Shown: positions 1-64,000 of the stretch, one piece after another
Numbering within the stretch: position 1 is the stretch's first letter
How the letters are laid out: every line of letters begins with the position of its first letter
Source of the DNA: Candidatus Binatia bacterium
Lineage (GTDB): Bacteria > Desulfobacterota > Binatia > HRBIN30
DNA length: 64,000 nucleotides
Direction: 5' to 3'
Assembly: GCA_937925685.1 (NCBI GenBank)
Contig: CALAMI010000010.1
Span: forward strand, 1 to 64,000
Position numbers and translations under genes: made by a program
Notes under the pieces: generated by a model
What the model was told of the DNA's origin: nothing
Seen by the model: only the letters and a program-made list of their open reading frames with translations
Databases searched by the model: none

Positions 1-141
1 GAGATGGTCATGCCTGGGGACAACGTGCGGCTGAGCGTAGAGCTGATCACGCCCATTGCCATGGAAGAGGGCTTGCGCTTTGCCATCCGTGAGGGGGGCC
101 GCACTGTGGGGGCCGGAGTCGTCACCAAAATCGTGGAGTGA
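1..141 (+). CDS. tuf: Elongation factor Tu, C-terminal end (partial)
   Basis: The window opens inside this gene; only the last 46 codons and the stop remain. The peptide contains [15 protein letters not shown] and ends [14 protein letters not shown], the conserved end of EF-Tu domain III. EF-Tu is the GTPase that carries aminoacyl-tRNA to the ribosome. It lies 40 bases before rpsJ in the same direction, the usual junction between the str operon and the S10 operon in bacteria. Confidence 0.97.
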
Positions 142-181
142 CCGAACCCGTGGGAGGCCGTAAGCCATCGGTGCGACCGTT

Positions 182-490
182 ATGAGCCAGAGAATTCGAA
201 TTCGCCTGAAAGCGTATGATCACCGACTGTTAGATCAGTCGGTCAAAGAGATCGTCGATACGGTGCGCCAAACCGGAGGCCGCGTTGCCGGTCCGGTGCC
301 GTTGCCAACGCGAATCGAGCGATTCACGGTCAACCGGTCTCCGCACGTGGACAAAAAGTCGCGGGAGCAATTCGAGATTCGGACACACAAGCGTTTGATC
401 GATATCTTAGACCCCACACAGCAGACCATGGACGCGTTGGGTAAGCTTGAACTTGCGGCTGGGGTAGACGTGGAGATCAAACTGGCTTGA
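182..490 (+). CDS. rpsJ: Ribosomal protein uS10
   Basis: 102 residues, the normal length of S10, a 30S head protein that also serves in NusB-dependent antitermination. The start [20 protein letters not shown] and the internal [20 protein letters not shown] segment are diagnostic. It is the first gene of the ribosomal block and follows tuf by 40 bases, so it may be co-transcribed with the str operon; no strong promoter is apparent in the short gap. Confidence 0.98.
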
Positions 491-537
491 AGGCAATGCA
501 CCAGTGGCCTGGGACGAGGGACTCTTGAGGCAAAGCG

Positions 538-1197
538 ATGACGGGATTGATCGGGCAGAAGCTGGGAATGACGCAGGTTTTCGACTCCAGTGGGCGCTTG
601 GTGGCAGTGACGGTGTTACGCGTTGGCCCGTGTACTGTCGTACAAGTGAAGACCGAGGCGTCGGACGGGTATGCCGCGGTCCAAGTAGGTTTTGGGGAAC
701 AAAAGCCTAGCAGAGTGTCGAAGGCGTACCGTGGCCATTGTCAACGGGCTGGCGAACGTGTGTTTCGTGTTTTGCGGGAGTTTTCCGTTGCGGCCGAGGA
801 AACATGCACGGCAGGAAGTGAAGTTAGTGTCGGCGAGGTTTTTCGCGCAGGAGAATTTGTGGACGTAACGGGCACTTCGAAGGGACGCGGGTTTGCAGGA
901 GTGATGAAACGGCACGGATTTGGCGGGTTTCCTGGTAGCCACGGTACCCATGAATATTTTCGACATGGTGGATCGATCGGAAATCGCTCGTTCCCCGGAC
1001 GTGTCTTTAAGGGAAAACGCATGGCTGGGCATTACGGGGCTGAGCGCGTCACCGTGCAAAACTTGTTGGTTGTTGCCGTGTACCCAGAAGAAAACGTAAT
1101 GCTCGTGCGAGGTGCCGTGCCTGGACCGGACGGCGGTACCGTCCTCGTCCGTAAGGCAGTGAAAAAACAGGAGGTTAGCCGTGTCCAGCTCGCCTAA
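538..1197 (+). CDS. rplC: Ribosomal protein uL3
   Basis: 219 residues, within the usual 205-220. [15 protein letters not shown] is the classic L3 start, and the central [13 protein letters not shown] and [15 protein letters not shown] segments are the extension that reaches toward the peptidyl transferase centre. A GAGG box precedes the ATG by about seven bases. The last 17 bases overlap the start of rplD, so the two genes are probably translationally coupled. Confidence 0.98.
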
Positions 1198-1813
1198 TTT
1201 ACCGCTGGTTTCGGCGGACGGAAGTCAGGTCGGCGAGCTGACCGTTCGCGGAGAGGTTTTTTTTGCGCCGCTACGGCCACACCTCCTGCACACGGCTGTG
1301 CGTTGGCAACTCGCACGGCGGCGCGCTGGAACTCACTCTACTAAGACCCGGGGGGAGGTGAGTGGAGGCGGTAGGAAGCCCTGGAGGCAAAAAGGAACCG
1401 GTCGGGCTCGTGCTGGCAGCATCCGCTCTCCGCTTTGGGTCGGCGGCGCGGTGGTCTTCGGGCCCAAGCCTCGTGACTATTCCTATTCGTTGCCGCGGAG
1501 TGCCCGTATTGAGGCCTTGAAGTCCGCGGTGTCAGGAAAGGTGAGGAATGGCACGCTCCTGGTCGTTGAGAAGCTCATGTTGGAGAAGCCCAAAACACGG
1601 CTTCTCGCACAGAGCCTCGGGAAACTAGGGATCGATAGTGCCTTGATTGTGCTGCCAGACCGAGACGAAGCCATTGAACGAGCGAGTCGAAACCTTCCTT
1701 GGGCGAAAGCTCTGCCTGCCGTAAGACTCAATGTCTACGACATCCTCCGTTATAAATTTTTGGTTACGACACCCGAGGGCCTGCGAGCAATCGAAGAAAG
1801 GCTGACATCATGA
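1181..1813 (+). CDS. rplD: Ribosomal protein uL4
   Basis: 210 residues. L4 lines the peptide exit tunnel. The tunnel loop is visible as [20 protein letters not shown] followed by [16 protein letters not shown]. The start is GTG at 1181, preceded by AGGAGG (1169-1174) at good spacing, and lies inside the end of rplC. The stop overlaps the rplW start by four bases (ATGA). In enterobacteria L4 represses the S10 operon; no such leader structure was looked for in detail here. Confidence 0.97.
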
Positions 1814-2100
1814 TGGAACCAACGGATGTCATTCGTTCTGCCCTAGTTACGGAGAAAGGGACCCTGCTGCAACAGCAAGGGAACCAATATGTGTTCGCGG
1901 TTAACCCGAAGGCCAACAAGTTCGAAATCCGTAGTGCGGTCGAGCGCCTGTTCAAAGTGAAGGTGGCGGCCGTAAGAACGGCCAACTTCTTAGGCCAGAC
2001 CCGCCGTGTGGGTCGAAGCGTGGGCCGTCGGTCGCACTGGAAAAAAGCATACGTGACCCTGGCCCCGGGCCACAAGATCGAACTGTTCGAAGTGGGTTGA
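1810..2100 (+). CDS. rplW: Ribosomal protein uL23
   Basis: 96 residues, normal for L23, which sits at the tunnel exit and docks trigger factor and SRP. Diagnostic segments are VIRSALVTEKGTLL near the start and FAVNPKANKFEIRSAVERLF. The first codon could be the ATG at 1810 or the adjacent one at 1813; the former gives an ATGA overlap with the stop of rplD. Confidence 0.96.
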   Translation: MMEPTDVIRSALVTEKGTLLQQQGNQYVFAVNPKANKFEIRSAVERLFKVKVAAVRTANFLGQTRRVGRSVGRRSHWKKAYVTLAPGHKIELFEVG

Positions 2101-2106
2101 TGCACC

Positions 2107-2928
2107 ATGGCGGTTAAACAATACAAGGCAACTTCTCCAGGACGACGTTTCCAAGCGGTCCTTGATTTTTCTGGCCTGACGCGTAAGGAGCCTGAGCGAT
2201 CCCTGTTGGAGCCAAAGAAGAGTTCGGGCGGCCGTAACGCACTTGGCCGCATGACGGTACGCCACCGAGGCGGTGGTCACAAACGCCTGTACCGGATTCT
2301 CGACTTTAAGCGCGACAAAATCGGCATCCCAGGCAAAGTGGCTGCGCTGGAATATGATCCCAATCGTTCCGCGCACATCGCTCTTATCCATTATCGCGAT
2401 GGTGAAAAGCGTTACATGCTGGCGCCGCTGGGGTTAACCGTTGGCCAGGAGGTGATTTCAGGCGCGGATGTGGACGTGCGCGTCGGTAACTGTCTGCCCT
2501 TGAAAAACATTCCGACCGGTACCGTGGTTCACAACGTTGAGCTGAAGCCTGGAGCCGGTGGTCAACTTGGGCGAAGTGCTGGCGCTGCAGTTCAGCTCAT
2601 GGCAAAGGAAGGTGACCGCGCCCTACTGAAACTGCCGTCGGGCGAACTCCGCCACGTACACATCCTGTGCCGTGCTACCGTGGGCCAGGTGGGCAATCTC
2701 GATCACGAAAATGTTTCCATTGGTAAAGCAGGTCGATCGCGATGGCTGGGGCGGCGCCCACACGTTCGTGGAATTGCAATGAACCCCGTCGACCACCCAC
2801 ACGGGGGGGGCGAAGGGCGTTCCAAGGGCAATCACCCGCAGTCTCCTTGGGGGCAGCCAGCCAAAGGGTTCAAGACGCGGAGAAATAAGCGTACGGACCG
2901 GTTCATCGTGAAGCGACGAAATGCTTAG
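2107..2928 (+). CDS. rplB: Ribosomal protein uL2
   Basis: 273 residues, the standard length for L2, needed for subunit association and peptidyl transfer. The start [16 protein letters not shown] and the near-C-terminal [19 protein letters not shown] block, which carries the conserved histidine of the catalytic region, identify it firmly. It follows rplW by six bases. Confidence 0.98.
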
Positions 2929-2955
2929 CACGTCGTGTTCGAAAAGGAGGGTTGC

Positions 2956-3237
2956 GTGGCACGTTCGTTAAAAAAGGGACCATTTATTGACGATCACCTG
3001 TTACGCAAGGTCCAGGCACTTAACCAGTCTGGGCAGAAACAAGCAATCCGTACTTGGTCGAGGCGTTCCACGATTAGCCCGGAAATGGTTGGCCATACCT
3101 TTATGGTCCACAATGGCAGGAAATTCATCCCCGTGTTCGTTACGGAGAACATGGTGGGACATAAGCTGGGCGAGTTCGCTCCGACGCGTACTTTCCATGG
3201 GCATGCTGGGGATAGAAAGGCAGAAGTGAAGAGGTAA
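2956..3237 (+). CDS. rpsS: Ribosomal protein uS19
   Basis: 93 residues from a GTG at 2956. The open frame extends upstream to 2935, but GTG-Ala-Arg-Ser begins the canonical [18 protein letters not shown], and AAAAGGAGG (2942-2950) sits at correct spacing before it. S19 binds 16S rRNA in the 30S head with S13. The C-terminal [12 protein letters not shown] block is typical. Confidence 0.96.
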
Positions 3238-3257
3238 GTCAGCGAGGGTGATCAGCG

Positions 3258-3605
3258 ATGGAAGCTCGGAGCGTTACAAAATACATTCGAATTTCTCCGC
3301 GCAAGCTACGCTTGGTGGCAGCTTTGGTGCGTGGAAAGCGAGTGGAGCAAGCGTTTCACGTGCTACAGTTTACCCCGAAGCGGGGGGCGCGGCTTTTGTC
3401 CAAGGCATTGCGGTCGGCGGTTGCTAACGCAGAGCAAAAAGATAGCCGGGTCGACGTGGACGCACTCGTAGTAACAAGGGTCATGGTAGATGGGGGGCCG
3501 ACGCTGAAAAGATTTCTCCCCCGTGCCCATGGCCGTGCAACTCCGATCCGCAAACGAACAAGTCATTTGACCGTTGTTGTTTCGGATCAAGCGCCAACGA
3601 GGTGA
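3258..3605 (+). CDS. rplV: Ribosomal protein uL22
   Basis: 115 residues. The start [20 protein letters not shown] and the hairpin segment [18 protein letters not shown], which forms part of the exit tunnel and is a known site of macrolide-resistance changes in other species, identify L22. Its stop lies six bases before the rpsC ATG. Confidence 0.97.
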
Positions 3606-3611
3606 GTGCGG

Positions 3612-4280
3612 ATGGGACAGAAGGTTCACCCTAAGGGGTTTAGGCTGGGCGTGATTGAGCAGTGGGACTCACGCTGGTTCGCAAAAAAGGAGTATGCAGA
3701 GTGGTTGCACGAGGATCTGCGGCTCCGGAAGTACCTGAAGGAGAAGCTGTACCAGGCCGGAATCTCTCAAATCGAAATCGAGCGCTTTGCTAACAAGCTA
3801 CGGGTCAATATTCACACCGCAAGGCCTGGGATCGTTATCGGGAAAAAAGGTGCCGAGATCGACAAGCTAAAACAGGAGATTTTTCAGCTTACTAAAAAAG
3901 AGCCGATGGTTAACGTGCTCGAGGTTCGCCGGCCGGACCTCGAGGGCCAGCTGGTGGCCGAAAATGTCGCGCTTCAGCTGCAGCGTCGGGTCGCTTTTCG
4001 TAGGGCGATGAAGGAAGCCGTCAGTCGGGCGCTGCGAATGGGTGCGCAGGGGGTCAAGATTCAGTGTGCGGGACGGTTGGGCGGGGCCGAGATCGCACGC
4101 ACGGAGTGGTATCGTGAAGGGCGCGTTCCACTTCACACCTTGCGGGCGCGGATCAGTTACGGGTTCGCAGAGGCAAAAACGACGTACGGAGTGATCGGGA
4201 TCAAGGCCTGGATCTTTCGTGGGGAGGTCCTGTCGCGTGAAGAGAACCCACTTTTTGGACAAGTGGCCTCTGTGAGCTAG
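3612..4280 (+). CDS. rpsC: Ribosomal protein uS3
   Basis: 222 residues. [20 protein letters not shown] is the invariant S3 start, so the ATG at 3612 is preferred over the in-frame GTG at 3606. The KH domain is seen as [20 protein letters not shown], and the C-terminal region has [21 protein letters not shown]3 forms part of the mRNA entry site and its helicase. Confidence 0.97.
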
Positions 4281-4316
4281 TCTTTCTGGACACAGAGTGG
4301 TGGCAGAGAAGAAACG

Positions 4317-4739
4317 ATGCTTGCGCCGAAGAAAACAAAGTATAGGAAACAGCAACGTGGGCGACGTCGTGGTGTGGCCTGGCGTGGCTGCACGCTAGCT
4401 TTCGGGGATTTCGGCCTCCAAGCAACTGAGCGGGGCTGGGTGACCGCCCGGGAGCTGGAGGCAGCACGCGTGGCGCTGACACGCCACATCAAACGTGGGG
4501 GGCGGGTGTGGGTGCGGGTGTTCCCTGATAAGCCGGTGACGAAAAAGCCCGCGGAAACGCGGATGGGGAAAGGAAAAGGGTCGCCGGAGATCTGGGTGGC
4601 GGTGGTAAAGCCCGGCCGAATGTTGTTCGAAATAGAGGGCGTGCCGGAGCCCACGGCGCGCGAGGCATTGCGGCTTGCCTCTCATAAACTTTCGGTCGGC
4701 ACCCAGGTCCGAACGCGAGTGGCAGCACCAACATCTTGA
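4317..4739 (+). CDS. rplP: Ribosomal protein uL16
   Basis: 140 residues, typical of L16, which contacts A-site tRNA. It begins [19 protein letters not shown] and contains [20 protein letters not shown], the conserved loop near the peptidyl transferase centre. It lies 36 bases after rpsC in the standard rplV-rpsC-rplP-rpmC-rpsQ order. Confidence 0.97.
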
Positions 4740-4753
4740 GCTTGAGGGAGGTT

Positions 4754-4951
4754 ATGCGAGCGAAAGAGCTTCGGGATATGCCGCCAGGGGAGTTGGATGC
4801 GAAGCTGCGGGAGCTTCGCGAACGACTCATTGCCCTGCGCATAAAAAAGCGGGTGGGAGGACTGGAAAGTCCGGCGCTTTTGCGTACCACGCGGCGTGAT
4901 ATCGCACGCGTGCTAACGATTCTTCGAGAACGACAGGAGTCAAAAAGGTGA
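4754..4951 (+). CDS. rpmC: Ribosomal protein uL29
   Basis: 65 residues from the ATG at 4754 ([20 protein letters not shown]), the normal L29 start. An upstream in-frame TTG at 4736 would overlap the rplP stop, but it gives a non-canonical N-terminus. The GAGGGAGG box (4744-4751) is only two bases from the ATG if its last G is used, so pairing probably uses its 5' part. The stop overlaps the rpsQ start by four bases. Confidence 0.93.
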
Positions 4952-5220
4952 CGGCACCCGTTGAAACGCGACGAGGCCGACGAAAGACGCGAGAAGGCAT
5001 CGTTGTTAGTGATCGAATGGATAAGACAGTGGTGGTCTTGGTGGAGCGCCTGGTGCAACACCCAAAGTATAGGAAGAGAGTGCGACGGCGAGGCCGGGTG
5101 AAGGCCCATGATCCGCGTAACGAGTGCCGAGTGGGCGATCGCGTGCTGCTTCGCGAAACGCGACCGTTGAGTCGAGAGAAGCGGTGGGCCGTCAGTCGCA
5201 TTCTGGAACGGGCGCAGTGA
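4948..5220 (+). CDS. rpsQ: Ribosomal protein uS17
   Basis: 90 residues. The core [20 protein letters not shown] and the C-terminal [20 protein letters not shown] are S17 hallmarks. The start is GTG at 4948, overlapping the rpmC stop (GTGA). An extended basic N-terminus of about 12 residues ([11 protein letters not shown]) precedes the conserved OB-fold, which is common. Confidence 0.95.
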
Positions 5221-5254
5221 CCGCCCGCTCAGGAAGGGAGCCGGGGGAACGACG

Positions 5255-5623
5255 ATGGTACAAGCAGAAACAATCTTGGACGTAGCGGATAACTCTGGAG
5301 CGCGGAAGGTTTTGTGTATCAAAGTCTTAGGCGGTACGCGCCGCAGGTATGCAACCGTTGGAGACATTATTGTCGTGTCGGTGAAGGAAGCTGTACCCAA
5401 CGGTAAGGTGAAAAAAGGAGACGTTGCCAAGGCGGTGGTTGTGCGCACAGCGAAGGAAATTGGCCGTCCCGACGGATCCTACATTAAATTCGATACGAAC
5501 TCCGCTGTCCTCATCGACAATCAGCGCGAGCCGATCGGAACGCGTATTTTTGGCCCGGTGGCTCGAGAGCTACGAGCAAAGCGCTTCATGAAAATTCTGT
5601 CTCTGGCACCAGAGGTGATTTGA
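5255..5623 (+). CDS. rplN: Ribosomal protein uL14
   Basis: 122 residues, exactly the usual L14 length. It starts [19 protein letters not shown] and contains [18 protein letters not shown] and [13 protein letters not shown], the intersubunit bridge region. It is the first gene of the spc portion and is separated from rpsQ by 34 bases, with GGAAGGGAG before the start. Confidence 0.98.
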
Positions 5624-5641
5624 TAGGACGCGTAAATCACT

Positions 5642-5962
5642 ATGGCGGCGAAGATTAAAAAGGGCGATTTAGTGATGGTTGTCGCAGGCCGAGAGCGCGG
5701 GAAAACAGGTCGCGTTCTTCGCTGCGATCCGCAAAGAGCCGTCGTGCTGGTCGAGCGGCTCAATATGGTCAAAAGACACTTACGTGCGCGTGGCGTACAA
5801 GGACGCCAAGGCATCATCGAGAAGGAGGCCCCAATTCACATTTCCAATTTGATGCTCATGTGTGAACGCTGCAACGCGCCCGTGCGGGTCGGTTTTAAAC
5901 TCGACCACGAGGGCCGGCGAGTACGGGTGTGTCGCCGTTGCCATGACCAATTGGACCAATGA
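5642..5962 (+). CDS. rplX: Ribosomal protein uL24
   Basis: 106 residues. The KOW motif is visible as [20 protein letters not shown], and the C-terminus shows [17 protein letters not shown] followed by [10 protein letters not shown]. The paired CxxC/CxxCH cysteines suggest the zinc-capable C-terminal form found in many bacteria. L24 is an early assembly initiator of the 50S subunit. Confidence 0.97.
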
Positions 5963-5971
5963 TCTTGCGTT

Positions 5972-6514
5972 ATGAAGTCGAGATTACACGAGCGATACGA
6001 AAAAGAGGTGGTCCCGAAGCTCATGAAGGAGCTCGGGTACCGTAACCGATTTGAGGTGCCCCGATTGGACAAAATTGTCATTAACGTGGGCCTTGGGGAG
6101 GCAACCCAAAACGCGAAGCTTTTGGAAGCGGCCATGGAGGAGCTTGCCGCAATTACAGGTCAAAGACCGGTTGCGACCCGGGCGCGTAAGGCCATCGCCA
6201 ATTTTAAGCTCCGAAAGGGTATGCCAATTGGGTGCATGGTCACACTGCGGGGTGAGCGAATGTACGAGTTCTTCGATCGCTTGGTCAATGTGGCGCTGCC
6301 CCGCGTGCGGGATTTCAAAGGAGTGTCGGATCGCTCCTTTGACGGGCGGGGAAACTATGCGTTGGGCATCCGAGAGCAGATTATCTTCCCAGAGATCGAC
6401 TTGGACAAGGTCGAAAAAGTACATGGGCTCACAGTTTGTGTCGGAACGACCGCGCGGACCGACGCAGAGGCGCGTAGCTTGCTCCAGGAGCTCGGAATGC
6501 CTTTTCGAACGTAA
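5972..6514 (+). CDS. rplE: Ribosomal protein uL5
   Basis: 180 residues, standard for L5, which binds 5S rRNA and contacts P-site tRNA. Diagnostic segments: [40 protein letters not shown] and [20 protein letters not shown]. It follows rplX by nine bases. Confidence 0.98.
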
Positions 6515-6540
6515 AATTACATGACCGGAGAGATTAGCAC

Positions 6541-6726
6541 ATGGCTAGAACGTGCTTGAGAGTGAAAGCCCAGCGGACGCCAAAGTTTAAGGTTCGTGCG
6601 CGGAATCGTTGCCCTCGGTGCGGGCGGCCCCGTGGCTTCTATCGCAGATTTCGACTTTGCCGACTTTGTCTGCGGGAACTCGCACGAAGGGGCGAAATCC
6701 CTGGCTTGATCAAAGCAAGCTGGTGA
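6541..6726 (+). CDS. rpsN: Ribosomal protein uS14, zinc-binding short form
   Basis: 61 residues, the length of the zinc-binding type Z S14. Four cysteines form the ribbon: C-P-R-C (in [17 protein letters not shown]) and C-R-L-C ([10 protein letters not shown]). The protein ends [10 protein letters not shown], the canonical terminus. The long cysteine-free form used under zinc limitation was not seen in this window. Confidence 0.97.
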
Positions 6727-6737
6727 GGTGGCAACGT

Positions 6738-7136
6738 ATGGGGATGACCGATCCGATTGCGGATATGTTGACCAGAATTCGCAACGCCTGTGCAGCACGG
6801 AAGGAGTCTGTGGAGGTGCCTTGGTCCAAGTTGAAAGAAACCCTCCTGCAAATTTTGCGTGAGGAAGGGTTCGTGGGCGATTGCGTCATTATCGAAAAGG
6901 AGAGCAAGCCTTGGCTGCGGGTGGTACTGCGCTACGACCAGCAGAACCGGCCCTTGATCAGTGGGCTACGCCGGGTCAGTAAACCGGGGCTGCGCGTTTA
7001 CGTTGGGGTAGATGAAATTCCTTCTGTTCGTCAGGGCTTGGGAATCGCCATTTTGTCTACGCCTGCCGGCGTGTTGACGGATCGAGAGGCAAGGCAAAAG
7101 CGCGTAGGTGGCGAAGTGCTTTGCTCCGTTTGGTAA
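6738..7136 (+). CDS. rpsH: Ribosomal protein uS8
   Basis: 132 residues from ATG 6738, placed by GAGGTG (6725-6730) seven bases upstream; the frame is open further upstream, but only this start gives the canonical MTDPIADMLTRIRNA after two extra residues. The C-terminus GIAILSTPAGVLTDREAR is typical. S8 is a primary 16S rRNA binder and the translational repressor of the spc operon in E. coli. Confidence 0.96.
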   Translation: MGMTDPIADMLTRIRNACAARKESVEVPWSKLKETLLQILREEGFVGDCVIIEKESKPWLRVVLRYDQQNRPLISGLRRVSKPGLRVYVGVDEIPSVRQGLGIAILSTPAGVLTDREARQKRVGGEVLCSVW

Positions 7137-7145
7137 ACGATAACT

Positions 7146-7691
7146 ATGTCACGCATTGGTAGACAACCGATTCACATTCCACCGGGCGTACGGGTTGCCA
7201 TCGAGGATGGCCGTGTGCGGGTCGAGGGACCGAAGGGTGCGCTGCAGCAGTCGCTGCCCCCATTGGTGAGGGTCGAGATCGAAGGCGAGGTGCTGCGCGT
7301 TTTAAGACTCAATGAGTCGCGAAGAGCGCGCGCCATGCACGGGCTGGCACAGCGACTGCTGGCCAACGCTGTGACGGGTGTTTCCAAGGGCTTCTCTAAG
7401 ACGTTGGAAATCGTAGGAGTGGGTTACCGCGTCGAGGCTCGTGGGCAGGCCCTTTACTTCACGCTGGGTTACTCCCACCCAATTCTGTTCCAATTGCCCC
7501 AGGGGATTACGGCCAAGGTCGACCGACAAACCATCCTCACCCTGGAAGGGATCGATAAACAGCTTGTGGGTGAGTGTGCCGCGATGATTCGGGGTCTGCG
7601 TCCTCCCGAGCCGTACAAAGGTAAGGGCGTTCGTTACCAGAACGAGGCGCTGCGGCGGAAAGCTGGGAAAGCCGCGGGTGCGGGAGGTTAA
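7146..7691 (+). CDS. rplF: Ribosomal protein uL6
   Basis: 181 residues. It has the two-repeat L6 architecture, beginning MSRIGRQPIHIPPGV, with VEIVGVGYRVEA-like and SHPILFQLP segments and the near-terminal EPYKGKGVRYQNEALRRKAG block. L6 lies near the sarcin-ricin loop. Nine bases separate it from rpsH. Confidence 0.98.
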   Translation: MSRIGRQPIHIPPGVRVAIEDGRVRVEGPKGALQQSLPPLVRVEIEGEVLRVLRLNESRRARAMHGLAQRLLANAVTGVSKGFSKTLEIVGVGYRVEARGQALYFTLGYSHPILFQLPQGITAKVDRQTILTLEGIDKQLVGECAAMIRGLRPPEPYKGKGVRYQNEALRRKAGKAAGAGG

Positions 7692-7694
7692 ACC

Positions 7695-8057
7695 ATGGCT
7701 TTACTTCGGAAGGTGCTGGCTCGTTATCGGCGACAGGCTCGGGTGCGAAAGAAAGTTCGCGGCACCGATAAAAAACCGCGCTTGTGCGTGTATCGCAGTA
7801 ACAAACACATTTACGCACAGGTGATCTCTGATCAAACCGGACGTACCTTGGCCGCGGCGTCGACGCTCGAGGCTGAATTTCGACACCTGCGCCAGACGGG
7901 GAACAAGGAAGCCGCACATAAAGTCGGCCAGCTCATCGCACAGAAGTGTAAAGATCTGGGAATTGGAGAAGTGGTTTTCGATCGAAATGGCTTTCTTTAC
8001 CACGGGCGCGTGCGGGCTGTGGCGGAAGGGGCGCGCGAAGCTGGCCTCAAGTTCTAG
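7695..8057 (+). CDS. rplR: Ribosomal protein uL18
   Basis: 120 residues. L18 binds 5S rRNA together with L5 and L25. Recognisable are the basic N-terminus [33 protein letters not shown], and the end [20 protein letters not shown]. It starts three bases after the rplF stop. Confidence 0.97.
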
Positions 8058-8074
8058 GTCGGAAGGGTGTACGC

Positions 8075-8608
8075 ATGGCGTTTCGGGTGAGAGAAAGAAC
8101 AGAGTTGGCCGGTAGCGAGCTCCGCGAGCGTGTGGTGCAGGTGAATCGAGTGGCCAAGGTTGTCAAAGGAGGTAGACGGTTTAGCTTTAGCGTCCTCGTG
8201 GTTGTGGGGGATGAGCGTGGCCATGTGGGTTACGGTTTGGGCAAGGCAAATGAAGTGCCCGAGGCGATTCGGAAAGGTGCAGAGGCGGCAAAAAAAAATT
8301 TGCTCGAGGTTCCTTTGACCTCCACCGGCTCCATCCCTTACGAGGTGGAAGGTCGTTTCGGTTCAGGCCATGTGGTTATGCGACCGGCTGCAGAGGGTAC
8401 GGGAGTCATTGCCGGGGCAGGGGTACGAGCGGTGGTAGAGCTCGCTGGAATCCGCAATGTTCTGACGAAAAGTGTCGGATCGAATAACCCTCATAACGTC
8501 GTGAAGGCTGCCTTTGACGCTCTAGCGCAGTTAAAAAGTCCGGAAGAGATTCTTCGGGCCAGGGGTAAATCCATGGAACCGAATGTCGGCGAGGCGGTCA
8601 ATGGGTGA
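8075..8608 (+). CDS. rpsE: Ribosomal protein uS5
   Basis: 177 residues. It contains [20 protein letters not shown] and [20 protein letters not shown], plus the C-terminal domain [21 protein letters not shown]5 contributes to decoding fidelity and the mRNA entry helicase. Its 3' end overlaps the rpmD start by eight bases. Confidence 0.98.
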
Positions 8609-8783
8609 ACGCGAAACGATCCGGGTTAAATTGGTCCGCAGCCCTATTGGTAGCACGAAGCGGCAACGCCAAACCCTACGGGGCCTAGGGCTAACCCGCG
8701 TAGGGAAAACAGCGGTCGTGCCTAAAAATCCCGCGGTGTTAGGGCGGGTGGTCGCAGTCCGACACCTCGTGGAGGTCGAGTAG
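8601..8783 (+). CDS. rpmD: Ribosomal protein uL30
   Basis: 60 residues, standard for L30. Start ATG at 8601 gives [20 protein letters not shown]; an in-frame ATG at 8583 lies inside rpsE and would add a non-conserved extension. The core [15 protein letters not shown] is typical. It overlaps the end of rpsE, so coupling is likely. L30 is absent in several phyla, so its presence is mildly informative. Confidence 0.95.
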
Positions 8784-8785
8784 CC

Positions 8786-9232
8786 ATGCTTAATCTGTCA
8801 AACTTGAAGCCAAAACCAGGGGCGGTCCGCAACCGTAAACGGGTCGGTCGAGGGCCTGGCTCAGGGCACGGCAAGACAGCCGGGCGAGGCCACAAGGGAC
8901 GCAAGTCTCGTTCGGGCGGCAATACACCACCTGGATACGAGGGAGGACAGATGCCACTACAGCGTCGACTCCCCAAGCGCGGATTCCGCAACCCTCACCG
9001 CAAAGTTTACAATGAAGTGACGTTGCGGACTTTGGATGCAAAGTACTCTGCTGGCGAAGTGGTTGAGCCCGATAATCTGATTCGTCGTGGCGTCGTGAAG
9101 AAGAAGGGGCTACCGGTTAAGATCTTGGCTACCGGTATCGTGACTAAACCTCTGACCGTTCGGGCACACGCCTTTAGTGCCAACGCGAAACAGTTGATCG
9201 AAGCGGCCGGAGGCTCAGCCGAGGTTATCTAG
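8786..9232 (+). CDS. rplO: Ribosomal protein uL15
   Basis: 148 residues. The glycine- and basic-rich N-terminal arm (KRVGRGPGSGHGKTAGRGHK) and GGQMPLQRRLPKRGF are L15 signatures; the globular domain follows. It starts two bases after rpmD stops and ends one base before the secY start codon. Confidence 0.98.
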   Translation: MLNLSNLKPKPGAVRNRKRVGRGPGSGHGKTAGRGHKGRKSRSGGNTPPGYEGGQMPLQRRLPKRGFRNPHRKVYNEVTLRTLDAKYSAGEVVEPDNLIRRGVVKKKGLPVKILATGIVTKPLTVRAHAFSANAKQLIEAAGGSAEVI

Positions 9233-9233
9233 C

Positions 9234-10547
9234 GTGTTCCAAGGTTTTCAAAACATTCCGAGAATCCCCGAACTGCGCCGCCGAGTGCTGTTTACGTTAC
9301 TGATGTTGGCCGTGTACCGCATTGGAGTGCACGTGCCCACACCAGGCGTGGATGGGAAGGCACTAGCAGATTTCTTTGCCCAAATGACGAACTCGATGGT
9401 GGGAATGGTAAACATGCTTTCCGGAGGTGCACTGGAGCGGTTTTCCATTTTCGCCTTAGGGGTGATGCCGTACATCAGTGCCTCGATTATTTTACAACTC
9501 CTCACGGTAGTTGTCCCGCATCTCGAGCGCCTCTCGAAAGAAGGGGAAATCGGCAGGCGCAAGATCACGCAGTACACCCGCTACGGGACAGTATTTCTCG
9601 CCTTGATCCAGGGCACCTTCATTAGCGTCGGCTTGGAGCAGCTTACCTCACCCGGTGGCAGCCCGGTGGTTTATAACCCGGGTTGGTCCTTTCGCTTAAT
9701 GACGGTGTTAACGCTGACCACCGGCACTGTTTTCCTGATGTGGGTCGGGGAGCAAATCTCCGAGCGTGGAATTGGTAACGGAATCTCGCTGATCATCTTT
9801 ACCGGGATCGTAGCCGGGCTTCCATCGGCAGCAGCGACCGTCATTGAATTCGTTCGGGAAGGGGAAATGGGAATTCTGGTCGTTCTTGCCCTCTTGGCAT
9901 TCATGGTGGTCGTCGTTGCGTTCATCATCTTCATGGAACGAGCGCAACGTCGGATTCCCGTGCATTACGCCAAGCGAGTGGTGGGTCGAAGGGTTTATGG
10001 TGGTCAAAGCTCGCATTTACCGCTGAAACTGAATACCGCCGGTGTCATCCCTCCAATTTTTGCAAGTTCCTTGCTGGGCTTCCCTGCAACGATTGCGGGG
10101 TTTGTCGACCAGCCATGGGCGCGCGCGGTACAGGGATGGCTAGTGCCGGGAGGGTTTCTTTACGACTTGCTGTACGTTAGTTTGATCATCTTTTTCTGCT
10201 ATTTTTATACGGCAGTTACGTTTAATACCGCTGATGTGGCTGATAACATGAAAAAATTCGGGGGCTATATACCTGGCATCCGTCCGGGAGCGCGAACAGC
10301 AGAATACATTGATCGTATTTTAACCCGCGTGACACTCGTGGGTGCGCTGTACGTCTCTGCGGTATGCGTACTGCCTACGATCCTCATTCAACGTTTCAAT
10401 GTGCCGTTCTACTTTGGGGGTACTGCGCTACTGATCGTCATCGGTGTAGCTTTGGACACGGTGGCGCAAATCGAGACCCACATGCTAACCCGAAGTTATC
10501 AGGGCTTCATGCGGCGGGGCCGGATTAAAGGTCGGCGCGAGCCGTGA
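9234..10547 (+). CDS. secY: Protein translocase subunit SecY
   Basis: 437 residues, the size of bacterial SecY, the channel of the Sec translocon in the inner membrane. Ten hydrophobic segments can be traced. Family markers include the N-terminal RVLFTLLMLAVYRIGVHVPT, the plug-adjacent GIMPYI-like LGVMPYISASIILQLL, and KFGGYIPGIRPGARTAEYI in the large cytosolic loop. The start is GTG at 9234, directly after the rplO stop. In many bacteria adk follows; here map is next after 86 bases. Confidence 0.98.
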   Translation: MFQGFQNIPRIPELRRRVLFTLLMLAVYRIGVHVPTPGVDGKALADFFAQMTNSMVGMVNMLSGGALERFSIFALGVMPYISASIILQLLTVVVPHLERLSKEGEIGRRKITQYTRYGTVFLALIQGTFISVGLEQLTSPGGSPVVYNPGWSFRLMTVLTLTTGTVFLMWVGEQISERGIGNGISLIIFTGIVAGLPSAAATVIEFVREGEMGILVVLALLAFMVVVVAFIIFMERAQRRIPVHYAKRVVGRRVYGGQSSHLPLKLNTAGVIPPIFASSLLGFPATIAGFVDQPWARAVQGWLVPGGFLYDLLYVSLIIFFCYFYTAVTFNTADVADNMKKFGGYIPGIRPGARTAEYIDRILTRVTLVGALYVSAVCVLPTILIQRFNVPFYFGGTALLIVIGVALDTVAQIETHMLTRSYQGFMRRGRIKGRREP

Positions 10548-10587
10548 TGCAGTGGAGATTGCGAATCCGTGCCAATTTGCGTCGCCT

Positions 10588-10622
10588 GGGGTGGGCCGCG
10601 GTGGTCCCTCACCCTTAATTTT
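10588..10622 (+). terminator. Possible weak terminator or attenuator between secY and map
   Basis: GGGTGGG (589-595 of the 10 kb line, i.e. 10589-10595) can pair with CCCTCACCC (10606-10614) through seven base pairs with one bulged T, followed by TTAATTTT. The stem is GC-rich and the tail is T-rich but interrupted, so efficiency would be partial. It lies in the only sizeable gap of the ribosomal block. Transcription must still reach the downstream genes or restart nearby. Confidence 0.35.
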
Positions 10623-10633
10623 GGACGGGAATA

Positions 10634-11404
10634 TTGAAGGACGTGGTAAAGATCAAAACACCAGATCAAATTAAGGCTATGCGAAAGGCCGGGCAGATCG
10701 TAGCCCGCGTTCTACAAGAGCTTGAGGCTCTGGTACGTCCAGGGATCACCACAGCTGAGCTCGACCGCGTGGCTGAGGATCTCACCCTCAAGATGGGAGC
10801 GGTGCCGGCTTTTAAGGGTTACGAGGTCGGTGGTCGTGTTTACCCGGCGGCCTTGTGCATCTCGGTAAACGAAGAGGTCGTTCATGGTATTCCGAGCCGC
10901 TCCCGACGTTTGGAAGAGGGAGATATTGTGGGGCTAGATTTTGGCGTTCGCTACCAAGGTGTCTATGGGGACGCTGCAGTGACTGTGGCAGTGGGGCGAG
11001 CCGACGAGGAGTCGAGGCAACTGATGGAAACGGCACGCGCGGCTTTGTGGGCCGGAATACAGGAAGCTCGTGTCGGTAAGCGCGTGGGGGATATCTCGGC
11101 GGCCATTCAGGAAACAGCGGAGCGAGCCGGCTTTTCTGTGGTTCGACAGTTTGTGGGACACGGCATTGGTGAGAGACTTCACGAGGATCCACAGATTCCG
11201 AACTTCGGTAGGCGGGATCGGGGAGAGCGGCTGGTCGAGGGAATGGCTTTGGCGATTGAGCCCATGGTCAATGCAGGCACTTGGGAAGTGGATATCTTGC
11301 AAGATGGCTGGACGGCTGTTACGCGGGACCGTCGTCGCTCGGCCCATTTCGAGCATTCGATTGTGGTTACCGCCGACGGAGCCGAAGTGCTGACGCAGCT
11401 TTGA
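10634..11404 (+). CDS. map: Methionine aminopeptidase, type I
   Basis: 256 residues. It removes the initiator methionine from nascent proteins. Metal ligands of the pita-bread fold are visible: Asp in [14 protein letters not shown] (two Asp), His in [18 protein letters not shown], Glu in [10 protein letters not shown] and Glu in AHFEHSIVV. The reading frame starts with TTG at 10634 (preceded by GGACGGGAA); a GTG at 10643 is an alternative that would still keep the conserved [14 protein letters not shown]. It follows secY directly, without the usual adk between. Confidence 0.96.
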
Positions 11405-11448
11405 GCGCACTCCATGAGAATGAGCGTTTTACTTGTGGGAGGGCCGCA

Positions 11449-11562
11449 ATGAAGGTTCGAGCATCGGTAAAGCCAATCTGTAAAAAGTGCAAGGTCATTC
11501 GCCGCGAGGGTGTTGTGCGCGTGATTTGCGAAAATCCACGCCATAAGCAGCGCCAAGGCTAA
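11449..11562 (+). CDS. rpmJ: Ribosomal protein bL36, zinc-binding form
   Basis: 37 residues from the ATG at 11449, with GGGAGGG (11437-11443) just upstream. The sequence [20 protein letters not shown] continues to [11 protein letters not shown]: Cys11, Cys14, Cys27 and His32 form the zinc site. It lies 44 bases after map, where infA often precedes it; no infA-like reading frame is found here. Confidence 0.97.
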
Positions 11563-11584
11563 AGGCGGGTTCATTGGAGGGTTC

Positions 11585-11968
11585 ATGGCACGCATAGCAG
11601 GTGTTGACTTGCCGCGGAACAAACGGCTCGAGGTCGGACTTACCTATATTTACGGAATCGGCCGGGCGGCAGCACAAAAAATTCTTTTGGAGGCAAACGT
11701 ACCGTTTGACCGCAAAACAGACGAACTTTCCGATGAAGAATTGGTCCGGCTTCGCCAGATCATAGACACGAAGTACAAGGTGGAGGGTGACCTTCGTCGC
11801 GAGGTGGCGCAGAACATTAAGCGCTTGATGGACATTAATTGCTATCGCGGGATTCGTCATCGGCGTAACTTGCCGGTGCGTGGACAGCGCACACACACCA
11901 ACGCTCGCACGAGAAAGGGGCCTCGCCGCACCGTAGCGGGAAAAAAGCCACCTCCACCAAAGGGTTAA
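11585..11968 (+). CDS. rpsM: Ribosomal protein uS13
   Basis: 127 residues. It starts [20 protein letters not shown] and has the conserved [20 protein letters not shown] near the C-terminus, which contacts tRNA. It opens the alpha portion of the block (rpsM-rpsK-rpsD-rpoA-rplQ). The extreme C-terminus is basic and proline-rich (KKPPPPKG). Confidence 0.98.
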
Positions 11969-12007
11969 CTCGGGAATTCACCGGCGCAAAAAGTGGTTGG
12001 AGTCCAT

Positions 12008-12430
12008 ATGGCGAAAGGCGATTCAGCAGCAAAGGCATCCGCGGAAGCGACAACGACGCAGCGTCGAAAGCGCGCCAAGCGGGTCGTTTCGGAAGGCATT
12101 GTGCACATTCATTCTACCTTCAACAATACGATCGTTTCCATAACTGACTTGGCTGGAAACGTAGTTTCGTGGGCTAGTGCCGGCACCGTTGGCTTTAAAG
12201 GCTCTAGGAAAGGGACGCCGTTTGCTGCTCAACTTGCGGCCGAAAGCGCGGCGCGAAAGGCGGCAGATCTAGGGATGAGAACGGTGCAGGTCCATGTGAA
12301 GGGGCCTGGTGCCGGCCGGGAGTCTGCCCTAAGAGCTTTACAGAACTCGGGTTTCGCCATTACCGTCATCAAGGACGTGACGCCAATTCCCCATAACGGC
12401 TGCCGGCCTCCAAAAAGACGGCGCGTGTGA
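12008..12430 (+). CDS. rpsK: Ribosomal protein uS11
   Basis: 140 residues from ATG 12008, chosen because GGAG lies five bases upstream; the frame also has a GTG at 11993. The core [20 protein letters not shown] and the end [17 protein letters not shown] are diagnostic of S11, a platform protein of the 30S subunit. An Ala/Thr-rich N-terminal tail of about 25 residues precedes the core. Confidence 0.97.
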
Positions 12431-12461
12431 GCGAGCTTCTTCACAAGGGAGGGTAAAAGGT

Positions 12462-13088
12462 TTGGCACGTTATCGAGATCCTGTATGTAGGCTTTGCCGA
12501 CGCGAAGGGGTGAAACTCTTCTTGAAGGGCGAACGGTGCTACTCCGATAAATGTGCGCTTGAGAGGCGTAATTATCCGCCAGGGCAGCACGGGCAGGCAC
12601 GGGCAAAGCAGTCAGAGTATGCGATGCAGTTGCGCGAGAAGCAGAAACTCAAACGCATGTATGGCCTACTGGAAAGTCAGTTCAAGCGATACTTTACTTT
12701 GGCAGAACGGAGCCGCGGAGTTACCGGTGACCGTCTGTTGCAGATTTTAGAGCAACGGTTGGATAACATGGTGTATCGGCTTGGATTCGCGCGCTCTCGC
12801 GCCGAAGCACGGCAACTCGTTCGGCACGGTCACTTTCTCGTTGACGGCAAGCGAGTAGACATTCCTTCGTACCTGGTCCGTCCAGGACAAACGATCGCGG
12901 TGCGAGAGAAGAGTCGCCAGCTCCAGCCGATCCAGCAAGCTCTGGAGACGGCGAGAAGAAGAGGAGTGGCAGAGTGGCTGGAACTGGACGAGGTTAACTT
13001 TACGGGTCGGGTGAAGTCGCTGCCGACTCGCGAGGAAATTCCGGTCCAGGTGAACGAGAAATTGGTTGTCGAGTTGTATTCGAAGTAA
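12462..13088 (+). CDS. rpsD: Ribosomal protein uS4, cysteine-containing form
   Basis: 208 residues. The start codon is TTG, preceded by AAGGGAGGG at eight bases. The N-terminus has [20 protein letters not shown] with a further Cys five residues on (Cys9, 12, 26, 31), the zinc-binding C+ form. The S4 RNA-binding domain follows ([20 protein letters not shown]). S4 nucleates 30S assembly and represses the alpha operon in E. coli. Confidence 0.97.
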
Positions 13089-13136
13089 GGCGACTCTCAC
13101 CCCATATCGTCACGCTCGAGGAGGGTAGGCGAGGAG

Positions 13137-14162
13137 ATGCTACTACAAGAGAACTGGCGAGGCTTGATTCGACCGCCAAAGTTAGAGGCTGATACTAAGG
13201 AGTTAAGTGCGACGTATGGCAAGTTCGTGGCCGAGCCACTGGAACGTGGCTTTGGCATAACGTTGGGTAACGCCTTGAGACGCGTTTTGCTTTCCTCTCT
13301 CCAGGGCTGTGCCGTCACGGCCGTGCGCATCGAAGGCGTGCTTCACGAATTTTCCACATTGGCTGGGGTTCGCGAAGACGTTGCCGACATTATCCTTAAC
13401 TTGAAAGAGGTCCGTTTGCGAATGAATGAAGGGCGGGAGGGGACGGGGCGCATCGACGCACGTGGAGAGAGGGTGGTTGTAGCGGGAGACATTGTTCTCG
13501 GTCCCCATATTGAAGTGCTGAATCCGGAACAACACATTGCGACACTGGCTCGCGACGGTCGCCTCCAAATGGATTTGACGATCAAATTGGGGCGGGGCTA
13601 CGTCCCGGCTGAGAGGAACAAGGAGGAAGAGGCACCGATTGGGACAATCCCGATTGATGCAGTGTTCTCCCCCATCCGTAAGGTGAATTACACGGTGACC
13701 AATGCTCGTGTAGCCCAGCGTACTGATTACGACCGTCTGACCATCGAGGTTTGGACGGACGGCAGTGTCAAGCCGGACGACGCCATCGCCTATGCTGCTC
13801 GCATTCTGCAGGATCAACTGGCAATCTTTATCAACTTTGAAGAGGAGCAACCTGCGCAACTGGAGAAAGTGTTAGCGCCACAGCCACAGTTCAACGAAAA
13901 CCTTTTCCGCAGCGTCGCTGAGTTGGATCTGTCGGTTCGCGCGGCGAATTGCTTACAAAACGCAGGAATTAAATACATCGGCGAACTGGTGCAGAAGACC
14001 GAGCAAGAAATGCTCAAGACCAAAAATTTCGGCCGTAAATCCCTGAACGAGATTAAGGAAATTCTCAGGCAAATGGGCCTGGAACTTGGCATGAAGCTTG
14101 AGAATTTCCCTTCTCGCGCTGAACTCGATGCGCGTTGGGCGCGTGAGAAGGAGAGCGCCTAA
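13137..14162 (+). CDS. rpoA: DNA-directed RNA polymerase subunit alpha
   Basis: 341 residues, with both domains. The N-terminal dimerisation domain shows [20 protein letters not shown] and [14 protein letters not shown]; the C-terminal domain, which binds UP elements and activators, shows [20 protein letters not shown] and [14 protein letters not shown]. It is followed by rplQ as usual. Confidence 0.98.
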
Positions 14163-14200
14163 GCTCTTTTTTCAAAAGGCACGCAAAGCGGAGTGCAATC

Positions 14201-14614
14201 ATGAGGCACCTCAAATCAGGGCGGAAGCTGAGCAGGACCAGTGCCCATAGGAAAGCGTTGATGCGCAATTTGGCTACAGCGCTGGTCGAGCGTGAGCAAA
14301 TTAAAACCACAGACGCAAAGGCCAAGGAACTCCGGCGAGTTGTTGATCACCTCATTACTTTGGGCAAACGGGGGACGCTGCACGCTCGCCGGCAAGCGGC
14401 CGCGATCCTCAGAACGAGGGCCACAGTGAAAAAGTTGTTTGATGAGCTAGCACCGCGGTTCGCGCAGCGAAACGGAGGCTATACTAGGGTGCTCAAGTTG
14501 GGACGGCGCTCCGGCGATGCCGCGCCAATTTCGGTAGTCGAATTCACAGAGGAAAAGACCAGGGTGAGTGCATCAGCCCAAACGCGACGTGCCGAAGCCA
14601 GTGCACGGGCTTAG
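14201..14614 (+). CDS. rplQ: Ribosomal protein bL17
   Basis: 137 residues. The start [20 protein letters not shown] and [20 protein letters not shown]-like segment ([20 protein letters not shown]) are conserved. [20 protein letters not shown] marks the C-terminal end of the core; a short Ser/Ala/Arg tail follows. It closes the ribosomal block and is convergent with the large secreted protein gene. Confidence 0.98.
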
Positions 14615-14638
14615 AAGCTGGAAATAGGGGGACTGGCG

Positions 14639-14656
14639 CGGGTCGTCGATGACCCG
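14639..14656. terminator. Inverted repeat at the end of the ribosomal block, possible terminator
   Basis: CGGGTC (14639-14644) and GACCCG (14651-14656) form a perfect six-base-pair stem with loop GTCGAT, in the gap between rplQ and the convergent gene. No T-run follows on either strand, so intrinsic termination would be weak; the position between two convergent stops is the main argument. Confidence 0.3.
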
Positions 14657-14698
14657 AGCGAATGGGCACGGACGAGCCCCGGAGCTGGGTGCGATCGA

Positions 14699-17614
14699 CT
14701 AGCGAACGGGACCCGTTCCCTGCAGTAGTGCGTTGAGAGCAGGGACACGGCTGGCGAGAAACACTAGATCGGCGGCTGAGACGGTTCCATCGCGATTGAG
14801 GTCGGCACTGCGCGACAAGGCCTGTGGATCGAAGATTTGGCGAATTAAAAGCCGTAGGTCCCCTTGGTCGATTTGACCATTGCCGTCTAAGTCCGCTGGC
14901 TGCATAGGGGTAGCGGTGACAGTGGCCGTTGCCGTTGCAGAGCTGGTTTGACTTGGAAGCAGCGTTGGTGATGCGCTGGGAGTATGGGTAGAAGTCTGTG
15001 TCAGCGTCAAGCTCGAGGTCGGAGTCACTGTGGGCGAAGCTGACCACGTGGCTGTTGGTGTGGGCGATGGCCAGCGGGTTGGGCTGGGCGTAGCCGTTCG
15101 CGTGGGAGTGGGTGTGAAGGTGGGGAGCGGAGAAAAGGTGCGGGTAGGGCTTGGAGACTGCGTGGCTGTCGAGCTGAACGAGGCCGTTGGAGCCGTCGTC
15201 TGCGTGGCTGTAAGAGTCCTCGTTCTTGTCGCAGAGGGGCTGACCGTTGGTGTGTTGGTCGGGGTTTTCGTAACTGAGGAGCTAGGAGATACAGTAAACG
15301 TTCGCGAGGATGTCGGTGAGGGGGTAAGCGTGTAGGACGCGGTCGCCGTAACGGTTGCCGTATGCGTCACCGGAACGGTGAACGTGGCGGACTGTGTCGC
15401 CGTGGCACTGGCTGTGAACGTAACGCTACGTGTTGCGCTTGCAGTCGGTATGGGGGTGGGGTCGGGTGTCTGCGTGGCGGTCTTGGTGGTTGACAGAGTA
15501 GGCGTAGGAGAGGGACCAAGCGTTTGGGTTTCCTGGGAAGCTGGTGTCTGGGTCCCTCCGGTCGATGTTGGCGTGGCCGCTCTCGAGGGCGTGGGAGAAG
15601 AGGAAGACGTGGGGCTCAGCCCGGGTAGCGTGGTTGTCGATGGGGTAGGGGTCGCTGTGGTTGTACCGCGTACCGTGCGAACGACAGTCGCCGTACGGGT
15701 CGCGGTCGTCGTAGGATAGGGGCTTTGGGTTCGCGTCGGTGTACGAGTGGCGGTGCTGCTTCGTGTTGGAGTCGCCGTCGACGACCACGTCGGAGTTCTC
15801 GTAACGGTTGACGTAGGAGTACTACTCCCGGTGGGCGAGGGGGTCTGAGACGGCGTAGGGGTGGTCGAAGGGGTGGCCGAGGCCGTCGGGGTGAACGATG
15901 CGGTCATGCTGGGTGTTGGGCTGCGGGATGGAGAAGAGGTAGGGGTTCGCGAAGGAGTAAAACTTCGCGTGATCGAGGGTGACCACGTTGGCGTGGTCGT
16001 TGGTGATCTCGTTGGGGTGGGCGTAAAGGAGGGTGTGCCGGTTGCTGTGCTCGTGGGTGTGCTAGTGCCGGTGGCCGTGGGCGTTCTGGTCGCTGTTCGC
16101 GTTGCTGTCGGGGTCAACGAGCGAGTCGGCGTTCCCGTTGGAAAGGTAAACGCCAAATGACCAACCCAAGTGCCCCAGCGGTTTTCGGGTTCGTCGGCGT
16201 ATTCGCCGAAAACCCAGAAGGTATCGTCCAAGGGGTCAAGCGCAATGCTATTATAATCGCCCCAACGGTTGCGTCCCTGCGGATCTAACAGGACGAACGG
16301 AGCTAGCCCGAGACGCAGTAGCAGAACGTCCGCGAGGCGGTTGCGCGTTCCGGTGCTGAGTTGCCCAGCAACGTAGAGCGACGCGAAATCTGTTGTTGAT
16401 GACTGATTGTAGATGACGGTCAAATTGCCCGCCCGGTCCACCATTAACGCGGGGTAGTAAGCGTGTTGGTTGCTCATGCCGTGGAGGATATCCTGGACAA
16501 CGACCACTGCGGGGAAGTTTGCGGTACTGACTTGCCAAAGGCGGATCGTGGCGACAGTCTCGTTACCTAGGGTCGTTCCTACCGCAGCGGCAAACCACAA
16601 GGAGTTATTACGCCACACGGCCGAGGTAACACGCGGACCACCGGTCTCGATGCGGAAGGGGACCAACGGCTGGCTGGCGTTTGGAGGCGAGCCACAGGGT
16701 GGCGGGATGGCGACCTGGGCGAGGGTGAGACGAGGATCATCGCGTTCGGGTGCGATGACACGCCAAATATTCAGCGTGCAAGAGCTAGGGAATCGAGTGT
16801 TAACGATGTAACCGGCAGGCGAGTCGTCTAGTGCATGAGCAGCGTGCAAATGAAACACTAGGCTCCCTCCCGCTTGAAGGTCAGAAAACTGGAAGGACGA
16901 AGCCATTTCTCCGCGGAGAAGCGGTCCTTTAGGTACGACCCAGATGCGGGCCCCCTGAAATTCGAGGACGTCAGCATCGAAGACATTCCCGGTGAGGTAG
17001 AAATTGTTCCGGTCAGAGCCAACGGAAGGAAGGTCAACAAACACACGATGGTGCGGTGAGCCGACGGGGAGGGCATAGAAGTCCCATTCTCCTAAGGCGC
17101 TCGGGGTGCTCGAGATCGCAACCAGGAGGAAGGAACCAAAAGGGTCGTTACGCTTGGAGGCCACCGTCACGAAAAAACGGCCACTTTCAAAGATCGCACG
17201 AGGGTCAGTGAGGAAGTCGCCGGGAGCCGTAACGGGCGCAAAGAAGTCTACAAGGCTGGTTTCGGCGTAAACGATTGTGCCGCTACGGTCCACGATACGC
17301 ACAGTACCATTAGTTGCCAAAAGAATTTCCGTGGGCCCAACGGCGATGGTCGGGTTAGGCGGATTTTTTTGATCGAAGGTAATGCCCGGGAAGCTACGCC
17401 TAACTTCAAGCGATACGCTTCCGCGTGATACTAGGGGTCGACTCGACACATCCTCCTTGCCATCATTCTTGAGTGCAGGAGCAAACAGCTGTGCCCTGCG
17501 TGGGGGTACAAGCGTGTTCCAGTGGGCTTCTAGCTGTTCGGGCAACAATACTTCGGCCAACGTCACTATAGCTGAGCTCGCAACCAACCATCGCCAGTAA
17601 CCGGTCGCAGCCAT
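14699..17614 (-). CDS. Large secreted protein with Thr/Ser/Pro-rich linker and dockerin-like C-terminus
   Basis: About 971 residues from ATG 17614; the frame is open to 17704, but only the later start puts a positively charged, hydrophobic signal-like segment (YWRWLVASSAIVTLAEVLL) at the N-terminus. No good ribosome binding site supports either start. The first 490 residues form a globular region with recurrent beta-strand patterns and phrases such as PTIAVGPTEILLATNG, PSVGSDRNNFYLTGN and RWGDYNSIALDP, suggesting a beta-propeller-like surface protein. A linker of about 410 residues of TPT/TAT/SPT repeats follows. The end carries two calcium-loop motifs, DLDGNGQIDQGD and DLNRDGTVSAAD, the arrangement of type I dockerins. 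Substrate and partner are unknown. No cohesin-like gene was seen in the window. Confidence 0.85.
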   Translation of the reverse strand: MAATGYWRWLVASSAIVTLAEVLLPEQLEAHWNTLVPPRRAQLFAPALKNDGKEDVSSRPLVSRGSVSLEVRRSFPGITFDQKNPPNPTIAVGPTEILLATNGTVRIVDRSGTIVYAETSLVDFFAPVTAPGDFLTDPRAIFESGRFFVTVASKRNDPFGSFLLVAISSTPSALGEWDFYALPVGSPHHRVFVDLPSVGSDRNNFYLTGNVFDADVLEFQGARIWVVPKGPLLRGEMASSFQFSDLQAGGSLVFHLHAAHALDDSPAGYIVNTRFPSSCTLNIWRVIAPERDDPRLTLAQVAIPPPCGSPPNASQPLVPFRIETGGPRVTSAVWRNNSLWFAAAVGTTLGNETVATIRLWQVSTANFPAVVVVQDILHGMSNQHAYYPALMVDRAGNLTVIYNQSSTTDFASLYVAGQLSTGTRNRLADVLLLRLGLAPFVLLDPQGRNRWGDYNSIALDPLDDTFWVFGEYADEPENRWGTWVGHLAFTFPTGTPTRSLTPTATRTATRTPTATGTSTPTSTATGTPSFTPTPTRSPTTTPTWSPSITRSFTPSRTPTSSPSRSPTPSMTASFTPTASATPSTTPTPSQTPSPTGSSTPTSTVTRTPTWSSTATPTRSSTATRTPTRTQSPYPTTTATRTATVVRTVRGTTTATPTPSTTTLPGLSPTSSSSPTPSRAATPTSTGGTQTPASQETQTLGPSPTPTLSTTKTATQTPDPTPIPTASATRSVTFTASATATQSATFTVPVTHTATVTATASYTLTPSPTSSRTFTVSPSSSVTKTPTNTPTVSPSATRTRTLTATQTTAPTASFSSTATQSPSPTRTFSPLPTFTPTPTRTATPSPTRWPSPTPTATWSASPTVTPTSSLTLTQTSTHTPSASPTLLPSQTSSATATATVTATPMQPADLDGNGQIDQGDLRLLIRQIFDPQALSRSADLNRDGTVSAADLVFLASRVPALNALLQGTGPVR
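14905..16145 (-). repeat. Degenerate Thr-Pro/Ser/Ala codon repeat encoding the linker
   Basis: About 1.24 kb in which the minus strand encodes almost only Thr, Pro, Ser, Ala, Val and Arg in irregular TPT, TAT and SPT units. The plus strand is correspondingly G/T-rich with many GGT, GTG and GGGGT words. The units are not exact tandem copies at the DNA level. Such linkers are usually extracellular and often O-glycosylated in other bacteria; glycosylation here is inference. Confidence 0.85.
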
Positions 17615-18088
17615 GCGACGGGCGGTTAGCAAAATGAACCGAAAATCTGAAACTCTCTCGATAGCTTCAGAAACACCCCGCCGGTGAGCTGGGGTCTGGC
17701 CCATTTCCGAGATTTTCCTTCCTCTGCTTCAATGCCAGGTTTGCAACTTCGGCCCTGAGAAACCGGGCGTAGCTGTGACTCTATGTGCGAAAAGCGTGTT
17801 AGCACCGTCACCCACAGGAATCGCTTTAAGGGAGTCGTTTTGGGGTGCGCGGTGGTGAACGTTCCAACCAACACTAAATTCACGCGCCGTGAATCGGTTT
17901 ACAAGACTGCAACCAGAAAGAGCCACCTGCCGCACCAGATCACATGCCTAAACCCTCAAGGTGGGAGGTGTACGCGGGTTTCTCAAGAATGTACTCTCCG
18001 GGCCATACCGCAGGTTCACAACTGAAGGTTTCCTATGAAATGCAAGATGTTGACCCTCACTCCATAGGTGGATCCCCTTGCCCCGCAC
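17615..18088. other. Intergenic stretch without recognisable gene
   Basis: Roughly 470 bases between the start of the secreted protein gene and the remnant of the crotonase gene. Short frames exist on both strands but none has a family resemblance, good start context or consistent codon use. It presumably holds the promoter of the secreted protein gene, which cannot be placed with confidence. Confidence 0.6.
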
Positions 18089-18856
18089 TTGTAAACACCC
18101 TCGTTCTTGCACTTGTGCCTTGCGGCGCTCCACGTCATTTGGAGCGAGCCGTTGCTAAAAGGAGCGAAAGCGCTCTGTTTCCAGAGCTCTTCCCTCGGCA
18201 TGGGTTAGGGCAAAGCCCGTGTCGATGAGCTTCTTGTAAGCACGCACAAGTTCTTGGTCACAAGGCAAAATGTCGCGGGCAGGCTTCTCACAGGTGAGGA
18301 GGAGATCCTGGGGTTCTACGATGCGGTTGACAATTCCCCAGGCGAGGGCAATTGGCGCATCGATGAAATTCCCAGCTAAGGATAACTCGTTTGCCCGATA
18401 AATGCCGATGAGGCGAGCCAACTTTTGGCTTAATCCCCACCCAGGTATGACTCCCGCCCGGGCATGCGTGTCAGCAAAGGACGCCTGAGAAGAGGCAATG
18501 AGGATGTCACAAGCGAGGGCGAGCTCGAAGCCAGCAGTGATAGCGAAGCCATTGATGGTACCAATAATCGGTTTGCTGCAACGCTCCATGGTAGCCGCCA
18601 CGTCTGCCTGACTCGTCTCCTCAGTGGCTTCGTAGGCGTCACTCTCGCTCAATTCCTTCAAATCGAGACCCGCGCAGAATGCACGCCCTGCTCCGGTCAG
18701 GATGGCCACGACAATTTCGGGGTCTTGATCGACGCGACGAAAGGCCTCGACAAGCTACTTGCGCAGTGCCCGAGAGACGGCATTAAGGACGCTTGGGCGG
18801 TTCAAAACAATCCAAGCGATTCGATCGCGTTTCTCATAGGACAGCACGGGTCCCAT
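18089..18856 (-). pseudogene. Enoyl-CoA hydratase (crotonase) gene with two in-frame amber codons
   Basis: Reading from ATG 18856 the frame gives MGPVLSYEKRDRIAWIVLNR and continues PSVLNAVSRALRK, then TAG (18757-18755), then LVEAFRRVDQDPEIVVAILT GAGRAFCAGLDL, all in one frame and collinear with crotonases. The oxyanion-hole segments GRAFCAGLDL and GFAITAGFELALACD are intact. A second TAG (18157-18155) falls before QRLAPNDVERRKAQVQERG, which resembles the natural C-terminus of long-chain enoyl-CoA hydratases. Thus two nonsense changes split an otherwise complete gene. The middle piece alone (18709-18155, 184 residues) lacks the N-terminal strands. TAG is an ordinary stop elsewhere in the window, so decay is likelier than recoding. 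It lies 33 bases after moaA. Confidence 0.8.
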
Positions 18857-18889
18857 CGTTGATGTTCGCAACCGGCTAGTTACTTGCGG

Positions 18890-19885
18890 TTACCCGCCAA
18901 TTTGATACATCGACCGCTCCTCTGGAGCCACCCCTTCTTTGAGCGCGTGTCCCGTAGGTTTACGCCTCACACCCAACTTGATCACTTCTGCCAGTTCCAA
19001 AACCGTAGCCCCGTGGCGAAGCAGCTTGCGAAGATCGAGCTCGTCGTCATGCAACAAGCACAAGTGAAGTTTGCCATCGGCGGTGAGTCGCATGCGGTTA
19101 CACGTTCCGCAGTACGGGCGGCTAACCGGGCTAATGACCCCGATCAACCCGCGGGCGCCCCGGAGCCGGTAATAAACTGCTTCGTCGCTGGGGTGCAGAG
19201 ATGGCACGGGCTCTAACGCCCCGAGGCCATTCTCGATGCGCTGCAGGGTCTCGCCACTAGAGAGAAAATGGCTGACGGCAATACGGGCTTCCTCGCCCCC
19301 TCCGAGGGGCATAAGTTCGATGAACCGAACGTGCCAATCTCGCGTCAGAGTCAGGCGCGCTAGGTCAACTATGTCGTCGTCGTTGTAACCCCGCGTCACT
19401 ACGACGTTAAGCTTGATGGGACGTAAGCCCGCGCGATCAGCTGCTTCGATGCCTGCCCAAATCTCCTCGACGGTTCCAAAGCGCATCACCCTTTGCAGGC
19501 GACCAGGATGGAGCGCATCGAGATGGATGTTGACGCGTTTAAGCCCAGCATCACGAAGCTTGGCAGCAAGTCGGGGGAGAAGAATCCCGTTCGTCGTCAT
19601 GGAAAGGTCGCGGATACGCCGAATGCTTGCAATCCGTTGAACGATCTCTTCTAGGTCTGGACGTAAAGTCGGCTCCCCGCCTGTGAGGCGGACCTTGGTG
19701 AAGCCTAAGCTAGCTGCAGCGCGAACAACCTGCTCGATTTCTTGCGGGCTTAGGAGCTCCTGCGGACGAGTGAGCCGAACACCGTGCAGTGGCATGCAAT
19801 AAACACAGCGCAAATTGCAATGATCGATAACAGAGACACGTAGGTAATTGATTTGTCGGCCGAAACGGTCCAGGGGCATAGCCAC
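18890..19885 (-). CDS. moaA: GTP 3',8-cyclase (molybdenum cofactor synthesis, radical SAM)
   Basis: 331 residues. MoaA converts GTP to 3',8-cH2GTP, the first step of molybdopterin synthesis. The radical-SAM cluster motif CxxxCxxC is at Cys23, Cys27 and Cys30 (DHCNLRCVYCMP), and the second cluster motif is in RPYCGTCNRMRLTADGKLHL with a further Cys two residues on. GGEPTLRPDLEEI is the SAM-contacting region. The C-terminus ends in EERSMYQIGG, the conserved GG-type tail required for activity. It is 22 bases after the permease gene; no other moa genes are present. Confidence 0.97.
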   Translation of the reverse strand: MAMPLDRFGRQINYLRVSVIDHCNLRCVYCMPLHGVRLTRPQELLSPQEIEQVVRAAASLGFTKVRLTGGEPTLRPDLEEIVQRIASIRRIRDLSMTTNGILLPRLAAKLRDAGLKRVNIHLDALHPGRLQRVMRFGTVEEIWAGIEAADRAGLRPIKLNVVVTRGYNDDDIVDLARLTLTRDWHVRFIELMPLGGGEEARIAVSHFLSSGETLQRIENGLGALEPVPSLHPSDEAVYYRLRGARGLIGVISPVSRPYCGTCNRMRLTADGKLHLCLLHDDELDLRKLLRHGATVLELAEVIKLGVRRKPTGHALKEGVAPEERSMYQIGG

Positions 19886-19907
19886 TCAGAATCGACGCGT
19901 CTGCTTC

Positions 19908-21368
19908 CTAAGTCAAGTTGGTCATGTTTCTCGGGGCGATGCGTTTCGCCAGGAAGTAAACGGGAATTCCTGACAGGACAATTAGGAGGCCCGGCCAAGT
20001 GTATGCGGGTTTCACGATCAATAGGTCAACAGCGATGAACGTCGTGGCGCCAATATAGAGCAGGGTCAGCCAAGGATACCCGATGGCATTGTAAGGCCGG
20101 GGAAACGCCGGCCTGCGGAGGCGCAACACGATCACCGCGCAAGCCGTGAGCGCATAAAATAGCAAAGCGTTGCAAATGACGTAATCGAGGAGATCACCGT
20201 AAGTACCGGAAAGCACCAATGCACACGCCCAAAGGCCTTGGATCGTCAGCGCGGCACCCGGAACCCTGCGGCTGTTTAACCAACCCGCCGCCTTGAAAAA
20301 CAGTCCGTCCTGCGCCATTGCGTGGTACACGCGCGCCCCGGACAAGATGAGCCCGTTGGCGCAGCCAAAGGTGGAGATCATGATTGCTCCAGCCATTGCA
20401 AAATTTCCGGCTGGTCCAAACAAGACCTCGAAGGTTGCCGTGGCCACACGATCATTGGCGGCGAACTGAATGCCCCGCGCTGCTGCGGTACTGCCATTTG
20501 GATCTCCCCACAGAGGCAAGACACAGAGGTAAGAGACATTCGCTAAGAAGTAGAGGCAAGTGACACCGGCCGCGCCGAGCACGAGGCTGGCCGGGATGTT
20601 CCGCTCGGGCTGGCGAACTTCGCCAGCAGCAAAAGTCACGTTGTTCCAGGCGTCGGCGGAGAACAATGCTCCAACCATCGCGGCACCAAACAGTGGGACG
20701 AGCGAGGACAGTGCTACTGGTTCCCGTCCCCAGAAATAAGCCCAGTTCGCCTCCCCGGCTCCACGCAACGGTCCAAGAGCGCACCCGATGACAACAACAG
20801 CTATCAGCGTGCCTACCTTGGTCAAAGTGAACACATTTTGCACCCAACGGCCCGTGTGGAGGCCAAGTGAGTTTGCCCAGGTCAGGAACGCAATAACACC
20901 AATCGCCAGGATTCTCTGCCCGTCAACGATGAAAGCCTCAGGCGTCGTCGCTTCTAGTGCTGGGATGAAGACAGCAGTGAACTTCGCAAACGCTACGGCG
21001 ACGGCAGCGATCGTCCCAGTTTGGATGACAGTAAAAAGGGTCCAACCGTAAAGAAAACCGATCAAGGGCCCGTAGGCTTCCCGCAAGTAGACGTATTGGC
21101 CACCAGCCCGTGGCATCATGGCTGCCAACTCTCCGTAGGTGAGCGCAGCGGCCACAGTCAGTAGCGCTGTGACCAGCCAGACGGCGAGGAGCCATGCGGG
21201 GGCTGCGAGTAAGCGAGCGATGTCGGCGCTCACAAGGAACACTCCGGAGCCTATCATTGAGCCGGCGACAATTGCGGTGGCATCCCCGAGCCCGAGGACA
21301 CGGGCAAACTCCGGCTGCTGGTGTCGACCGACCTGCGCTACGTTGGGCGCCGGTAAGAAATTCTTCAT
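19908..21368 (-). CDS. Amino-acid permease, APC superfamily (LAT-like)
   Basis: 486 residues with about twelve hydrophobic segments. The first helix carries VAGSMIGSGVFLVSADIARL, the GSG-type substrate-binding break of the APC fold, and the second has YGELAAMMPRAGGQYVYLRE. FSADAWNNVTFAAGEVRQPE on the sixth helix to loop region is typical of the L-type amino acid transporter branch. Likely an inner-membrane importer or exchanger of neutral amino acids; the substrate cannot be told. It follows a second permease by 18 bases, same strand, and precedes moaA. Confidence 0.9.
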   Translation of the reverse strand: MKNFLPAPNVAQVGRHQQPEFARVLGLGDATAIVAGSMIGSGVFLVSADIARLLAAPAWLLAVWLVTALLTVAAALTYGELAAMMPRAGGQYVYLREAYGPLIGFLYGWTLFTVIQTGTIAAVAVAFAKFTAVFIPALEATTPEAFIVDGQRILAIGVIAFLTWANSLGLHTGRWVQNVFTLTKVGTLIAVVVIGCALGPLRGAGEANWAYFWGREPVALSSLVPLFGAAMVGALFSADAWNNVTFAAGEVRQPERNIPASLVLGAAGVTCLYFLANVSYLCVLPLWGDPNGSTAAARGIQFAANDRVATATFEVLFGPAGNFAMAGAIMISTFGCANGLILSGARVYHAMAQDGLFFKAAGWLNSRRVPGAALTIQGLWACALVLSGTYGDLLDYVICNALLFYALTACAVIVLRLRRPAFPRPYNAIGYPWLTLLYIGATTFIAVDLLIVKPAYTWPGLLIVLSGIPVYFLAKRIAPRNMTNLT

Positions 21369-21386
21369 CTCAAGCTGGCTCCGTCG

Positions 21387-22841
21387 TTAGGAGCGGCGCG
21401 CGTGGTGAGGTAAGGGTACCCGCTGCTTGGCGAGCCGACTATGATAACGACTGTAACCAAAGTAGATTGCTAGCCCGATACCCAGCCAGATCCCGAGTCG
21501 CAGCCAATTATGCGACCCCAGAGAGAACATCATTCCCAGGTTAAAGAGAATTCCTAGCATCGGGACCACGGGGAAAAATGGGGTGCGGAAGGGGCGTGGC
21601 TGGTCGGGGTTTGTGTATCTCATGATCAACACTGCCGAGCAAACCACCACGAACGCGAACAAGGTGCCAATGTTGACCATCTCTGCCAGTGCCTGGATCG
21701 GAAGCAGCGCTGCCACGACTGCGACGAGGACGCCGGTCAAAATTGTCGAACGGTGCGGCGTTCGGAAGCGAGGGTGCACGCGCCCGAAAAACTGTTGGGG
21801 CAAGAGTCCATCGCGAGCCATCGCAAAAAAAACCCGCGGTTGGCTCAACAGAAGCACAACAAGCACGCTGGTGATGCCCGCTACTGCTCCAACTGAGATC
21901 ACCATGACAGCAGCATTGAAACCGTACTGAGCAAAGGCCGCTGCAAGAGGTGCATCGACGTCGATTTTTGTGTAGTGCACCATCCCCGTAAGAACGGCAG
22001 CCACTCCAATATACAATGCTGTACAGATCGTGAGAGATGCGATGATCCCGATCGGGACATCCCGTTGCGGGTTGCGAGCCTCTTCCGCCTGGGTAGAGAC
22101 CGAGTCAAAACCAATATAGGCGAAGAACACGTAAGCGGCCCCGGCAGCAACGCCTTTCCAGCCAAACGGCAAAAATGGTTGCCAGTTTTGGGGATCTACG
22201 TACGTGGCGCCGATGCCGATCACGAACAGGATCACTGCCAACTTAACGGCCACCATGATCGCGTTGAACTTGGCGCTCTCGCGAATTCCGATGACCAGAA
22301 TCGTGGTGACGACAAGGACAATTCCGGCGGCGGGCAGGTTGAAGTAAGCTTCCGGACTGCTGAAAGGATCCGATGTGATCGCAGGCGGTAAATGAATGCC
22401 AAACAACTCGAGCAAGTGCAAAAAGTATTTCGACCACCCGTGTGCTACGGTTGCCGAGGCCATTCCATATTCCAAGATTAAATCCCAGCCAATGATCCAT
22501 GCTAAGAGTTCCCCCAGAGTGGCATAGGCGTAAGTGTAAGCACTGCCCGCCACGGGGATCATCGCGGCAAACTCCGCATAGCACAAGGCCGCAAACGCAC
22601 ACCCGAGCCCAGCAATGACAAAGGAGAGCACAAGAGCGGGTCCAGCGTATTCATGCGCTGCGAGCCCGGTTAGGACAAAGATGCCAGCACCTATGATGGC
22701 TCCAACTCCCAGGGAGGTGAGATGCCATGGTCCCAAAGCGCGTCGTAAGCGTTGCTCCCCGGCTAGATCCGCTTCCAACATCGCAATGGGCTTGACTCTG
22801 AACAGTTGCTCCTTGAGCCTCATCAACCTCTCCTGCAACAT
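21387..22841 (-). CDS. Amino-acid permease, APC superfamily (CAT-like)
   Basis: 484 residues from ATG 22841; an in-frame TTG at 22874 would add eleven residues and nearly touch the uppP stop, while AAAGGG lies about seven bases before 22841. The first helix has VGAIIGAGIFVLTGLAAHEY and the sixth region FFAYIGFDSVSTQAEEARNP, both typical of cationic amino acid transporters. Around twelve to fourteen membrane segments can be counted, ending in a short basic tail. It probably forms an operon with uppP upstream and the next permease downstream. Confidence 0.9.
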   Translation of the reverse strand: MLQERLMRLKEQLFRVKPIAMLEADLAGEQRLRRALGPWHLTSLGVGAIIGAGIFVLTGLAAHEYAGPALVLSFVIAGLGCAFAALCYAEFAAMIPVAGSAYTYAYATLGELLAWIIGWDLILEYGMASATVAHGWSKYFLHLLELFGIHLPPAITSDPFSSPEAYFNLPAAGIVLVVTTILVIGIRESAKFNAIMVAVKLAVILFVIGIGATYVDPQNWQPFLPFGWKGVAAGAAYVFFAYIGFDSVSTQAEEARNPQRDVPIGIIASLTICTALYIGVAAVLTGMVHYTKIDVDAPLAAAFAQYGFNAAVMVISVGAVAGITSVLVVLLLSQPRVFFAMARDGLLPQQFFGRVHPRFRTPHRSTILTGVLVAVVAALLPIQALAEMVNIGTLFAFVVVCSAVLIMRYTNPDQPRPFRTPFFPVVPMLGILFNLGMMFSLGSHNWLRLGIWLGIGLAIYFGYSRYHSRLAKQRVPLPHHARRS

Positions 22842-22870
22842 TGTGCAGCCCTTTGGCGTAGAAATCGTGT

Positions 22871-23659
22871 TCAAACAAGCGAAACAAGCACCACCAGACC
22901 AATTACGACCCGGTACCAGGCAAAGACAAAGAAGGTGTGCCGTTGGACGAAATGTATGAAGCCCTCGACGACGATGGCGGCAGAGACGAAAGCGGCAACG
23001 AAGCCGATCGACAAAGCGACGACGTCGTCGACGACGAGGGTGTGGCGTGCCTTAAAAAGGCTATACAAACTTGCAGCCCCAAGCGTAGGGATTGAGAGAT
23101 AGAATGAGAATTGGGTCGCAACGGGACGACTCAATCCTGCCAGAAGGCCACCGACGATGCTCGCCCCAGCCCGAGAGACCCCAGGAATCAGGGATAAGGT
23201 TTGTGCTAGGCCGACGCACATTGCCTGACTCCAGGTGACGTTCTCGATGTCCTGAGGGAGGTTTTGGTGCACCTGGCGGTCGACCCATAGGAGCACAACG
23301 CCCCCCCCGATAAGAGCGTAAGCGACGACCTTGGGGTTGAAGAGGTGCGATTCGATGAGCTGGTGGAAGAAGAAGCCCAAGGCTGCAGACGGCAAGAATG
23401 CTACGATGGTTTTCCCCAGCAAGGAACGCGCGCGGGGATCGTGGGGGCCACGAACCACCAGCCCCCAAAGGTGGGAGCGGTAAAGCCATACCACCGCTAG
23501 GATGGCACCAATCTGGATGAAGATATCGAATGTGTTGCGGTGTGGTTCCGGATAGTCCACCAACGTCGAGACCAGGATGAGATGGCCCGTAGAGGAAATG
23601 GGCAAGAATTCTGTCACTCCCTCCACTACTCCCAACACAAGGGCCTTCCACCACAGCAT
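22871..23659 (-). CDS. uppP: Undecaprenyl-diphosphate phosphatase
   Basis: 262 residues from ATG 23659 (MLWWKALVLGVVEGVTEFLP); a GTG at 23731 is open but adds a poorly conserved extension. UppP recycles the C55 lipid carrier for peptidoglycan, LPS and O-antigen assembly at the inner membrane. The two catalytic motifs are present: EGVTEFLPISSTGHLIL and PGVSRAGASIVGGLLAGLSR. The serine-arginine pair of the second motif is intact, with Ala where many homologues have Ser. Bacitracin tolerance is a known effect of the family. Confidence 0.95.
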   Translation of the reverse strand: MLWWKALVLGVVEGVTEFLPISSTGHLILVSTLVDYPEPHRNTFDIFIQIGAILAVVWLYRSHLWGLVVRGPHDPRARSLLGKTIVAFLPSAALGFFFHQLIESHLFNPKVVAYALIGGGVVLLWVDRQVHQNLPQDIENVTWSQAMCVGLAQTLSLIPGVSRAGASIVGGLLAGLSRPVATQFSFYLSIPTLGAASLYSLFKARHTLVVDDVVALSIGFVAAFVSAAIVVEGFIHFVQRHTFFVFAWYRVVIGLVVLVSLV

Positions 23660-23756
23660 AGAGGCAGTGCTGGATAGACACTCTGGTGAAACGTGCAAGC
23701 CTTCAGGGCTCGGTAAAAAGCTGGACGTCACGGTGCGCCTGTGCTTTCAGCAAGTT

Positions 23757-24509
23757 ATGCGAATACGGGCTGTGTCGTTGGATGTTGGCTGGACCTTGGC
23801 TTACCCGCGCGAGTCCATGTGGGAAATCTTTGCGGATGTTTGCGGAAGTGTGGGAGTTTGCGTGAAGGCCGATGAGGTCGAGGCATTCGTTCGCTCTATT
23901 TGGACCACTGGCCAGCAACACGCAGAGCAGCAATTAAAGACAGGCGCTTGTTACTCTGATTCCGACGAGGAGTTTAGTGCGCAGTTTAGGCTTCTTGGTC
24001 AACTCATTTTTCGGCACCTCGGGCTAGTTGAGGATAGCGACGCCTTGATGGAGCAATTTTTCCGCCGCTTTTGGCATCCGGACCAGTGGCAGTTGTTCCC
24101 AGACGCGATCGAAGCCCTGCGAGAGTTGCGAGCACGAAGGCTCCGGATCGGCGTACTCTCGAATGCACCTTCGAACATGCCGCTTCTTCTCGAGAGACTC
24201 GGTGTTCTACCTTACCTGGACTACCTGGTGATCTCGGCAGTGGAGGGGGTACGAAAGCCGGACCGGCGGATTTTTCTGCGTACCCTGGAACGGGCGGGAA
24301 GCGAACCGAGTGAAACAGCGCACGTGGGCGACATGTACGTTGAAGATGTTTTGGGTGGCGGCAGTGTTGGCTTGGCCACTTTTCTGATTGAAAGAGGAAA
24401 GTACGCCCTGTTCCCGAATTTCAGGGAATCCGAAGGCCGAAATTTGCCGCGCGAGCGTGTGGTTGAGAGCCTCGAGGAGTTCGTACAGCGGATCACAGAG
24501 GTCAGCTAA
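23757..24509 (+). CDS. HAD-superfamily hydrolase-like protein (HDHD3/DREG-2-like)
   Basis: 250 residues from ATG 23757; the frame is open far upstream over the opposite-strand uppP but has no coding character there. Motif I reads LDVGWTL: the nucleophile Asp9 is kept but the second Asp of DxDxT is Gly. Motif II is VLSNA, motif III has the lysine in GVRKPDRRIF and motif IV is HVGDMYVEDV (GDxxxxD). The cap begins with MWEIFADVCGSVGV, resembling the DREG-2/HDHD3 group whose motif I also lacks the second acid. It may therefore have weak or altered phosphatase activity. Its last eight bases overlap the convergent GMC gene. Confidence 0.85.
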   Translation: MRIRAVSLDVGWTLAYPRESMWEIFADVCGSVGVCVKADEVEAFVRSIWTTGQQHAEQQLKTGACYSDSDEEFSAQFRLLGQLIFRHLGLVEDSDALMEQFFRRFWHPDQWQLFPDAIEALRELRARRLRIGVLSNAPSNMPLLLERLGVLPYLDYLVISAVEGVRKPDRRIFLRTLERAGSEPSETAHVGDMYVEDVLGGGSVGLATFLIERGKYALFPNFRESEGRNLPRERVVESLEEFVQRITEVS

Positions 24510-26466
24510 CGGTGCCGGCCAGGCGCCCACAAATCCCTTCGGCGATCTTGGTGGCGAACGCCATGATGGTTTCCTGCGGATTCACGCCCACGCAAGTGGG
24601 GAACAGGCTGGCGTCGGCGACATAGAGACCTTCTACGCCGTGCACCTGGCCGTTCAGGGCGACGACCGAGTTTGTTGGCTTGGAGCCCATGCGGCAGGTT
24701 CCCACGGGATGAAAGGCGGCTAAGTGGAGATCTCGAGGTTGCCACCTAGGGGCGCTTTTTAGTTCGTTCAGTTCTCGGCGGCTTGTCACGCGCTCAAGGC
24801 CAGGAAGATTCGTATGAACCGCTGTTGCACCGGCAGAGAGGAAAATCTCTCCGACAAGAGCCATGCCACGAAACAATCGCGCCGCATCGAAGCGGCTAAG
24901 CTGGTACCGTATCACCGATTTTCTAAGCCCAGGCAGCGCCGCGACCTCGCCGGTAGTGGTGTCGGAGACAAACAACCCAGCCGAGGCGCGAAACGGTAAT
25001 TCGGCAAGAAAGTGTTTCAGTTCTAGCCCGACCGCCTTGGCGGCACTGAGCGCCATTGCCGGGTGGATCGTGGTCACCTCGATCATAACGCCATCCGAGA
25101 GGTGCAGGTGGTCGACGTAGTAGGACTGCAAGGTACCACGCCAATGGTATAGAGGTTCTTTGAATGTTGCACTCACTCCGAGGGCCGGGTGAAGGGCCAA
25201 ATTCTTCCCGAGCTGTCCACTTCCCAAGCCGAGGCGGTTTTTGCGCAGCAAAAGAGGAGTATGTAAAGCCCCACAGGCGAGAACAACCCGGTCCGCTCTT
25301 ACACGGAGTCTGCCGCGCGAACCGGGGTCGTGGGCGGGACCAAGAATCGCTGCTTCGACACCGCGTACCCGGGTTCCCTCCGCAACGATGTTCCGTACCT
25401 CACAGCGTGCGTAAATCTTCGCTCCGGCTGTTTCCGCTAAGGGCAAGTAGCTTAAATGCATCGCTTGCTTGGCGTCGCTCGGACAGCCAAATACACACAC
25501 ACCGCAGCCGCGGCAGCCCTCGATATTGCGCTGCAACGGTGCTCCGTGCAACCCTAGAGCGCGCACGCCACGGTCGAACACCTGGGCGTTGCTTCCGATG
25601 ATTTCCCAAGGCACTGGCTTGACGTGAATCACTCTTTCTACCCGGTCGAAGTAAGGGCTTAAGGTTTCCTCGTCGAAGCCCTCCAACCCAAAGTGGCGCT
25701 GCCACAAGGCCAAAGTTGTACCGGGCGCTCGGAAACATGTTCCAGAGTTAATCACCGTGGTGCCGCCCACTGCCTTTCCGAGAGGAACAGGAATCGGCGG
25801 TGACCCGAGCGCGGCGATTGCGCCATGGTCGCGGTACATGCGAAGCATTCGTTGAAATGGCGGGCCTTGGAAATCCTCGTGGGTGTAGTAATCTCCCTCT
25901 TCGACCACGACTACGCGCAGTCCCGCTCTCGCACACTCAGCAGCAACGACAGCCCCTCCGGCGCCTGATCCGACGACGCAGACATCGCACGACACCTCTA
26001 CATCGCCGTGCAATTCGGGAAACTTTTGCGGATGAAGTTTTGGTCCCTGGGCCGCTGGTCTCTTGCTGACACAGTCGCCAGGCGCCCCAAGGGCTTCGCT
26101 GACTGCGGGGGTGGCGGCGAAAGCAAAACCGCAGAGCTGTTTGAAGGCTTCCACGAGGATCCTTGGAATGAGGTGATGGCTGGAATAGGATTTTCTCACC
26201 CGTCGAGTACGCTCCTCCAAGGACAGCGCCGAAAACCGACGAAAGGGCGGCTTGAGGGCGTGTCCCCATTCCCAACAACGGATGAACCAGCGCACTTGCT
26301 CCTGGAAGGAGGGCTCGAGATGAACCAGCTCTCGTTCGAGAATGCCGATAAAGTCGACCTCGCGGGCTCCAATGTCGAAAGGTCCACCGCTCGGAATGAG
26401 CGCCTCGGCAATTGCTAAGAGGGCAGTGTGTTCGCTTGGTGTAAATACCTTTTTTTCCTTGGACAT
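24502..26466 (-). CDS. GMC-family FAD oxidoreductase, long-chain fatty-alcohol-oxidase-like
   Basis: 654 residues from ATG 26466, chosen because GAGG lies six bases before it; an ATG at 26478 is also open. The N-terminal 120 residues (FTPSEHTALLAIAEALIPSG) resemble the helical region preceding plant and microbial fatty alcohol oxidases and gluconate dehydrogenase small subunits. The FAD Rossmann motif is VVGSGAGGAVVAAECARAG with VVVVEEGD. A cysteine cluster, CRGCGVCVFGCPSDAKQAM, follows in the middle. The C-terminal signature HPVGTCRMG and NPQETIMAFATKIA carry the catalytic His and Asn. It probably oxidises long-chain alcohols or sterol-like hydroxyls in a membrane-near position; electron acceptor unknown. 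It follows an epoxide-hydrolase-like gene by about 100 bases. Confidence 0.88.
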   Translation of the reverse strand: MSKEKKVFTPSEHTALLAIAEALIPSGGPFDIGAREVDFIGILERELVHLEPSFQEQVRWFIRCWEWGHALKPPFRRFSALSLEERTRRVRKSYSSHHLIPRILVEAFKQLCGFAFAATPAVSEALGAPGDCVSKRPAAQGPKLHPQKFPELHGDVEVSCDVCVVGSGAGGAVVAAECARAGLRVVVVEEGDYYTHEDFQGPPFQRMLRMYRDHGAIAALGSPPIPVPLGKAVGGTTVINSGTCFRAPGTTLALWQRHFGLEGFDEETLSPYFDRVERVIHVKPVPWEIIGSNAQVFDRGVRALGLHGAPLQRNIEGCRGCGVCVFGCPSDAKQAMHLSYLPLAETAGAKIYARCEVRNIVAEGTRVRGVEAAILGPAHDPGSRGRLRVRADRVVLACGALHTPLLLRKNRLGLGSGQLGKNLALHPALGVSATFKEPLYHWRGTLQSYYVDHLHLSDGVMIEVTTIHPAMALSAAKAVGLELKHFLAELPFRASAGLFVSDTTTGEVAALPGLRKSVIRYQLSRFDAARLFRGMALVGEIFLSAGATAVHTNLPGLERVTSRRELNELKSAPRWQPRDLHLAAFHPVGTCRMGSKPTNSVVALNGQVHGVEGLYVADASLFPTCVGVNPQETIMAFATKIAEGICGRLAGTVS

Positions 26467-26571
26467 TGCGTGCCTCATTTGGCAGGATTGATTTTTCAGG
26501 GCAATAGAGCCGCAGGCGCACCCTAAGGGGCATGCGCGGCCGACCGAACCGAAACCGCAGCGGCCAATGGC

Positions 26572-27453
26572 TTAAAGAAGGAATTCCGAGATGCGGTCGT
26601 TGACGAGCGCGGCCTTCTCTTGATGAACAAAGTGTCCGGCGCCTTCCACGATCAGCTTTTCCAGGCCAGCCGGGAAGAGAGCTTCCATCCCCTCCAAGAG
26701 GTAAGGGCCGATGCAACCATCGTTGCTCCCATGGATCGCCAGCGTGGGGACTGCCACGGGACTCAGGTTCAAAGTCGTTTGAATTGCTGCTAACGCGGGG
26801 TCCTGCCGAGAAGGATCGAGGGTACAGCGATAGTAAGCGAGCGCTGCTTCGACAACGCCATCGTGGCGGAAGGTATCTTTCACGCTTTGCAAGGTTTCTT
26901 CAGGAAAGATCCAGTTTGGCGACCAATCTCGCCACAGCCGCTCAATGAACTCGAAGTCATTATGTCTCACTGCCGCTTCGGCAAACGGGCTCTGGAAGAA
27001 AAACATGTACCACGACCGGCGGAGTTGATCGTAATCGGAAAGAAACGCTTGTAACACGGCAGGCCCGTGAGGAACCGCAATTGCGACAAGTCGTCGCACC
27101 CGTTGCGGCTGTAAAATCGCCGCCCCATATGCAGCGATGGCACCCCAGTCATGTCCGACGACGTCAGCTTGAGTGTACCCGAGCGCCTCAATGCATCCGA
27201 GTAAGTCCTGGGCTAAGACCGCGCTTTGGTACTGACCATCCGGAGCTGGAGACGTCGGGTAGTAACCTCGTTGAAACGGTGCCACGACATGATAGCCCTT
27301 CGCTGCGAAAAATTGGAACTGGTGGCGGAACGTCCAAGCATTGTCTGGAAAGCCGTGCAGGCACAAGAGCAACCGCCCCGGTGAGCCAGATTCCAGAATG
27401 GTCACCGAGAGCTGCCCGACTTGAATGACGTGCTGGCGAACAGATGGTAACAT
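26572..27453 (-). CDS. Alpha/beta hydrolase, epoxide-hydrolase-like
   Basis: 293 residues. The oxyanion motif HGFPDNAWTFRHQ is at 33-45, the nucleophile elbow GHDWGA places Asp102 where serine hydrolases have Ser, and the catalytic His is probably His274 in EGAGHFVHQE. An Asp nucleophile with HGFP points to epoxide hydrolase or haloalkane dehalogenase chemistry rather than an esterase. The two lid tyrosines that mark true epoxide hydrolases cannot be assigned by eye (candidates lie in the 140-220 cap). It may be co-transcribed with the GMC oxidoreductase downstream. Confidence 0.87.
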   Translation of the reverse strand: MLPSVRQHVIQVGQLSVTILESGSPGRLLLCLHGFPDNAWTFRHQFQFFAAKGYHVVAPFQRGYYPTSPAPDGQYQSAVLAQDLLGCIEALGYTQADVVGHDWGAIAAYGAAILQPQRVRRLVAIAVPHGPAVLQAFLSDYDQLRRSWYMFFFQSPFAEAAVRHNDFEFIERLWRDWSPNWIFPEETLQSVKDTFRHDGVVEAALAYYRCTLDPSRQDPALAAIQTTLNLSPVAVPTLAIHGSNDGCIGPYLLEGMEALFPAGLEKLIVEGAGHFVHQEKAALVNDRISEFLL

Positions 27454-27471
27454 GTGTGGCCGCTAGCTTTC

Positions 27472-28272
27472 CTAAAGCCCCAGCATATCACGGATACTGT
27501 ATCGACCCACGGGCTGCGCCCGCAGCCAGAGTGCTGCCGCTAGAGCGCCTCGTGCAAAACACTCACGACTCTGCGCACGGTGCACCAATTCGATTCGCTC
27601 TGCGTTTCCAGCGAAGATGACAGTGTGATCGCCGACTATGTCGCCCCCGCGCAACGCCAAAACCCCGATTTGTTCTGCGGGCCGAGGACCCACGCGACCT
27701 TCGCGCCCGAAGCAGAGGCGCGTACCGACTTGCCCTCGTGTTTGCGCAATGGCCCGCGCCAATGACAAAGCTGTGCCGCTTGGCGCATCCACTTTGTGGC
27801 GATGATGCATCTCGACAATTTCTACATCGAATCCACCGCCGAGCGATTGTGTGGCAATCTCGGCCAGCCTGGTCAAAAGTGCAATCCCAATACTCATGTT
27901 CGAGGAGATCAAACACCTGGTCTGGGGCGCTAGGTGGTCGAGTTGCTCCTCTTCGGCTGAAGTAAATCCAGTCGTGCCGATCACGATTGGCGCTTGATGA
28001 CGCACAGCGCTTTGCAGGTGACGTAAAGAAGCAGATGGCGAGCTGAAGTCGACAATGACGGTGTCGCTTGAGAGGACCTGCTCCAATTCTCCGACGATCG
28101 GTACGCTACTAGGCTGCACTCCAGCAACGACCCCTGCATCCTGGCCTAAGAACGGATTCTGAGGAGCCTCAATGGCTCCTTTGAGCGCCAGTTCTTTGTA
28201 CTCCGGTAGCAATCGGATAATTTCCCGGCCCATCCGGCCTGCAGCCCCACAAACAATCACCCCGGTGGTCAT
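27472..28272 (-). CDS. dapB: 4-hydroxy-tetrahydrodipicolinate reductase
   Basis: 266 residues from ATG 28272 (MTTGVIVCGAAGRMGREIIR). The nucleotide-binding GAAGRMGR is at the N-terminus and the catalytic EMHHRHKVDAPSGTAL is in the centre. It reduces HTPA to tetrahydrodipicolinate in the DAP/lysine pathway. It is the last gene of the argH-dapB operon, 10 bases after dapA. A start at 28299 is open but would overlap dapA and adds unconserved residues. Confidence 0.97.
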   Translation of the reverse strand: MTTGVIVCGAAGRMGREIIRLLPEYKELALKGAIEAPQNPFLGQDAGVVAGVQPSSVPIVGELEQVLSSDTVIVDFSSPSASLRHLQSAVRHQAPIVIGTTGFTSAEEEQLDHLAPQTRCLISSNMSIGIALLTRLAEIATQSLGGGFDVEIVEMHHRHKVDAPSGTALSLARAIAQTRGQVGTRLCFGREGRVGPRPAEQIGVLALRGGDIVGDHTVIFAGNAERIELVHRAQSRECFARGALAAALWLRAQPVGRYSIRDMLGL

Positions 28273-28282
28273 TGACTTTTGT

Positions 28283-29161
28283 CTAGAGCCGGAAACCATA
28301 AGCTAGCAGAGTCTCTCGCAGTTGCTGCCGGGGGCGTTCACTCATGGGCACTAAGGGAAGCCGTAACTCTTCCGTGCACCATCCCGCCATAGAGAGCGCA
28401 GCTTTGATTGGAATCGGGTTGGTTTCAAGGAAAAGCGCCCGGAATAGCGGGAGGAGCTCGAAATGAATTTGGCGTGCAGTTTGCCAATCCCCAGACAATG
28501 CTGAGTCGACCAAGGTCACGCAGCGTTGTGGGAGCAGGTTTGCGGCCACCGAGATTACACCTCGGCCACCCACGGCGAGAATCGGCAAAGTAAGGGAATC
28601 GTCCCCGCTGATGACGGCGAGTCGATCTCCGCAAAGACGGATGACCTCCTGAACCTCGTCAAGCGAGCCGCTAGAGTCCTTGAGGCCAATGATTTCTTGC
28701 AGCTCGCAGAGGCGCGCAATCGTGGTTGGCTCGATTTTGCATGCGGTGCGCCCAGGGATGTTGTAGAGAATGAGAGGAAACCTTGCCGCTTCGGCCACAG
28801 CGCGATAGTGACGATAAATTCCTTCCTGCGTGGGTTTGTTGTAGTAGGGCGCGATCAGGAGCGCAGCGTCGGCGCCCGCGTCTTTTGCTGCTTGCGTCAG
28901 AGTGATCGCCTCCGCGGTTGAATTCGAACCAGTGCCAGCGATGATGGGGACCCGGCCCCGCGCAAAGCGGACAACCAGTTTGATGACCTCGGTATGTTCT
29001 GCATGGCTCAAAGTAGCCGCCTCGCCTGTGCTGCCGCACGGTACCAACGCGCTAATACCGGCTTCGATTTGCGCCTCCACCAAACGTTCGAGAGCGTCGG
29101 TATCGATGGCACCGTCACGGAACGGGGTAACTAAGGCAGTCATGCAACCACGCAGCTCCAT
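28283..29161 (-). CDS. dapA: 4-hydroxy-tetrahydrodipicolinate synthase
   Basis: 292 residues from ATG 29161, preceded by AAGGAGAGAGG. It condenses pyruvate and aspartate semialdehyde. The pyruvate-binding GSTGEAATLSHAEH, the catalytic tyrosine in LYNIPGRTACK and the Schiff-base lysine in IIGLKDSSGSL are visible. The TIM-barrel length is normal. It sits 32 bases after dapF. Feedback inhibition by lysine is common in the family but residues for it were not assessed. Confidence 0.97.
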   Translation of the reverse strand: MELRGCMTALVTPFRDGAIDTDALERLVEAQIEAGISALVPCGSTGEAATLSHAEHTEVIKLVVRFARGRVPIIAGTGSNSTAEAITLTQAAKDAGADAALLIAPYYNKPTQEGIYRHYRAVAEAARFPLILYNIPGRTACKIEPTTIARLCELQEIIGLKDSSGSLDEVQEVIRLCGDRLAVISGDDSLTLPILAVGGRGVISVAANLLPQRCVTLVDSALSGDWQTARQIHFELLPLFRALFLETNPIPIKAALSMAGWCTEELRLPLVPMSERPRQQLRETLLAYGFRL

Positions 29162-29193
29162 GCGCCTCTCTCCTTCGGCACTCTGTTTGTTCA

Positions 29194-30048
29194 TTACGCG
29201 TACCGTGGCCAGACGAGTTCTCCCTCGAAGACCTCCTCCGCCGGTCCGGTCATGTAAACGTGATTGTCGCTCTCGCGCCACTCAATTCCTAGTACCCCCC
29301 CAGGAAGGTGGACCTCCGCAGTGCGGTGGGCGAGACCTAAAAGGGAAGCTGCCACGACAGCAGCGCAGGCGCCAGTACCACACGCTTCGGTTTCTCCCGA
29401 GCCCCGTTCCCACACCCGCATTTGCAGGGTGCTGGGCCGACTCACAGCAACGAACTCGACGTTCACTCTGGCTGGGAACAACGGATGCTGTTCCAGCAGC
29501 GGCCCCAAATGGTGCACAGGGGCTTCGCTGACATCGGGAACGAATAACACGCAGTGGGGGTTGCCCATAGAAACGGCGGTGACCTCCAGCTCTTGCCCGG
29601 CGAGGGACAGGGGATGACGCACGACTGGCGACCGGTCAACCGCAACGGGAATTGCGCGAGCATCCAAGATCGGTTCTCCCATATCGACGGTGACACTTCG
29701 GACTGTGCCGTTGTTCACCGAAAGAAAGAGGGTCTTAATGCCAGCGTCCGTTTCCACCCGCAAGGGGTTGTTCCGCGAAAGCCCCCGCTCGAAGACGTAT
29801 TTCCCCACGCAGCGAATACCATTGCCACACATTTCCCCGCGGCTTCCGTCCGCGTTGTACATTTCCATCCGGCAGTCGGCGGTCGCGGAAGGTAAAATGA
29901 GAATGACCCCGTCGGAACCAACTCCCGTACGGCGAGGGCTAACGGTACGTGCCAATGCGGCCCCGTCAGGTTTAGGCTGGTGGAAACAATCGACATAGAC
30001 ATAGTCATTGCCTAGGCCGTGCATTTTCGTAAACCGCAGCCGCTGCAT
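29194..30048 (-). CDS. dapF: Diaminopimelate epimerase
   Basis: 284 residues. It converts LL- to meso-DAP for peptidoglycan and lysine. Both catalytic cysteines are in place: EMCGNGIRCVGKY and TEACGTGACAAVVA. The N-terminal FTKMHGLGNDYVYVD and the pseudo-twofold repeat are typical. It lies nine bases after lysA in the operon. Confidence 0.98.
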   Translation of the reverse strand: MQRLRFTKMHGLGNDYVYVDCFHQPKPDGAALARTVSPRRTGVGSDGVILILPSATADCRMEMYNADGSRGEMCGNGIRCVGKYVFERGLSRNNPLRVETDAGIKTLFLSVNNGTVRSVTVDMGEPILDARAIPVAVDRSPVVRHPLSLAGQELEVTAVSMGNPHCVLFVPDVSEAPVHHLGPLLEQHPLFPARVNVEFVAVSRPSTLQMRVWERGSGETEACGTGACAAVVAASLLGLAHRTAEVHLPGGVLGIEWRESDNHVYMTGPAEEVFEGELVWPRYA

Positions 30049-30057
30049 TGCCAGCCC

Positions 30058-31338
30058 TCAGTCGAGCCAAGAGGGGATCGTTTCTCCCCGTACGAGGTCT
30101 TGGTAGGTTTCTCGGGTACGTACCACGGCAAAGGCGGAACCGTTCACCAGCACCTCCGCCGCCCGTGGCCTGGTGTTGTAGTTTGAGGCCATAGCGAACC
30201 CATAGGCGCCAGCGCTCATCACCGCTAGGAGGTCGCCAGGCCGAACGCGCGGTAACTCCCGGTCACGGGCGATGAAATCACCACTCTCGCAAACCGGTCC
30301 TACAACATCAACAGTGGTTTTTTCGTGGTGGTTGGTGGCACGAACTAACAAGATTTCTTGGTACGAGCCATACAACGACGGCCGCAAAAGGTCGTTCATC
30401 GCCGCATCGACGATGACGAAAGTCTTTTCCCCAGTGTCCTTGAGGTAACGCACCCGGGTGAGCAGCACCCCGGCGTTACCAACCAAGGAACGGCCGGGTT
30501 CCAGAACAATGGTTTCTGAAAAGGGTTGCAAGGAGCGGATTACGGTTGCTGCATACTCCGTAAACGACGGAGGAGTTTCATCCCGATAGCGGATTCCAAG
30601 CCCCCCACCGATGTCCAGCAGTTTGAGCTCGTAGCCGTCGCGGATAAGACGGTCCCAGAGATCGCGGATTCGCTGCAGAGCATCGCAAAAGGGGGCGAGG
30701 TCGACGAGTTGCGAACCAATGTGGCAGTCGAGCCCGATGACACGCAGATGACGGAAGTGCCGGGCTCGATCATAGGCATCAACGGCCTGCGCCATGGGAA
30801 CACCGAACTTACTCTTTTTCAAACCCGTGGCAATGTAAGGATGAGTTTGAGGGTCCACGTCGGGATTGATGCGGAGCGCGATGGAAGCCACGCGGCCCTC
30901 TCTAGCCGCTACCTGATCGAGCATTTCTAGCTCACCAAGCGACTCGACGTTGAAGAGGAGAATTCCCGCGCGCAGTGCCGCGCGCACTTCTTCGGGGGAT
31001 TTGCCGACGCCGGAGTAGACCACTTTGGTTAGATCTCCTCCTGCTCGCTCCACCCGGTACAGTTCACCAGCGGAGACGATATCAAAGCCACCACCTCGGC
31101 GGGCGAACGTCCGAAGGACAGCAAGATTCGAATTTGCCTTTACGGAGTAACACACCAAATGACGAACTCCGGCAAACGCCTGTGCCAGAGAGTCAAATCG
31201 TTCTTCCAGTGCGGCGCGGCTGTAAACGTATACGGGGGTACCTGTAGCCTCTGCAACTTGTGCTACGGGCACATCTTCGATGTGGAGCTCGCTGTCGCGA
31301 TACGAAAAGTAGGGCCACCCAGTTTGGAGCGCAGTCAT
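30058..31338 (-). CDS. lysA: Diaminopimelate decarboxylase
   Basis: 426 residues from ATG 31338, which overlaps the stop of the upstream lipoprotein gene by four bases (ATGA). It makes L-lysine from meso-DAP with PLP. The PLP lysine is in CYSVKANSNLAVLRTFARRG, the glycine-rich phosphate loop in LDIGGGLGIRY, and the active-site cysteine in PVCESGDFIARD. The long open extension upstream to 31536 covers the lipoprotein gene in another frame and was not used. Confidence 0.97.
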   Translation of the reverse strand: MTALQTGWPYFSYRDSELHIEDVPVAQVAEATGTPVYVYSRAALEERFDSLAQAFAGVRHLVCYSVKANSNLAVLRTFARRGGGFDIVSAGELYRVERAGGDLTKVVYSGVGKSPEEVRAALRAGILLFNVESLGELEMLDQVAAREGRVASIALRINPDVDPQTHPYIATGLKKSKFGVPMAQAVDAYDRARHFRHLRVIGLDCHIGSQLVDLAPFCDALQRIRDLWDRLIRDGYELKLLDIGGGLGIRYRDETPPSFTEYAATVIRSLQPFSETIVLEPGRSLVGNAGVLLTRVRYLKDTGEKTFVIVDAAMNDLLRPSLYGSYQEILLVRATNHHEKTTVDVVGPVCESGDFIARDRELPRVRPGDLLAVMSAGAYGFAMASNYNTRPRAAEVLVNGSAFAVVRTRETYQDLVRGETIPSWLD

Positions 31339-31772
31339 AAGCCGACTTCTACGACGTTCGAAGGAGCGCTCACGTAGCCGTCGTAGGTTTTGGAAACGAC
31401 TCGATAGCGGCAAGGCAGCAGTTCCGGTTGAACTTCGTGTCGGTAGCGATAGCTTCGAACCTTCCGAAAGCGGCCGCGCTCCCGAGTTTCCACGGTTGTA
31501 AGGGGAGCAAAGGAAACTCCATTCCCGCCGGCGCACTGCCGCTCGATGACAAAAGCCGCAATCTCGTCAAGGCGCTGCCCTGCTTCCGACCGTCGCGGTC
31601 TCGACCAGGTTAGCTCCACCTCACTGTTAACCCGGCGTGCCTGCAAGTCGCGAATCGCTTCTGGGCGCACCTCCTCTGGAGCCCGCAGTGGCCCACGGCG
31701 TGCGCATCCTCCCATCAACAAGAAAAACACTCCCAGCAGAGCAGACAGCAGCATTGCCACACCTCTTTTCAC
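31335..31772 (-). CDS. LptM-like lipoprotein with an added C-terminal domain
   Basis: 145 residues. A lipoprotein signal (MKRGVAMLLSALLGVFFLLM then GGC) places the lipidated Cys at 23, followed by ARRGPLRAPEE. This C-x3-GPL-x2-P pattern is the hallmark of LptM (YifL)/LppL, the small lipoprotein that helps oxidative maturation of the LPS translocon LptD-LptE. Known LptM proteins end soon after; here about 110 further residues with a beta-rich, fibronectin-III-like pattern (VELTWSRPRRSE, YRYRVVSKTYDGYVSAPSNV-like) follow. The gene sits between argH and lysA with ATGA overlaps on both sides, and lppL/yifL also neighbours lysA or dapF in proteobacteria. Confidence 0.8.
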   Translation of the reverse strand: MKRGVAMLLSALLGVFFLLMGGCARRGPLRAPEEVRPEAIRDLQARRVNSEVELTWSRPRRSEAGQRLDEIAAFVIERQCAGGNGVSFAPLTTVETRERGRFRKVRSYRYRHEVQPELLPCRYRVVSKTYDGYVSAPSNVVEVGL

Positions 31773-33172
31773 TCCTCGCTCCTTGTGGACAAATTCAAAG
31801 CCCGGAGTTGGGCAATCACATTTTCACGTGAAGTTCCCCCCGGGGCTCCGCGCCGTTGCACTGCAGCCAGCGGATCCAGCCAAGAGTGAACCCGGTCGTC
31901 GAATTCGGGGGAAAACTTTCGAAGCTCCGAGAGATTCAATTCCTCAAGCCGGCGGTTTCGTTCCACGCAGTACCGTACGATGCGACCCACGATCTCATGT
32001 GCTTCTCGGAAGGGAATGCCTTTCGAAGCCAGATAGTCTGCTAGCTCTGTGGCTAAGGTGAAGCCCATGCTCGCTGCTTCGCGCAACCGTTCGCGGTGGA
32101 AGCGCAGCTGACGAACCAGTGGAGCGATCACGTCGAGACTTGCCTCGACGGCATCCACGCTATCGAACAAGGGCTCCTTGTCCTCCTGGAGATCGCGGTT
32201 GTAGGCCATTGGGAGCGCTTTGAGTGTAACGAGAAGAGAGACGAGGTTGCCGACTAGTCGGCCACTTTTCCCGCGGATGAGCTCGGCTACGTCGGGATTC
32301 TTTTTTTGCGGCATCATGGAACTCCCGGTGGCAAATTCTTCGGGTAATTCAACGAACGAAAATAAGGGCGAGCACCACAAAATGAGGTCCTCACAAAACC
32401 GAGAAAGATGAATCCCAATGAGAGCCAACGCTGCTAAGAACTCAACAATGAAGTCGCGGTCACTGACTGCATCCAGGCTATTCGTAGAGATCCCAGAAAA
32501 TTTCAGAAGCTTAGCCACGTAGTGCCGATCGATGGGAAACGTTGTCCCTGCGAGGGCGCCTGACCCTAAGGAGAGTATGTTCACCCGAGGTAGCTGGTCG
32601 GCAAGCCGGTGCCGATCTCGCTCTAGCATGGCTACGTAGGCCAGCAGGTGGTGACTGAGCAAGATGGGCTGGGCCGGCTGGAGGTGGGTAAAACCGGGCG
32701 CCACCGTATCGAGTTCGCGTCGCGCGGCAGCAGCAAGAGCCTTTTGCAAATTGCATAGCCGACGATCCACCTCAGCAATGTGGCGGCGGATAAACAGTCT
32801 CAAGTCCGTAGCAATTTGATCGTTACGACTGCGTGCCGTGTGGAGTTTTCCAGCTACCGGTCCAGTAAGTTCGTATAGGCGGCGTTCCACCGCCATGTGG
32901 ATATCTTCGTCGGTAGGCTGGGCAACGAAGGTTCCCGCACGAAATTCCTGGCGCACGATCTGTAAACCGTGGATGATCTGCCGGGCGTCCTTCTGGGAGA
33001 TAATTTTTTGCTTGGCGAGCATTCGACAATGAGCGATGCTGGCAGCAATGTCTTCTTCGAACAGGCGGCGGTCGAAAGGCAGCGACGAACAGAAGCGCTC
33101 CACTAAGGAGTCGGTTGGCCTTTGAAACCGGCCCGACCACGCCTTGAGCGGGGGGGCGTGTCGACCTTTCAT
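31769..33172 (-). CDS. argH: Argininosuccinate lyase
   Basis: 467 residues from ATG 33172; the frame is open to 33406, but that part overlaps a separate small gene and is unconserved. It cleaves argininosuccinate to arginine and fumarate. The family signature GSSMMPQKKNPDVAELIRGK is intact, with TARSRNDQIATDLRLFIRRH near the start. The ending overlaps the lipoprotein start by four bases. No other arg genes are in the window. Confidence 0.97.
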   Translation of the reverse strand: MKGRHAPPLKAWSGRFQRPTDSLVERFCSSLPFDRRLFEEDIAASIAHCRMLAKQKIISQKDARQIIHGLQIVRQEFRAGTFVAQPTDEDIHMAVERRLYELTGPVAGKLHTARSRNDQIATDLRLFIRRHIAEVDRRLCNLQKALAAAARRELDTVAPGFTHLQPAQPILLSHHLLAYVAMLERDRHRLADQLPRVNILSLGSGALAGTTFPIDRHYVAKLLKFSGISTNSLDAVSDRDFIVEFLAALALIGIHLSRFCEDLILWCSPLFSFVELPEEFATGSSMMPQKKNPDVAELIRGKSGRLVGNLVSLLVTLKALPMAYNRDLQEDKEPLFDSVDAVEASLDVIAPLVRQLRFHRERLREAASMGFTLATELADYLASKGIPFREAHEIVGRIVRYCVERNRRLEELNLSELRKFSPEFDDRVHSWLDPLAAVQRRGAPGGTSRENVIAQLRALNLSTRSEE

Positions 33173-33228
33173 GGGCGGTGTGGGGTGAGACTCAAGAAAA
33201 GCCAACTCATAGGCCAATGCCTTGTGCT

Positions 33229-33621
33229 CTAATACTGCCACTTCCCCTTCGCGTAACGAAAAATCTCGGTTACCTCCGTGGTCTCGATAGCCCGGGGCGG
33301 GGTTCGTTCGGCTTCCTCGCGAGTAGACCCGCGCTTCTCGTAGCGAACCTCCAAGTACGTGATTTTGCCTAGCGGGGTCGAGTCTTGGGTTTCTTTGTAA
33401 ATGCACTCATGCTGAGTGCTGTAGCCGACATAGGTTCCCCAAACTTCGCCGCGCTCCTCGCGCCAGTTAATGAGAGAACGGTTGCGGCGTTCACGGTCGG
33501 CCAGTTTCTGCATCCACTCTTCGCAAAACTGGGGAAACGAATCTTTCGCCGGCTGCGCATGAACCGTGGGTGCGAGAAGGACGCAGAAGACAAAAAGCCA
33601 GCCAACGGTTGTTTTCCTCAT
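33229..33621 (-). CDS. Small secreted protein of unknown function
   Basis: 130 residues. The N-terminus MRKTTVGWLFVFCVLLAPTV ending HAQPA is a clear signal peptide with a likely cleavage after HAQ or VHA. The mature part has two cysteines (in QFCEEW and HECIYK) that could pair, and is rich in charged residues and Tyr. It contains YVGYSTQHECIYKETQD and ITYLEVRYEKRG. No family is recognised. The gene lies 57 bases upstream of argH on the same strand and 67 bases after uvrB, so it may share a transcript with either. Confidence 0.7.
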   Translation of the reverse strand: MRKTTVGWLFVFCVLLAPTVHAQPAKDSFPQFCEEWMQKLADRERRNRSLINWREERGEVWGTYVGYSTQHECIYKETQDSTPLGKITYLEVRYEKRGSTREEAERTPPRAIETTEVTEIFRYAKGKWQY

Positions 33622-33688
33622 CGTGTGAAACCTCCGTCTTTGACCTGAAGTCGACTGCTAGCATGAGGCATAAACTACGAAGGTACCG

Positions 33689-35698
33689 TCACAACGTTCG
33701 CCAAGCAAGCTCCTGTTCCTGCAGTCGCTGAATTTCGTCACGAAGCCGAGCGGCGCGTTCGAAGTCAAGTTGTCGCGCCGCCGCCTTCATTTCTTTGCGA
33801 AGTTGGTCGATGTGCCCGGCGAGTTCGTCGGCAGTCCGCCACTCGCCCGCTGGCTCGGCAATCCGATCCAGGTCGACGTAGTCAGCTTGCACTGCCTCGA
33901 CCCACGGTTCCGCAATCGCTTTTTGAACTGTTTTGGGGACAATGCCATGCTTTCGGTTGTATTCAGCTTGTACGGCGCGACGCCGGTTGGTTTCATCGAT
34001 GGCACGCCGCATGGACTCGGTGATTTGGTCCGCATAAAGAAGAACAGTTCCATTTGCGTTGCGGGCGGCACGGCCGATGGTTTGAATAAGGGAACGTTCG
34101 GAGCGAAGGTATCCTTCTTTGTCTGCGTCGAGGATGGCGACTAGGGAAACTTCAGGGATGTCGAGTCCCTCTCGAAGTAAGTTGATGCCGATCAGCACAT
34201 CGAACTGCCCGCGGCGCAAATCTCGGATAATTTCCACGCGTTCGATGGTGTCGATATCGGAGTGCAGGTAACGCACTCGGATGCCGAGCTCTTGGTAGTA
34301 GTCCGTGAGATCTTCAGCCATTTTTTTTGTCAAGGTCGTGACCAGCACCCGTTCGTTGCGCTCCACTCTTTTGCGAATTTCCTCGAGTAAGTCATCGACC
34401 TGCGTTCCTGCTGGGCGCACCTGTACTTCGGGGTCCATCAGGCCCGTCGGCCGGATCAATTGCTCCACCACCACGCCCCCGGCCTTGCCCACTTCGTAGT
34501 CTCCCGGCGTGGCGGAAACATAAATGACCCACGCCAGGTGCTCTTCGAACTCTTCAAAGTTGAGGGGACGATTGTCGAGGGCCGACGGCAAGCGAAAACC
34601 ATATTCGACCAGCGTCTCTTTGCGGGCGCGGTCGCCACGATACATGCCTCCGATTTGGGGCACGGTCACGTGACTTTCGTCGATAAAGAGCAACCAATCG
34701 TCAGGGAAGTAATCCAAAAGAGTCGGAGGGGGCTGACCCGGAGCGCGTCCCGTGAGATGCCGGGAGTAATTCTCGATGCCCGGGCAAAAACCCATTTCCC
34801 GGAGGAGCTCAAGGTCGTACCGTGTGCGTTGCTCTAGGCGCTGCGCTTCTAGAAACTTCTCTTGGCGGCGGAGTTCCTCCAAGCGTTCTTGAAGTTCTCG
34901 TTCGATGCTTTCGACGGCAGCCTCCAACCGCTCGCGGTGAGTAACGTAGTGGCTGGCGGGGTATATGGCGATTTTGTCGAGGCGCCTGAACACCGTGCCG
35001 CGCAAGGGGTCGATCTCGCTGATCTGCTCCACAGTGTCTCCGAACAGTTCCACACGAATCGCGTGCGTGTCCTCGGCAACGGGGAAAATTTCGATCACAT
35101 CACCACGCACCCGGAAACTTCCCCGGTAGAAGTCAAACTCCGAGCGCTGGTACTGGATTTCCACTAACTTGCGAATCACCTGGTCGCGATCGGCGTATCC
35201 ACCACGCTCTAAGAACAACAGCATCTCGAAGTAAGCTTCCGGAGATCCCAAGCCATAGATGCAAGATACGCTGGCGACGATGAGCACGTCGTTGCGTTCA
35301 AGAAGCGCCTTTGTGGCCGAATGCCGCATTTTATCGATTTCGTCATTGATCGAGGCGTCTTTCTCGATGTACGTGTCAGTGCTCGGCACATACGCCTCAG
35401 GTTGATAATAGTCGTAGTAGCTCACGAAATAGCGCACGGCGTTATCGGGAAACAATGCTTTGAACTCGTTGTAGAGTTGCGCTGCCAGCGTCTTGTTGGG
35501 TGCCAAAACTAGGGTTGGTTTTTGCACCTGCTGGATCACGTGGGCCATAGTAAAGGTTTTCCCTGAGCCGGTAACGCCAAGCAGCACTTGATGCCTGCGC
35601 CCGGCACGCATGCCGCGCACAAGTTCTTCAATCGCCCTGGGCTGATCGCCACATGGCTCGAACGGTGCAACTAGGTGGAAACGCCCCTCACGCTGCAT
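33689..35698 (-). CDS. uvrB: UvrABC system protein B
   Basis: 669 residues, normal for UvrB, the damage-verifying helicase of nucleotide excision repair. Walker A is [12 protein letters not shown]; the beta-hairpin is [24 protein letters not shown] is the DEAD-like motif [11 protein letters not shown] is motif VI. The C-terminal UVR motif ([20 protein letters not shown]) that binds UvrC is complete. The start ATG follows AGGG closely. uvrA is not in the window. Confidence 0.98.
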
Positions 35699-35753
35699 CC
35701 CTGAAAACAGCCTTTAGCGTTTGACTAAAGATTTGCACAGCAGTCGCGGCGGC

Positions 35754-35775
35754 CTCCTGTCGTTGAACACAGGAG
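35754..35775. promoter_or_regulatory. Perfect 7-bp inverted repeat in the divergent uvrB upstream region
   Basis: CTCCTGT (35754-35760) and ACAGGAG (35769-35775) are separated by eight bases (CGTTGAAC) between the divergent starts of uvrB and the outer-membrane-like gene. It could be an operator or a hairpin in a 5' leader. It does not match the E. coli or the Gram-positive LexA box. A random occurrence is possible. Confidence 0.3.
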
Positions 35776-35922
35776 TCCGTCTTCGACATTTTCCTTGCTT
35801 CGCAAGAGGCCGGCAACGCTGTCCCCTTTTTAAGAGACGCGTCCTTCGAGGTGCTGGAAATCACGAGAGAGGAACTTTGGCGCTCACCTTGCAGGGCCGG
35901 GGCTGGTTGAAGGAGGCGACGA

Positions 35923-36813
35923 ATGAGAGTTTGGAACAGGGTAAGTTTGCTGCCAACCGTAGTAGCTTTATTCATTGTGCTGTCTGCCGGGCAGGCTCAA
36001 GCAAAGGGATTTGAGGATTTGGTGAGTCCAGTCTCGAACCCAACCTTGTTTGAGGATCCGCGGGTAAGTACTGAGCTGCGGCCGATTTTTGCGTACCACG
36101 AGATCAGTGATCAGTTCGTAAGCCAAGGCGGGAACGCAAAAATCGGCGCCGTGCAATTGCGCGTCGCGCTTACCGATCGGCTGGCCTTCATCGCGACAAA
36201 AGATGGGTATGTGTGGCTAGAGCCCGATGCGGTTCTCGCTCGAAAGAACGGCTGGGCGAACTTGGCTTTTGGCCTGAAGTACAATTTCCTCCATGCGGAA
36301 GACTGGGGTCTGCTGGCGAGCGGAGGGTTGCGGTATGAGGTAGCGTCTGGCGATAAAGACGTGTTCCAGGGCCGAGGTGACGGCTTATTGAATCCCTTTT
36401 TGAGTGCTGCGTGGATGCATAACGGTCTCCATGTGCTTGGCTATACCGGGGCGCGGGTGCCGATTTCTGGTAACGACACAACTTTGTGGGACACCTCAGT
36501 GCACGCTGACTATCAACTCGGCAGGTTCTACCCGCTGATCGAGGTGAATTGGGTTCACGCATTGGATGGTGGCCGCCGACTACCGATCGACCAAGAAGGT
36601 TTTGACTTCTTCAATTTGGGTGCGCAAAAGGCTGGGGGTCGTGGTGTGGTCACGCAAGCGTACGGTTTCCGGTGCCGTCTCGTTGACGGTGCCGCGGTGT
36701 GGGATCGGGTTGCAGGAATTGACTGGGGTGCGGTGTACGAGACCCCGTTGACCGACCGTGAGGATCTCTTCGCCTGGCGCGTAACTACGGACGTCGTTTT
36801 CTGGATTCGTTGA
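35923..36813 (+). CDS. Outer-membrane beta-barrel-like protein of unknown function
   Basis: 296 residues. AAGGAGG sits six bases before the ATG. A signal peptide (RVSLLPTVVALFIVLSAGQA then QA-KG) is followed by alternating hydrophobic strands with aromatic girdles, such as GAVQLRVALTDRLAFIATK, ANLAFGLKYNFLHAEDWGLL and LHVLGYTGARVPI, and the chain ends with a strand VTTDVVFWIR. This pattern suggests an eight- to fourteen-strand barrel of the MetA-pathway/phenol-degradation-like or OmpW-like kind, without a recognised family. Cysteine is almost absent. It is divergent from uvrB. Confidence 0.7.
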   Translation: MRVWNRVSLLPTVVALFIVLSAGQAQAKGFEDLVSPVSNPTLFEDPRVSTELRPIFAYHEISDQFVSQGGNAKIGAVQLRVALTDRLAFIATKDGYVWLEPDAVLARKNGWANLAFGLKYNFLHAEDWGLLASGGLRYEVASGDKDVFQGRGDGLLNPFLSAAWMHNGLHVLGYTGARVPISGNDTTLWDTSVHADYQLGRFYPLIEVNWVHALDGGRRLPIDQEGFDFFNLGAQKAGGRGVVTQAYGFRCRLVDGAAVWDRVAGIDWGAVYETPLTDREDLFAWRVTTDVVFWIR

Positions 36814-36911
36814 GCGAAAGGACGACGACGGCGGAATCACGAGGAGTGACTGATAGCGACCCAGGGTTGCGGAGCCACAGCGCCGCAGGGTGGGTGTTTG
36901 AAGTGTTCTCT

Positions 36912-38186
36912 TCATGTTGGCGGGACGATGCGATCGGCGTCAACATATGGGCGCAAGACCTCGGGAACAATCACGCTGCCATCAGCCTGCTGGTAGGTCT
37001 CTAGCAAAGCAATCATGATCCGCGGTAGAGCTAGACCGCTTCCGTTCAAGGTATGGACGAACTCGGGTTTGCGCCCGGAGGCCCGCCGGAAGCGGATGTT
37101 CGAGCGGCGTGCCTGGTAGTCCGTACAGTTGCTGCACGAACTCACTTCGAGCCACTCTCCGCATCCTGGTGCCCAAACCTCGATGTCGTATTTCTTGGCT
37201 GCTACCGCGCCCAAGTCTCCGGTACAAATGAGCACGACGCGGTACGCCAACCCCAGTCGTCGTGCAATATCTTCGGCATCCGCGACGATTTGTTCCAATG
37301 CTGCGGATGAATCCTCTGGAGCTGTCAGCTTATACATTTCAACTTTGTCGAATTGGTGGCCGCGTTTAATTCCACGAACGTCCCGCCCGGCAGACATCTT
37401 CTCCCTGCGGAAGCAAGCGGTATAGGCGACGTAAGAGAGTGGTAGCTGCGAGGCCTCTAGAATCTCGTCTCGATGCAAATTGGTGAGTGGGATTTCCGCC
37501 GTGCCAATCAGCCAAAGGTCATCTTCCGCGTCATGGTAAATGTTGTCGGCGAACCGGGGCAACTGGCCGGCCCCGACAAGGCACTCCCGCTTGACCAGAT
37601 AAGGCGGGTAAATTTCCGTATAGCCATGCTCCTTCGTGTGGACATCCAGCATCCAGGTGATGAGGGCACGCTGCAGGCGAGCGCCCCATCCCTGCAAGAT
37701 GTAGAAGCGGGATCCCGCGATCTTGACGCCGCGTTCGAAGTCGATAATGCCGAGCGCAGGGCCGAGTTCCCAGTGTGGCCGAGGCTGGAAAGAGTAGTGG
37801 GGCGGTTCTCCCACGGTGCGAATGATTTGATTGTCACGCTCGTCGCGACCGAGCGGCACTGAGGGATCGGGTAGGTTAGGAAGGAGCAAGAGCTTCGACT
37901 CAAGCTGCTTCTCGACCTGCGCGAGCTCGGCCTCCAGGCTTACCAGTGTGCTTCCTAGGTTTCGCACCTCTTCTTTCCGGATCTCTTGATCCTCCGGCCC
38001 AAGTTTCGGAATCATTCGCGAGATCTCGCTCCGACGTGCCCGTAAAGCCTCGACTTTTTGCAGCAGCGCACGGCGTCGGGCGTCTTCCGCGAGCACTGCA
38101 TCGACCTCCTCTGGTAGGCACCCGACCTTGCTCAGCTCTTGCTTTACCCACTCTGTGCGCTCGCGGATTAGACGCAGATCGAGCAT
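36912..38186 (-). CDS. serS: Seryl-tRNA synthetase
   Basis: 424 residues from ATG 38186 (MLDLRLIRERTEWVKQELSK). The N-terminal coiled-coil arm that grips tRNA-Ser spans about residues 25-105. Class II motifs 2 and 3 are seen as YTACFRREKMSAGRDVRGIK and GSGLALPRIMIALLETYQQA. The long open extension to 38303 is unconserved. It follows yraN by 61 bases. Confidence 0.97.
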   Translation of the reverse strand: MLDLRLIRERTEWVKQELSKVGCLPEEVDAVLAEDARRRALLQKVEALRARRSEISRMIPKLGPEDQEIRKEEVRNLGSTLVSLEAELAQVEKQLESKLLLLPNLPDPSVPLGRDERDNQIIRTVGEPPHYSFQPRPHWELGPALGIIDFERGVKIAGSRFYILQGWGARLQRALITWMLDVHTKEHGYTEIYPPYLVKRECLVGAGQLPRFADNIYHDAEDDLWLIGTAEIPLTNLHRDEILEASQLPLSYVAYTACFRREKMSAGRDVRGIKRGHQFDKVEMYKLTAPEDSSAALEQIVADAEDIARRLGLAYRVVLICTGDLGAVAAKKYDIEVWAPGCGEWLEVSSCSNCTDYQARRSNIRFRRASGRKPEFVHTLNGSGLALPRIMIALLETYQQADGSVIVPEVLRPYVDADRIVPPT

Positions 38187-38247
38187 ACGCCGCGCGCTAG
38201 CATGGCTGTGGCGGCTGCTCAAGGAATGCCGACTCCAGGGGTTCAAG

Positions 38248-38664
38248 TCAGTGCCTAGCCTCAAAGGCACCCATGATGAGTTCGCAATGCGTACTTTCCC
38301 CAACGCCGACTACGACGACGACATCAAAGCGGGTTTCCCGAGGGTGGAGGCCTGCTCGGGCGAGGTACGCCTCTGCGGCGCGTACCAGGCGTCGTTGTTT
38401 GCTGGTGTGAACGGACTCCAAAGTGCTTGCCAGGGCGGCGGTCGTGCGAGTTTTGACCTCCACGAACACAAGGGTTTCGCCTTGCCAAGCCACCAGATCG
38501 ATTTCGCCACCTCGGTAGAGCACATTCTGGTCGATCACCCGGTAACCGAGGGACTCCAGGAAGCGTTGGGCAATTCTCTCCCCGAGGCGGCCCGTTGCCA
38601 GCGGGTTAGATCGATGACGCATAGCTTTCAGTACCTTGAATTCGGCCTCCTGACTAGAGCGCAT
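38248..38664 (-). CDS. UPF0102 (YraN-like) predicted endonuclease-fold protein
   Basis: About 138 residues from ATG 38664, or 124 from ATG 38622, which begins nearer the conserved region and has AAGGTA upstream; the choice is open. The core is NPLATGRLGERIAQRFLESL followed by YRVIDQNVLYRGGEIDLVAW and TLVFVEVKTRTT, the E...D...ExK pattern of a restriction-endonuclease-like fold as in Holliday-junction resolvases. Function of the UPF0102 family is not settled. It is divergent from gatC. Confidence 0.9.
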   Translation of the reverse strand: MRSSQEAEFKVLKAMRHRSNPLATGRLGERIAQRFLESLGYRVIDQNVLYRGGEIDLVAWQGETLVFVEVKTRTTAALASTLESVHTSKQRRLVRAAEAYLARAGLHPRETRFDVVVVVGVGESTHCELIMGAFEARH

Positions 38665-38759
38665 CGTCTCTGAAGGGAGCGGCCGCCCAGTGGGCGACGC
38701 CGGCTTTGTCCGAAGGACGTCGAATTGAAGCCCTGCTTGGGGTGTGTTAACGGCGCCCA

Positions 38760-39047
38760 ATGACGCTCGACCGCGATTTGGTCCGAAACATTGCGCATTT
38801 GGCTCGCTTGGAGTTAAGCGGTGACGAGGAAGCTGAGTACATGGCACAGCTTGAGAACATTCTCGGATATTTTCGCACTCTGGACGACGCGGACACTACG
38901 GGTGTGGAACCTGCCACCGAGATGGTGGACGCCGGCGACGCGCTACGGGAGGACGTTGTGAACAATCCGCCAGCCGGCGAGGAGCTTTTGGCCAACGCCC
39001 CCAGGCGTCACGACCGCTGGTTCCGGGTGCCCAAGATCATCGAATAG
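38760..39047 (+). CDS. gatC: Glu-tRNA(Gln)/Asp-tRNA(Asn) amidotransferase subunit C
   Basis: 95 residues, normal for GatC, which clamps GatA to GatB. The pattern VRNIAHLARLELSGDEEAEY, LENILGYFRTLDDADTTGVE and LREDVVNNPPAGEELLANAP is typical. It opens gatCAB, 45 bases before gatA. The presence of the complex implies indirect charging of Gln-tRNA and/or Asn-tRNA. Confidence 0.96.
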   Translation: MTLDRDLVRNIAHLARLELSGDEEAEYMAQLENILGYFRTLDDADTTGVEPATEMVDAGDALREDVVNNPPAGEELLANAPRRHDRWFRVPKIIE

Positions 39048-39092
39048 CGGCCGACAGTAGAATCGGGCGCAAAACAAAAGTACAAAGCGTGT

Positions 39093-40553
39093 ATGTCGGA
39101 AATAGTCTGGCGTCCGCTGGCCGACGTGTCGAAAGAGCTGGATGCGGGCAGGATCAGCGCCGTTGAGTTGACCACTGAAATCTTGCGGCACATCGATGCC
39201 ACGGAGTCGCGGGTTCGTTCGTTTCTCACCCTTACCCCGGAGGCTGCTTTAAAGGACGCACGAGAGGCTGACCGGCGCAGGGCAGGCGGAGAACGCAGTC
39301 CCCTGCTTGGAATCCCGATCGCAGTCAAGGATGTGATCCTGACCAAGGGCGTCCGTACCACTGCAGCCTCGAAGATTCTTGAAAACTTTCTAGCCCCATA
39401 CGACGCGACCGTAATTCGCCGCTTGAGAGAGGCGGGAGCGGTGTTTCTCGGAAAACTTAATTGCGACGAGTTCGCTATGGGTTCTTCGACCGAGAATTCG
39501 GCATTTGGGCCAACCTATAATCCGTGGAATCTAAAACGAGTGCCGGGTGGATCTTCAGGTGGGTCCGCGGCGGCTGTTGCCGCGGGGCAATGCTATGCTG
39601 CACTGGGGACGGATACAGGGGGGTCGATTCGGCAACCTGCCGCATGTTGCGGTATCGTGGGGGTGAAGCCCTCTTATGGACGGGTGAGTCGTTACGGCTT
39701 GATTGCGTATGCATCTTCTTTTGATCAAATCGGCCCGATGGCCAGAACGGTGGCAGACTGCGCTTTACTTCTGGAGGTCATCGCAGGGCGCGACCCGTGC
39801 GATGCCACGTCAGCACCTCACCCGGTGCCCCGTTATTCCGCGGAGCTGGAACGACCCTTGCGTGGACTCCGGGTCGGATTGCCACGGGAGTGCTTGGGCG
39901 AAGGTGTGCAGGCGGAAGTGCGCGAGGCAGTCTGCTCTGCACTGCGTTGGTTCGAGGGCGAGGGCGTCTCCGTGGTGGAAACTGCGTTGCCTCATTTGCG
40001 GTATGCGATTCCCACGTACTACCTTGTTGCCACGGCTGAGGCCAGCTCCAATTTGGCGCGTTACGACGGTGTGCGGTTTGGGTTGCGGTTGGGAGAGGAG
40101 GAAGGACTCATGACGATGTACGGCCGCACACGCGCCTGCGGTTTCGGGCCAGAAGTTAAGCGGAGAATTATGCTCGGTACGTACGCACTTTCGGCAGGGT
40201 ATTACGATGCGTATTATCTTCGGGCTTTAAAGGTACGGACGCTGGTACGGCGCGACTTTGAGGCGGCATTTGACCGTGCTGACTTGGTCGTCATGCCCAC
40301 GGCACCGACTACCGCGTTCCCTTTGGGAGCAAAGACAGGTGACCCGCTCGAAATGTATCTTTCTGATATTTTTACCATCGCAGCAAACCTTGCAGGCTTG
40401 CCAGCCTTGTCTCTTCCTTGTGGTTTCGACCAAGAAGGTTTGCCCATTGGTTTGCAGTTAGTGGGTCGGCCATTTGCGGAAGGGCAGCTCTTAGCAGTGG
40501 CCCATGCTTACGAGCAGTCACACCCTTGGAAAGACCAGCATCCGTCTTTGTGA
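39093..40553 (+). CDS. gatA: Glu-tRNA(Gln)/Asp-tRNA(Asn) amidotransferase subunit A
   Basis: 486 residues. GatA is the amidase that releases ammonia from glutamine. The catalytic Lys is in [17 protein letters not shown], and the Ser-cisSer-Lys machinery in [20 protein letters not shown] and [20 protein letters not shown]. The length is standard. Its stop lies five bases before the gatB ATG. Confidence 0.98.
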
Positions 40554-40558
40554 ACAAC

Positions 40559-42004
40559 ATGGATTACGAGGCAGTCATCGGTCTTGAAGTGCACGCCGAA
40601 TTGTTGACCGCGTCAAAGATGTTTTGTGGCTGCTCGGCGGAGTTCGGGGCTCCACCAAATCAAAACACGTGCCCGGTGTGCTTGGGTCTACCGGGTGCTT
40701 TGCCCGTGCTGAACCGACGTGCCGTGGAGTTCGCGGTTCGGTTAGGATTGGCCACACAGTGCGAGGTGCGGTTGTTTAGTCGCTGGGCTCGAAAGAATTA
40801 CTTTTACCCTGATTTGCCGAAAGGATATCAAATTAGCCAGTACGAACTGCCCATTTGCGTGGGTGGTTGGGTTACGCTGAGCGGGGAAGAGGGGGAGAAA
40901 CGCATTCGCCTGGCGCGCATTCACATGGAGGAGGACACCGGGAAGAACATTCATGACCCTCTGAATGACGTTAGCTTGGTGGACTTCAATCGCTCTGGAG
41001 TGCCCTTGCTGGAGATCGTATCCGAGCCCGACATGCGAACGCCACAAGAGGCCGGTGCCTACCTTCGAAAGTTGCGGCAAATTCTACAGTATCTCGAAGT
41101 TTGCGACGGCAACATGGAGGAAGGTAGTTTTCGTTGTGACGCGAACGTGTCGGTGCGACCGCTGGGAAGCGAGAAGTTCGGGACAAAGGTCGAGATTAAA
41201 AACATGAATTCCTTTCGACACGTGGAGCGCGCCATCGAGTTCGAGGTCGGGCGACAGTTGCGCGCCTTGGAAGAGGGCGAGCCAATTGTACAAGAGACTC
41301 GCCTTTGGGACCCTGAGCGGGAAGTGACGCGCTCGATGAGAACGAAGGAGTACGCACACGATTACCGGTATTTCCCAGAGCCCGATTTGCCCCCGGTCCG
41401 GTTGGATCGTGAGTGGGTGGAAGCGATACGACAGTCACTACCAGAGCTTCCTGATGCCCGTTGCTTGCGCTTTGTCCGCGAATACAACTTGCCAACCTAC
41501 GACGCTGAGGTGCTGACCTCCCGGAGAGACCTGGCGGATTATTTCGAAGCGGTTGTGGCATGCGGCGTTACGCCGAAAGTGGCGAGCAACTGGGTGATGG
41601 GTGACATCCTCCGTGCAGTCCGGGAGCGTGGTTTAGATCGGGATCTCCGCATCCAACAGTGGCCGGTTGAGGCGGAATCCCTCGCGCAACTGATTCAGTT
41701 GATCGAACGTGGCACGATCAGCGGGAAGATCGCGAAGACCGTCTTCGAGCGCATGATCGCAACGAATCAGCCTCCCGAGGAAATCGTTCAGCGTGAAGGC
41801 CTAGTGCAAATTACTGATGAAAACGCGCTTCTGAGCGAAATTCATCAAGTACTGGCGGACAACCCGGACAAAGTGGCTGAGTTTCGCAGTGGCAAAGAGA
41901 AGCTCTTCGGCTTCTTCGTTGGCCAGGTGATGAAGCGCACGGGAGGGAAGGCCAACCCCCAGAAGCTTAACGAGTTGCTTCGCGCTGCGTTGCAGTCGGG
42001 TTAG
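40559..42004 (+). CDS. gatB: Glu-tRNA(Gln)/Asp-tRNA(Asn) amidotransferase subunit B
   Basis: 481 residues from ATG 40559 ([20 protein letters not shown]); a GTG at 40550 overlaps the gatA stop and would add three residues. GatB is the kinase/transamidase subunit. Zinc-site cysteines appear in [13 protein letters not shown] and [30 protein letters not shown] is a family signature. The C-terminal YqeY-like tail domain, which reads the tRNA, is complete ([20 protein letters not shown]). Confidence 0.98.
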
Positions 42005-42117
42005 GCAACGAAGGCGAGAGGGGTGTCGAGCGGTAAAAATGTCCGATAATATTCCTTATGTGTTCTTTGCGCCACGGCCCAAATTCTCCAACTGATTTTT
42101 CAGCCGAAAAACTGCCA

Positions 42118-42136
42118 CCCTAAGCTGTAGGGCTTT
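42118..42136 (+). terminator. Weak intrinsic-terminator-like hairpin after gatB
   Basis: CCCTA (42118-42122) and TAGGG (42128-42132) pair around AGCTG, followed by CTTTCTT. The stem is only five pairs. It lies between convergent gatB and the TPR gene, overlapping the stop of the latter. Confidence 0.3.
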
Positions 42137-42137
42137 C

Positions 42138-42824
42138 TTACGCTGCGGGACTTTCCGTGGCCCCAACGTCCGAAGGATGTAAGAATTTCAGCCAATTGGC
42201 CTCGGGTGCTGAGGCGTGATCCCGGCCAAGTTTTTCCGCGAGTTGGCGGGCTTTGGTTGGGTTACCGGCTCGGGTAAAAAGGCGCGCGGCTTCGTACAAG
42301 CTGGCCGCGGTGTAAGGTCCAGTAAGTTCGGCAGCTCGTTCGGCGTAAGCAGCTGCTTCTCCATACTGGCCAGATGCCTCGAGGGTAAGTGCCCGAGCCA
42401 GCAGGAGCTGTTGTTGTAAATAAGGAGATAACCCGGAGCTCCGTTCCGCGGCCAGGAGTTTGGCCTCTGCCTGGTTGAACCTTTTGGCACGTAGCTCTGC
42501 TTGAGCCGCGAGTACCAGCCCTATGCGCCCTGGGCGAGTATTCGGCCAGTCCGTTGCTACCTTACTAAGGGTCTCCGCGGCCTGATTCCAGTTGTTCGAG
42601 CGCAATTCCGCCAGCCCTTCCGCGAGCACCTGATTGGCACGACGGACATTCGCCGCACGATACGCGCTGCCAAGTCCGACAAGAATCAGCACAGCAGCCA
42701 CCGCCGCCATGGATCGCAAGATGGTGGCGCGATGCGTTTGGGACCAAAGGAGCACCCGCTGGCCGAAGTGAAGAAACTCATCTGGCTTTTTCAAGTCTTT
42801 CCGTCGAATTCGTACCTTGGTCAT
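42138..42824 (-). CDS. Membrane-anchored tetratricopeptide-repeat protein (YfgM-like)
   Basis: 228 residues. A basic N-terminal 37 residues are followed by one membrane helix (SMAAVAAVLILVGLGSAYRA) and then TPR-like helices (ANQVLAEGLAELRSNNWNQA, FNQAEAKLLAAERSSGLSPY, YGEAAAYAERAAELTGPYTA). This is the layout of YfgM, a periplasm-facing chaperone partner of the Sec translocon. Similarity is by architecture only. It follows the BFN gene by 51 bases on the same strand. Confidence 0.75.
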   Translation of the reverse strand: MTKVRIRRKDLKKPDEFLHFGQRVLLWSQTHRATILRSMAAVAAVLILVGLGSAYRAANVRRANQVLAEGLAELRSNNWNQAAETLSKVATDWPNTRPGRIGLVLAAQAELRAKRFNQAEAKLLAAERSSGLSPYLQQQLLLARALTLEASGQYGEAAAYAERAAELTGPYTAASLYEAARLFTRAGNPTKARQLAEKLGRDHASAPEANWLKFLHPSDVGATESPAA

Positions 42825-42875
42825 AACATAGGCGCCAGGCTGATTGTCTCCGTTAACGGGTGCAACAGAGAGTGT

Positions 42876-43394
42876 TCACATCTTGTACTTGAAATCTTCA
42901 GGGCTGAGTTTCTCCAGGATATCCGCCCACTGATCCCGTGAAACGTTCGAGATGTCCGTAGTTGGCGTTTGCTCCTGGCTTTCCTGTAAAACGCTGGAGC
43001 GCTCCAGAACGTGTTTTTGCACGTAAATCGGGCTTTTTGTCCTGAGAGCTAACGAGATCGCGTCGCTCGGTCTGGCGTCAATTTGGAGGGTCTCATCTCC
43101 CACTCGTAAATGAATCGTGGCGAAATACGTATTCTCTCTCAGGTCACTAATCTCAACAGCCTCAACCTCCACGCCAAGCTCACTCAGAACGTTCTTGAGC
43201 AAGTCATGCGTCATGGGACGCGCCATCTTGATGCCTTCAAGCTCGGTGGCCATGGCGGTAGCTTCCAATAAGCCAATCCAGATGGGTAGGTTGAGCTTGT
43301 TTTCCCGGTCTTTGAGAATCACAATTGGACTTTTGGTCACCGGGTCGAGGGTTAGCCCGCCGACAACCATCTCAATCGCATTTTCTAGCGCCAT
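42876..43394 (-). CDS. Bifunctional nuclease (BFN/DUF151) family protein
   Basis: 172 residues. It shows MVVGGLTLDPVTKSPIVILK, LNLPIWIGLLEATAMATELE, RPMTHDLLKNVLSELGVEVE and IDARPSDAISLALRTKSPIY, the signature strings of the DUF151 family, named after a plant nuclease. The C-terminal 40 residues are variable. Role in bacteria is not settled. It lies 59 bases after the CoxE-like gene. Confidence 0.92.
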   Translation of the reverse strand: MALENAIEMVVGGLTLDPVTKSPIVILKDRENKLNLPIWIGLLEATAMATELEGIKMARPMTHDLLKNVLSELGVEVEAVEISDLRENTYFATIHLRVGDETLQIDARPSDAISLALRTKSPIYVQKHVLERSSVLQESQEQTPTTDISNVSRDQWADILEKLSPEDFKYKM

Positions 43395-43453
43395 GGTTTC
43401 TGCTCGCTTTCTCCATTCTGTTCAAAAACCCTGAGCCAGGTCAATGGCCCATG

Positions 43454-44860
43454 CTAGTGCACGATGCGGTCGATCACCCGGTATAGCTGATTGAGATTGC
43501 GACATTCTTCAACCACGTCGCAATATACCAGGTAGCGATCCATCTCACTATCGCCAAAGCCCCAGGTTAGGCGATTTTCGGGATTCAACCAAATCAGTTG
43601 CTTGGCGCGCTGGCGGATGTCTTTGAGTGTCCACTCGTGTGGCAAGTTGTAATTGTTACGCGCGTCGCCAAGGATTATTACGGTTGTTTTTTTATTTACC
43701 GCGGGCAGGAAATCTCGGTGAAAGATGCGGAAGGCGCGGCCAAAGTCGGAATGCGCAAAGACATTCACGACCTGTCCGCTTAACGCTTGCTCAATGGCGG
43801 CGTGAATATCCTGTTCCTCGAACAAGCGCGTCACCTCGCTAAGGTCGCTGACAAAGACAAAGCTGCGCACTCGCGAGTATAGGTCTTGCAGAGTGTAAAC
43901 GAACTGAAGCATGAACCGGGAGACATTCCGCACTGAATCAGACACGTCGCACAATACCAGGATTTGTGGCTTGTCTTTGACGCGCCGGTCGAACTCGATA
44001 CGAAAAGGTACCCCGCCGTACTGGAGATTTTTTCTAAGCGTATCTTTGATATCGAAGCGGCCACGCTTGCCCCGCTTTTTCCTCACGGCAACGATGTTCT
44101 TTAGCCGTTCCGCCAGCTTAGTGACTGCTTCTTTCATCTGGCGGATTTCCTCTTCGGTTAGATAATAAAAGCTCTTTTCCCCAAGACGATCGATGCGCTC
44201 GCTCTCGCGCAACGTGGGCTCTTTTTTCTCCAACTCTTGCCGGACAAGCCGCTTGATCGCCCGGGTTAGATCCTGCAGCCTTAGGTCGATAAATTTCTGT
44301 ACTTTCTCCCAGTCGTTGGATGGGATGAGGCCGCGCAGACGTTTTTTCAGTTCCTCGAGTTCGGCGGCGAGGGCTGATAAGCCTAAGTGTTGCGCAAGCA
44401 TGTGCGCGTATCGTCCCTCTTGAAAAGGCCGCTCGACAGCATCCAATCCAACATGCCTTGCCGCTTGGCGAAGGAGTTGCTCCAGCCGGCCAAGATCGGC
44501 CGTTAAAAGCTGGCGGGCAAGCTCAGAAAGTTGAACCCCTAACTCTTGCACGGATTGGCTCAGCGCATCAATCAAGTTCTGCAGGTCCGCATCTTCGAAG
44601 CCGAGTGCAGATTCTGTTGCTTTCAAATGCTCCACAAGGTCCCCGCCAAGCCCCCTAAAGTAAAGGTTGAACAGGCTGTCGAAGGTGGGTTCATCGATGT
44701 GGCGCTTCACCAGCGTGGCGCGCAAAGCCTCGCGAAAGTCAGCGGGGTTACTGAAACCGACTGCTGCAACAGCCTGAAGACTGTCTAAATCTTCAGCCAG
44801 GGACACGCGCACGCCATTTTGGCGCAACAACTCAACGAAACGAAGGATCTTTTGTTCCAT
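43454..44860 (-). CDS. CoxE-like VWA-domain protein
   Basis: 468 residues. The N-terminal half is helical (VELLRQNGVRVSLAEDLDSL and coiled segments); the C-terminal half is a VWA domain with the metal-ion site LVLCDVSDSVRNVSRFMLQF (DxSxS). FGRAFRIFHRDFLPAVNKKT and ILGDARNNYNLPHEW are CoxE-type. CoxE works with the CoxD AAA+ ATPase in maturation of Mo-containing CO dehydrogenase and in related MoxR systems. The MoxR-like gene lies 97 bases upstream. There is no Mo-hydroxylase structural gene here, so the client is unknown. Confidence 0.9.
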   Translation of the reverse strand: MEQKILRFVELLRQNGVRVSLAEDLDSLQAVAAVGFSNPADFREALRATLVKRHIDEPTFDSLFNLYFRGLGGDLVEHLKATESALGFEDADLQNLIDALSQSVQELGVQLSELARQLLTADLGRLEQLLRQAARHVGLDAVERPFQEGRYAHMLAQHLGLSALAAELEELKKRLRGLIPSNDWEKVQKFIDLRLQDLTRAIKRLVRQELEKKEPTLRESERIDRLGEKSFYYLTEEEIRQMKEAVTKLAERLKNIVAVRKKRGKRGRFDIKDTLRKNLQYGGVPFRIEFDRRVKDKPQILVLCDVSDSVRNVSRFMLQFVYTLQDLYSRVRSFVFVSDLSEVTRLFEEQDIHAAIEQALSGQVVNVFAHSDFGRAFRIFHRDFLPAVNKKTTVIILGDARNNYNLPHEWTLKDIRQRAKQLIWLNPENRLTWGFGDSEMDRYLVYCDVVEECRNLNQLYRVIDRIVH

Positions 44861-44957
44861 GACGATGTTGCACTCGAAAGCAGCACGGAGTCAGAACCTG
44901 CACGACCAGATTAGACCCCAGCAGACGCCGAAGTCCAGCAGCGGAGGCCAAGCCCGT

Positions 44958-45941
44958 TCAATGCAATAAGTCTTTGTCTGCATCGGTTTCCCTACCCTGT
45001 CGCTCGGTTTTCCGCCGACTTAAAAAGTCCTTCAGTTCCTCCTGCGCCTTGCGAATGTCACCTTCGTACTTCAGGACGGCGTTCAGGGTATCCTCGACAA
45101 GTTGTTGCTCGAGGGCCTCTGCGTTCAACAGCACCAGCGCTCTTGCCCAGTCTAACGTCTCACTAATGCTGGGCACTTTTTTGAGATCGAGTTGCCGCAC
45201 CCGTTGAATAAAGTGAACCAGCTCTTCAGCCAGTTGCGGATGAATCTCCGGAACCTTGAGCTGAACGATTTCTAGTTCTTGCGCGGCCGATGGAAAATCG
45301 ATGTAGAGGTGCAGACATCGCCGTTTCAGTGCATCGGACATCTCCCGGGCATTGTTGCTGGTGAGCACGACGAGGGGAATGTGTTTCGCCTTTAGAGTCC
45401 CCAGCTCGGGGACACTGACCTGAAAGTCGCTGAGGACTTCGAGTAAAAAAGCCTCGAACTCCGGGTCGGCTTTGTCAATCTCGTCCACGAGCAAAACTGT
45501 AGGACGGTCTGCCGTTATGGCGCGCAGCAAGGGCCGTGGCAAAATAAACCGGTCGGAGAAAAACACATTGTCCTCGCGTGCAATCCGTTCGACCGCTTCA
45601 CGGAGCGAACGAGCGCCCCCCACCACTTCGTTGATTTTGTCCTTCAGAATTTGAGTGTACAAAAGTTGCTTCGCGTATTCCCATTCATATAAGGCCTTGG
45701 CTTCGTCGAGACCTTCGTAACATTGCAGCCGAATCAGCTCGCACTGCACAGTTGCGGCAAGGACTTTGGCGAGTTCAGTCTTCCCTACCCCTGCCGGGCC
45801 CTCGACTAGAATTGGCTTTTGCAGAGAGGAAGCCAAATAAACAACGGTCGCAATGCGCCGGTTGCAAATGTACTTGTGCGCAGCAAAACGAGCGATGACT
45901 TCATCGATCGAGCTAAAGGGTTGGCTCGCGTAGGATACCAT
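44958..45941 (-). CDS. MoxR-family AAA+ ATPase
   Basis: 327 residues from ATG 45941; a GTG at 45959 is an alternative. Walker A is LVEGPAGVGKTELAK, Walker B LLVDEIDKADPEFEAFLLE, sensor 1 VVLTSNN and the arginine-finger region ALKRRCLHLYIDFPS. The CoxD/MoxR type acts as a chaperone-like ATPase for metalloenzyme assembly with a VWA partner, which is encoded directly downstream. The C-terminus is charged (RRKTERQGRETDADKDLLH). Confidence 0.93.
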   Translation of the reverse strand: MVSYASQPFSSIDEVIARFAAHKYICNRRIATVVYLASSLQKPILVEGPAGVGKTELAKVLAATVQCELIRLQCYEGLDEAKALYEWEYAKQLLYTQILKDKINEVVGGARSLREAVERIAREDNVFFSDRFILPRPLLRAITADRPTVLLVDEIDKADPEFEAFLLEVLSDFQVSVPELGTLKAKHIPLVVLTSNNAREMSDALKRRCLHLYIDFPSAAQELEIVQLKVPEIHPQLAEELVHFIQRVRQLDLKKVPSISETLDWARALVLLNAEALEQQLVEDTLNAVLKYEGDIRKAQEELKDFLSRRKTERQGRETDADKDLLH

Positions 45942-46053
45942 AGGTGGTTGGTAACACACTGCTCCAAGGCACTCAACGAAACCCCGACTGGATTGGCAGC
46001 CTTCGCTGGATGGAATTTGGCATCAGTCCAGGCGTGCGACTATAGAAATAAAG

Positions 46054-46821
46054 GTGTGCACTTTAGCAGCTTTTGTGGGGTGTCATCCGGAGGTTCCTGT
46101 TGTTGTTGCGGCAAACCGAGATGAATTTTTCGCTAGGCCAACGGCGGGACCCATTTTGCTCGAGTCGCCGCGAGCCCTCTGGGCAGGAGTAGATTTGCGC
46201 GCCGGAGGGACTTGGCTAGGAGCCAACGAATACGGGCTGATCGCCGCCGTTCTCAATCGTCGCAGCCAGAGCCCTCCGGATCCAAGTCGCCGCTCGCGCG
46301 GCACGCTCGTTGCCGACGTTCTTCAGTGTCGGACGACCGCAGAAGCAGTTGCCCGGATCGAGGGATTTGCTCCGACCACATTTAATTTGTTCACCTTGTT
46401 GGTCGCTGATCCTGAGGCGGCTGTTTTGCTGGCGAACGAGCCCGACCATTGGCGCAGCCGGGAGCTCGGTCGAGGATTGCATGTGGTGACGAATCGCGAG
46501 TCGGAATCGCTCGAGTGTCCAAGACACGAGCGCACGGTGCAACTTCTCTCCCCCGTCGTGCCACTATTAAACGGAAGAGATTTCGACCGAGCGGTGACAA
46601 AGATATGGCAAGCTCTTGGCGATCACGGCCACGGCTCAGCAGCGAGTAAAGATCCGCTATCAGTTCCCTGCGTACATACGGCTGACTACGGGACGCGATC
46701 CTCTTCGGTCTTGATCCTCGAGCGATCTGCTAGACGAATCCGTTTCCTCCATGCTGAGGATGCCCCTTGCAGGAGGCCGTTGCAGGAGCTTCCTCCTCTT
46801 CTCCTGAGGTTGGACCGCTAG
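46054..46821 (+). CDS. TANGO2/NRDE-family protein
   Basis: 255 residues from GTG 46054. It starts MCTLAAFVGCHPEVPVVVAA and then NRDEFFARPT, the NRDE motif that names the family, whose N-terminal Cys recalls Ntn hydrolases. GGTWLGANEYGLIAAVLNRR and the C-terminal PLSVPCVHTADYGTRSSSVL are also typical. Eukaryotic TANGO2 is linked to Golgi and heme/lipid handling; the bacterial function is unclear. It is divergent from the MoxR gene. Confidence 0.92.
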   Translation: MCTLAAFVGCHPEVPVVVAANRDEFFARPTAGPILLESPRALWAGVDLRAGGTWLGANEYGLIAAVLNRRSQSPPDPSRRSRGTLVADVLQCRTTAEAVARIEGFAPTTFNLFTLLVADPEAAVLLANEPDHWRSRELGRGLHVVTNRESESLECPRHERTVQLLSPVVPLLNGRDFDRAVTKIWQALGDHGHGSAASKDPLSVPCVHTADYGTRSSSVLILERSARRIRFLHAEDAPCRRPLQELPPLLLRLDR

Positions 46822-46857
46822 ACTTCCGCCTCGTTCGTGATAGGGTTCTCTCACGTC

Positions 46858-47745
46858 ATGGTCCCTTCTCGCACAGCCACACAGTGGTGGATAGTTCTAG
46901 TCGTCCTGTGCTTGCTGTTGGCGGGATGTGGGAGGCTGGGACGCGCCATCCCTCGCCGGGATGCGGCCGCCACTGCAGCTCAAGACCCACAGTTGGCGGT
47001 TGCGGCACGTGTCACGGAGCTGGAACAGCAACTACGAGAGCGCGAGCAGGAACTGGCAGAGGCGCGAGCAGAGCTTACAAAGCTGAAGCACGTTGAAGCC
47101 GGGGAAGAACGTCTAACGAAGGGTCAGGGTGTTCCCCCAACGAAGGAGCAGCAGAAGAGCGAAAACACCGGTGCAGAAGCCGACCCAACGGCACTGGGCG
47201 CGCAGCTCGCCCGTGAACGCCTCGAACGGCAGGCACTGTTGCAGGAACTCGATCGCCTGCGGCAAGAGGTAAGCTCGCCGTTCGGTGACAGCAGCGTCCC
47301 GGAAGCGGAATATCTAGCCCTGAAGCAAGAGCTGCTGGAGCTGCGAAAAGTCGTTCAAGAGCAGGAGCAACAACAACGTGACTTGATGCTTAAGTTGGCT
47401 GCGCTTTCCCCACCGCCGGCAGCCGGAAATAGCGCGGGCGCTGCTGGAATTACGCCGGAACCTTCCCCGTTAGTGGCAGAAACCCAGCAGGAACTTACGC
47501 TGAGTAGGCAACGAATTGCGCAGCTGGAGGCTGCCCTAGAAGCAGCTAAGAAGGAGGGTGACCGCGCAGTGGCTTTGGTCCACGAAAATAACTCCTTGCG
47601 TTCTCAGCTTGCGGAAGAGCGGAGACGTGCGGACGCACTCGAGGCTAAACTCAAGGTAGCCGCCCGGGTGACTGACCTGATCTTCCGTATGAGGACACAA
47701 GGGCACGGCGGGACGCAAAAGAAATCGGCCCCAGAGTGGCGCTAA
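46858..47745 (+). CDS. Coiled-coil lipoprotein of unknown function
   Basis: 295 residues from ATG 46858 (a GTG at 46837 is also open). WWIVLVVLCLLLAGCGRLGR is a lipoprotein signal with lipobox LAGC. The mature protein is dominated by heptad repeats rich in Glu, Gln, Leu and Arg: VTELEQQLREREQELAEARA, LERQALLQELDRLRQEVSSP, ELLELRKVVQEQEQQQRDLM and QRIAQLEAALEAAKKEGDRA, ending in VTDLIFRMRTQG. It is likely a periplasmic coiled-coil anchored to a membrane. It overlaps the convergent binding-protein gene by four bases. Confidence 0.75.
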   Translation: MVPSRTATQWWIVLVVLCLLLAGCGRLGRAIPRRDAAATAAQDPQLAVAARVTELEQQLREREQELAEARAELTKLKHVEAGEERLTKGQGVPPTKEQQKSENTGAEADPTALGAQLARERLERQALLQELDRLRQEVSSPFGDSSVPEAEYLALKQELLELRKVVQEQEQQQRDLMLKLAALSPPPAAGNSAGAAGITPEPSPLVAETQQELTLSRQRIAQLEAALEAAKKEGDRAVALVHENNSLRSQLAEERRRADALEAKLKVAARVTDLIFRMRTQGHGGTQKKSAPEWR

Positions 47746-49304
47746 TCTGGTTGACCATCGTCAAGCCAAAGCGCAGCCAATCGGGGTGGCCTCCAGGGGT
47801 GTAAGCGCAATCCGCGCAGGCGCTTGCTCACCATGACCATGGTCCGTGGATGGTACAACACAACCCACGGAGCATCCTCGAGAATTTGCCTCTCCGCCTG
47901 ATGGTAAAGTTCGCGTCGGCGCACCGGGTCGGCAGTGGAAGCAGCCTCGTCCAGAAGCCTGTCGACGAACGGATTCGAATAGGCTGTGTGGTTGTTAATC
48001 CCAATTTGTCGGGAGTGAAAAAGCACGTCGAGGAAGTTGCTGGGGTCAGGAAAATCAGCCTCCCAACCCAACAAGAACAGGTCAATTTGGGGATTGTGAC
48101 GGACAGCATCCAAAAACGGACCCCACGCCAGCGGTTTGAGCCTGACTTGAATGCCCACCTTTGCCCAGTCTTGTTGGAGGGATTGGGCGACTCGTATGGC
48201 CGTATCGTCGTTCCGAAGCCATAGGGTAGCGCTGAAGCCGTGACCGAGGCCAGCAGCACGGAGAAGGTCGATCGCGCGCTTGGGATCGAACGGGTAGGGC
48301 TCAGGCCGATGTGGGTAGTCCGGCATCGTTGGCGGCACGATGCCCCGAGCTGATGAGGCCCGGTTGCGTAGAACGGCTAAAAGTTTGTGCCGATCAACCG
48401 CATAGTTCATCGCTTGGCGCACCCGTACATCACTGAATGGCCAACGCGCGCAATTCAAACCCACGTACTGTGTCCGCAACGTCTCAGCAACGCGAAGTAG
48501 CGAAGAAAGTTCTCTGTCCCGCGCAATGACTGGGATTTCCGCTGGGGGAACCGCCGCGATGTCGAGGAGCCCTGCCCGGTAACGCATCCACGCGAGGTCC
48601 TCCGAGACCCCGACGAAGCGGACCAGGCCCGGCAGTTGGCGCTGAATCGGCCCGTGGTAATGGGGATTTGGAAGGAAAACTAATCTTTGACCTTCGACAC
48701 GCTCGGCCAAGGTGAAGGGACCGCTGCCCACTGGTTGAAGAGCGAAGTCCTCACCGATGCTTGAGATGACTTCCGGTGGTACGGCCGAGGCAAACGGAAG
48801 AGCAAGTTTGTGCAAAAACAAGAAGTCGGGCCGTTCAATTTCGATGACCAGGGTTAGCTCATCGATGATTTGAAGCCCAGCAACTGCGCATCCTGCTACG
48901 TTACACGCTTCAGCCCCGCGGATCGATAGGAAAAAGTCTCGTCCGGGAGATCCCGTCTCTGGCGCTAGCACACGCGTGATTGCAAAGCGCACGTCCTCAG
49001 CGGTGACGCGCCGACCGTGGGCGAACATGGCGTCTCCGCGCAGCCGGAAAACATAGCGAGCCCCTTGGGATTCTTCGCGCCACCCTTCAGCCAATTCTCC
49101 GACAAGCGCTCCTTCTTCGCTGTAGTCTAGAAGAGTTTCGAAGATCAAATCCTCAAACTGCCAAGAGGCTGTGTCATAACCGCGAGCTGGATCGAGGGTT
49201 GGTACATCATCCTTGTCTGCTATTCGCACGTAGCCTTGGTAAGGATCAGTGCGGTCACTGGCCTGGCAAGCGGCCAGACCAAGGAATAGAAGTATCCAAT
49301 GCAT
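47742..49304 (-). CDS. Peptide-type ABC transporter substrate-binding lipoprotein (SBP family 5)
   Basis: 520 residues. The signal MHWILLFLGLAACQASDRTD has a lipobox LAAC with Cys13. The family 5 pattern is clear: DKDDVPTLDPARGYDTASWQ, VFRLRGDAMFAHGRRVTAED, MNYAVDRHKLLAVLRNRASS and LRNDDTAIRVAQSLQQDWAK. Ligands are oligopeptides, nickel or other small compounds; the substrate cannot be inferred. It follows the two permease genes. Confidence 0.93.
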   Translation of the reverse strand: MHWILLFLGLAACQASDRTDPYQGYVRIADKDDVPTLDPARGYDTASWQFEDLIFETLLDYSEEGALVGELAEGWREESQGARYVFRLRGDAMFAHGRRVTAEDVRFAITRVLAPETGSPGRDFFLSIRGAEACNVAGCAVAGLQIIDELTLVIEIERPDFLFLHKLALPFASAVPPEVISSIGEDFALQPVGSGPFTLAERVEGQRLVFLPNPHYHGPIQRQLPGLVRFVGVSEDLAWMRYRAGLLDIAAVPPAEIPVIARDRELSSLLRVAETLRTQYVGLNCARWPFSDVRVRQAMNYAVDRHKLLAVLRNRASSARGIVPPTMPDYPHRPEPYPFDPKRAIDLLRAAGLGHGFSATLWLRNDDTAIRVAQSLQQDWAKVGIQVRLKPLAWGPFLDAVRHNPQIDLFLLGWEADFPDPSNFLDVLFHSRQIGINNHTAYSNPFVDRLLDEAASTADPVRRRELYHQAERQILEDAPWVVLYHPRTMVMVSKRLRGLRLHPWRPPRLAALWLDDGQPD

Positions 49305-49316
49305 TGCTGACCAGCC

Positions 49317-50111
49317 TTATCTTTTTTGCGGAGTGAGTCCGAGTGCAAGGAACTGGAAACCCGCAACAGCGTAGGTGAGCAAACCCCCCGGGAATAACAT
49401 CAGCCAGGGAGCCACGCGATAATACGCTTGGCTTTCGCTGAGCATTCGGCCCCAACTCGGGGTAGGCGGAGGGATGCCCAATCCGATGAAGCTGAGACCG
49501 GCATCCACCAGCAACGCATGGCTGGCGGTGATTGCTCCGAGGGGTAACAAAGTGGACCACAGCAATGGCAGAATGTGTCGCAGCAGGATCCGCGCACGGC
49601 TTGCACCAAGGGCCCGGGCAGCGAGAACGTGATGGGACTGCGCGATAGATAGGACTTCGGCGCGAACGGCTCGAGCCGTTGTCGTCCACCCCACGGCGAC
49701 GATGACGAGCAGTAGAACCGTGCTGCTAGGCTCAAAGAGTGCTGCCACCCCGATCGCCAGAAGGAGCATCGGGAAGGACAACACAATGTCCGTAAAACGC
49801 ATGACCACTTGATCGAGGAAACCACCCCGAGAACCGGCGAGCAAGCCAACCAATGCTCCGGTGACGACGCTACCTAAACTAGCGCACACGGCGATGAACA
49901 AAGAAATTCTAGCGCCGTAAATCAGGCGGCTACACACGTCCCGGCCCAATTCGTCCGTGCCGCAAGGATGCTCGAGGGTCGGAGGCCGAGGTTCACCGAA
50001 GGAAGGCACTGCCGGCTGCATTGGGTCAGGCAGCGGCAACATCGGCGCTCCCGCCGCGAGGACGGCTAAGAGGAAAATCATCGTCAAACCAACAATTGCG
50101 CTCCTCGCCAT
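49317..50111 (-). CDS. ABC transporter permease, DppC/OppC type
   Basis: 264 residues from ATG 50111, which gives a short cytosolic tail before the first helix and lies 28 bases after the dppB-type stop; an ATG at 50186 is open but overlaps that gene. The EAA loop is AARALGASRARILLRHILPL. HPCGTDELGRDVCSRLIYGA is a DppC signature. It ends ALGLTPQKR, 12 bases before the binding protein gene. Confidence 0.92.
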   Translation of the reverse strand: MARSAIVGLTMIFLLAVLAAGAPMLPLPDPMQPAVPSFGEPRPPTLEHPCGTDELGRDVCSRLIYGARISLFIAVCASLGSVVTGALVGLLAGSRGGFLDQVVMRFTDIVLSFPMLLLAIGVAALFEPSSTVLLLVIVAVGWTTTARAVRAEVLSIAQSHHVLAARALGASRARILLRHILPLLWSTLLPLGAITASHALLVDAGLSFIGLGIPPPTPSWGRMLSESQAYYRVAPWLMLFPGGLLTYAVAGFQFLALGLTPQKR

Positions 50112-50139
50112 GGCTCGTGCTCCCGGCCCTGTCGTCGCC

Positions 50140-51054
50140 CTACTCTGAACTGCGAACCCGTGGGTCAACCCAAGTGTAAGAGGCATCCACCAAGAAATTG
50201 ACGACGACGACTATGGCCGCTGCAAAGAAAACGACGCCCATTAAAACTGGGAGATCTTGGTTAAAAACAGCGTCGACCGCCAGCCGGCCTAGTCCCGGCC
50301 AATTGAACACAGTTTCGGTCAGTGTCACTCCTCCAAGAAGTCCTGCTAAATCGAGACCAAGAAGAGTGAACAGTGTGAGGAACGCATGGCGTAGCGCGTG
50401 CCGTAGGACGATGCGCGACTGCGGAAGGCCCTTCGCCTTCGCCGTTTTAATGAAGTCCTCCGTCATGGTCTCCGATAGGCGGCTCATCACAATACGCGCG
50501 TAACTTGCCGCCAGACCTAGCCCGAGTGCGCAGGCCGGCAGGACGACGCCCGAGCAGCTGAAACCGCCGAGTGGGAAAAGTGCAAGGCGGTACGCAAACG
50601 CGTAGAGTAAAATGAGACCCAACCAAAATGGAGGCACGGCAAAGCCTAACAACGAAACGGAAAGCACCCAGCCCTTCGCTTTCGGCCACAGGCTAGGAAG
50701 CAAACCCATCACCACTCCCAGTGTGGCGCCTAGAGTCCACGCCGTGGCAGCGAGAAAGGCGGTTGCCGGCAACCGCTTCATGAGGGTGGTCATGACAGGC
50801 TCACGGGTTATGTAGGACCGCCCGAGGTCGCCGCGAGCAACTCGGCTGAGGTAGAGTGCGTATTGGACGAGGATAGGTTGGTCCAAACCAAGTTCCTGTC
50901 GAATTTGTCGAAGGACCTCGGGTGAGGCTTTCGGGCCGGCGATAGCCGCCGCAGGATCCCCAGGTAAAAGCAGGGTTAGAGTGAACGTTAGAAAACTCAC
51001 CCCTAGAAGCACGGCCAACGCGGATAGCGCCTTCAACGCGAGGTAGCGAAACAT
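50140..51054 (-). CDS. ABC transporter permease, DppB/OppB type
   Basis: 304 residues from ATG 51054 (MFRYLALKALSALAVLLGVS). AAGGAGGG lies 11-12 bases before it, a slightly long spacing. LPGDPAAAIAGPKASPEVLR and LGRSYITREPV are DppB-type, and the EAA loop is KTAKAKGLPQSRIVLRHALR. It opens the three-gene importer operon. No DppD/DppF-type ATPase genes occur in the window, so the ATPases must be encoded elsewhere. Confidence 0.93.
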   Translation of the reverse strand: MFRYLALKALSALAVLLGVSFLTFTLTLLLPGDPAAAIAGPKASPEVLRQIRQELGLDQPILVQYALYLSRVARGDLGRSYITREPVMTTLMKRLPATAFLAATAWTLGATLGVVMGLLPSLWPKAKGWVLSVSLLGFAVPPFWLGLILLYAFAYRLALFPLGGFSCSGVVLPACALGLGLAASYARIVMSRLSETMTEDFIKTAKAKGLPQSRIVLRHALRHAFLTLFTLLGLDLAGLLGGVTLTETVFNWPGLGRLAVDAVFNQDLPVLMGVVFFAAAIVVVVNFLVDASYTWVDPRVRSSE

Positions 51055-51174
51055 GATGCGGTAATCCCTCCTTTTTGCGTTAGGCTCGGGAACCAGTGAT
51101 ACGCCAACCCGGAAAAGGGGCAAGGCTAGGCACCAAAGGTTACAAAACGAAGCTCTAAGGTCGGGGCAAAAAGC

Positions 51175-52167
51175 TTGTTTCCGGTGCCGGAGTTTGACAG
51201 AAACAGAGACGGCAGTCGAAGGCTAGATCTCAGATGTCGTCGTTACGGTGAGGGGTTCGTAATCTTGCTGGCAAGTGGGTCGAAAGGGAGAACGCGCCGT
51301 AGAGGGCAAAAGCTAGAACTGTTTACTACCGGCCAAGCGGGACGGGTCTTGGGCGTTCCGGCTGCACGTGTGCGTCGGCTTCTGACACTCTGTAATTTGC
51401 GGGTTCGCCGCCAAGGGCGCAGGTATCTTTTGGCCTTTCGCGACATCGCTTTACTGCGTCAAGTGATTCGTTTGAGCTGTCAGAGGCGTAATGGTCGTCA
51501 GTTGCGGATGATGATCGAAGCCTGGAAAACGCAGGTGTCGAACCGCGAAATGGTGCCCCCGGTTGCGTTTCGCTCTGATCACTGGGGGATCTTGATCGAG
51601 GATGGCAAGCGGTATCGGGATGGCGTTAATGGCCAACTACTTTTGCCCTTCCCCGACCTTGTGGAAAGGAGTGCGCGACCACGCGCACCTGTGACCAGTC
51701 TATACGAACTGACGAGGCGTTGCCCAGAGCCTTTCGACGAAGACCAGGACCCAGCTGAGAGGTGGTATTCGTTAGCGGTTGCCCGTGAAGAAGCCGGCGA
51801 CTGGGAAGGTGCACGACAAGCCTATTTGGCTGCCCTCCGGTTTGATCCCCGCCTATCTGACGCTTGCATCAACCTCGGCCGTTTGGCGCACTACGAAGGA
51901 ATGGTGGAACGGGCTGCCGACTGGTACCGCCGGGCTTTGGAAATTGCGCCGCAAGATCCGATTGCTCACTACAATCTCGCCATTGCCCTGGAAGACATCG
52001 GTGACCTGTCCGAGGCGATGGCGGAATACAAACGGGCACTGGATTGTGATTGGGAGTTCCCTGAGGCTCATTTTAACCTCAGCCGCCTTTTGCGCGCTCT
52101 CGGTCAACCGCTGGCTGCTATGCGACACCTGCGGGTGTACCGCCAACTGACAGGTTCGTACCGCTAA
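51175..52167 (+). CDS. MerR-type helix-turn-helix protein with C-terminal TPR repeats
   Basis: 330 residues from TTG 51175; the start is uncertain, and the conserved part begins near residue 48. A MerR-like winged helix, LFTTGQAGRVLGVPAARVRR then LLTLCNLRVRRQGRRYLLAF, is followed by a middle region and three or four TPR units from about residue 195: WYSLAVAREEAGDWEGARQA, DACINLGRLAHYEGMVERAA, IAHYNLAIALEDIGDLSEAM and AHFNLSRLLRALGQPLAAMR. No effector-binding cysteines of classical MerR are seen. DNA binding coupled to protein contact is inferred. It is divergent from the ABC importer. Confidence 0.8.
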   Translation: MFPVPEFDRNRDGSRRLDLRCRRYGEGFVILLASGSKGRTRRRGQKLELFTTGQAGRVLGVPAARVRRLLTLCNLRVRRQGRRYLLAFRDIALLRQVIRLSCQRRNGRQLRMMIEAWKTQVSNREMVPPVAFRSDHWGILIEDGKRYRDGVNGQLLLPFPDLVERSARPRAPVTSLYELTRRCPEPFDEDQDPAERWYSLAVAREEAGDWEGARQAYLAALRFDPRLSDACINLGRLAHYEGMVERAADWYRRALEIAPQDPIAHYNLAIALEDIGDLSEAMAEYKRALDCDWEFPEAHFNLSRLLRALGQPLAAMRHLRVYRQLTGSYR

Positions 52168-52203
52168 GGCGAGGTCAAAGTTGGCCCAACCCTTCTCCCG
52201 TGC

Positions 52204-53109
52204 TTACTCGTAGTGGCACACCGCACAAGCCTCTTCTCGATAACCGATCAAAGGCGGATCGTTCCTTGGATCATTGTCCAGATAGAGGGCAACCCTCTCG
52301 CGTACGGTTGCTAGGCGCTGTTCAGCAACGGCACGAAAGCGCCACGGTTTGCCGCCGCTTAGTGCTGAAAAGTCCGCAAGGGCGAGGCGGTAAAATCCTT
52401 GGGCTCGGCTGAAGTCTCCCGCTTTAGCAAATAAGTCGCCGAACAGAACCAAAGAACCTTCAATGTTATGCGGAGCTTTGCCCGCGTTGCCGCAGATTTC
52501 CGGCTGGGTGAATGGCGAGCATGCAGCGTTCAATGGATCACCCACGTACCCCAAGGCTTCAGCAAAGAGCGGGCTATCAGGCGGAACGACGAAGGGTACC
52601 GTTCCGATAAAATTGAAGCTGTTAAACTCAGGATAGAGGGCGATAGCGGCCCTCAGTTGATCGAGCCCCTGCTCCTGCAAGGCTGTGTTTTTCTCCGCCA
52701 CCCCTCGCATGTAGGTAGCTGCGGCACGAAAGCCAGGGATCCGGCGATCCTGAGGGACGAGTTCAACAGCTCGGTCGAGATGTCGTTGGGCTCGGCGGAT
52801 TTCTTCTTGTTCAAAGGGAGTAGCATTGTGATAGTCGCCAACGCTTTGTGCAAAACGAAATAGATGCATCATTCCCAGTCGAAAGTGAGCAGTTCCATTT
52901 TGGGGCTCGAGTTGCACCAGGCGGCTAAGAACGTCAACGGTTTCTTTTGCGCGGTCTCTTCGTCCCAGGAGTGTGTCGTAAAATGCCTCCTCCCCGATGC
53001 GAGCGAGCTCGGCTGGATTTTGAGCCCCGCTGGGATCCTCTCCATCCGTCCCACAACCGGGGAGTGCCACCACCCAGACCACAAGCAGTAAATGAAGCAG
53101 GCTACTCAT
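52204..53109 (-). CDS. TPR-type lipoprotein ending in a lone CxxCH motif
   Basis: 301 residues from ATG 53109 (MSSLLHLLLVVWVVALPGCG, lipobox LPGC). Helical repeats follow (AKETVDVLSRLVQLEPQNGT, AQRHLDRAVELVPQDRRIPG, LDQLRAAIALYPEFNSFNFI). The last ten residues are REEACAVCHYE: CAVCH is a c-type heme attachment motif, three residues from the end, with no other one in the chain. If heme is bound, the distal ligand must come from elsewhere. Spurious CxxCH is possible, but homologues with cytochrome c tails exist in many environmental bacteria. The upstream open region to 53247 is unconserved. Confidence 0.75.
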   Translation of the reverse strand: MSSLLHLLLVVWVVALPGCGTDGEDPSGAQNPAELARIGEEAFYDTLLGRRDRAKETVDVLSRLVQLEPQNGTAHFRLGMMHLFRFAQSVGDYHNATPFEQEEIRRAQRHLDRAVELVPQDRRIPGFRAAATYMRGVAEKNTALQEQGLDQLRAAIALYPEFNSFNFIGTVPFVVPPDSPLFAEALGYVGDPLNAACSPFTQPEICGNAGKAPHNIEGSLVLFGDLFAKAGDFSRAQGFYRLALADFSALSGGKPWRFRAVAEQRLATVRERVALYLDNDPRNDPPLIGYREEACAVCHYE

Positions 53110-53247
53110 AGGGCAAGCGTAATAATGGGCCATGTGACACGAATCAATAAGCTCAACGCGTGCAACGCAAGCAGAGCCTTGATTGGGACAGAGTTTGGAT
53201 GTCTCGGAAGGCCGCTTTGGGTGTCGGGTAGTAGGTGCTGCGCCCAA

Positions 53248-53712
53248 CTAGCCACGTAAAGTTCGCAGCAGCTCTGGAGCGTCTTTGTGCCCTAAGGCAC
53301 GCGTGATGCGCTGAGCGATAAGCCACCGGTGATCCTTTCGGACAAACTCCCATCGATTGAAACTCAGGCGCCACAAAGTCACGGTGTCGTCTTCTTCCAG
53401 CCCGTAAAGACGCGAGTAACCACAAGCAGTGGCACGGTCTCCCTCAACGGTGACCACTACAGGACCAATCGTATGCGCACTAGCAAGCATCTGGATTTGT
53501 TTTCGCCGATCGATAATCGTTGCAACGATTTGGTCGCGTCCCTCGAGACGCAGTTCGTCGAGTTCGTACACTGCATCATCCGTAAACATGGCCGATAGGG
53601 ACTCGGCGTCGCCGGTATCGGCGGCCAGCCCGTAACACGTCAGCAAACTGTGTAATGAGAGGATGTCCTCGAGCCTGCGTACCCGCTCTTCTAACTCTTT
53701 TCTGTCTTCCAT
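53248..53712 (-). CDS. SnoaL-like/NTF2-fold protein
   Basis: 154 residues, with AAGAGGAT about eight bases before the ATG. It begins with a helix (RRLEDILSLHSLLTCYGLAA) and continues DTGDAESLSAMFTDDAVYEL, LEGRDQIVATIIDRRKQIQM, SAHTIGPVVVTVEGDRATAC, and a final beta-sheet FVRKDHRWLIAQRITRALGH. This is the NTF2-like fold of SnoaL_4 proteins. Members include cyclases, isomerases and hydratases, so substrate is open. It is 13 bases after the DUF35-type gene and probably in the same operon. Confidence 0.85.
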   Translation of the reverse strand: MEDRKELEERVRRLEDILSLHSLLTCYGLAADTGDAESLSAMFTDDAVYELDELRLEGRDQIVATIIDRRKQIQMLASAHTIGPVVVTVEGDRATACGYSRLYGLEEDDTVTLWRLSFNRWEFVRKDHRWLIAQRITRALGHKDAPELLRTLRG

Positions 53713-53725
53713 ACGAGCGATCCTC

Positions 53726-54178
53726 TTAATCGCCCCGGTCGGGCTCCCACACGGGTAAAACGATTGTGTCGTTGAGGTGCTGAAAACATACTCGGACCGG
53801 CATGCCGAAGTAAACCTGGTTGGGCAAGCAACTCACCAGGTAGCTGACCAATCTTGCGCCCTCTTCCGTTTCCACGATAGCGAGAATTAATGGTAATCGG
53901 TGCTGCAAGGCCGGGAGGAAGGGCTCGTAAGCAATGACGTACGAAAAAATGGTTCCACGGCCTGATGCCTCGAACCACTCGAGTTCTGCCTCGTGCCAGT
54001 AAAGCGGCTTGGGCGGCCAGTGCAGGCGGTGACTTTGCCTCTCGCGTTGCAGCATAAGTCGTCCTTCCCGAGCACCTTCCCAAAAAGGGCGCATGATAGG
54101 ATCGTCCAAATCGGGAAGTGGATAATCGGGATGGAGTGGCTGCTCGTCAGCGAAAAAAACCGGTTCACGAGCCCTCAC
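53726..54178 (-). CDS. DUF35-type protein lacking the zinc-ribbon cysteines
   Basis: 150 residues from GTG 54178, with AAGGAGG nine bases upstream; the start overlaps the stop of the upstream ORF (GTGA). It has the DUF35 plan: N-terminal helices with PIMRPFWEGAREGRLML, then a ribbon segment RERQSHRLHWPPKPLYWHEA where normal members have two CxxC pairs, then an OB-fold (GRGTIFSYVIAYEPFLPALQ, LPLILAIVETEEGARLVSYL, GMPVRVCFQHLNDTIVLPVW). No cysteine remains in residues 40-68. DUF35 proteins pair with thiolase-like proteins such as Ltp2; the likely partner is the thiolase-like gene at 55235-56431. Confidence 0.85.
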   Translation of the reverse strand: MRAREPVFFADEQPLHPDYPLPDLDDPIMRPFWEGAREGRLMLQRERQSHRLHWPPKPLYWHEAELEWFEASGRGTIFSYVIAYEPFLPALQHRLPLILAIVETEEGARLVSYLVSCLPNQVYFGMPVRVCFQHLNDTIVLPVWEPDRGD

Positions 54179-54693
54179 CCGGAAGTTCCTCCTTTGGGAG
54201 GCTTATTTCTTAGGGGCCTCCCGCCCGGCAAAACGAACTCCCCTGCCCTGCTTTGGGTCGATCCTGTGTTTGGGTCCCGTGGGGTGCCCCCTGCGGATGC
54301 GTGCGGTTGCTGGGCGTCCTTGGCGAAGCGTATCAGCGTCGGCCGGGGGCGCCGAGGAATTTTCTTGAGCGTGTCGCCGAGTGTGCGGCGAATCACTGCA
54401 AGCTCACGCTCTGCCGGACGGCACTCGAGGACCACGCGGATGCCAGGATCGTGGGCTTCTCGCTCAAGATGAAAACCGAACACGATTCCGAGCTTTCGTA
54501 AAGTCGGCACTAAGGCATGTTCGATCTCTCGAACGCGTTCGGATGGCAGTTGTTGGCCGTCCGTCTGAAAGTGCGTGTGGATGAAACTCTGCCATTCGTC
54601 GATGATTCGCATAGCGTAGGTTGCGCTCTCCCGAATTATGGGCCAGGTGCCGATCACTCTACTTACCGATCGCCATAGAGCTAGAAACGACAT
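54175..54693 (-). CDS. Unrecognised protein with possible alpha/beta core
   Basis: 172 residues from ATG 54693; AAGGA lies close upstream. The first 115 residues look protein-like (AMRIIDEWQSFIHTHFQTDG, IEHALVPTLRKLGIVFGFHL, RVVLECRPAERELAVIRRTL), but the last 45 are low-complexity, rich in Gly, Pro, Arg, and overlap the ribosome binding site of the next gene. The true product may still be as read, because the stop is coupled to the DUF35 start. No family is recognised. Confidence 0.5.
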   Translation of the reverse strand: MSFLALWRSVSRVIGTWPIIRESATYAMRIIDEWQSFIHTHFQTDGQQLPSERVREIEHALVPTLRKLGIVFGFHLEREAHDPGIRVVLECRPAERELAVIRRTLGDTLKKIPRRPRPTLIRFAKDAQQPHASAGGTPRDPNTGSTQSRAGEFVLPGGRPLRNKPPKGGTSG

Positions 54694-54699
54694 CCATCC

Positions 54700-54795
54700 T
54701 TAATGAGTTTTTCTGCTGCCCAAAAGCCGGTCGCCAAAAGGTGAGGTGCCGGTGACTCGGTTCATGTAAAGCAGCGTTGCGAAAGGAATCCCCAT
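54700..54795 (-). CDS. 31-residue mini-ORF with strong ribosome binding site
   Basis: ATG 54795 is preceded by GAGGAGGTG with eight bases spacing, one of the best ribosome binding sites in the region. The product is MGIPFATLLYMNRVTGTSPF then GDRLLGSRKTH, stop TAA. The next start (54693) is four bases beyond the stop, next to AAGGA. It has no signal or membrane helix. It could be a translated leader, a coupling peptide or a real small subunit; alternatively a remnant C-terminus of a lost gene. Confidence 0.5.
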   Translation of the reverse strand: MGIPFATLLYMNRVTGTSPFGDRLLGSRKTH

Positions 54796-54828
54796 TTGCC
54801 GCACCTCCTCAGGTCGGAGCCATAGCCT

Positions 54829-55065
54829 CTAGGAGTTACTAGGGTGAGAAGCCGGGTACCCCAAGACGGAACATCCTTCAGCGGCGAGCGCTAGAGCAAT
54901 CAGAAAAACCAACACTGCGACGATCCACCAAGCGCGCCAAGTGCCACCAGTTGCAGCATACGGATTCCACGCAGAGCCCTTACGCCGGCTCAGAAAACTC
55001 ACCTTGCTCCGGTTTGCTCGCGGCAACTCTGGCGCGCCCTTTTCCTTTCGCAACGTTCGGCGCAT
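54829..55065 (-). CDS. Possible small single-span membrane protein
   Basis: 78 residues. A basic N-terminal half (MRRTLRKEKGAPELPRANRS) leads to GGTWRAWWIVAVLVFLIALA then LAAEGCS, a clear membrane helix, and a short tail. There is no good ribosome binding site. It lies between the thiolase-like gene and the mini-ORF on the same strand, so it could belong to that operon. The 170 bases before it (55066-55234) hold nothing recognisable. Confidence 0.35.
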   Translation of the reverse strand: MRRTLRKEKGAPELPRANRSKVSFLSRRKGSAWNPYAATGGTWRAWWIVAVLVFLIALALAAEGCSVLGYPASHPSNS

Positions 55066-55234
55066 GGCCCGCTTAGTCGTTCAAAGCCGAGACTACGAAC
55101 CAACTTTCCGCCTGTTGTGGACGGCCATAATTTACATGCGTACTTGCGCAGATCAACGCCGGCTGACGTCCTTTTGCTACTTGGGGACTCTCATCACGAG
55201 TCAACCCGCAAATTTCGAACCGAGTGCACGTACA

Positions 55235-56431
55235 TCAATCTGGGCTTCGCAAAATCATGGCACTTGTTGCGACGCCGGCTGCCCCCGTGACTAAAACCGC
55301 CTGACAGTTTGGTACTTGATTCCAGGAAGTACCGCGAATTTGGCGCACGCCTTCGAGAATCAGGTTAAAACCGTGCACGTATGCCTCGGACAGGCCACCT
55401 CCTGAGGTCAGCACGGGCAACTCCCCACCCAGTTCGATTCGGCCCCCCTCGGTGAACGGGCCCCCTTCCCCGCGTGGGCAAAAACCGTAATCTTCTAAAC
55501 CCATGATTACCAGCGGCGTGAACGCGTCGTAGAGTTGGGCGCAGTCGATGTCCTTCGGTGTCAACTCCGCACGCTGCCACAGCAGGCGGGCGCAAAATAC
55601 CGCCGTTGTCTCCATATCTTTCGTGTTGTTGTAGTTGGCGAGGTGAACCGGATTCGGCCCGCTGGCCTGGGCGACGGAATGAACGAGGACTGGTTTTTGT
55701 CGCAAATCCCGGGCCCGCTCGATCGATGTAACCACACATGCCAGGGCCCCGTCGGTTTCCAAGCAGCAGTCGTAAAGGCAAAGGGGGTAGCTGATCATGC
55801 GGCTGGTGAGATACGTCTGCAAGTCGAGCGGGCGCCCGCGCATCATCGCGTAAGGGTTGTTGTGCGCGTGCTTGCGGGCGGCAATCGCTACATTGGCAAA
55901 GTGTTCGCGCTTGGTACCGTAGAGATACATGTGACGGTGGGCGTAAAGTCCGATGATGTCAACTGGGCGGATTAGTCCCCACGGCAGATAGAGCGACTTG
56001 TCATCTCGGGCGATTCCGCGCTCTCGGGCCCACGGGCGCGATGTTTTCGCCCCACGGTTGCGTGCACGGTGACAAACAACCACCGATGCTAGGCCAGTGG
56101 CGATGGCCGCGGCCGCGTGCATCACAGTTGCCGCCAAAGCCCCTCCCCCGTAAGAAATCTTGTCCCACCAGCAGAGGTTCTCCACTCCTAGCCGGCGGGC
56201 AATGGTTACCTCATGAGTGGCTTCCATTTCGAACATACTCATGCCATCGACATCTGCTGCATGGAGCCCGGCGTCTTCCAAGGCCATCTGGATCGCCTCT
56301 ACCGCTGTGTCGGCGATTGGACGGCCGATATCCTTGGCGAAGGGCAAATGCCCAATGCCGACAATAGCAACCCGATCGCGGATGCGCTGAAAGAGGTCAG
56401 GATCCAGGGAATCGCTGGCGACCAGAGCCAT
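55235..56431 (-). CDS. Thiolase-like protein, Ltp2-type (non-thiolytic acyl-CoA aldolase candidate)
   Basis: 398 residues. Thiolase fold features are present (VAIVGIGHLPFAKDIGRPIA, LEDAGLHAADVDGMSMFEM, CLYDCCLETDGALACVVTS, CAQLYDAFTPLVIMGLEDYG), but the nucleophilic cysteine of the CASG loop is missing: the segment reads KISYGGGALAATVMHAAAAI. The GHP histidine is replaced by SGGGLSEAYVHGFN, the pattern of the lipid-transfer-protein aldolases such as Ltp2 in steroid side-chain degradation. That group uses tyrosines for retro-aldol cleavage and needs a DUF35 partner. The start follows GAGGTGG. The hydratase gene lies 48 bases upstream. Confidence 0.87.
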   Translation of the reverse strand: MALVASDSLDPDLFQRIRDRVAIVGIGHLPFAKDIGRPIADTAVEAIQMALEDAGLHAADVDGMSMFEMEATHEVTIARRLGVENLCWWDKISYGGGALAATVMHAAAAIATGLASVVVCHRARNRGAKTSRPWARERGIARDDKSLYLPWGLIRPVDIIGLYAHRHMYLYGTKREHFANVAIAARKHAHNNPYAMMRGRPLDLQTYLTSRMISYPLCLYDCCLETDGALACVVTSIERARDLRQKPVLVHSVAQASGPNPVHLANYNNTKDMETTAVFCARLLWQRAELTPKDIDCAQLYDAFTPLVIMGLEDYGFCPRGEGGPFTEGGRIELGGELPVLTSGGGLSEAYVHGFNLILEGVRQIRGTSWNQVPNCQAVLVTGAAGVATSAMILRSPD

Positions 56432-56479
56432 GGCCGGTGGCCACCTCGTCCGGGGTGTCTAGAGCCGCTATCCGAGCAC

Positions 56480-57280
56480 TCATGTGGGGTCTACGAAACG
56501 GGGGGAACGTTTCTCGAAATTTGCTTGCACGGCCTCGACTTGATTTGGTTTGCCGATCAGCGAGAGCTGTAGCTGCTGTTCGAGCTCTAAGCCGTCGCGG
56601 ATTGATCCCAAGGTCGCCTCGTTCCAAAGCCGCTTTGCAGCCCGAATGGCATCCGGAGACCGAGCGGCGATTTCCTTGGCCAGAGTCAGCGCTTCACTAA
56701 AAGGATCGGGCGCGCAACGCGTGGCAAGGCCGATACGCACGGCTTCTTCTCCCCCTACGATCCGTCCGGTAAACGTAAGCTCCTTGGCCAAGTCAAGCCG
56801 CATCAAGCGCCGCAAGGTTTGGGTACCACTCATGTCGGGGATGAGTCCCCATTTGATCTCCATGATCGAAAGCTGTGCCTCAGGTGCCACAATGCGAATG
56901 TCCGCACCGAGAGCGAGTTGCAAGCCCCCGCCAAAGGCGACACCATGGACGGCAGCGATGACCGGCACAGGAAGTTCCTGCCACACCCAGGCAACGTGTT
57001 GTGCCAGGTTCCCGGCTCTCCCTTCCCGCCGGGTCAATAATTCACTTCCCCCTGAGCTATCAGCCATAGCGGCAAAGGCACCAAAATCGAGGCCAGCGCA
57101 AAATGCTCGCCCCGCACCCCGTAAGATGATTACTCGCAGCGCGGCGTTGGTGTGCAGAGCCTCGGCGGCATGCGCGATAGCCCCAAACATCTCTAAGTCG
57201 AGGGCGTTGAGTTTTTCTGGCCGATTTAGAGTGACGACCGCAATCCCGTCTTGAAACTCGGTGACAACTCGAGTGCTCAC
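56480..57280 (-). CDS. Enoyl-CoA hydratase/isomerase family protein
   Basis: 266 residues from GTG 57280, selected because AAAGGAGAG lies about seven bases upstream; the frame is open to 57661, but that overlaps the divergent DUF35 gene and lacks family similarity. Oxyanion-hole segments are GAGRAFCAGLDFGAFAAMAD and HGVAFGGGLQLALGADIRIV. The usual Glu pair is partly changed: SIMEIKWGLIPDMSGTQTL has Asp and Met where hydratases often have Glu-Gly. It may therefore be an isomerase or hydratase of unusual acyl-CoAs. It starts the minus-strand acyl-CoA operon. Confidence 0.92.
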   Translation of the reverse strand: MSTRVVTEFQDGIAVVTLNRPEKLNALDLEMFGAIAHAAEALHTNAALRVIILRGAGRAFCAGLDFGAFAAMADSSGGSELLTRREGRAGNLAQHVAWVWQELPVPVIAAVHGVAFGGGLQLALGADIRIVAPEAQLSIMEIKWGLIPDMSGTQTLRRLMRLDLAKELTFTGRIVGGEEAVRIGLATRCAPDPFSEALTLAKEIAARSPDAIRAAKRLWNEATLGSIRDGLELEQQLQLSLIGKPNQVEAVQANFEKRSPRFVDPT

Positions 57281-57409
57281 GGTTGCTCTCCTTTCCAAAT
57301 GGAGTGCTCGCATACTGGCAGGAGAAAGAAAAGCGTAGCCAGTTCCGTACCTTGGGTTTTCGGGGAGGTTACTTGACGAACAAACGTTCATTGGCTTAGG
57401 CAAAACGCC
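57281..57409. promoter_or_regulatory. Divergent promoter region with GAAC-N4-GTTC dyad
   Basis: This 129-base gap separates divergent acyl-CoA operons, so it should hold both promoters. TTGACG (57373-57378) is a plausible -35 for the plus-strand operon, but no good -10 lies at 16-18 bases. A dyad GAAC-AAAC-GTTC (57378-57389) overlaps it. The shape resembles operators of TetR-type fatty-acid regulators in general form only; no regulator gene is nearby. Confidence 0.35.
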
Positions 57410-57847
57410 ATGATCCAAAAACGAAGAGTGCCGATCAAAGGCGGGTACTTCAGCATTCCTGAAGATCCGCTGGAGCCCCCGCGGTTGTTGGGCAGTCGCT
57501 GTCAGCGATGTGGCGAGCACTATTTTCCACGGCGGGCGATTTGCGCCAGGGCGGATTGTCTTTCCGACGACCTGGTGGACGTGGCACTGGGTCCCGAGGG
57601 TACCCTCTATAGCTTTACATTCGTTCACATGCCCCTGTTCGGCTCGAGTAATTTGGAACACATGGATGGCTACGGCGTCGGCCAGATCGACCTCCCTGAG
57701 GGGCCAAGGGTGCAGCTCCCCTTAGCCGGTCACAAGGAGGACTACTTCATCGGCCAGCGAGTCATCGCAGAACTGGATAAAATGCGGGAGGATGGGGATA
57801 CAGAGGTCGTGATCGTCCGCTTTCGTCCAACGGGGGACAAGAAATGA
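57410..57847 (+). CDS. DUF35 OB-fold protein with intact zinc ribbon
   Basis: 145 residues. The ribbon is GSRCQRCGEHYFPRRAICAR then ADC: Cys31, Cys34, Cys45 and Cys50. The OB-fold follows (LVDVALGPEGTLYSFTFVHM, GVGQIDLPEGPRVQLPLAGH, FIGQRVIAELDKMREDGDTE). DUF35 proteins act as subunits of thiolase-like enzymes and of MaoC-type hydratases (ChsH2), binding acyl-CoA. The stop overlaps the thiolase start by four bases, a common coupling in this pair. Confidence 0.94.
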   Translation: MIQKRRVPIKGGYFSIPEDPLEPPRLLGSRCQRCGEHYFPRRAICARADCLSDDLVDVALGPEGTLYSFTFVHMPLFGSSNLEHMDGYGVGQIDLPEGPRVQLPLAGHKEDYFIGQRVIAELDKMREDGDTEVVIVRFRPTGDKK

Positions 57848-58986
57848 GAAACGTAGCCGTGCTGGGTGTGGGCATGTACCGCTTCGGCATGGGGGATGTG
57901 CCAAATGCGGTGATGGCCCGAGAAGCCGGTCTGGCAGCATTGCGCGATGCAAACCTTTCGTTCCGGGATGTGCAAGCAGCTTACGTGGGGCACATTTTTG
58001 CCCCGGTGATGAGCGCGGTCCGGGTGATGAAAGAGTTTGGTTTGACGGGTTTGCCAGTCCAACACGTGGAGAATGCTTCAGCCACAGGGTCGGCGGCGTT
58101 CCGCGAAGCGTGTCTTCAGGTCGCATCGGGTCGATATGATGTGGTCATGGCGCTGGGCTTTGACAAGATGACGACCATGATCCAGCAGACGACGCAAGGT
58201 ACGGCTCCGGAGAACATGGAAGATGCGATCCTACCTGCTGCGTTTTTCGCCTTGTGGGCCACGCGCCGGATGCATGAGCGAGGAATGAAACCGGAGCATT
58301 TGGCAAAAATCGCGGCAAAAAATTGGAACAACGCTGCGTTGAACCCTATGGCGCAACGGCAGACTCAGGAGCAGATGACACCGGAGCGGGTGCTACGTTC
58401 CCGGATGGTTGCGTGGCCGTTAACCACGATGATGTCTTGCCCCATGGGAGACGGTGCCGCATGCGCCATCGTGGGTTCAGTGGACTTAGCCAGGAAACTG
58501 CGGCCGGAACGGCCGGTGGTGCGTGTGGTTGCCTCTGCGTTGCAGACCGAAAAGTACGCCCCCGGCCATCTGTTCATGGGACCGGTTGTTGGCCCGGCGC
58601 AGATGACCATTGATACCGCCGCCCAAGCTTACAACGAGGCGGGGATTGGCCCGGAAGACTTGGACTTAGTCCAAGTACACGACGCTTTCGCGATTGAGGA
58701 ACTCGAATATTACGAACTCCTCGGACTTTGTAAACCGGGTGAAGCCGAGAAGTGCATCGATCTAGGCGACTTCGAACTGCACGGGCGGCTACCCGTCTCC
58801 ACGGACGGTGGGCTCATTGCTCGTGGCCACCCTGGAGGACCTACAGGTTTGGCACAGATCTGGGAAACGACACTACAACTGCGAGGAGAAGCTGGAAAAC
58901 GGCAGGTCAATGGAGCCCGTGTCGGCCTTTGTCACATGATGGGTGGCGGCAGCGTTTGTGTCATCCATATCCTGCAGCGGGATTAG
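57844..58986 (+). CDS. SCP2-type thiolase-like protein with Cys-to-Ser at the nucleophile position
   Basis: 380 residues. Thiolase segments are NVAVLGVGMYRFGMGDVPNA, ALGFDKMTTMIQQTTQGTAP, QVHDAFAIEELEYYELLGLC and STDGGLIARGHPGGPTGLAQ, where His329 of the GHP motif is kept. The nucleophile loop reads VENASATGSAAF, so Ser79 stands where thiolases have Cys, and the HDCF signature of SCP2 thiolases is HDAF. The end GLCHMMGGGSVCVIHIL keeps a Cys in the second active-site region. Thiolytic activity is therefore doubtful; aldol chemistry or a noncatalytic acyl-CoA binding role is possible. It is coupled to the DUF35 gene upstream. Confidence 0.88.
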   Translation: MRNVAVLGVGMYRFGMGDVPNAVMAREAGLAALRDANLSFRDVQAAYVGHIFAPVMSAVRVMKEFGLTGLPVQHVENASATGSAAFREACLQVASGRYDVVMALGFDKMTTMIQQTTQGTAPENMEDAILPAAFFALWATRRMHERGMKPEHLAKIAAKNWNNAALNPMAQRQTQEQMTPERVLRSRMVAWPLTTMMSCPMGDGAACAIVGSVDLARKLRPERPVVRVVASALQTEKYAPGHLFMGPVVGPAQMTIDTAAQAYNEAGIGPEDLDLVQVHDAFAIEELEYYELLGLCKPGEAEKCIDLGDFELHGRLPVSTDGGLIARGHPGGPTGLAQIWETTLQLRGEAGKRQVNGARVGLCHMMGGGSVCVIHILQRD

Positions 58987-58990
58987 CGTT

Positions 58991-59821
58991 ATGCCCGTGT
59001 TCTGGGGGAACGTACCAACAGAACGGCCGGTGCGACGCGAGCTGCTGGTGCGGCTGCAGCAAAGTCTTTCTCCCCAGGCTTGGCGTCGGCCGCAGTGCCC
59101 GCTGGTCCGTGCCGGTGCGACCGGTCGCGGACAAAGTTTGCTCGTTGTCGCCTGGACGGCACAAATGCTTGCGGTTGAACGAGCGGCGGGAGTACGCTTC
59201 TTGCGGAAAGCTGGGATTCAGCCGGGTTATCGCGTAGCGAACACACTGCCCGGAGCGCTGGTTACCCCGGGAAGCCTCTTGCTCGGCGACGTGGTTGAGG
59301 CCCTTGGTGGCCTCGATGTTCCCCTCGGTGCAATCACTGGTATGGAGAGTGCCCTAGCCTCCTGGGAGCTTTTGCGTTTGGTCGAACCTCACGCCTTGGT
59401 GTTGGAGGTAACGACGGCACCCACGTTCTTTGCTGCGGCACCAACCCAGCGGGAGTGGTTTTTTAACGTTTTGGTTTGGCTCCATCGCGAGGTACCGGAT
59501 GCCTGGCCTGTACTGCCGGAACATGTGCGGGCGAAGGATACGATGCATTGGCTTACTGTTCCAGAGGTGCAGTGCTTTTTTGCGTATTCCTGTGGCGACG
59601 GCCATTTTCACTTGGATGAGTTATTGAGCCCACGAGTGATCGATCCCGGTACTCTTTCTCCCGCGCCCCGCGGTTTTTTGGAAGTTACGTGGTATGACGC
59701 GGAACAAGGCATGCTTTCCTACCTCGTGCCCTGGATGGTCGCGATCGAGCACGGAGAGTGTCCTCAAGGCAAACAGGCCGCCATTCGTTTATTGGACGCT
59801 GCCTGCGGGGACGTTGACTGA
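58991..59821 (+). CDS. Shrunken phenylacetate-CoA-ligase-like (ANL) protein lacking catalytic motifs
   Basis: 276 residues from ATG 58991 (a frame open to 58943 lies inside the thiolase gene). The body follows the PaaK core: RAGATGRGQ (40-48) at the P-loop place (normally SSGTTGKP), then RKAGIQPGYRVANTLPGALV (72-91), GDVVEALGGLDVPLGA (99-114), LVLEVTTAPTF, and CGDGHFHLDELLSPRVIDPG (201-220) ahead of GFLEVTWYDAEQGMLSYLVP. In PaaK these flank the YGxTE and YRTGD motifs; here they read WLTVPE and YLVPW, without the catalytic Glu-Thr and Asp. The C-terminal lid domain is missing and the chain ends in ECPQGKQ. The frame is uninterrupted and in operon, so it is a maintained pseudoenzyme or a very diverged enzyme. 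Homology is judged by eye. Confidence 0.65.
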   Translation: MPVFWGNVPTERPVRRELLVRLQQSLSPQAWRRPQCPLVRAGATGRGQSLLVVAWTAQMLAVERAAGVRFLRKAGIQPGYRVANTLPGALVTPGSLLLGDVVEALGGLDVPLGAITGMESALASWELLRLVEPHALVLEVTTAPTFFAAAPTQREWFFNVLVWLHREVPDAWPVLPEHVRAKDTMHWLTVPEVQCFFAYSCGDGHFHLDELLSPRVIDPGTLSPAPRGFLEVTWYDAEQGMLSYLVPWMVAIEHGECPQGKQAAIRLLDAACGDVD

Positions 59822-59860
59822 ATTAGGATTAGGGTCTCAGGGACGGAAATACTCCTGCCG

Positions 59861-61051
59861 ATGGATTTGCGCCTCACATCGTCCGAGATCGCTTTCCGGG
59901 AGAAGATCCGTACCTGGCTTCAAGAGAACCTACCTCCCGGTTGGGGGACACCGAGTTATCGGGCCCCTTCCACTCCTGAGGAGCAAGTGGCCTTTGCTCG
60001 GAAGTGGCAGAGGAAGCTGTTCGATGGTGGCTGGGCGGGTCTGACGTGGCCTAAAGAGTACGGGGGATGCGGTGCTAGCGTGATCGAGCAACTGATTTAC
60101 AACGAAGAATATGCTCGCGCCGCAGCGCCGGACATCTTATGTCTGAAAATTGGCCTGAGTTTGGTTGGTCCAACCCTCATTGCTTGCGGTACGGAGGAGC
60201 AAAAGCGTCGATTCCTAGCGCCGATCTTGAGGGGTGAGGAAATTTGGTGCCAAGGGTTCTCGGAACCCAACGCGGGCTCGGACTTGGCTTCGGTCCGCAC
60301 CCGCGCGGAATTGAACGGAAGCGAGTTTATTGTCACCGGGCAGAAGATTTGGACCAGTGTGGCACGATACGCGGATTGGTGCATGTTAGTGACACGCACT
60401 CGGTCGGACGGATCAAAACACCATGGCCTCACCTTTTTACTCGTGGACATGAAAAGCGCAGGAATTACTGTTCGGCCGCTCCGGGAGATGACGGGGGAAG
60501 CGTGGTTCAACGAAGTGTTTTTCGAGGAAGTGCGCGTGCCCTGTGCAAACGTTGTTGGCCAAGTTGACCGAGGCTGGGATGTCGTGCTGACCACGCTCGG
60601 CCACGAGAGAGCTGGGACAACCCCCCACGTTCGCTTACAGGCGGAAGTCCGACGGCTAGCCCGGTTGGCACGGGATACATTCCGCGGTCAGGAGACGGCG
60701 GCGTGGGTCCCGGTGATTCGCCAAAGGCTAGCTCAATCGTGGATTGAAACCAGCATCTTGCGGCTCAGTGCGTACCGCAATGTGAGCCGGTTGTCGCGTA
60801 CCGGCGTGCCGGGACCGGAGGGATCGATTCTAAAATTGTTTTGGAGCGAACTCGAGCAACGGCTGAAAGATACCGCATGCGAACTGTTGGGAATGGCAGG
60901 CACCCTGGGGCAAGAGGATGCCCGATGTGTGGATGGAGGCTTTTGGTGCCACGAACTGTTGTGGTCGCGATCTGCGACGATTTATGCTGGCACCTCAGAA
61001 ATTCAACGCAACATCATTGCACAGCGGGTGCTCGGCTTACCAAGAGGTTGA
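59861..61051 (+). CDS. Acyl-CoA dehydrogenase
   Basis: 396 residues from ATG 59861. It oxidises acyl-CoA to enoyl-CoA with FAD. FAD and substrate segments are present: AGLTWPKEYGGCGASVIEQL, WCQGFSEPNAGSDLASVRTR, FIVTGQKIWTSVARYADWCM, GEAWFNEVFFEEVRVPCANV and ATIYAGTSEIQRNIIAQRVL. The last motif and the full-size C-terminal helical domain argue for an active enzyme. The position after the thiolase/PaaK-like genes suggests it works on the same acyl-CoA. A glutamate base cannot be pinned by eye. Confidence 0.94.
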   Translation: MDLRLTSSEIAFREKIRTWLQENLPPGWGTPSYRAPSTPEEQVAFARKWQRKLFDGGWAGLTWPKEYGGCGASVIEQLIYNEEYARAAAPDILCLKIGLSLVGPTLIACGTEEQKRRFLAPILRGEEIWCQGFSEPNAGSDLASVRTRAELNGSEFIVTGQKIWTSVARYADWCMLVTRTRSDGSKHHGLTFLLVDMKSAGITVRPLREMTGEAWFNEVFFEEVRVPCANVVGQVDRGWDVVLTTLGHERAGTTPHVRLQAEVRRLARLARDTFRGQETAAWVPVIRQRLAQSWIETSILRLSAYRNVSRLSRTGVPGPEGSILKLFWSELEQRLKDTACELLGMAGTLGQEDARCVDGGFWCHELLWSRSATIYAGTSEIQRNIIAQRVLGLPRG

Positions 61052-61118
61052 GTGCCCGACCGCGCGATGTGATGATTGGTGTGGTCGAGCGGCCTGGTAG
61101 TTGCGGGTAGTAAAATCG

Positions 61119-61664
61119 ATGAGTCCGAAATTTTGTTCCGCGTGCGGCGGGCGTTTAGTGGGCTTGGGTGGTTCCGTGCACTTGCGTTGTGGGACCTGTA
61201 ACGCTGCTCAGTATCGGAGTCCAACCGTTGGCGTTGCTGTCGTGCTCGTGGAGTCAGGACGTGTTCTGCTCGTGCAGCGTGCGCGTGGCCGATACGCAGG
61301 GTTGTGGTGCCTTCCCTGTGGTTACGTAGAGTGGAACGAAGACGTTCGTGATGCGGCACGACGAGAGGTGAAAGAGGAGACCGGGCTAGAGGTTGAGCTT
61401 GTTGGCATTTGCGACGTTCAGTCGAACTTTCACGACCCGGAACGCCAAACCGTGGGAATTTGGTTTTGGGGTCATAGGCAGGGGGGTGCGCTCATTGCGG
61501 GCGACGACGCAAGCGAGGCGAAGTTTTTTTCCTTAGAGGCACTGCCAGAATTAGCGTTCCCCAGTGATCGGAACCTTCTAGCGGATATCCGAGCTGGGCG
61601 GTTCGCGCCGCCGGTGGTGCGGGGGACGGGGAACGATCCGCAAGGCTTAAAGGCCTCGCTCTAG
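61119..61664 (+). CDS. NUDIX hydrolase with N-terminal zinc ribbon
   Basis: 181 residues from ATG 61119 (a TTG at 61101 is open). The N-terminal ribbon has FCSACGGRL and [14 protein letters not shown]; the NUDIX box is [20 protein letters not shown] followed by TGL, matching Gx5Ex7REUxEExGU. Zinc-ribbon NUDIX proteins include NudC-like and ADP-ribose/NAD pyrophosphatases; the substrate cannot be assigned. Its 3' end overlaps the convergent gene by 18 bases. Confidence 0.93.
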
Positions 61665-62471
61665 TGCACGCTGAGTGAACTCGTCGTCGGTGAGGCCAGA
61701 ATCATAGGTTACTTTCGTGAAATCTACGACCGTTCGGCTGCCACTCGATTCGTTGCGCATTTCCATATGGAATGGCGTGGGAATTGACCTAATAAGCCGA
61801 AAGTCGTTGAGGATTAAGGTTTTGAAAGTCTGTCCTTCTTTGTTGGCCATTTCGTACTTGCGAACGAAAAGCTCTTTCGCGTCTATCCATGTACGAATCT
61901 TGCCGTAGCTAATGTCCTTGCCCGTCGGGGTAAATTCCAAGACGTGGCAGGGATTGCCTTCGTGCTCTTCGTCGCGAATGAACGCGACCCGCGCTTCCGT
62001 ATCCTCCCAATCTAGGATTTGAGTAATCACGGCCAGGTCCTCGTAGCTGAAGTCCGTACCAACAAAGCTTTCTCGTTTTGCCGCGCCGCTGATTTGACGA
62101 ATCTTCCCGAGCTCCGGCAAGTAAAGCCACTGCTCATCCTTGCCTTTGGGGTCTGCCCACTGGAGCATGCCTACGCCACGAACATCCTCAGGTGCCGAGA
62201 AGAAGACGATCGAGCGGGTTCGATCGTCTTCATACTTCTTGATCTTAATGACCAAGGCCCGGGATCTCTCGCCCCCGCGGCGATCGATGATTTTGAGTTT
62301 GAGTTCTTGCGTACGATCGTTCCACCTGCGCTCCCCGTCAGCCAACCTCCGGGCCGCTTCGACGATGGCCCGAGCGCGATCCACGTCTTCAGCCAAGGTG
62401 GCGATCGGAAGGCATGCGGGTCCCAAAATCATCAGCAACCACCAATGAAGCGACAGAGCTTTGTTCGTCAT
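61647..62471 (-). CDS. LolA-fold outer-membrane lipoprotein-sorting-like protein
   Basis: 274 residues. A signal peptide ([20 protein letters not shown] then AEDVD) precedes a region rich in beta strands: [74 protein letters not shown], and [20 protein letters not shown]. This is the pattern of the LolA-like family (TP0789-type) found near lipid exporters of the RND class. A lipid-binding periplasmic role is inferred. It overlaps the pgsA start by four bases and follows it in transcription. Confidence 0.88.
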
Positions 62472-63043
62472 CGTTCCTCAGCACAACCTTCTTTCTCACC
62501 ACTGCCATACCCTTGCACCCACAGCAATCCGGTGTACGCGTAGTGCAATCCAGAGGCTGTGGTTGTCGCGGCCGTCACGTACCACAGAGCTTGATTGACC
62601 AGTGCCATTGGCAAGTCGGGGCGGGCAAGCGTGAGTAAAGCGAATCCGATGGTTACCATGCCGAAAAATGTATTGACCTTGCTGATGCCCGACGGGGCAA
62701 CTTCCATCGGTTTAGCGAAGAAGTAGAGCGCAAGGTACCCAGCAAGGATGACCACGTCGCGAGTAGCCACAAGGATGAATAGCCAAACGGGGAGGACACC
62801 GTACCAGGTGAGACTTAAGAAAGAACTCACAACCAACAGTTTGTCCGCAAGCGGATCCAAGCTGGCACCCACGGCACTCTTACTGTTCAGTGCGCGAGCG
62901 AGCGCCCCATCCACCGCGTCGGTCATGCCGGCGAGAAGAAAAAGGGCTAGCGCTTCGGCATAGTGCCCGCCGGTCAGGAAAATGAGGAAGGCAGGCACCG
63001 CGACAATTCGCGCCAGAGTGAGAAAGTTCGGCAAAGTCAGCAT
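62468..63043 (-). CDS. pgsA: CDP-alcohol phosphatidyltransferase, PgsA-like
   Basis: 191 residues, multi-spanning. It makes phosphatidylglycerophosphate from CDP-diacylglycerol and glycerol 3-phosphate if it is a true PgsA. The signature is DAVDGALARALNSKSAVGAS then LDPLADKLL, the DGxxAR(x)8Gx3Dx3D motif, all four acids present. The start MLTLPNFLTLARIVAVPAFL is typical of PgsA. It is co-transcribed with the LolA-like gene. Other CDP-alcohol transferases share the motif, so the name is likely but not certain. Confidence 0.9.
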   Translation of the reverse strand: MLTLPNFLTLARIVAVPAFLIFLTGGHYAEALALFLLAGMTDAVDGALARALNSKSAVGASLDPLADKLLVVSSFLSLTWYGVLPVWLFILVATRDVVILAGYLALYFFAKPMEVAPSGISKVNTFFGMVTIGFALLTLARPDLPMALVNQALWYVTAATTTASGLHYAYTGLLWVQGYGSGEKEGCAEER

Positions 63044-63202
63044 CGTGGGGCGACGTGTCCACTATCCTTGCGGAGACCCTGCTGCAAGGCGGCTGAATGA
63101 GCCCCGGTCTCTCTTGAGGATGGGATCGGTGGAGCGCTAAAAGGCAAGCCTCTTCGACGATCCCTGCTGCTCTTATACTGTTGCTCTCAAGAGGAGGAAC
63201 TC

Positions 63203-63658
63203 GTGTCTGAAGAAGGCACAAAGCAGCACTTACGCCCGGCGCGAATTCTGTTGGTGGAAGACAACCCAGATGATGTGGAATTAGTCAAACGGGTTTTCCA
63301 CCGTGGGCATGTGGACAATTCCTTGACCGTGATGGCTAATGGTCGCGAGGTCCTCGAGCTCCTTGTGCGAGAGGCCAACCGGCTCGACCGCTCGCCGTTT
63401 GATCTTTTGTTACTCGATCTGACGCTACCAGGGTTGGACGGCAGGGTTTTGCTGCAAGAAATCCAGGCGGACAAGCGGTTGCGTCGGATGCCTGTAATAG
63501 TTCTGACAGGCTCGGCCCGCGAGGAGGATTGGATTCGTGCGTACAAAACCGGGGCGGTCGCGTTTTTGCAGAAGCCGTTCACTCTCGAACGCTTTCTTGC
63601 GACTGTCGGGGATTTGTACGGTTACCGGATCGTGATCGTGAAGGACGAAGCCCTGTAG
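63203..63658 (+). CDS. Single-domain response regulator (CheY/Rcp1-like)
   Basis: 151 residues from GTG 63203, with GAGGAGG (63191-63197) five bases upstream. The receiver domain has acidic pair VEDN, phosphoacceptor Asp in LLLDLTLPGLDG, Thr in VLTGS and Lys in LQKPF. There is no output domain. The N-terminal ARILLVEDNPDDVELVKRVF recalls the Rcp1 type that pairs with phytochrome-like kinases. TATACT (63174-63179) could be a -10 but no good -35 is seen. Confidence 0.95.
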   Translation: MSEEGTKQHLRPARILLVEDNPDDVELVKRVFHRGHVDNSLTVMANGREVLELLVREANRLDRSPFDLLLLDLTLPGLDGRVLLQEIQADKRLRRMPVIVLTGSAREEDWIRAYKTGAVAFLQKPFTLERFLATVGDLYGYRIVIVKDEAL

Positions 63659-63767
63659 GAAAGGCTTCCTTCGAAGGGCACACTATAAAGCCACGGAGTG
63701 ACAATTCCATTTGGTTGAGATCTCCATCCGGGCGACACACCTCTGAACAACACGTGAATTTTGAGTG

Positions 63768-64000
63768 CTACCGGGCAGCTTGGTTGCAGCGTGTCCAGAA
63801 TACTATGGCCGAATGTAAGCATTCGGCGTAACACTGAAAATCCGTGGGCTTGATGATAAATGCGTTCGCCCCTGCCTCATAAGCAGCGCGAACGTCAGCC
63901 GGGTCGTTTGACGAGCTGAGAACGATTGCGGGCAGGTGACGAAGCTCAGCTTCCTCACGGAGCTTACGGACGAAGGCAACCCCGTCCAAACCAGGCATCC
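63768..64000 (-). CDS. Response regulator receiver domain, C-terminal part (partial)
   Basis: About 77 codons reading in from the window edge; the N-terminal half lies outside. The frame has MPGLDGVAFVRKLREEAELR (just after the phosphoacceptor Asp), LSSSNDPADVRAAYEAGANA and FIIKPTDF with the conserved Lys. It ends without an output domain, 109 bases from the convergent response regulator gene, so it is likely another single-domain receiver. Confidence 0.9.
   Translation of the reverse strand, partial: MPGLDGVAFVRKLREEAELRHLPAIVLSSSNDPADVRAAYEAGANAFIIKPTDFQCYAECLHSAIVFWTRCNQAAR

Follow-up and report, generated by a model that had tools for sequence, protein, structure and literature searches.

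Co-inheritance of a predicted lidless PaaK-core protein with two divergent PaaK paralogues in Binatia

Introduction

Does a short open frame that resembles the core of phenylacetate-CoA ligase (PaaK), and that appears to have lost the usual adenylation motifs, encode a maintained protein, and if so, with which partners might it work? The question is raised by a frame of 276 amino acids at positions 58991..59821 (plus strand) of a 64,000-nucleotide stretch from a Candidatus Binatia bacterium (assembly GCA_937925685.1, contig CALAMI010000010.1, positions 1 to 64,000), henceforth termed the window. A first-pass annotation made from the sequence alone had read it as a PaaK-like pseudoenzyme, and had suggested that the protein might serve as a third subunit of a neighboring thiolase/DUF35 pair. 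We term the protein gamma, and use alpha and beta for two divergent PaaK paralogues described below; A5, A7, A8 and A10 denote motifs with the names and roles assigned to them by ANL convention. A contig search with the single gamma protein returned one relative in Bacterium HR30, the closest named record. The order HRBin30 has been placed within the Binatota (PMC8262859), and the genome of the window probably falls there too.

Results

The gamma frame runs from an ATG at 58991 to a TGA at 59819-59821 with no internal stop. It begins 4 bases past the stop codon of an SCP-x-type thiolase gene (57844..58986, plus strand; assigned by Pfam and alignment), which is itself preceded by a gene for a DUF35 protein of the ChsH2-type OB/zinc ribbon architecture (57410..57847, plus strand; Pfam PF01796 and PF12172), and ends 39 bases before the start of an acyl-CoA dehydrogenase gene (59861..61051, plus strand; Pfam and synteny). 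The intact frame between thiolase and dehydrogenase, as originally annotated, was borne out, and homologues occur as open frames in 18 of the 148 class genomes searched, spread over 13 genera. These open frames, together with an excess of synonymous change, exclude a chance frame and confirm gamma as a real, conserved gene.

Substitution patterns show how strongly gamma is constrained. Between the genome of the window (G000) and G002, the dN/dS of gamma is 0.143 at a dS of 1.73, well below the value near 1 that would have spoken against maintenance, while five other genes measured for the same pair fall between 0.018 and 0.075 (NUDIX gene rows were left out of this comparison and of the synteny comparison). 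For the pair G000 and G001, dS was saturated in 10 of 11 genes; pN was highest in gamma (0.272), with a SnoaL-like gene near it (0.261), and changes in gamma numbered 168 at third codon positions against 84 and 69 at the other two. Over the same 14 genomes, the total tree length was 8.3 for gamma and 3.5 for alpha, and the gamma members of G104 and G012 are very divergent. Gamma is under purifying selection, yet it is less constrained and evolves faster than its neighbors.

The relationship to PaaK is faint for the single sequence and clear for the family. Alone, gamma matched no Pfam family, scored weakly against the NCBIfam PaaK model NF041878 (E 0.009; 14.6 bits against a cut-off of 700), and found one PaaK chain among PDB sequences at E 0.34; PF00501 was matched by none of 14 family members. 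We aligned these 14 short homologues, obtained from a search of 58 genomes that included the genome of the window, and compared the alignment with one of full-length PaaK-like proteins from 13 of the 14 genomes containing short homologues, leaving out one protein cut by a contig end (L015) and another of a different ANL type (L029). Profile-profile comparison with hhalign gave a probability of 99.6 and an E value of 8.8e-25 over 258 aligned columns, with columns 3-275 of the short family placed on 39-328 of 440. The profile of the short family retrieved the solved PaaK structures 4r1l (E 2.9e-8, residues 70-320) and 2y4o (E 2.9e-7), followed by 9s3l (E 4.1e-6). Because of these matches, which agree with the collinearity proposed in the first-pass annotation, we assign gamma on sequence grounds as a PaaK core that stops before the lid. 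Compared with solved PaaK (4r1l, 2y27, 2y4o), gamma is collinear with the N-terminal core but lacks the lid, the P-loop, the A7 aspartate and the tyrosine of YGxTE, and it falls below family cut-offs. A 2-hydroxyisobutyryl-CoA synthetase (6hdw) is the third-best solved match of alpha after 4r1l and 2y4o (E 4.3e-47) and weakly matches gamma (E 0.016); alpha aligns over nearly all of this 499-residue chain, whereas gamma covers a small part. A single-chain AlphaFold model of gamma, computed from the gamma and L043 sequences, reached a pLDDT of 32.8 and a pTM of 0.26, values too low for the model to be informative.

Alignment with alpha and canonical PaaK localizes the losses. At residues 42-49 (59114..59137, plus strand), GATGRGQS, read on as TGRGQSLL, replaces the glycine-rich S/T-G-T-T-G-K/R-P loop, and judged by eye on the alignment, none of the 18 short homologues carries the P-loop pattern. 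The A7 position reads SYLVPW in the window protein, with no aspartate there in any of the 18 alignment rows, and all 18 homologues end before the lid. The reported loss of YGxTE holds for the motif, of which no complete copy occurs among the 18 homologues, but not for its glutamate: Glu192 (59564..59566, plus strand) occupies this position, and the column is still E in 16 of 18 members, in the context V-P-E, V-A-E or L-A-E. Conservation peaks elsewhere, with a mean top-residue fraction of 0.81 over 18 members for residues 81-100, and conserved positions extend as far as residue 113; this block (RVANTLPGALVTPGSLLLGDVVEALGGLDVPLG; 59231..59329, plus strand) aligns to the PaaK stretch GYGLFTGGLGFHYGAE..G..VIP. 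In total, 20 columns are conserved in at least 17 of 18 members. The alignments support the earlier description of a PaaK core that is maintained although the lid and the usual adenylation motifs are gone, and with it, on sequence grounds, a pseudoenzyme reading of the adenylation function.

The main and new result of this analysis is that gamma belongs to a co-inherited trio of divergent PaaK paralogues. Gamma was detected in 18 of 148 class genomes at no less than 113.8 bits each; the next matches of its profile, up to 98.4 bits, were alpha genes, and genomes without the trio reached at most 38.7 bits, apart from an alpha fragment in G054 at 51.5. Each of these 18 genomes also encodes alpha, a full-length PaaK homologue, at no less than 629 bits. 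In G054, which is 82% complete, alpha is present as fragments at the end of a contig, and no other match in the 148 genomes exceeded 207.2 bits. The distribution of beta, first spotted adjoining alpha in five neighborhoods, coincides fully with theirs: beta reaches at least 530 bits in the 18 genomes, and no other class genome matches at E 1e-70. These counts cover the best first-pass candidates scored per genome (up to 17 for gamma, 11 for alpha and 12 for beta), and 4, 5 and 14 of the 18 genomes, respectively, were found beyond the set used to build each profile. Phylum-wide, the gamma profile retrieved the short form from 3 of 395 genomes, all within the class, and its four other matches (43-60 bits) were frames of 391-457 amino acids, the size of full-length PaaK; the best alpha match outside the class in these genomes scored 235.8 bits. 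Among 237 genomes, 3 contained the beta type, again all within the class.

Carriers make up 13 of 72 genera overall. Inside the six carrier families, 13 of 20 genera have the trio and 7 do not, so presence changes for all three genes together within families f1, f3, f4 and f9. In 17 of 18 genomes, beta immediately precedes alpha with the same orientation; in G104, the two are on separate contigs. In the genome of the window, they sit side by side on the same contig as gamma, 290 kb away (beta, G000:C10:349364-350581; alpha, G000:C10:350661-351941). Beta is also found at L085:6427-7695 and L084:7607-8860. Gamma is within 40 kb of the alpha-beta pair in six genomes (G007, G021, G034, G041, G047 and G104); in the remaining genomes it is more distant or lies on a different contig. 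Gene content in the vicinity varies by family and includes, depending on the genome, acyl-CoA dehydrogenases and enoyl-CoA hydratases, a PF13452 hydratase and an amidohydrolase, as well as a CoA-transferase and ordinary acyl-CoA ligases. The PF13452 hydratase and the amidohydrolase, seen near alpha, were considered as further partners and set aside, their association being looser than that of the trio. The hydratase is present in 14 of 18 carriers (at least 510 bits) and as two pieces in G002, and also in six genomes without the trio (G032, G039, G045, G054, G112 and G115), with a piece in G111. The amidohydrolase is found in 10 of 18 carriers (at least 690 bits) and as two pieces in G007, and scores 662-678 bits in G039, G045 and G115, which do not have the trio.

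The three genes also share a tree signal beyond that of the species. With rpoB as species marker, the comparison was limited to 14 of the 18 genomes since rpoB was unmatched in G001, G052 and G113 and split in G104. Partial correlations of tree distances given rpoB were 0.83 for gamma and alpha, 0.81 for gamma and beta, and 0.91 for alpha and beta (p 0.0002 each, from 5000 permutations), and stayed at or above 0.59 in five runs in which clades were dropped. For the thiolase, compared over 12 genomes, the values were 0.06 with gamma (p 0.35), 0.08 with alpha (p 0.28) and 0.30 with beta (p 0.06).

Alpha and beta are themselves unusual. In all 18 genomes, alpha retains the P-loop, the A7 aspartate (within Y-D-L-(E/Q)-D) and the lid lysine, and it has a deletion of about 15 residues that includes YGxSE; its ligase activity is therefore not assured. 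Beta carries HTSPGPI(F/Y)(I/L)PR or a close variant at the P-loop site, with HTSPGPIFLPR in the genome of the window, and GEA(Q/L/V) at the YGxSE site. In a paralogue tree of 35 rows, built from 9 of 18 genomes per paralogue with 8 canonical PaaK sequences as outgroup, gamma, alpha and beta each form one clade, with alpha as the sister group of gamma (support 100/99), a placement to be read with care given the long gamma branches and few outgroups. Gamma is tied in 18 of 18 genomes to alpha, which keeps P-loop, A7 aspartate and lid lysine but not YGxSE. Three genomes of family f9 encode an additional ANL protein, about 430 amino acids long, after beta and alpha (L084:10229-11530, L086:10218-11510 and L088:6782-8065). 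Its P-loop looks degenerate by eye and it ends near the expected start of the lid, making it a candidate for another pseudo-ligase.

Discussion

Functional coupling of gamma with alpha and beta is well supported by these data. We propose that gamma, with its lidless PaaK fold, serves the two divergent paralogues as a partner that does not itself adenylate, a reading to which we assign a probability of about 0.5. The data show homology, motif loss, purifying selection, strict co-inheritance across the genomes searched and correlated trees; a physical complex, a division of labor among its chains and a class of substrate are inferred. Alpha would likely be the chain that uses ATP, because it carries a P-loop and the lid lysine. 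Beta and gamma, having lost the P-loop, would probably be structural, acyl-binding or allosteric chains, with gamma pairing either with its sister alpha or with beta, and the complex might convert one particular acid into its CoA thioester for steps resembling β-oxidation. The solved Burkholderia PaaK is described as a homodimer whose core is devoid of the first ANL sub-domain and in which the exposed surface is buried by dimerization via the second sub-domain (PMC4432964); a lidless core could therefore persist as a dimer partner. The trypanosome AdoMetDC prozyme, described as a catalytically dead paralogue that activates the live enzyme in a heterodimer (PMC5201418), offers a model of how such a pair might work, although it belongs to another enzyme family and its interaction has been shown, whereas that of gamma is deduced. 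No description of a PaaK pseudo-subunit, a lidless-core subunit layout or a trio of this kind was found among the titles and abstract openings that searches of one open literature collection listed. We also entertain, more tentatively, a hetero-oligomeric adenylate-forming enzyme with a divided active site, in which alpha would supply the P-loop and lid lysine, beta or gamma would supply the glutamate region deleted in alpha, and gamma would be the lidless core subunit. If the proposal is right, a trio whose members each lack a different part of the machinery would exemplify the passage of a PaaK-type enzyme to a hetero-oligomer with dead subunits, and frames of this kind would no longer be annotated as broken ligases.

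Several observations weigh against a partner role: in most genomes gamma is not adjacent to alpha-beta, partial co-inheritance extends to other genes near alpha, gamma evolves fast to the point of great divergence in two genomes, and alpha itself is without YGxSE. Shared inheritance with correlated trees can reflect membership of one pathway, or transfer as one set, instead of one complex; had the three genes been transferred together, the signal would be no different from that of direct contact. Gamma might act in the alpha/beta pathway on its own, as an acyl- or acyl-CoA-binding protein, carrier or sensor outside any complex. This possibility, which we hold to be the less probable one, would suit the scattered location of gamma, its position beside acyl-CoA dehydrogenases in several genomes and the placement of its most conserved block in the core between the P-loop and YGxTE regions; it fits less well with a co-occurrence of the trio in 18 of 18 genomes that is tighter than that of the thiolase, hydratase or amidohydrolase, all of which are also found without the trio. 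Chance retention of a decaying duplicate of alpha is highly improbable: a dN above that of the other genes measured and the longer tree would agree with decay, but a dN/dS of 0.14 already excludes neutral decay, and the frame has stayed open in 18 of 18 genomes across 13 genera, with 20 columns conserved in at least 17 of them.

The originally suggested role of gamma as third subunit of the DUF35/thiolase pair appears unlikely in the light of its wider distribution. The suggestion draws on a recurring arrangement, since DUF35, thiolase, gamma and acyl-CoA dehydrogenase genes lie together in G000, G001, G004 and G008, as well as in G007 with an extra dehydrogenase, and G002 preserves the order thiolase, gamma, dehydrogenase on a cut contig. 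However, these six are the only homologues of 18 inside such a cluster, 12 being located elsewhere (one of them, in G027, on a contig of only 5.1 kb). The thiolase is present without gamma in five genomes (G011, G032, G045, G111 and G112) and as a partial copy in G054, while G052 and G113, which carry gamma and are both less than 90% complete, yielded no thiolase orthologue. Together with the absent tree correlation (partial r 0.06), this distribution marks the thiolase as a neighbor of gamma and not a coevolving partner.

Three further features deserve mention. An AMP-binding gene elsewhere in the genome of the window (G000:C10:105976-107023) is represented by two partial matches, one of which reads through a TGA; either the gene is broken or the assembly is in error. 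On the minus strand at 53248-56431, Pfam identified another DUF35/thiolase pair, accompanied by a SnoaL-like protein, and the thiolase of this pair scores 474 bits against a cut-off of 469 for the PRK07855 lipid-transfer model. In the thiolase upstream of gamma, residue 79 (58078-58080), at what we take to be the position of the nucleophilic cysteine of thiolases, is a serine within ENASATGS; the enzyme might be a retro-aldolase, in the manner of Ltp2, instead of a thiolase. This serine is identical in all 20 covering rows of the 21 aligned.
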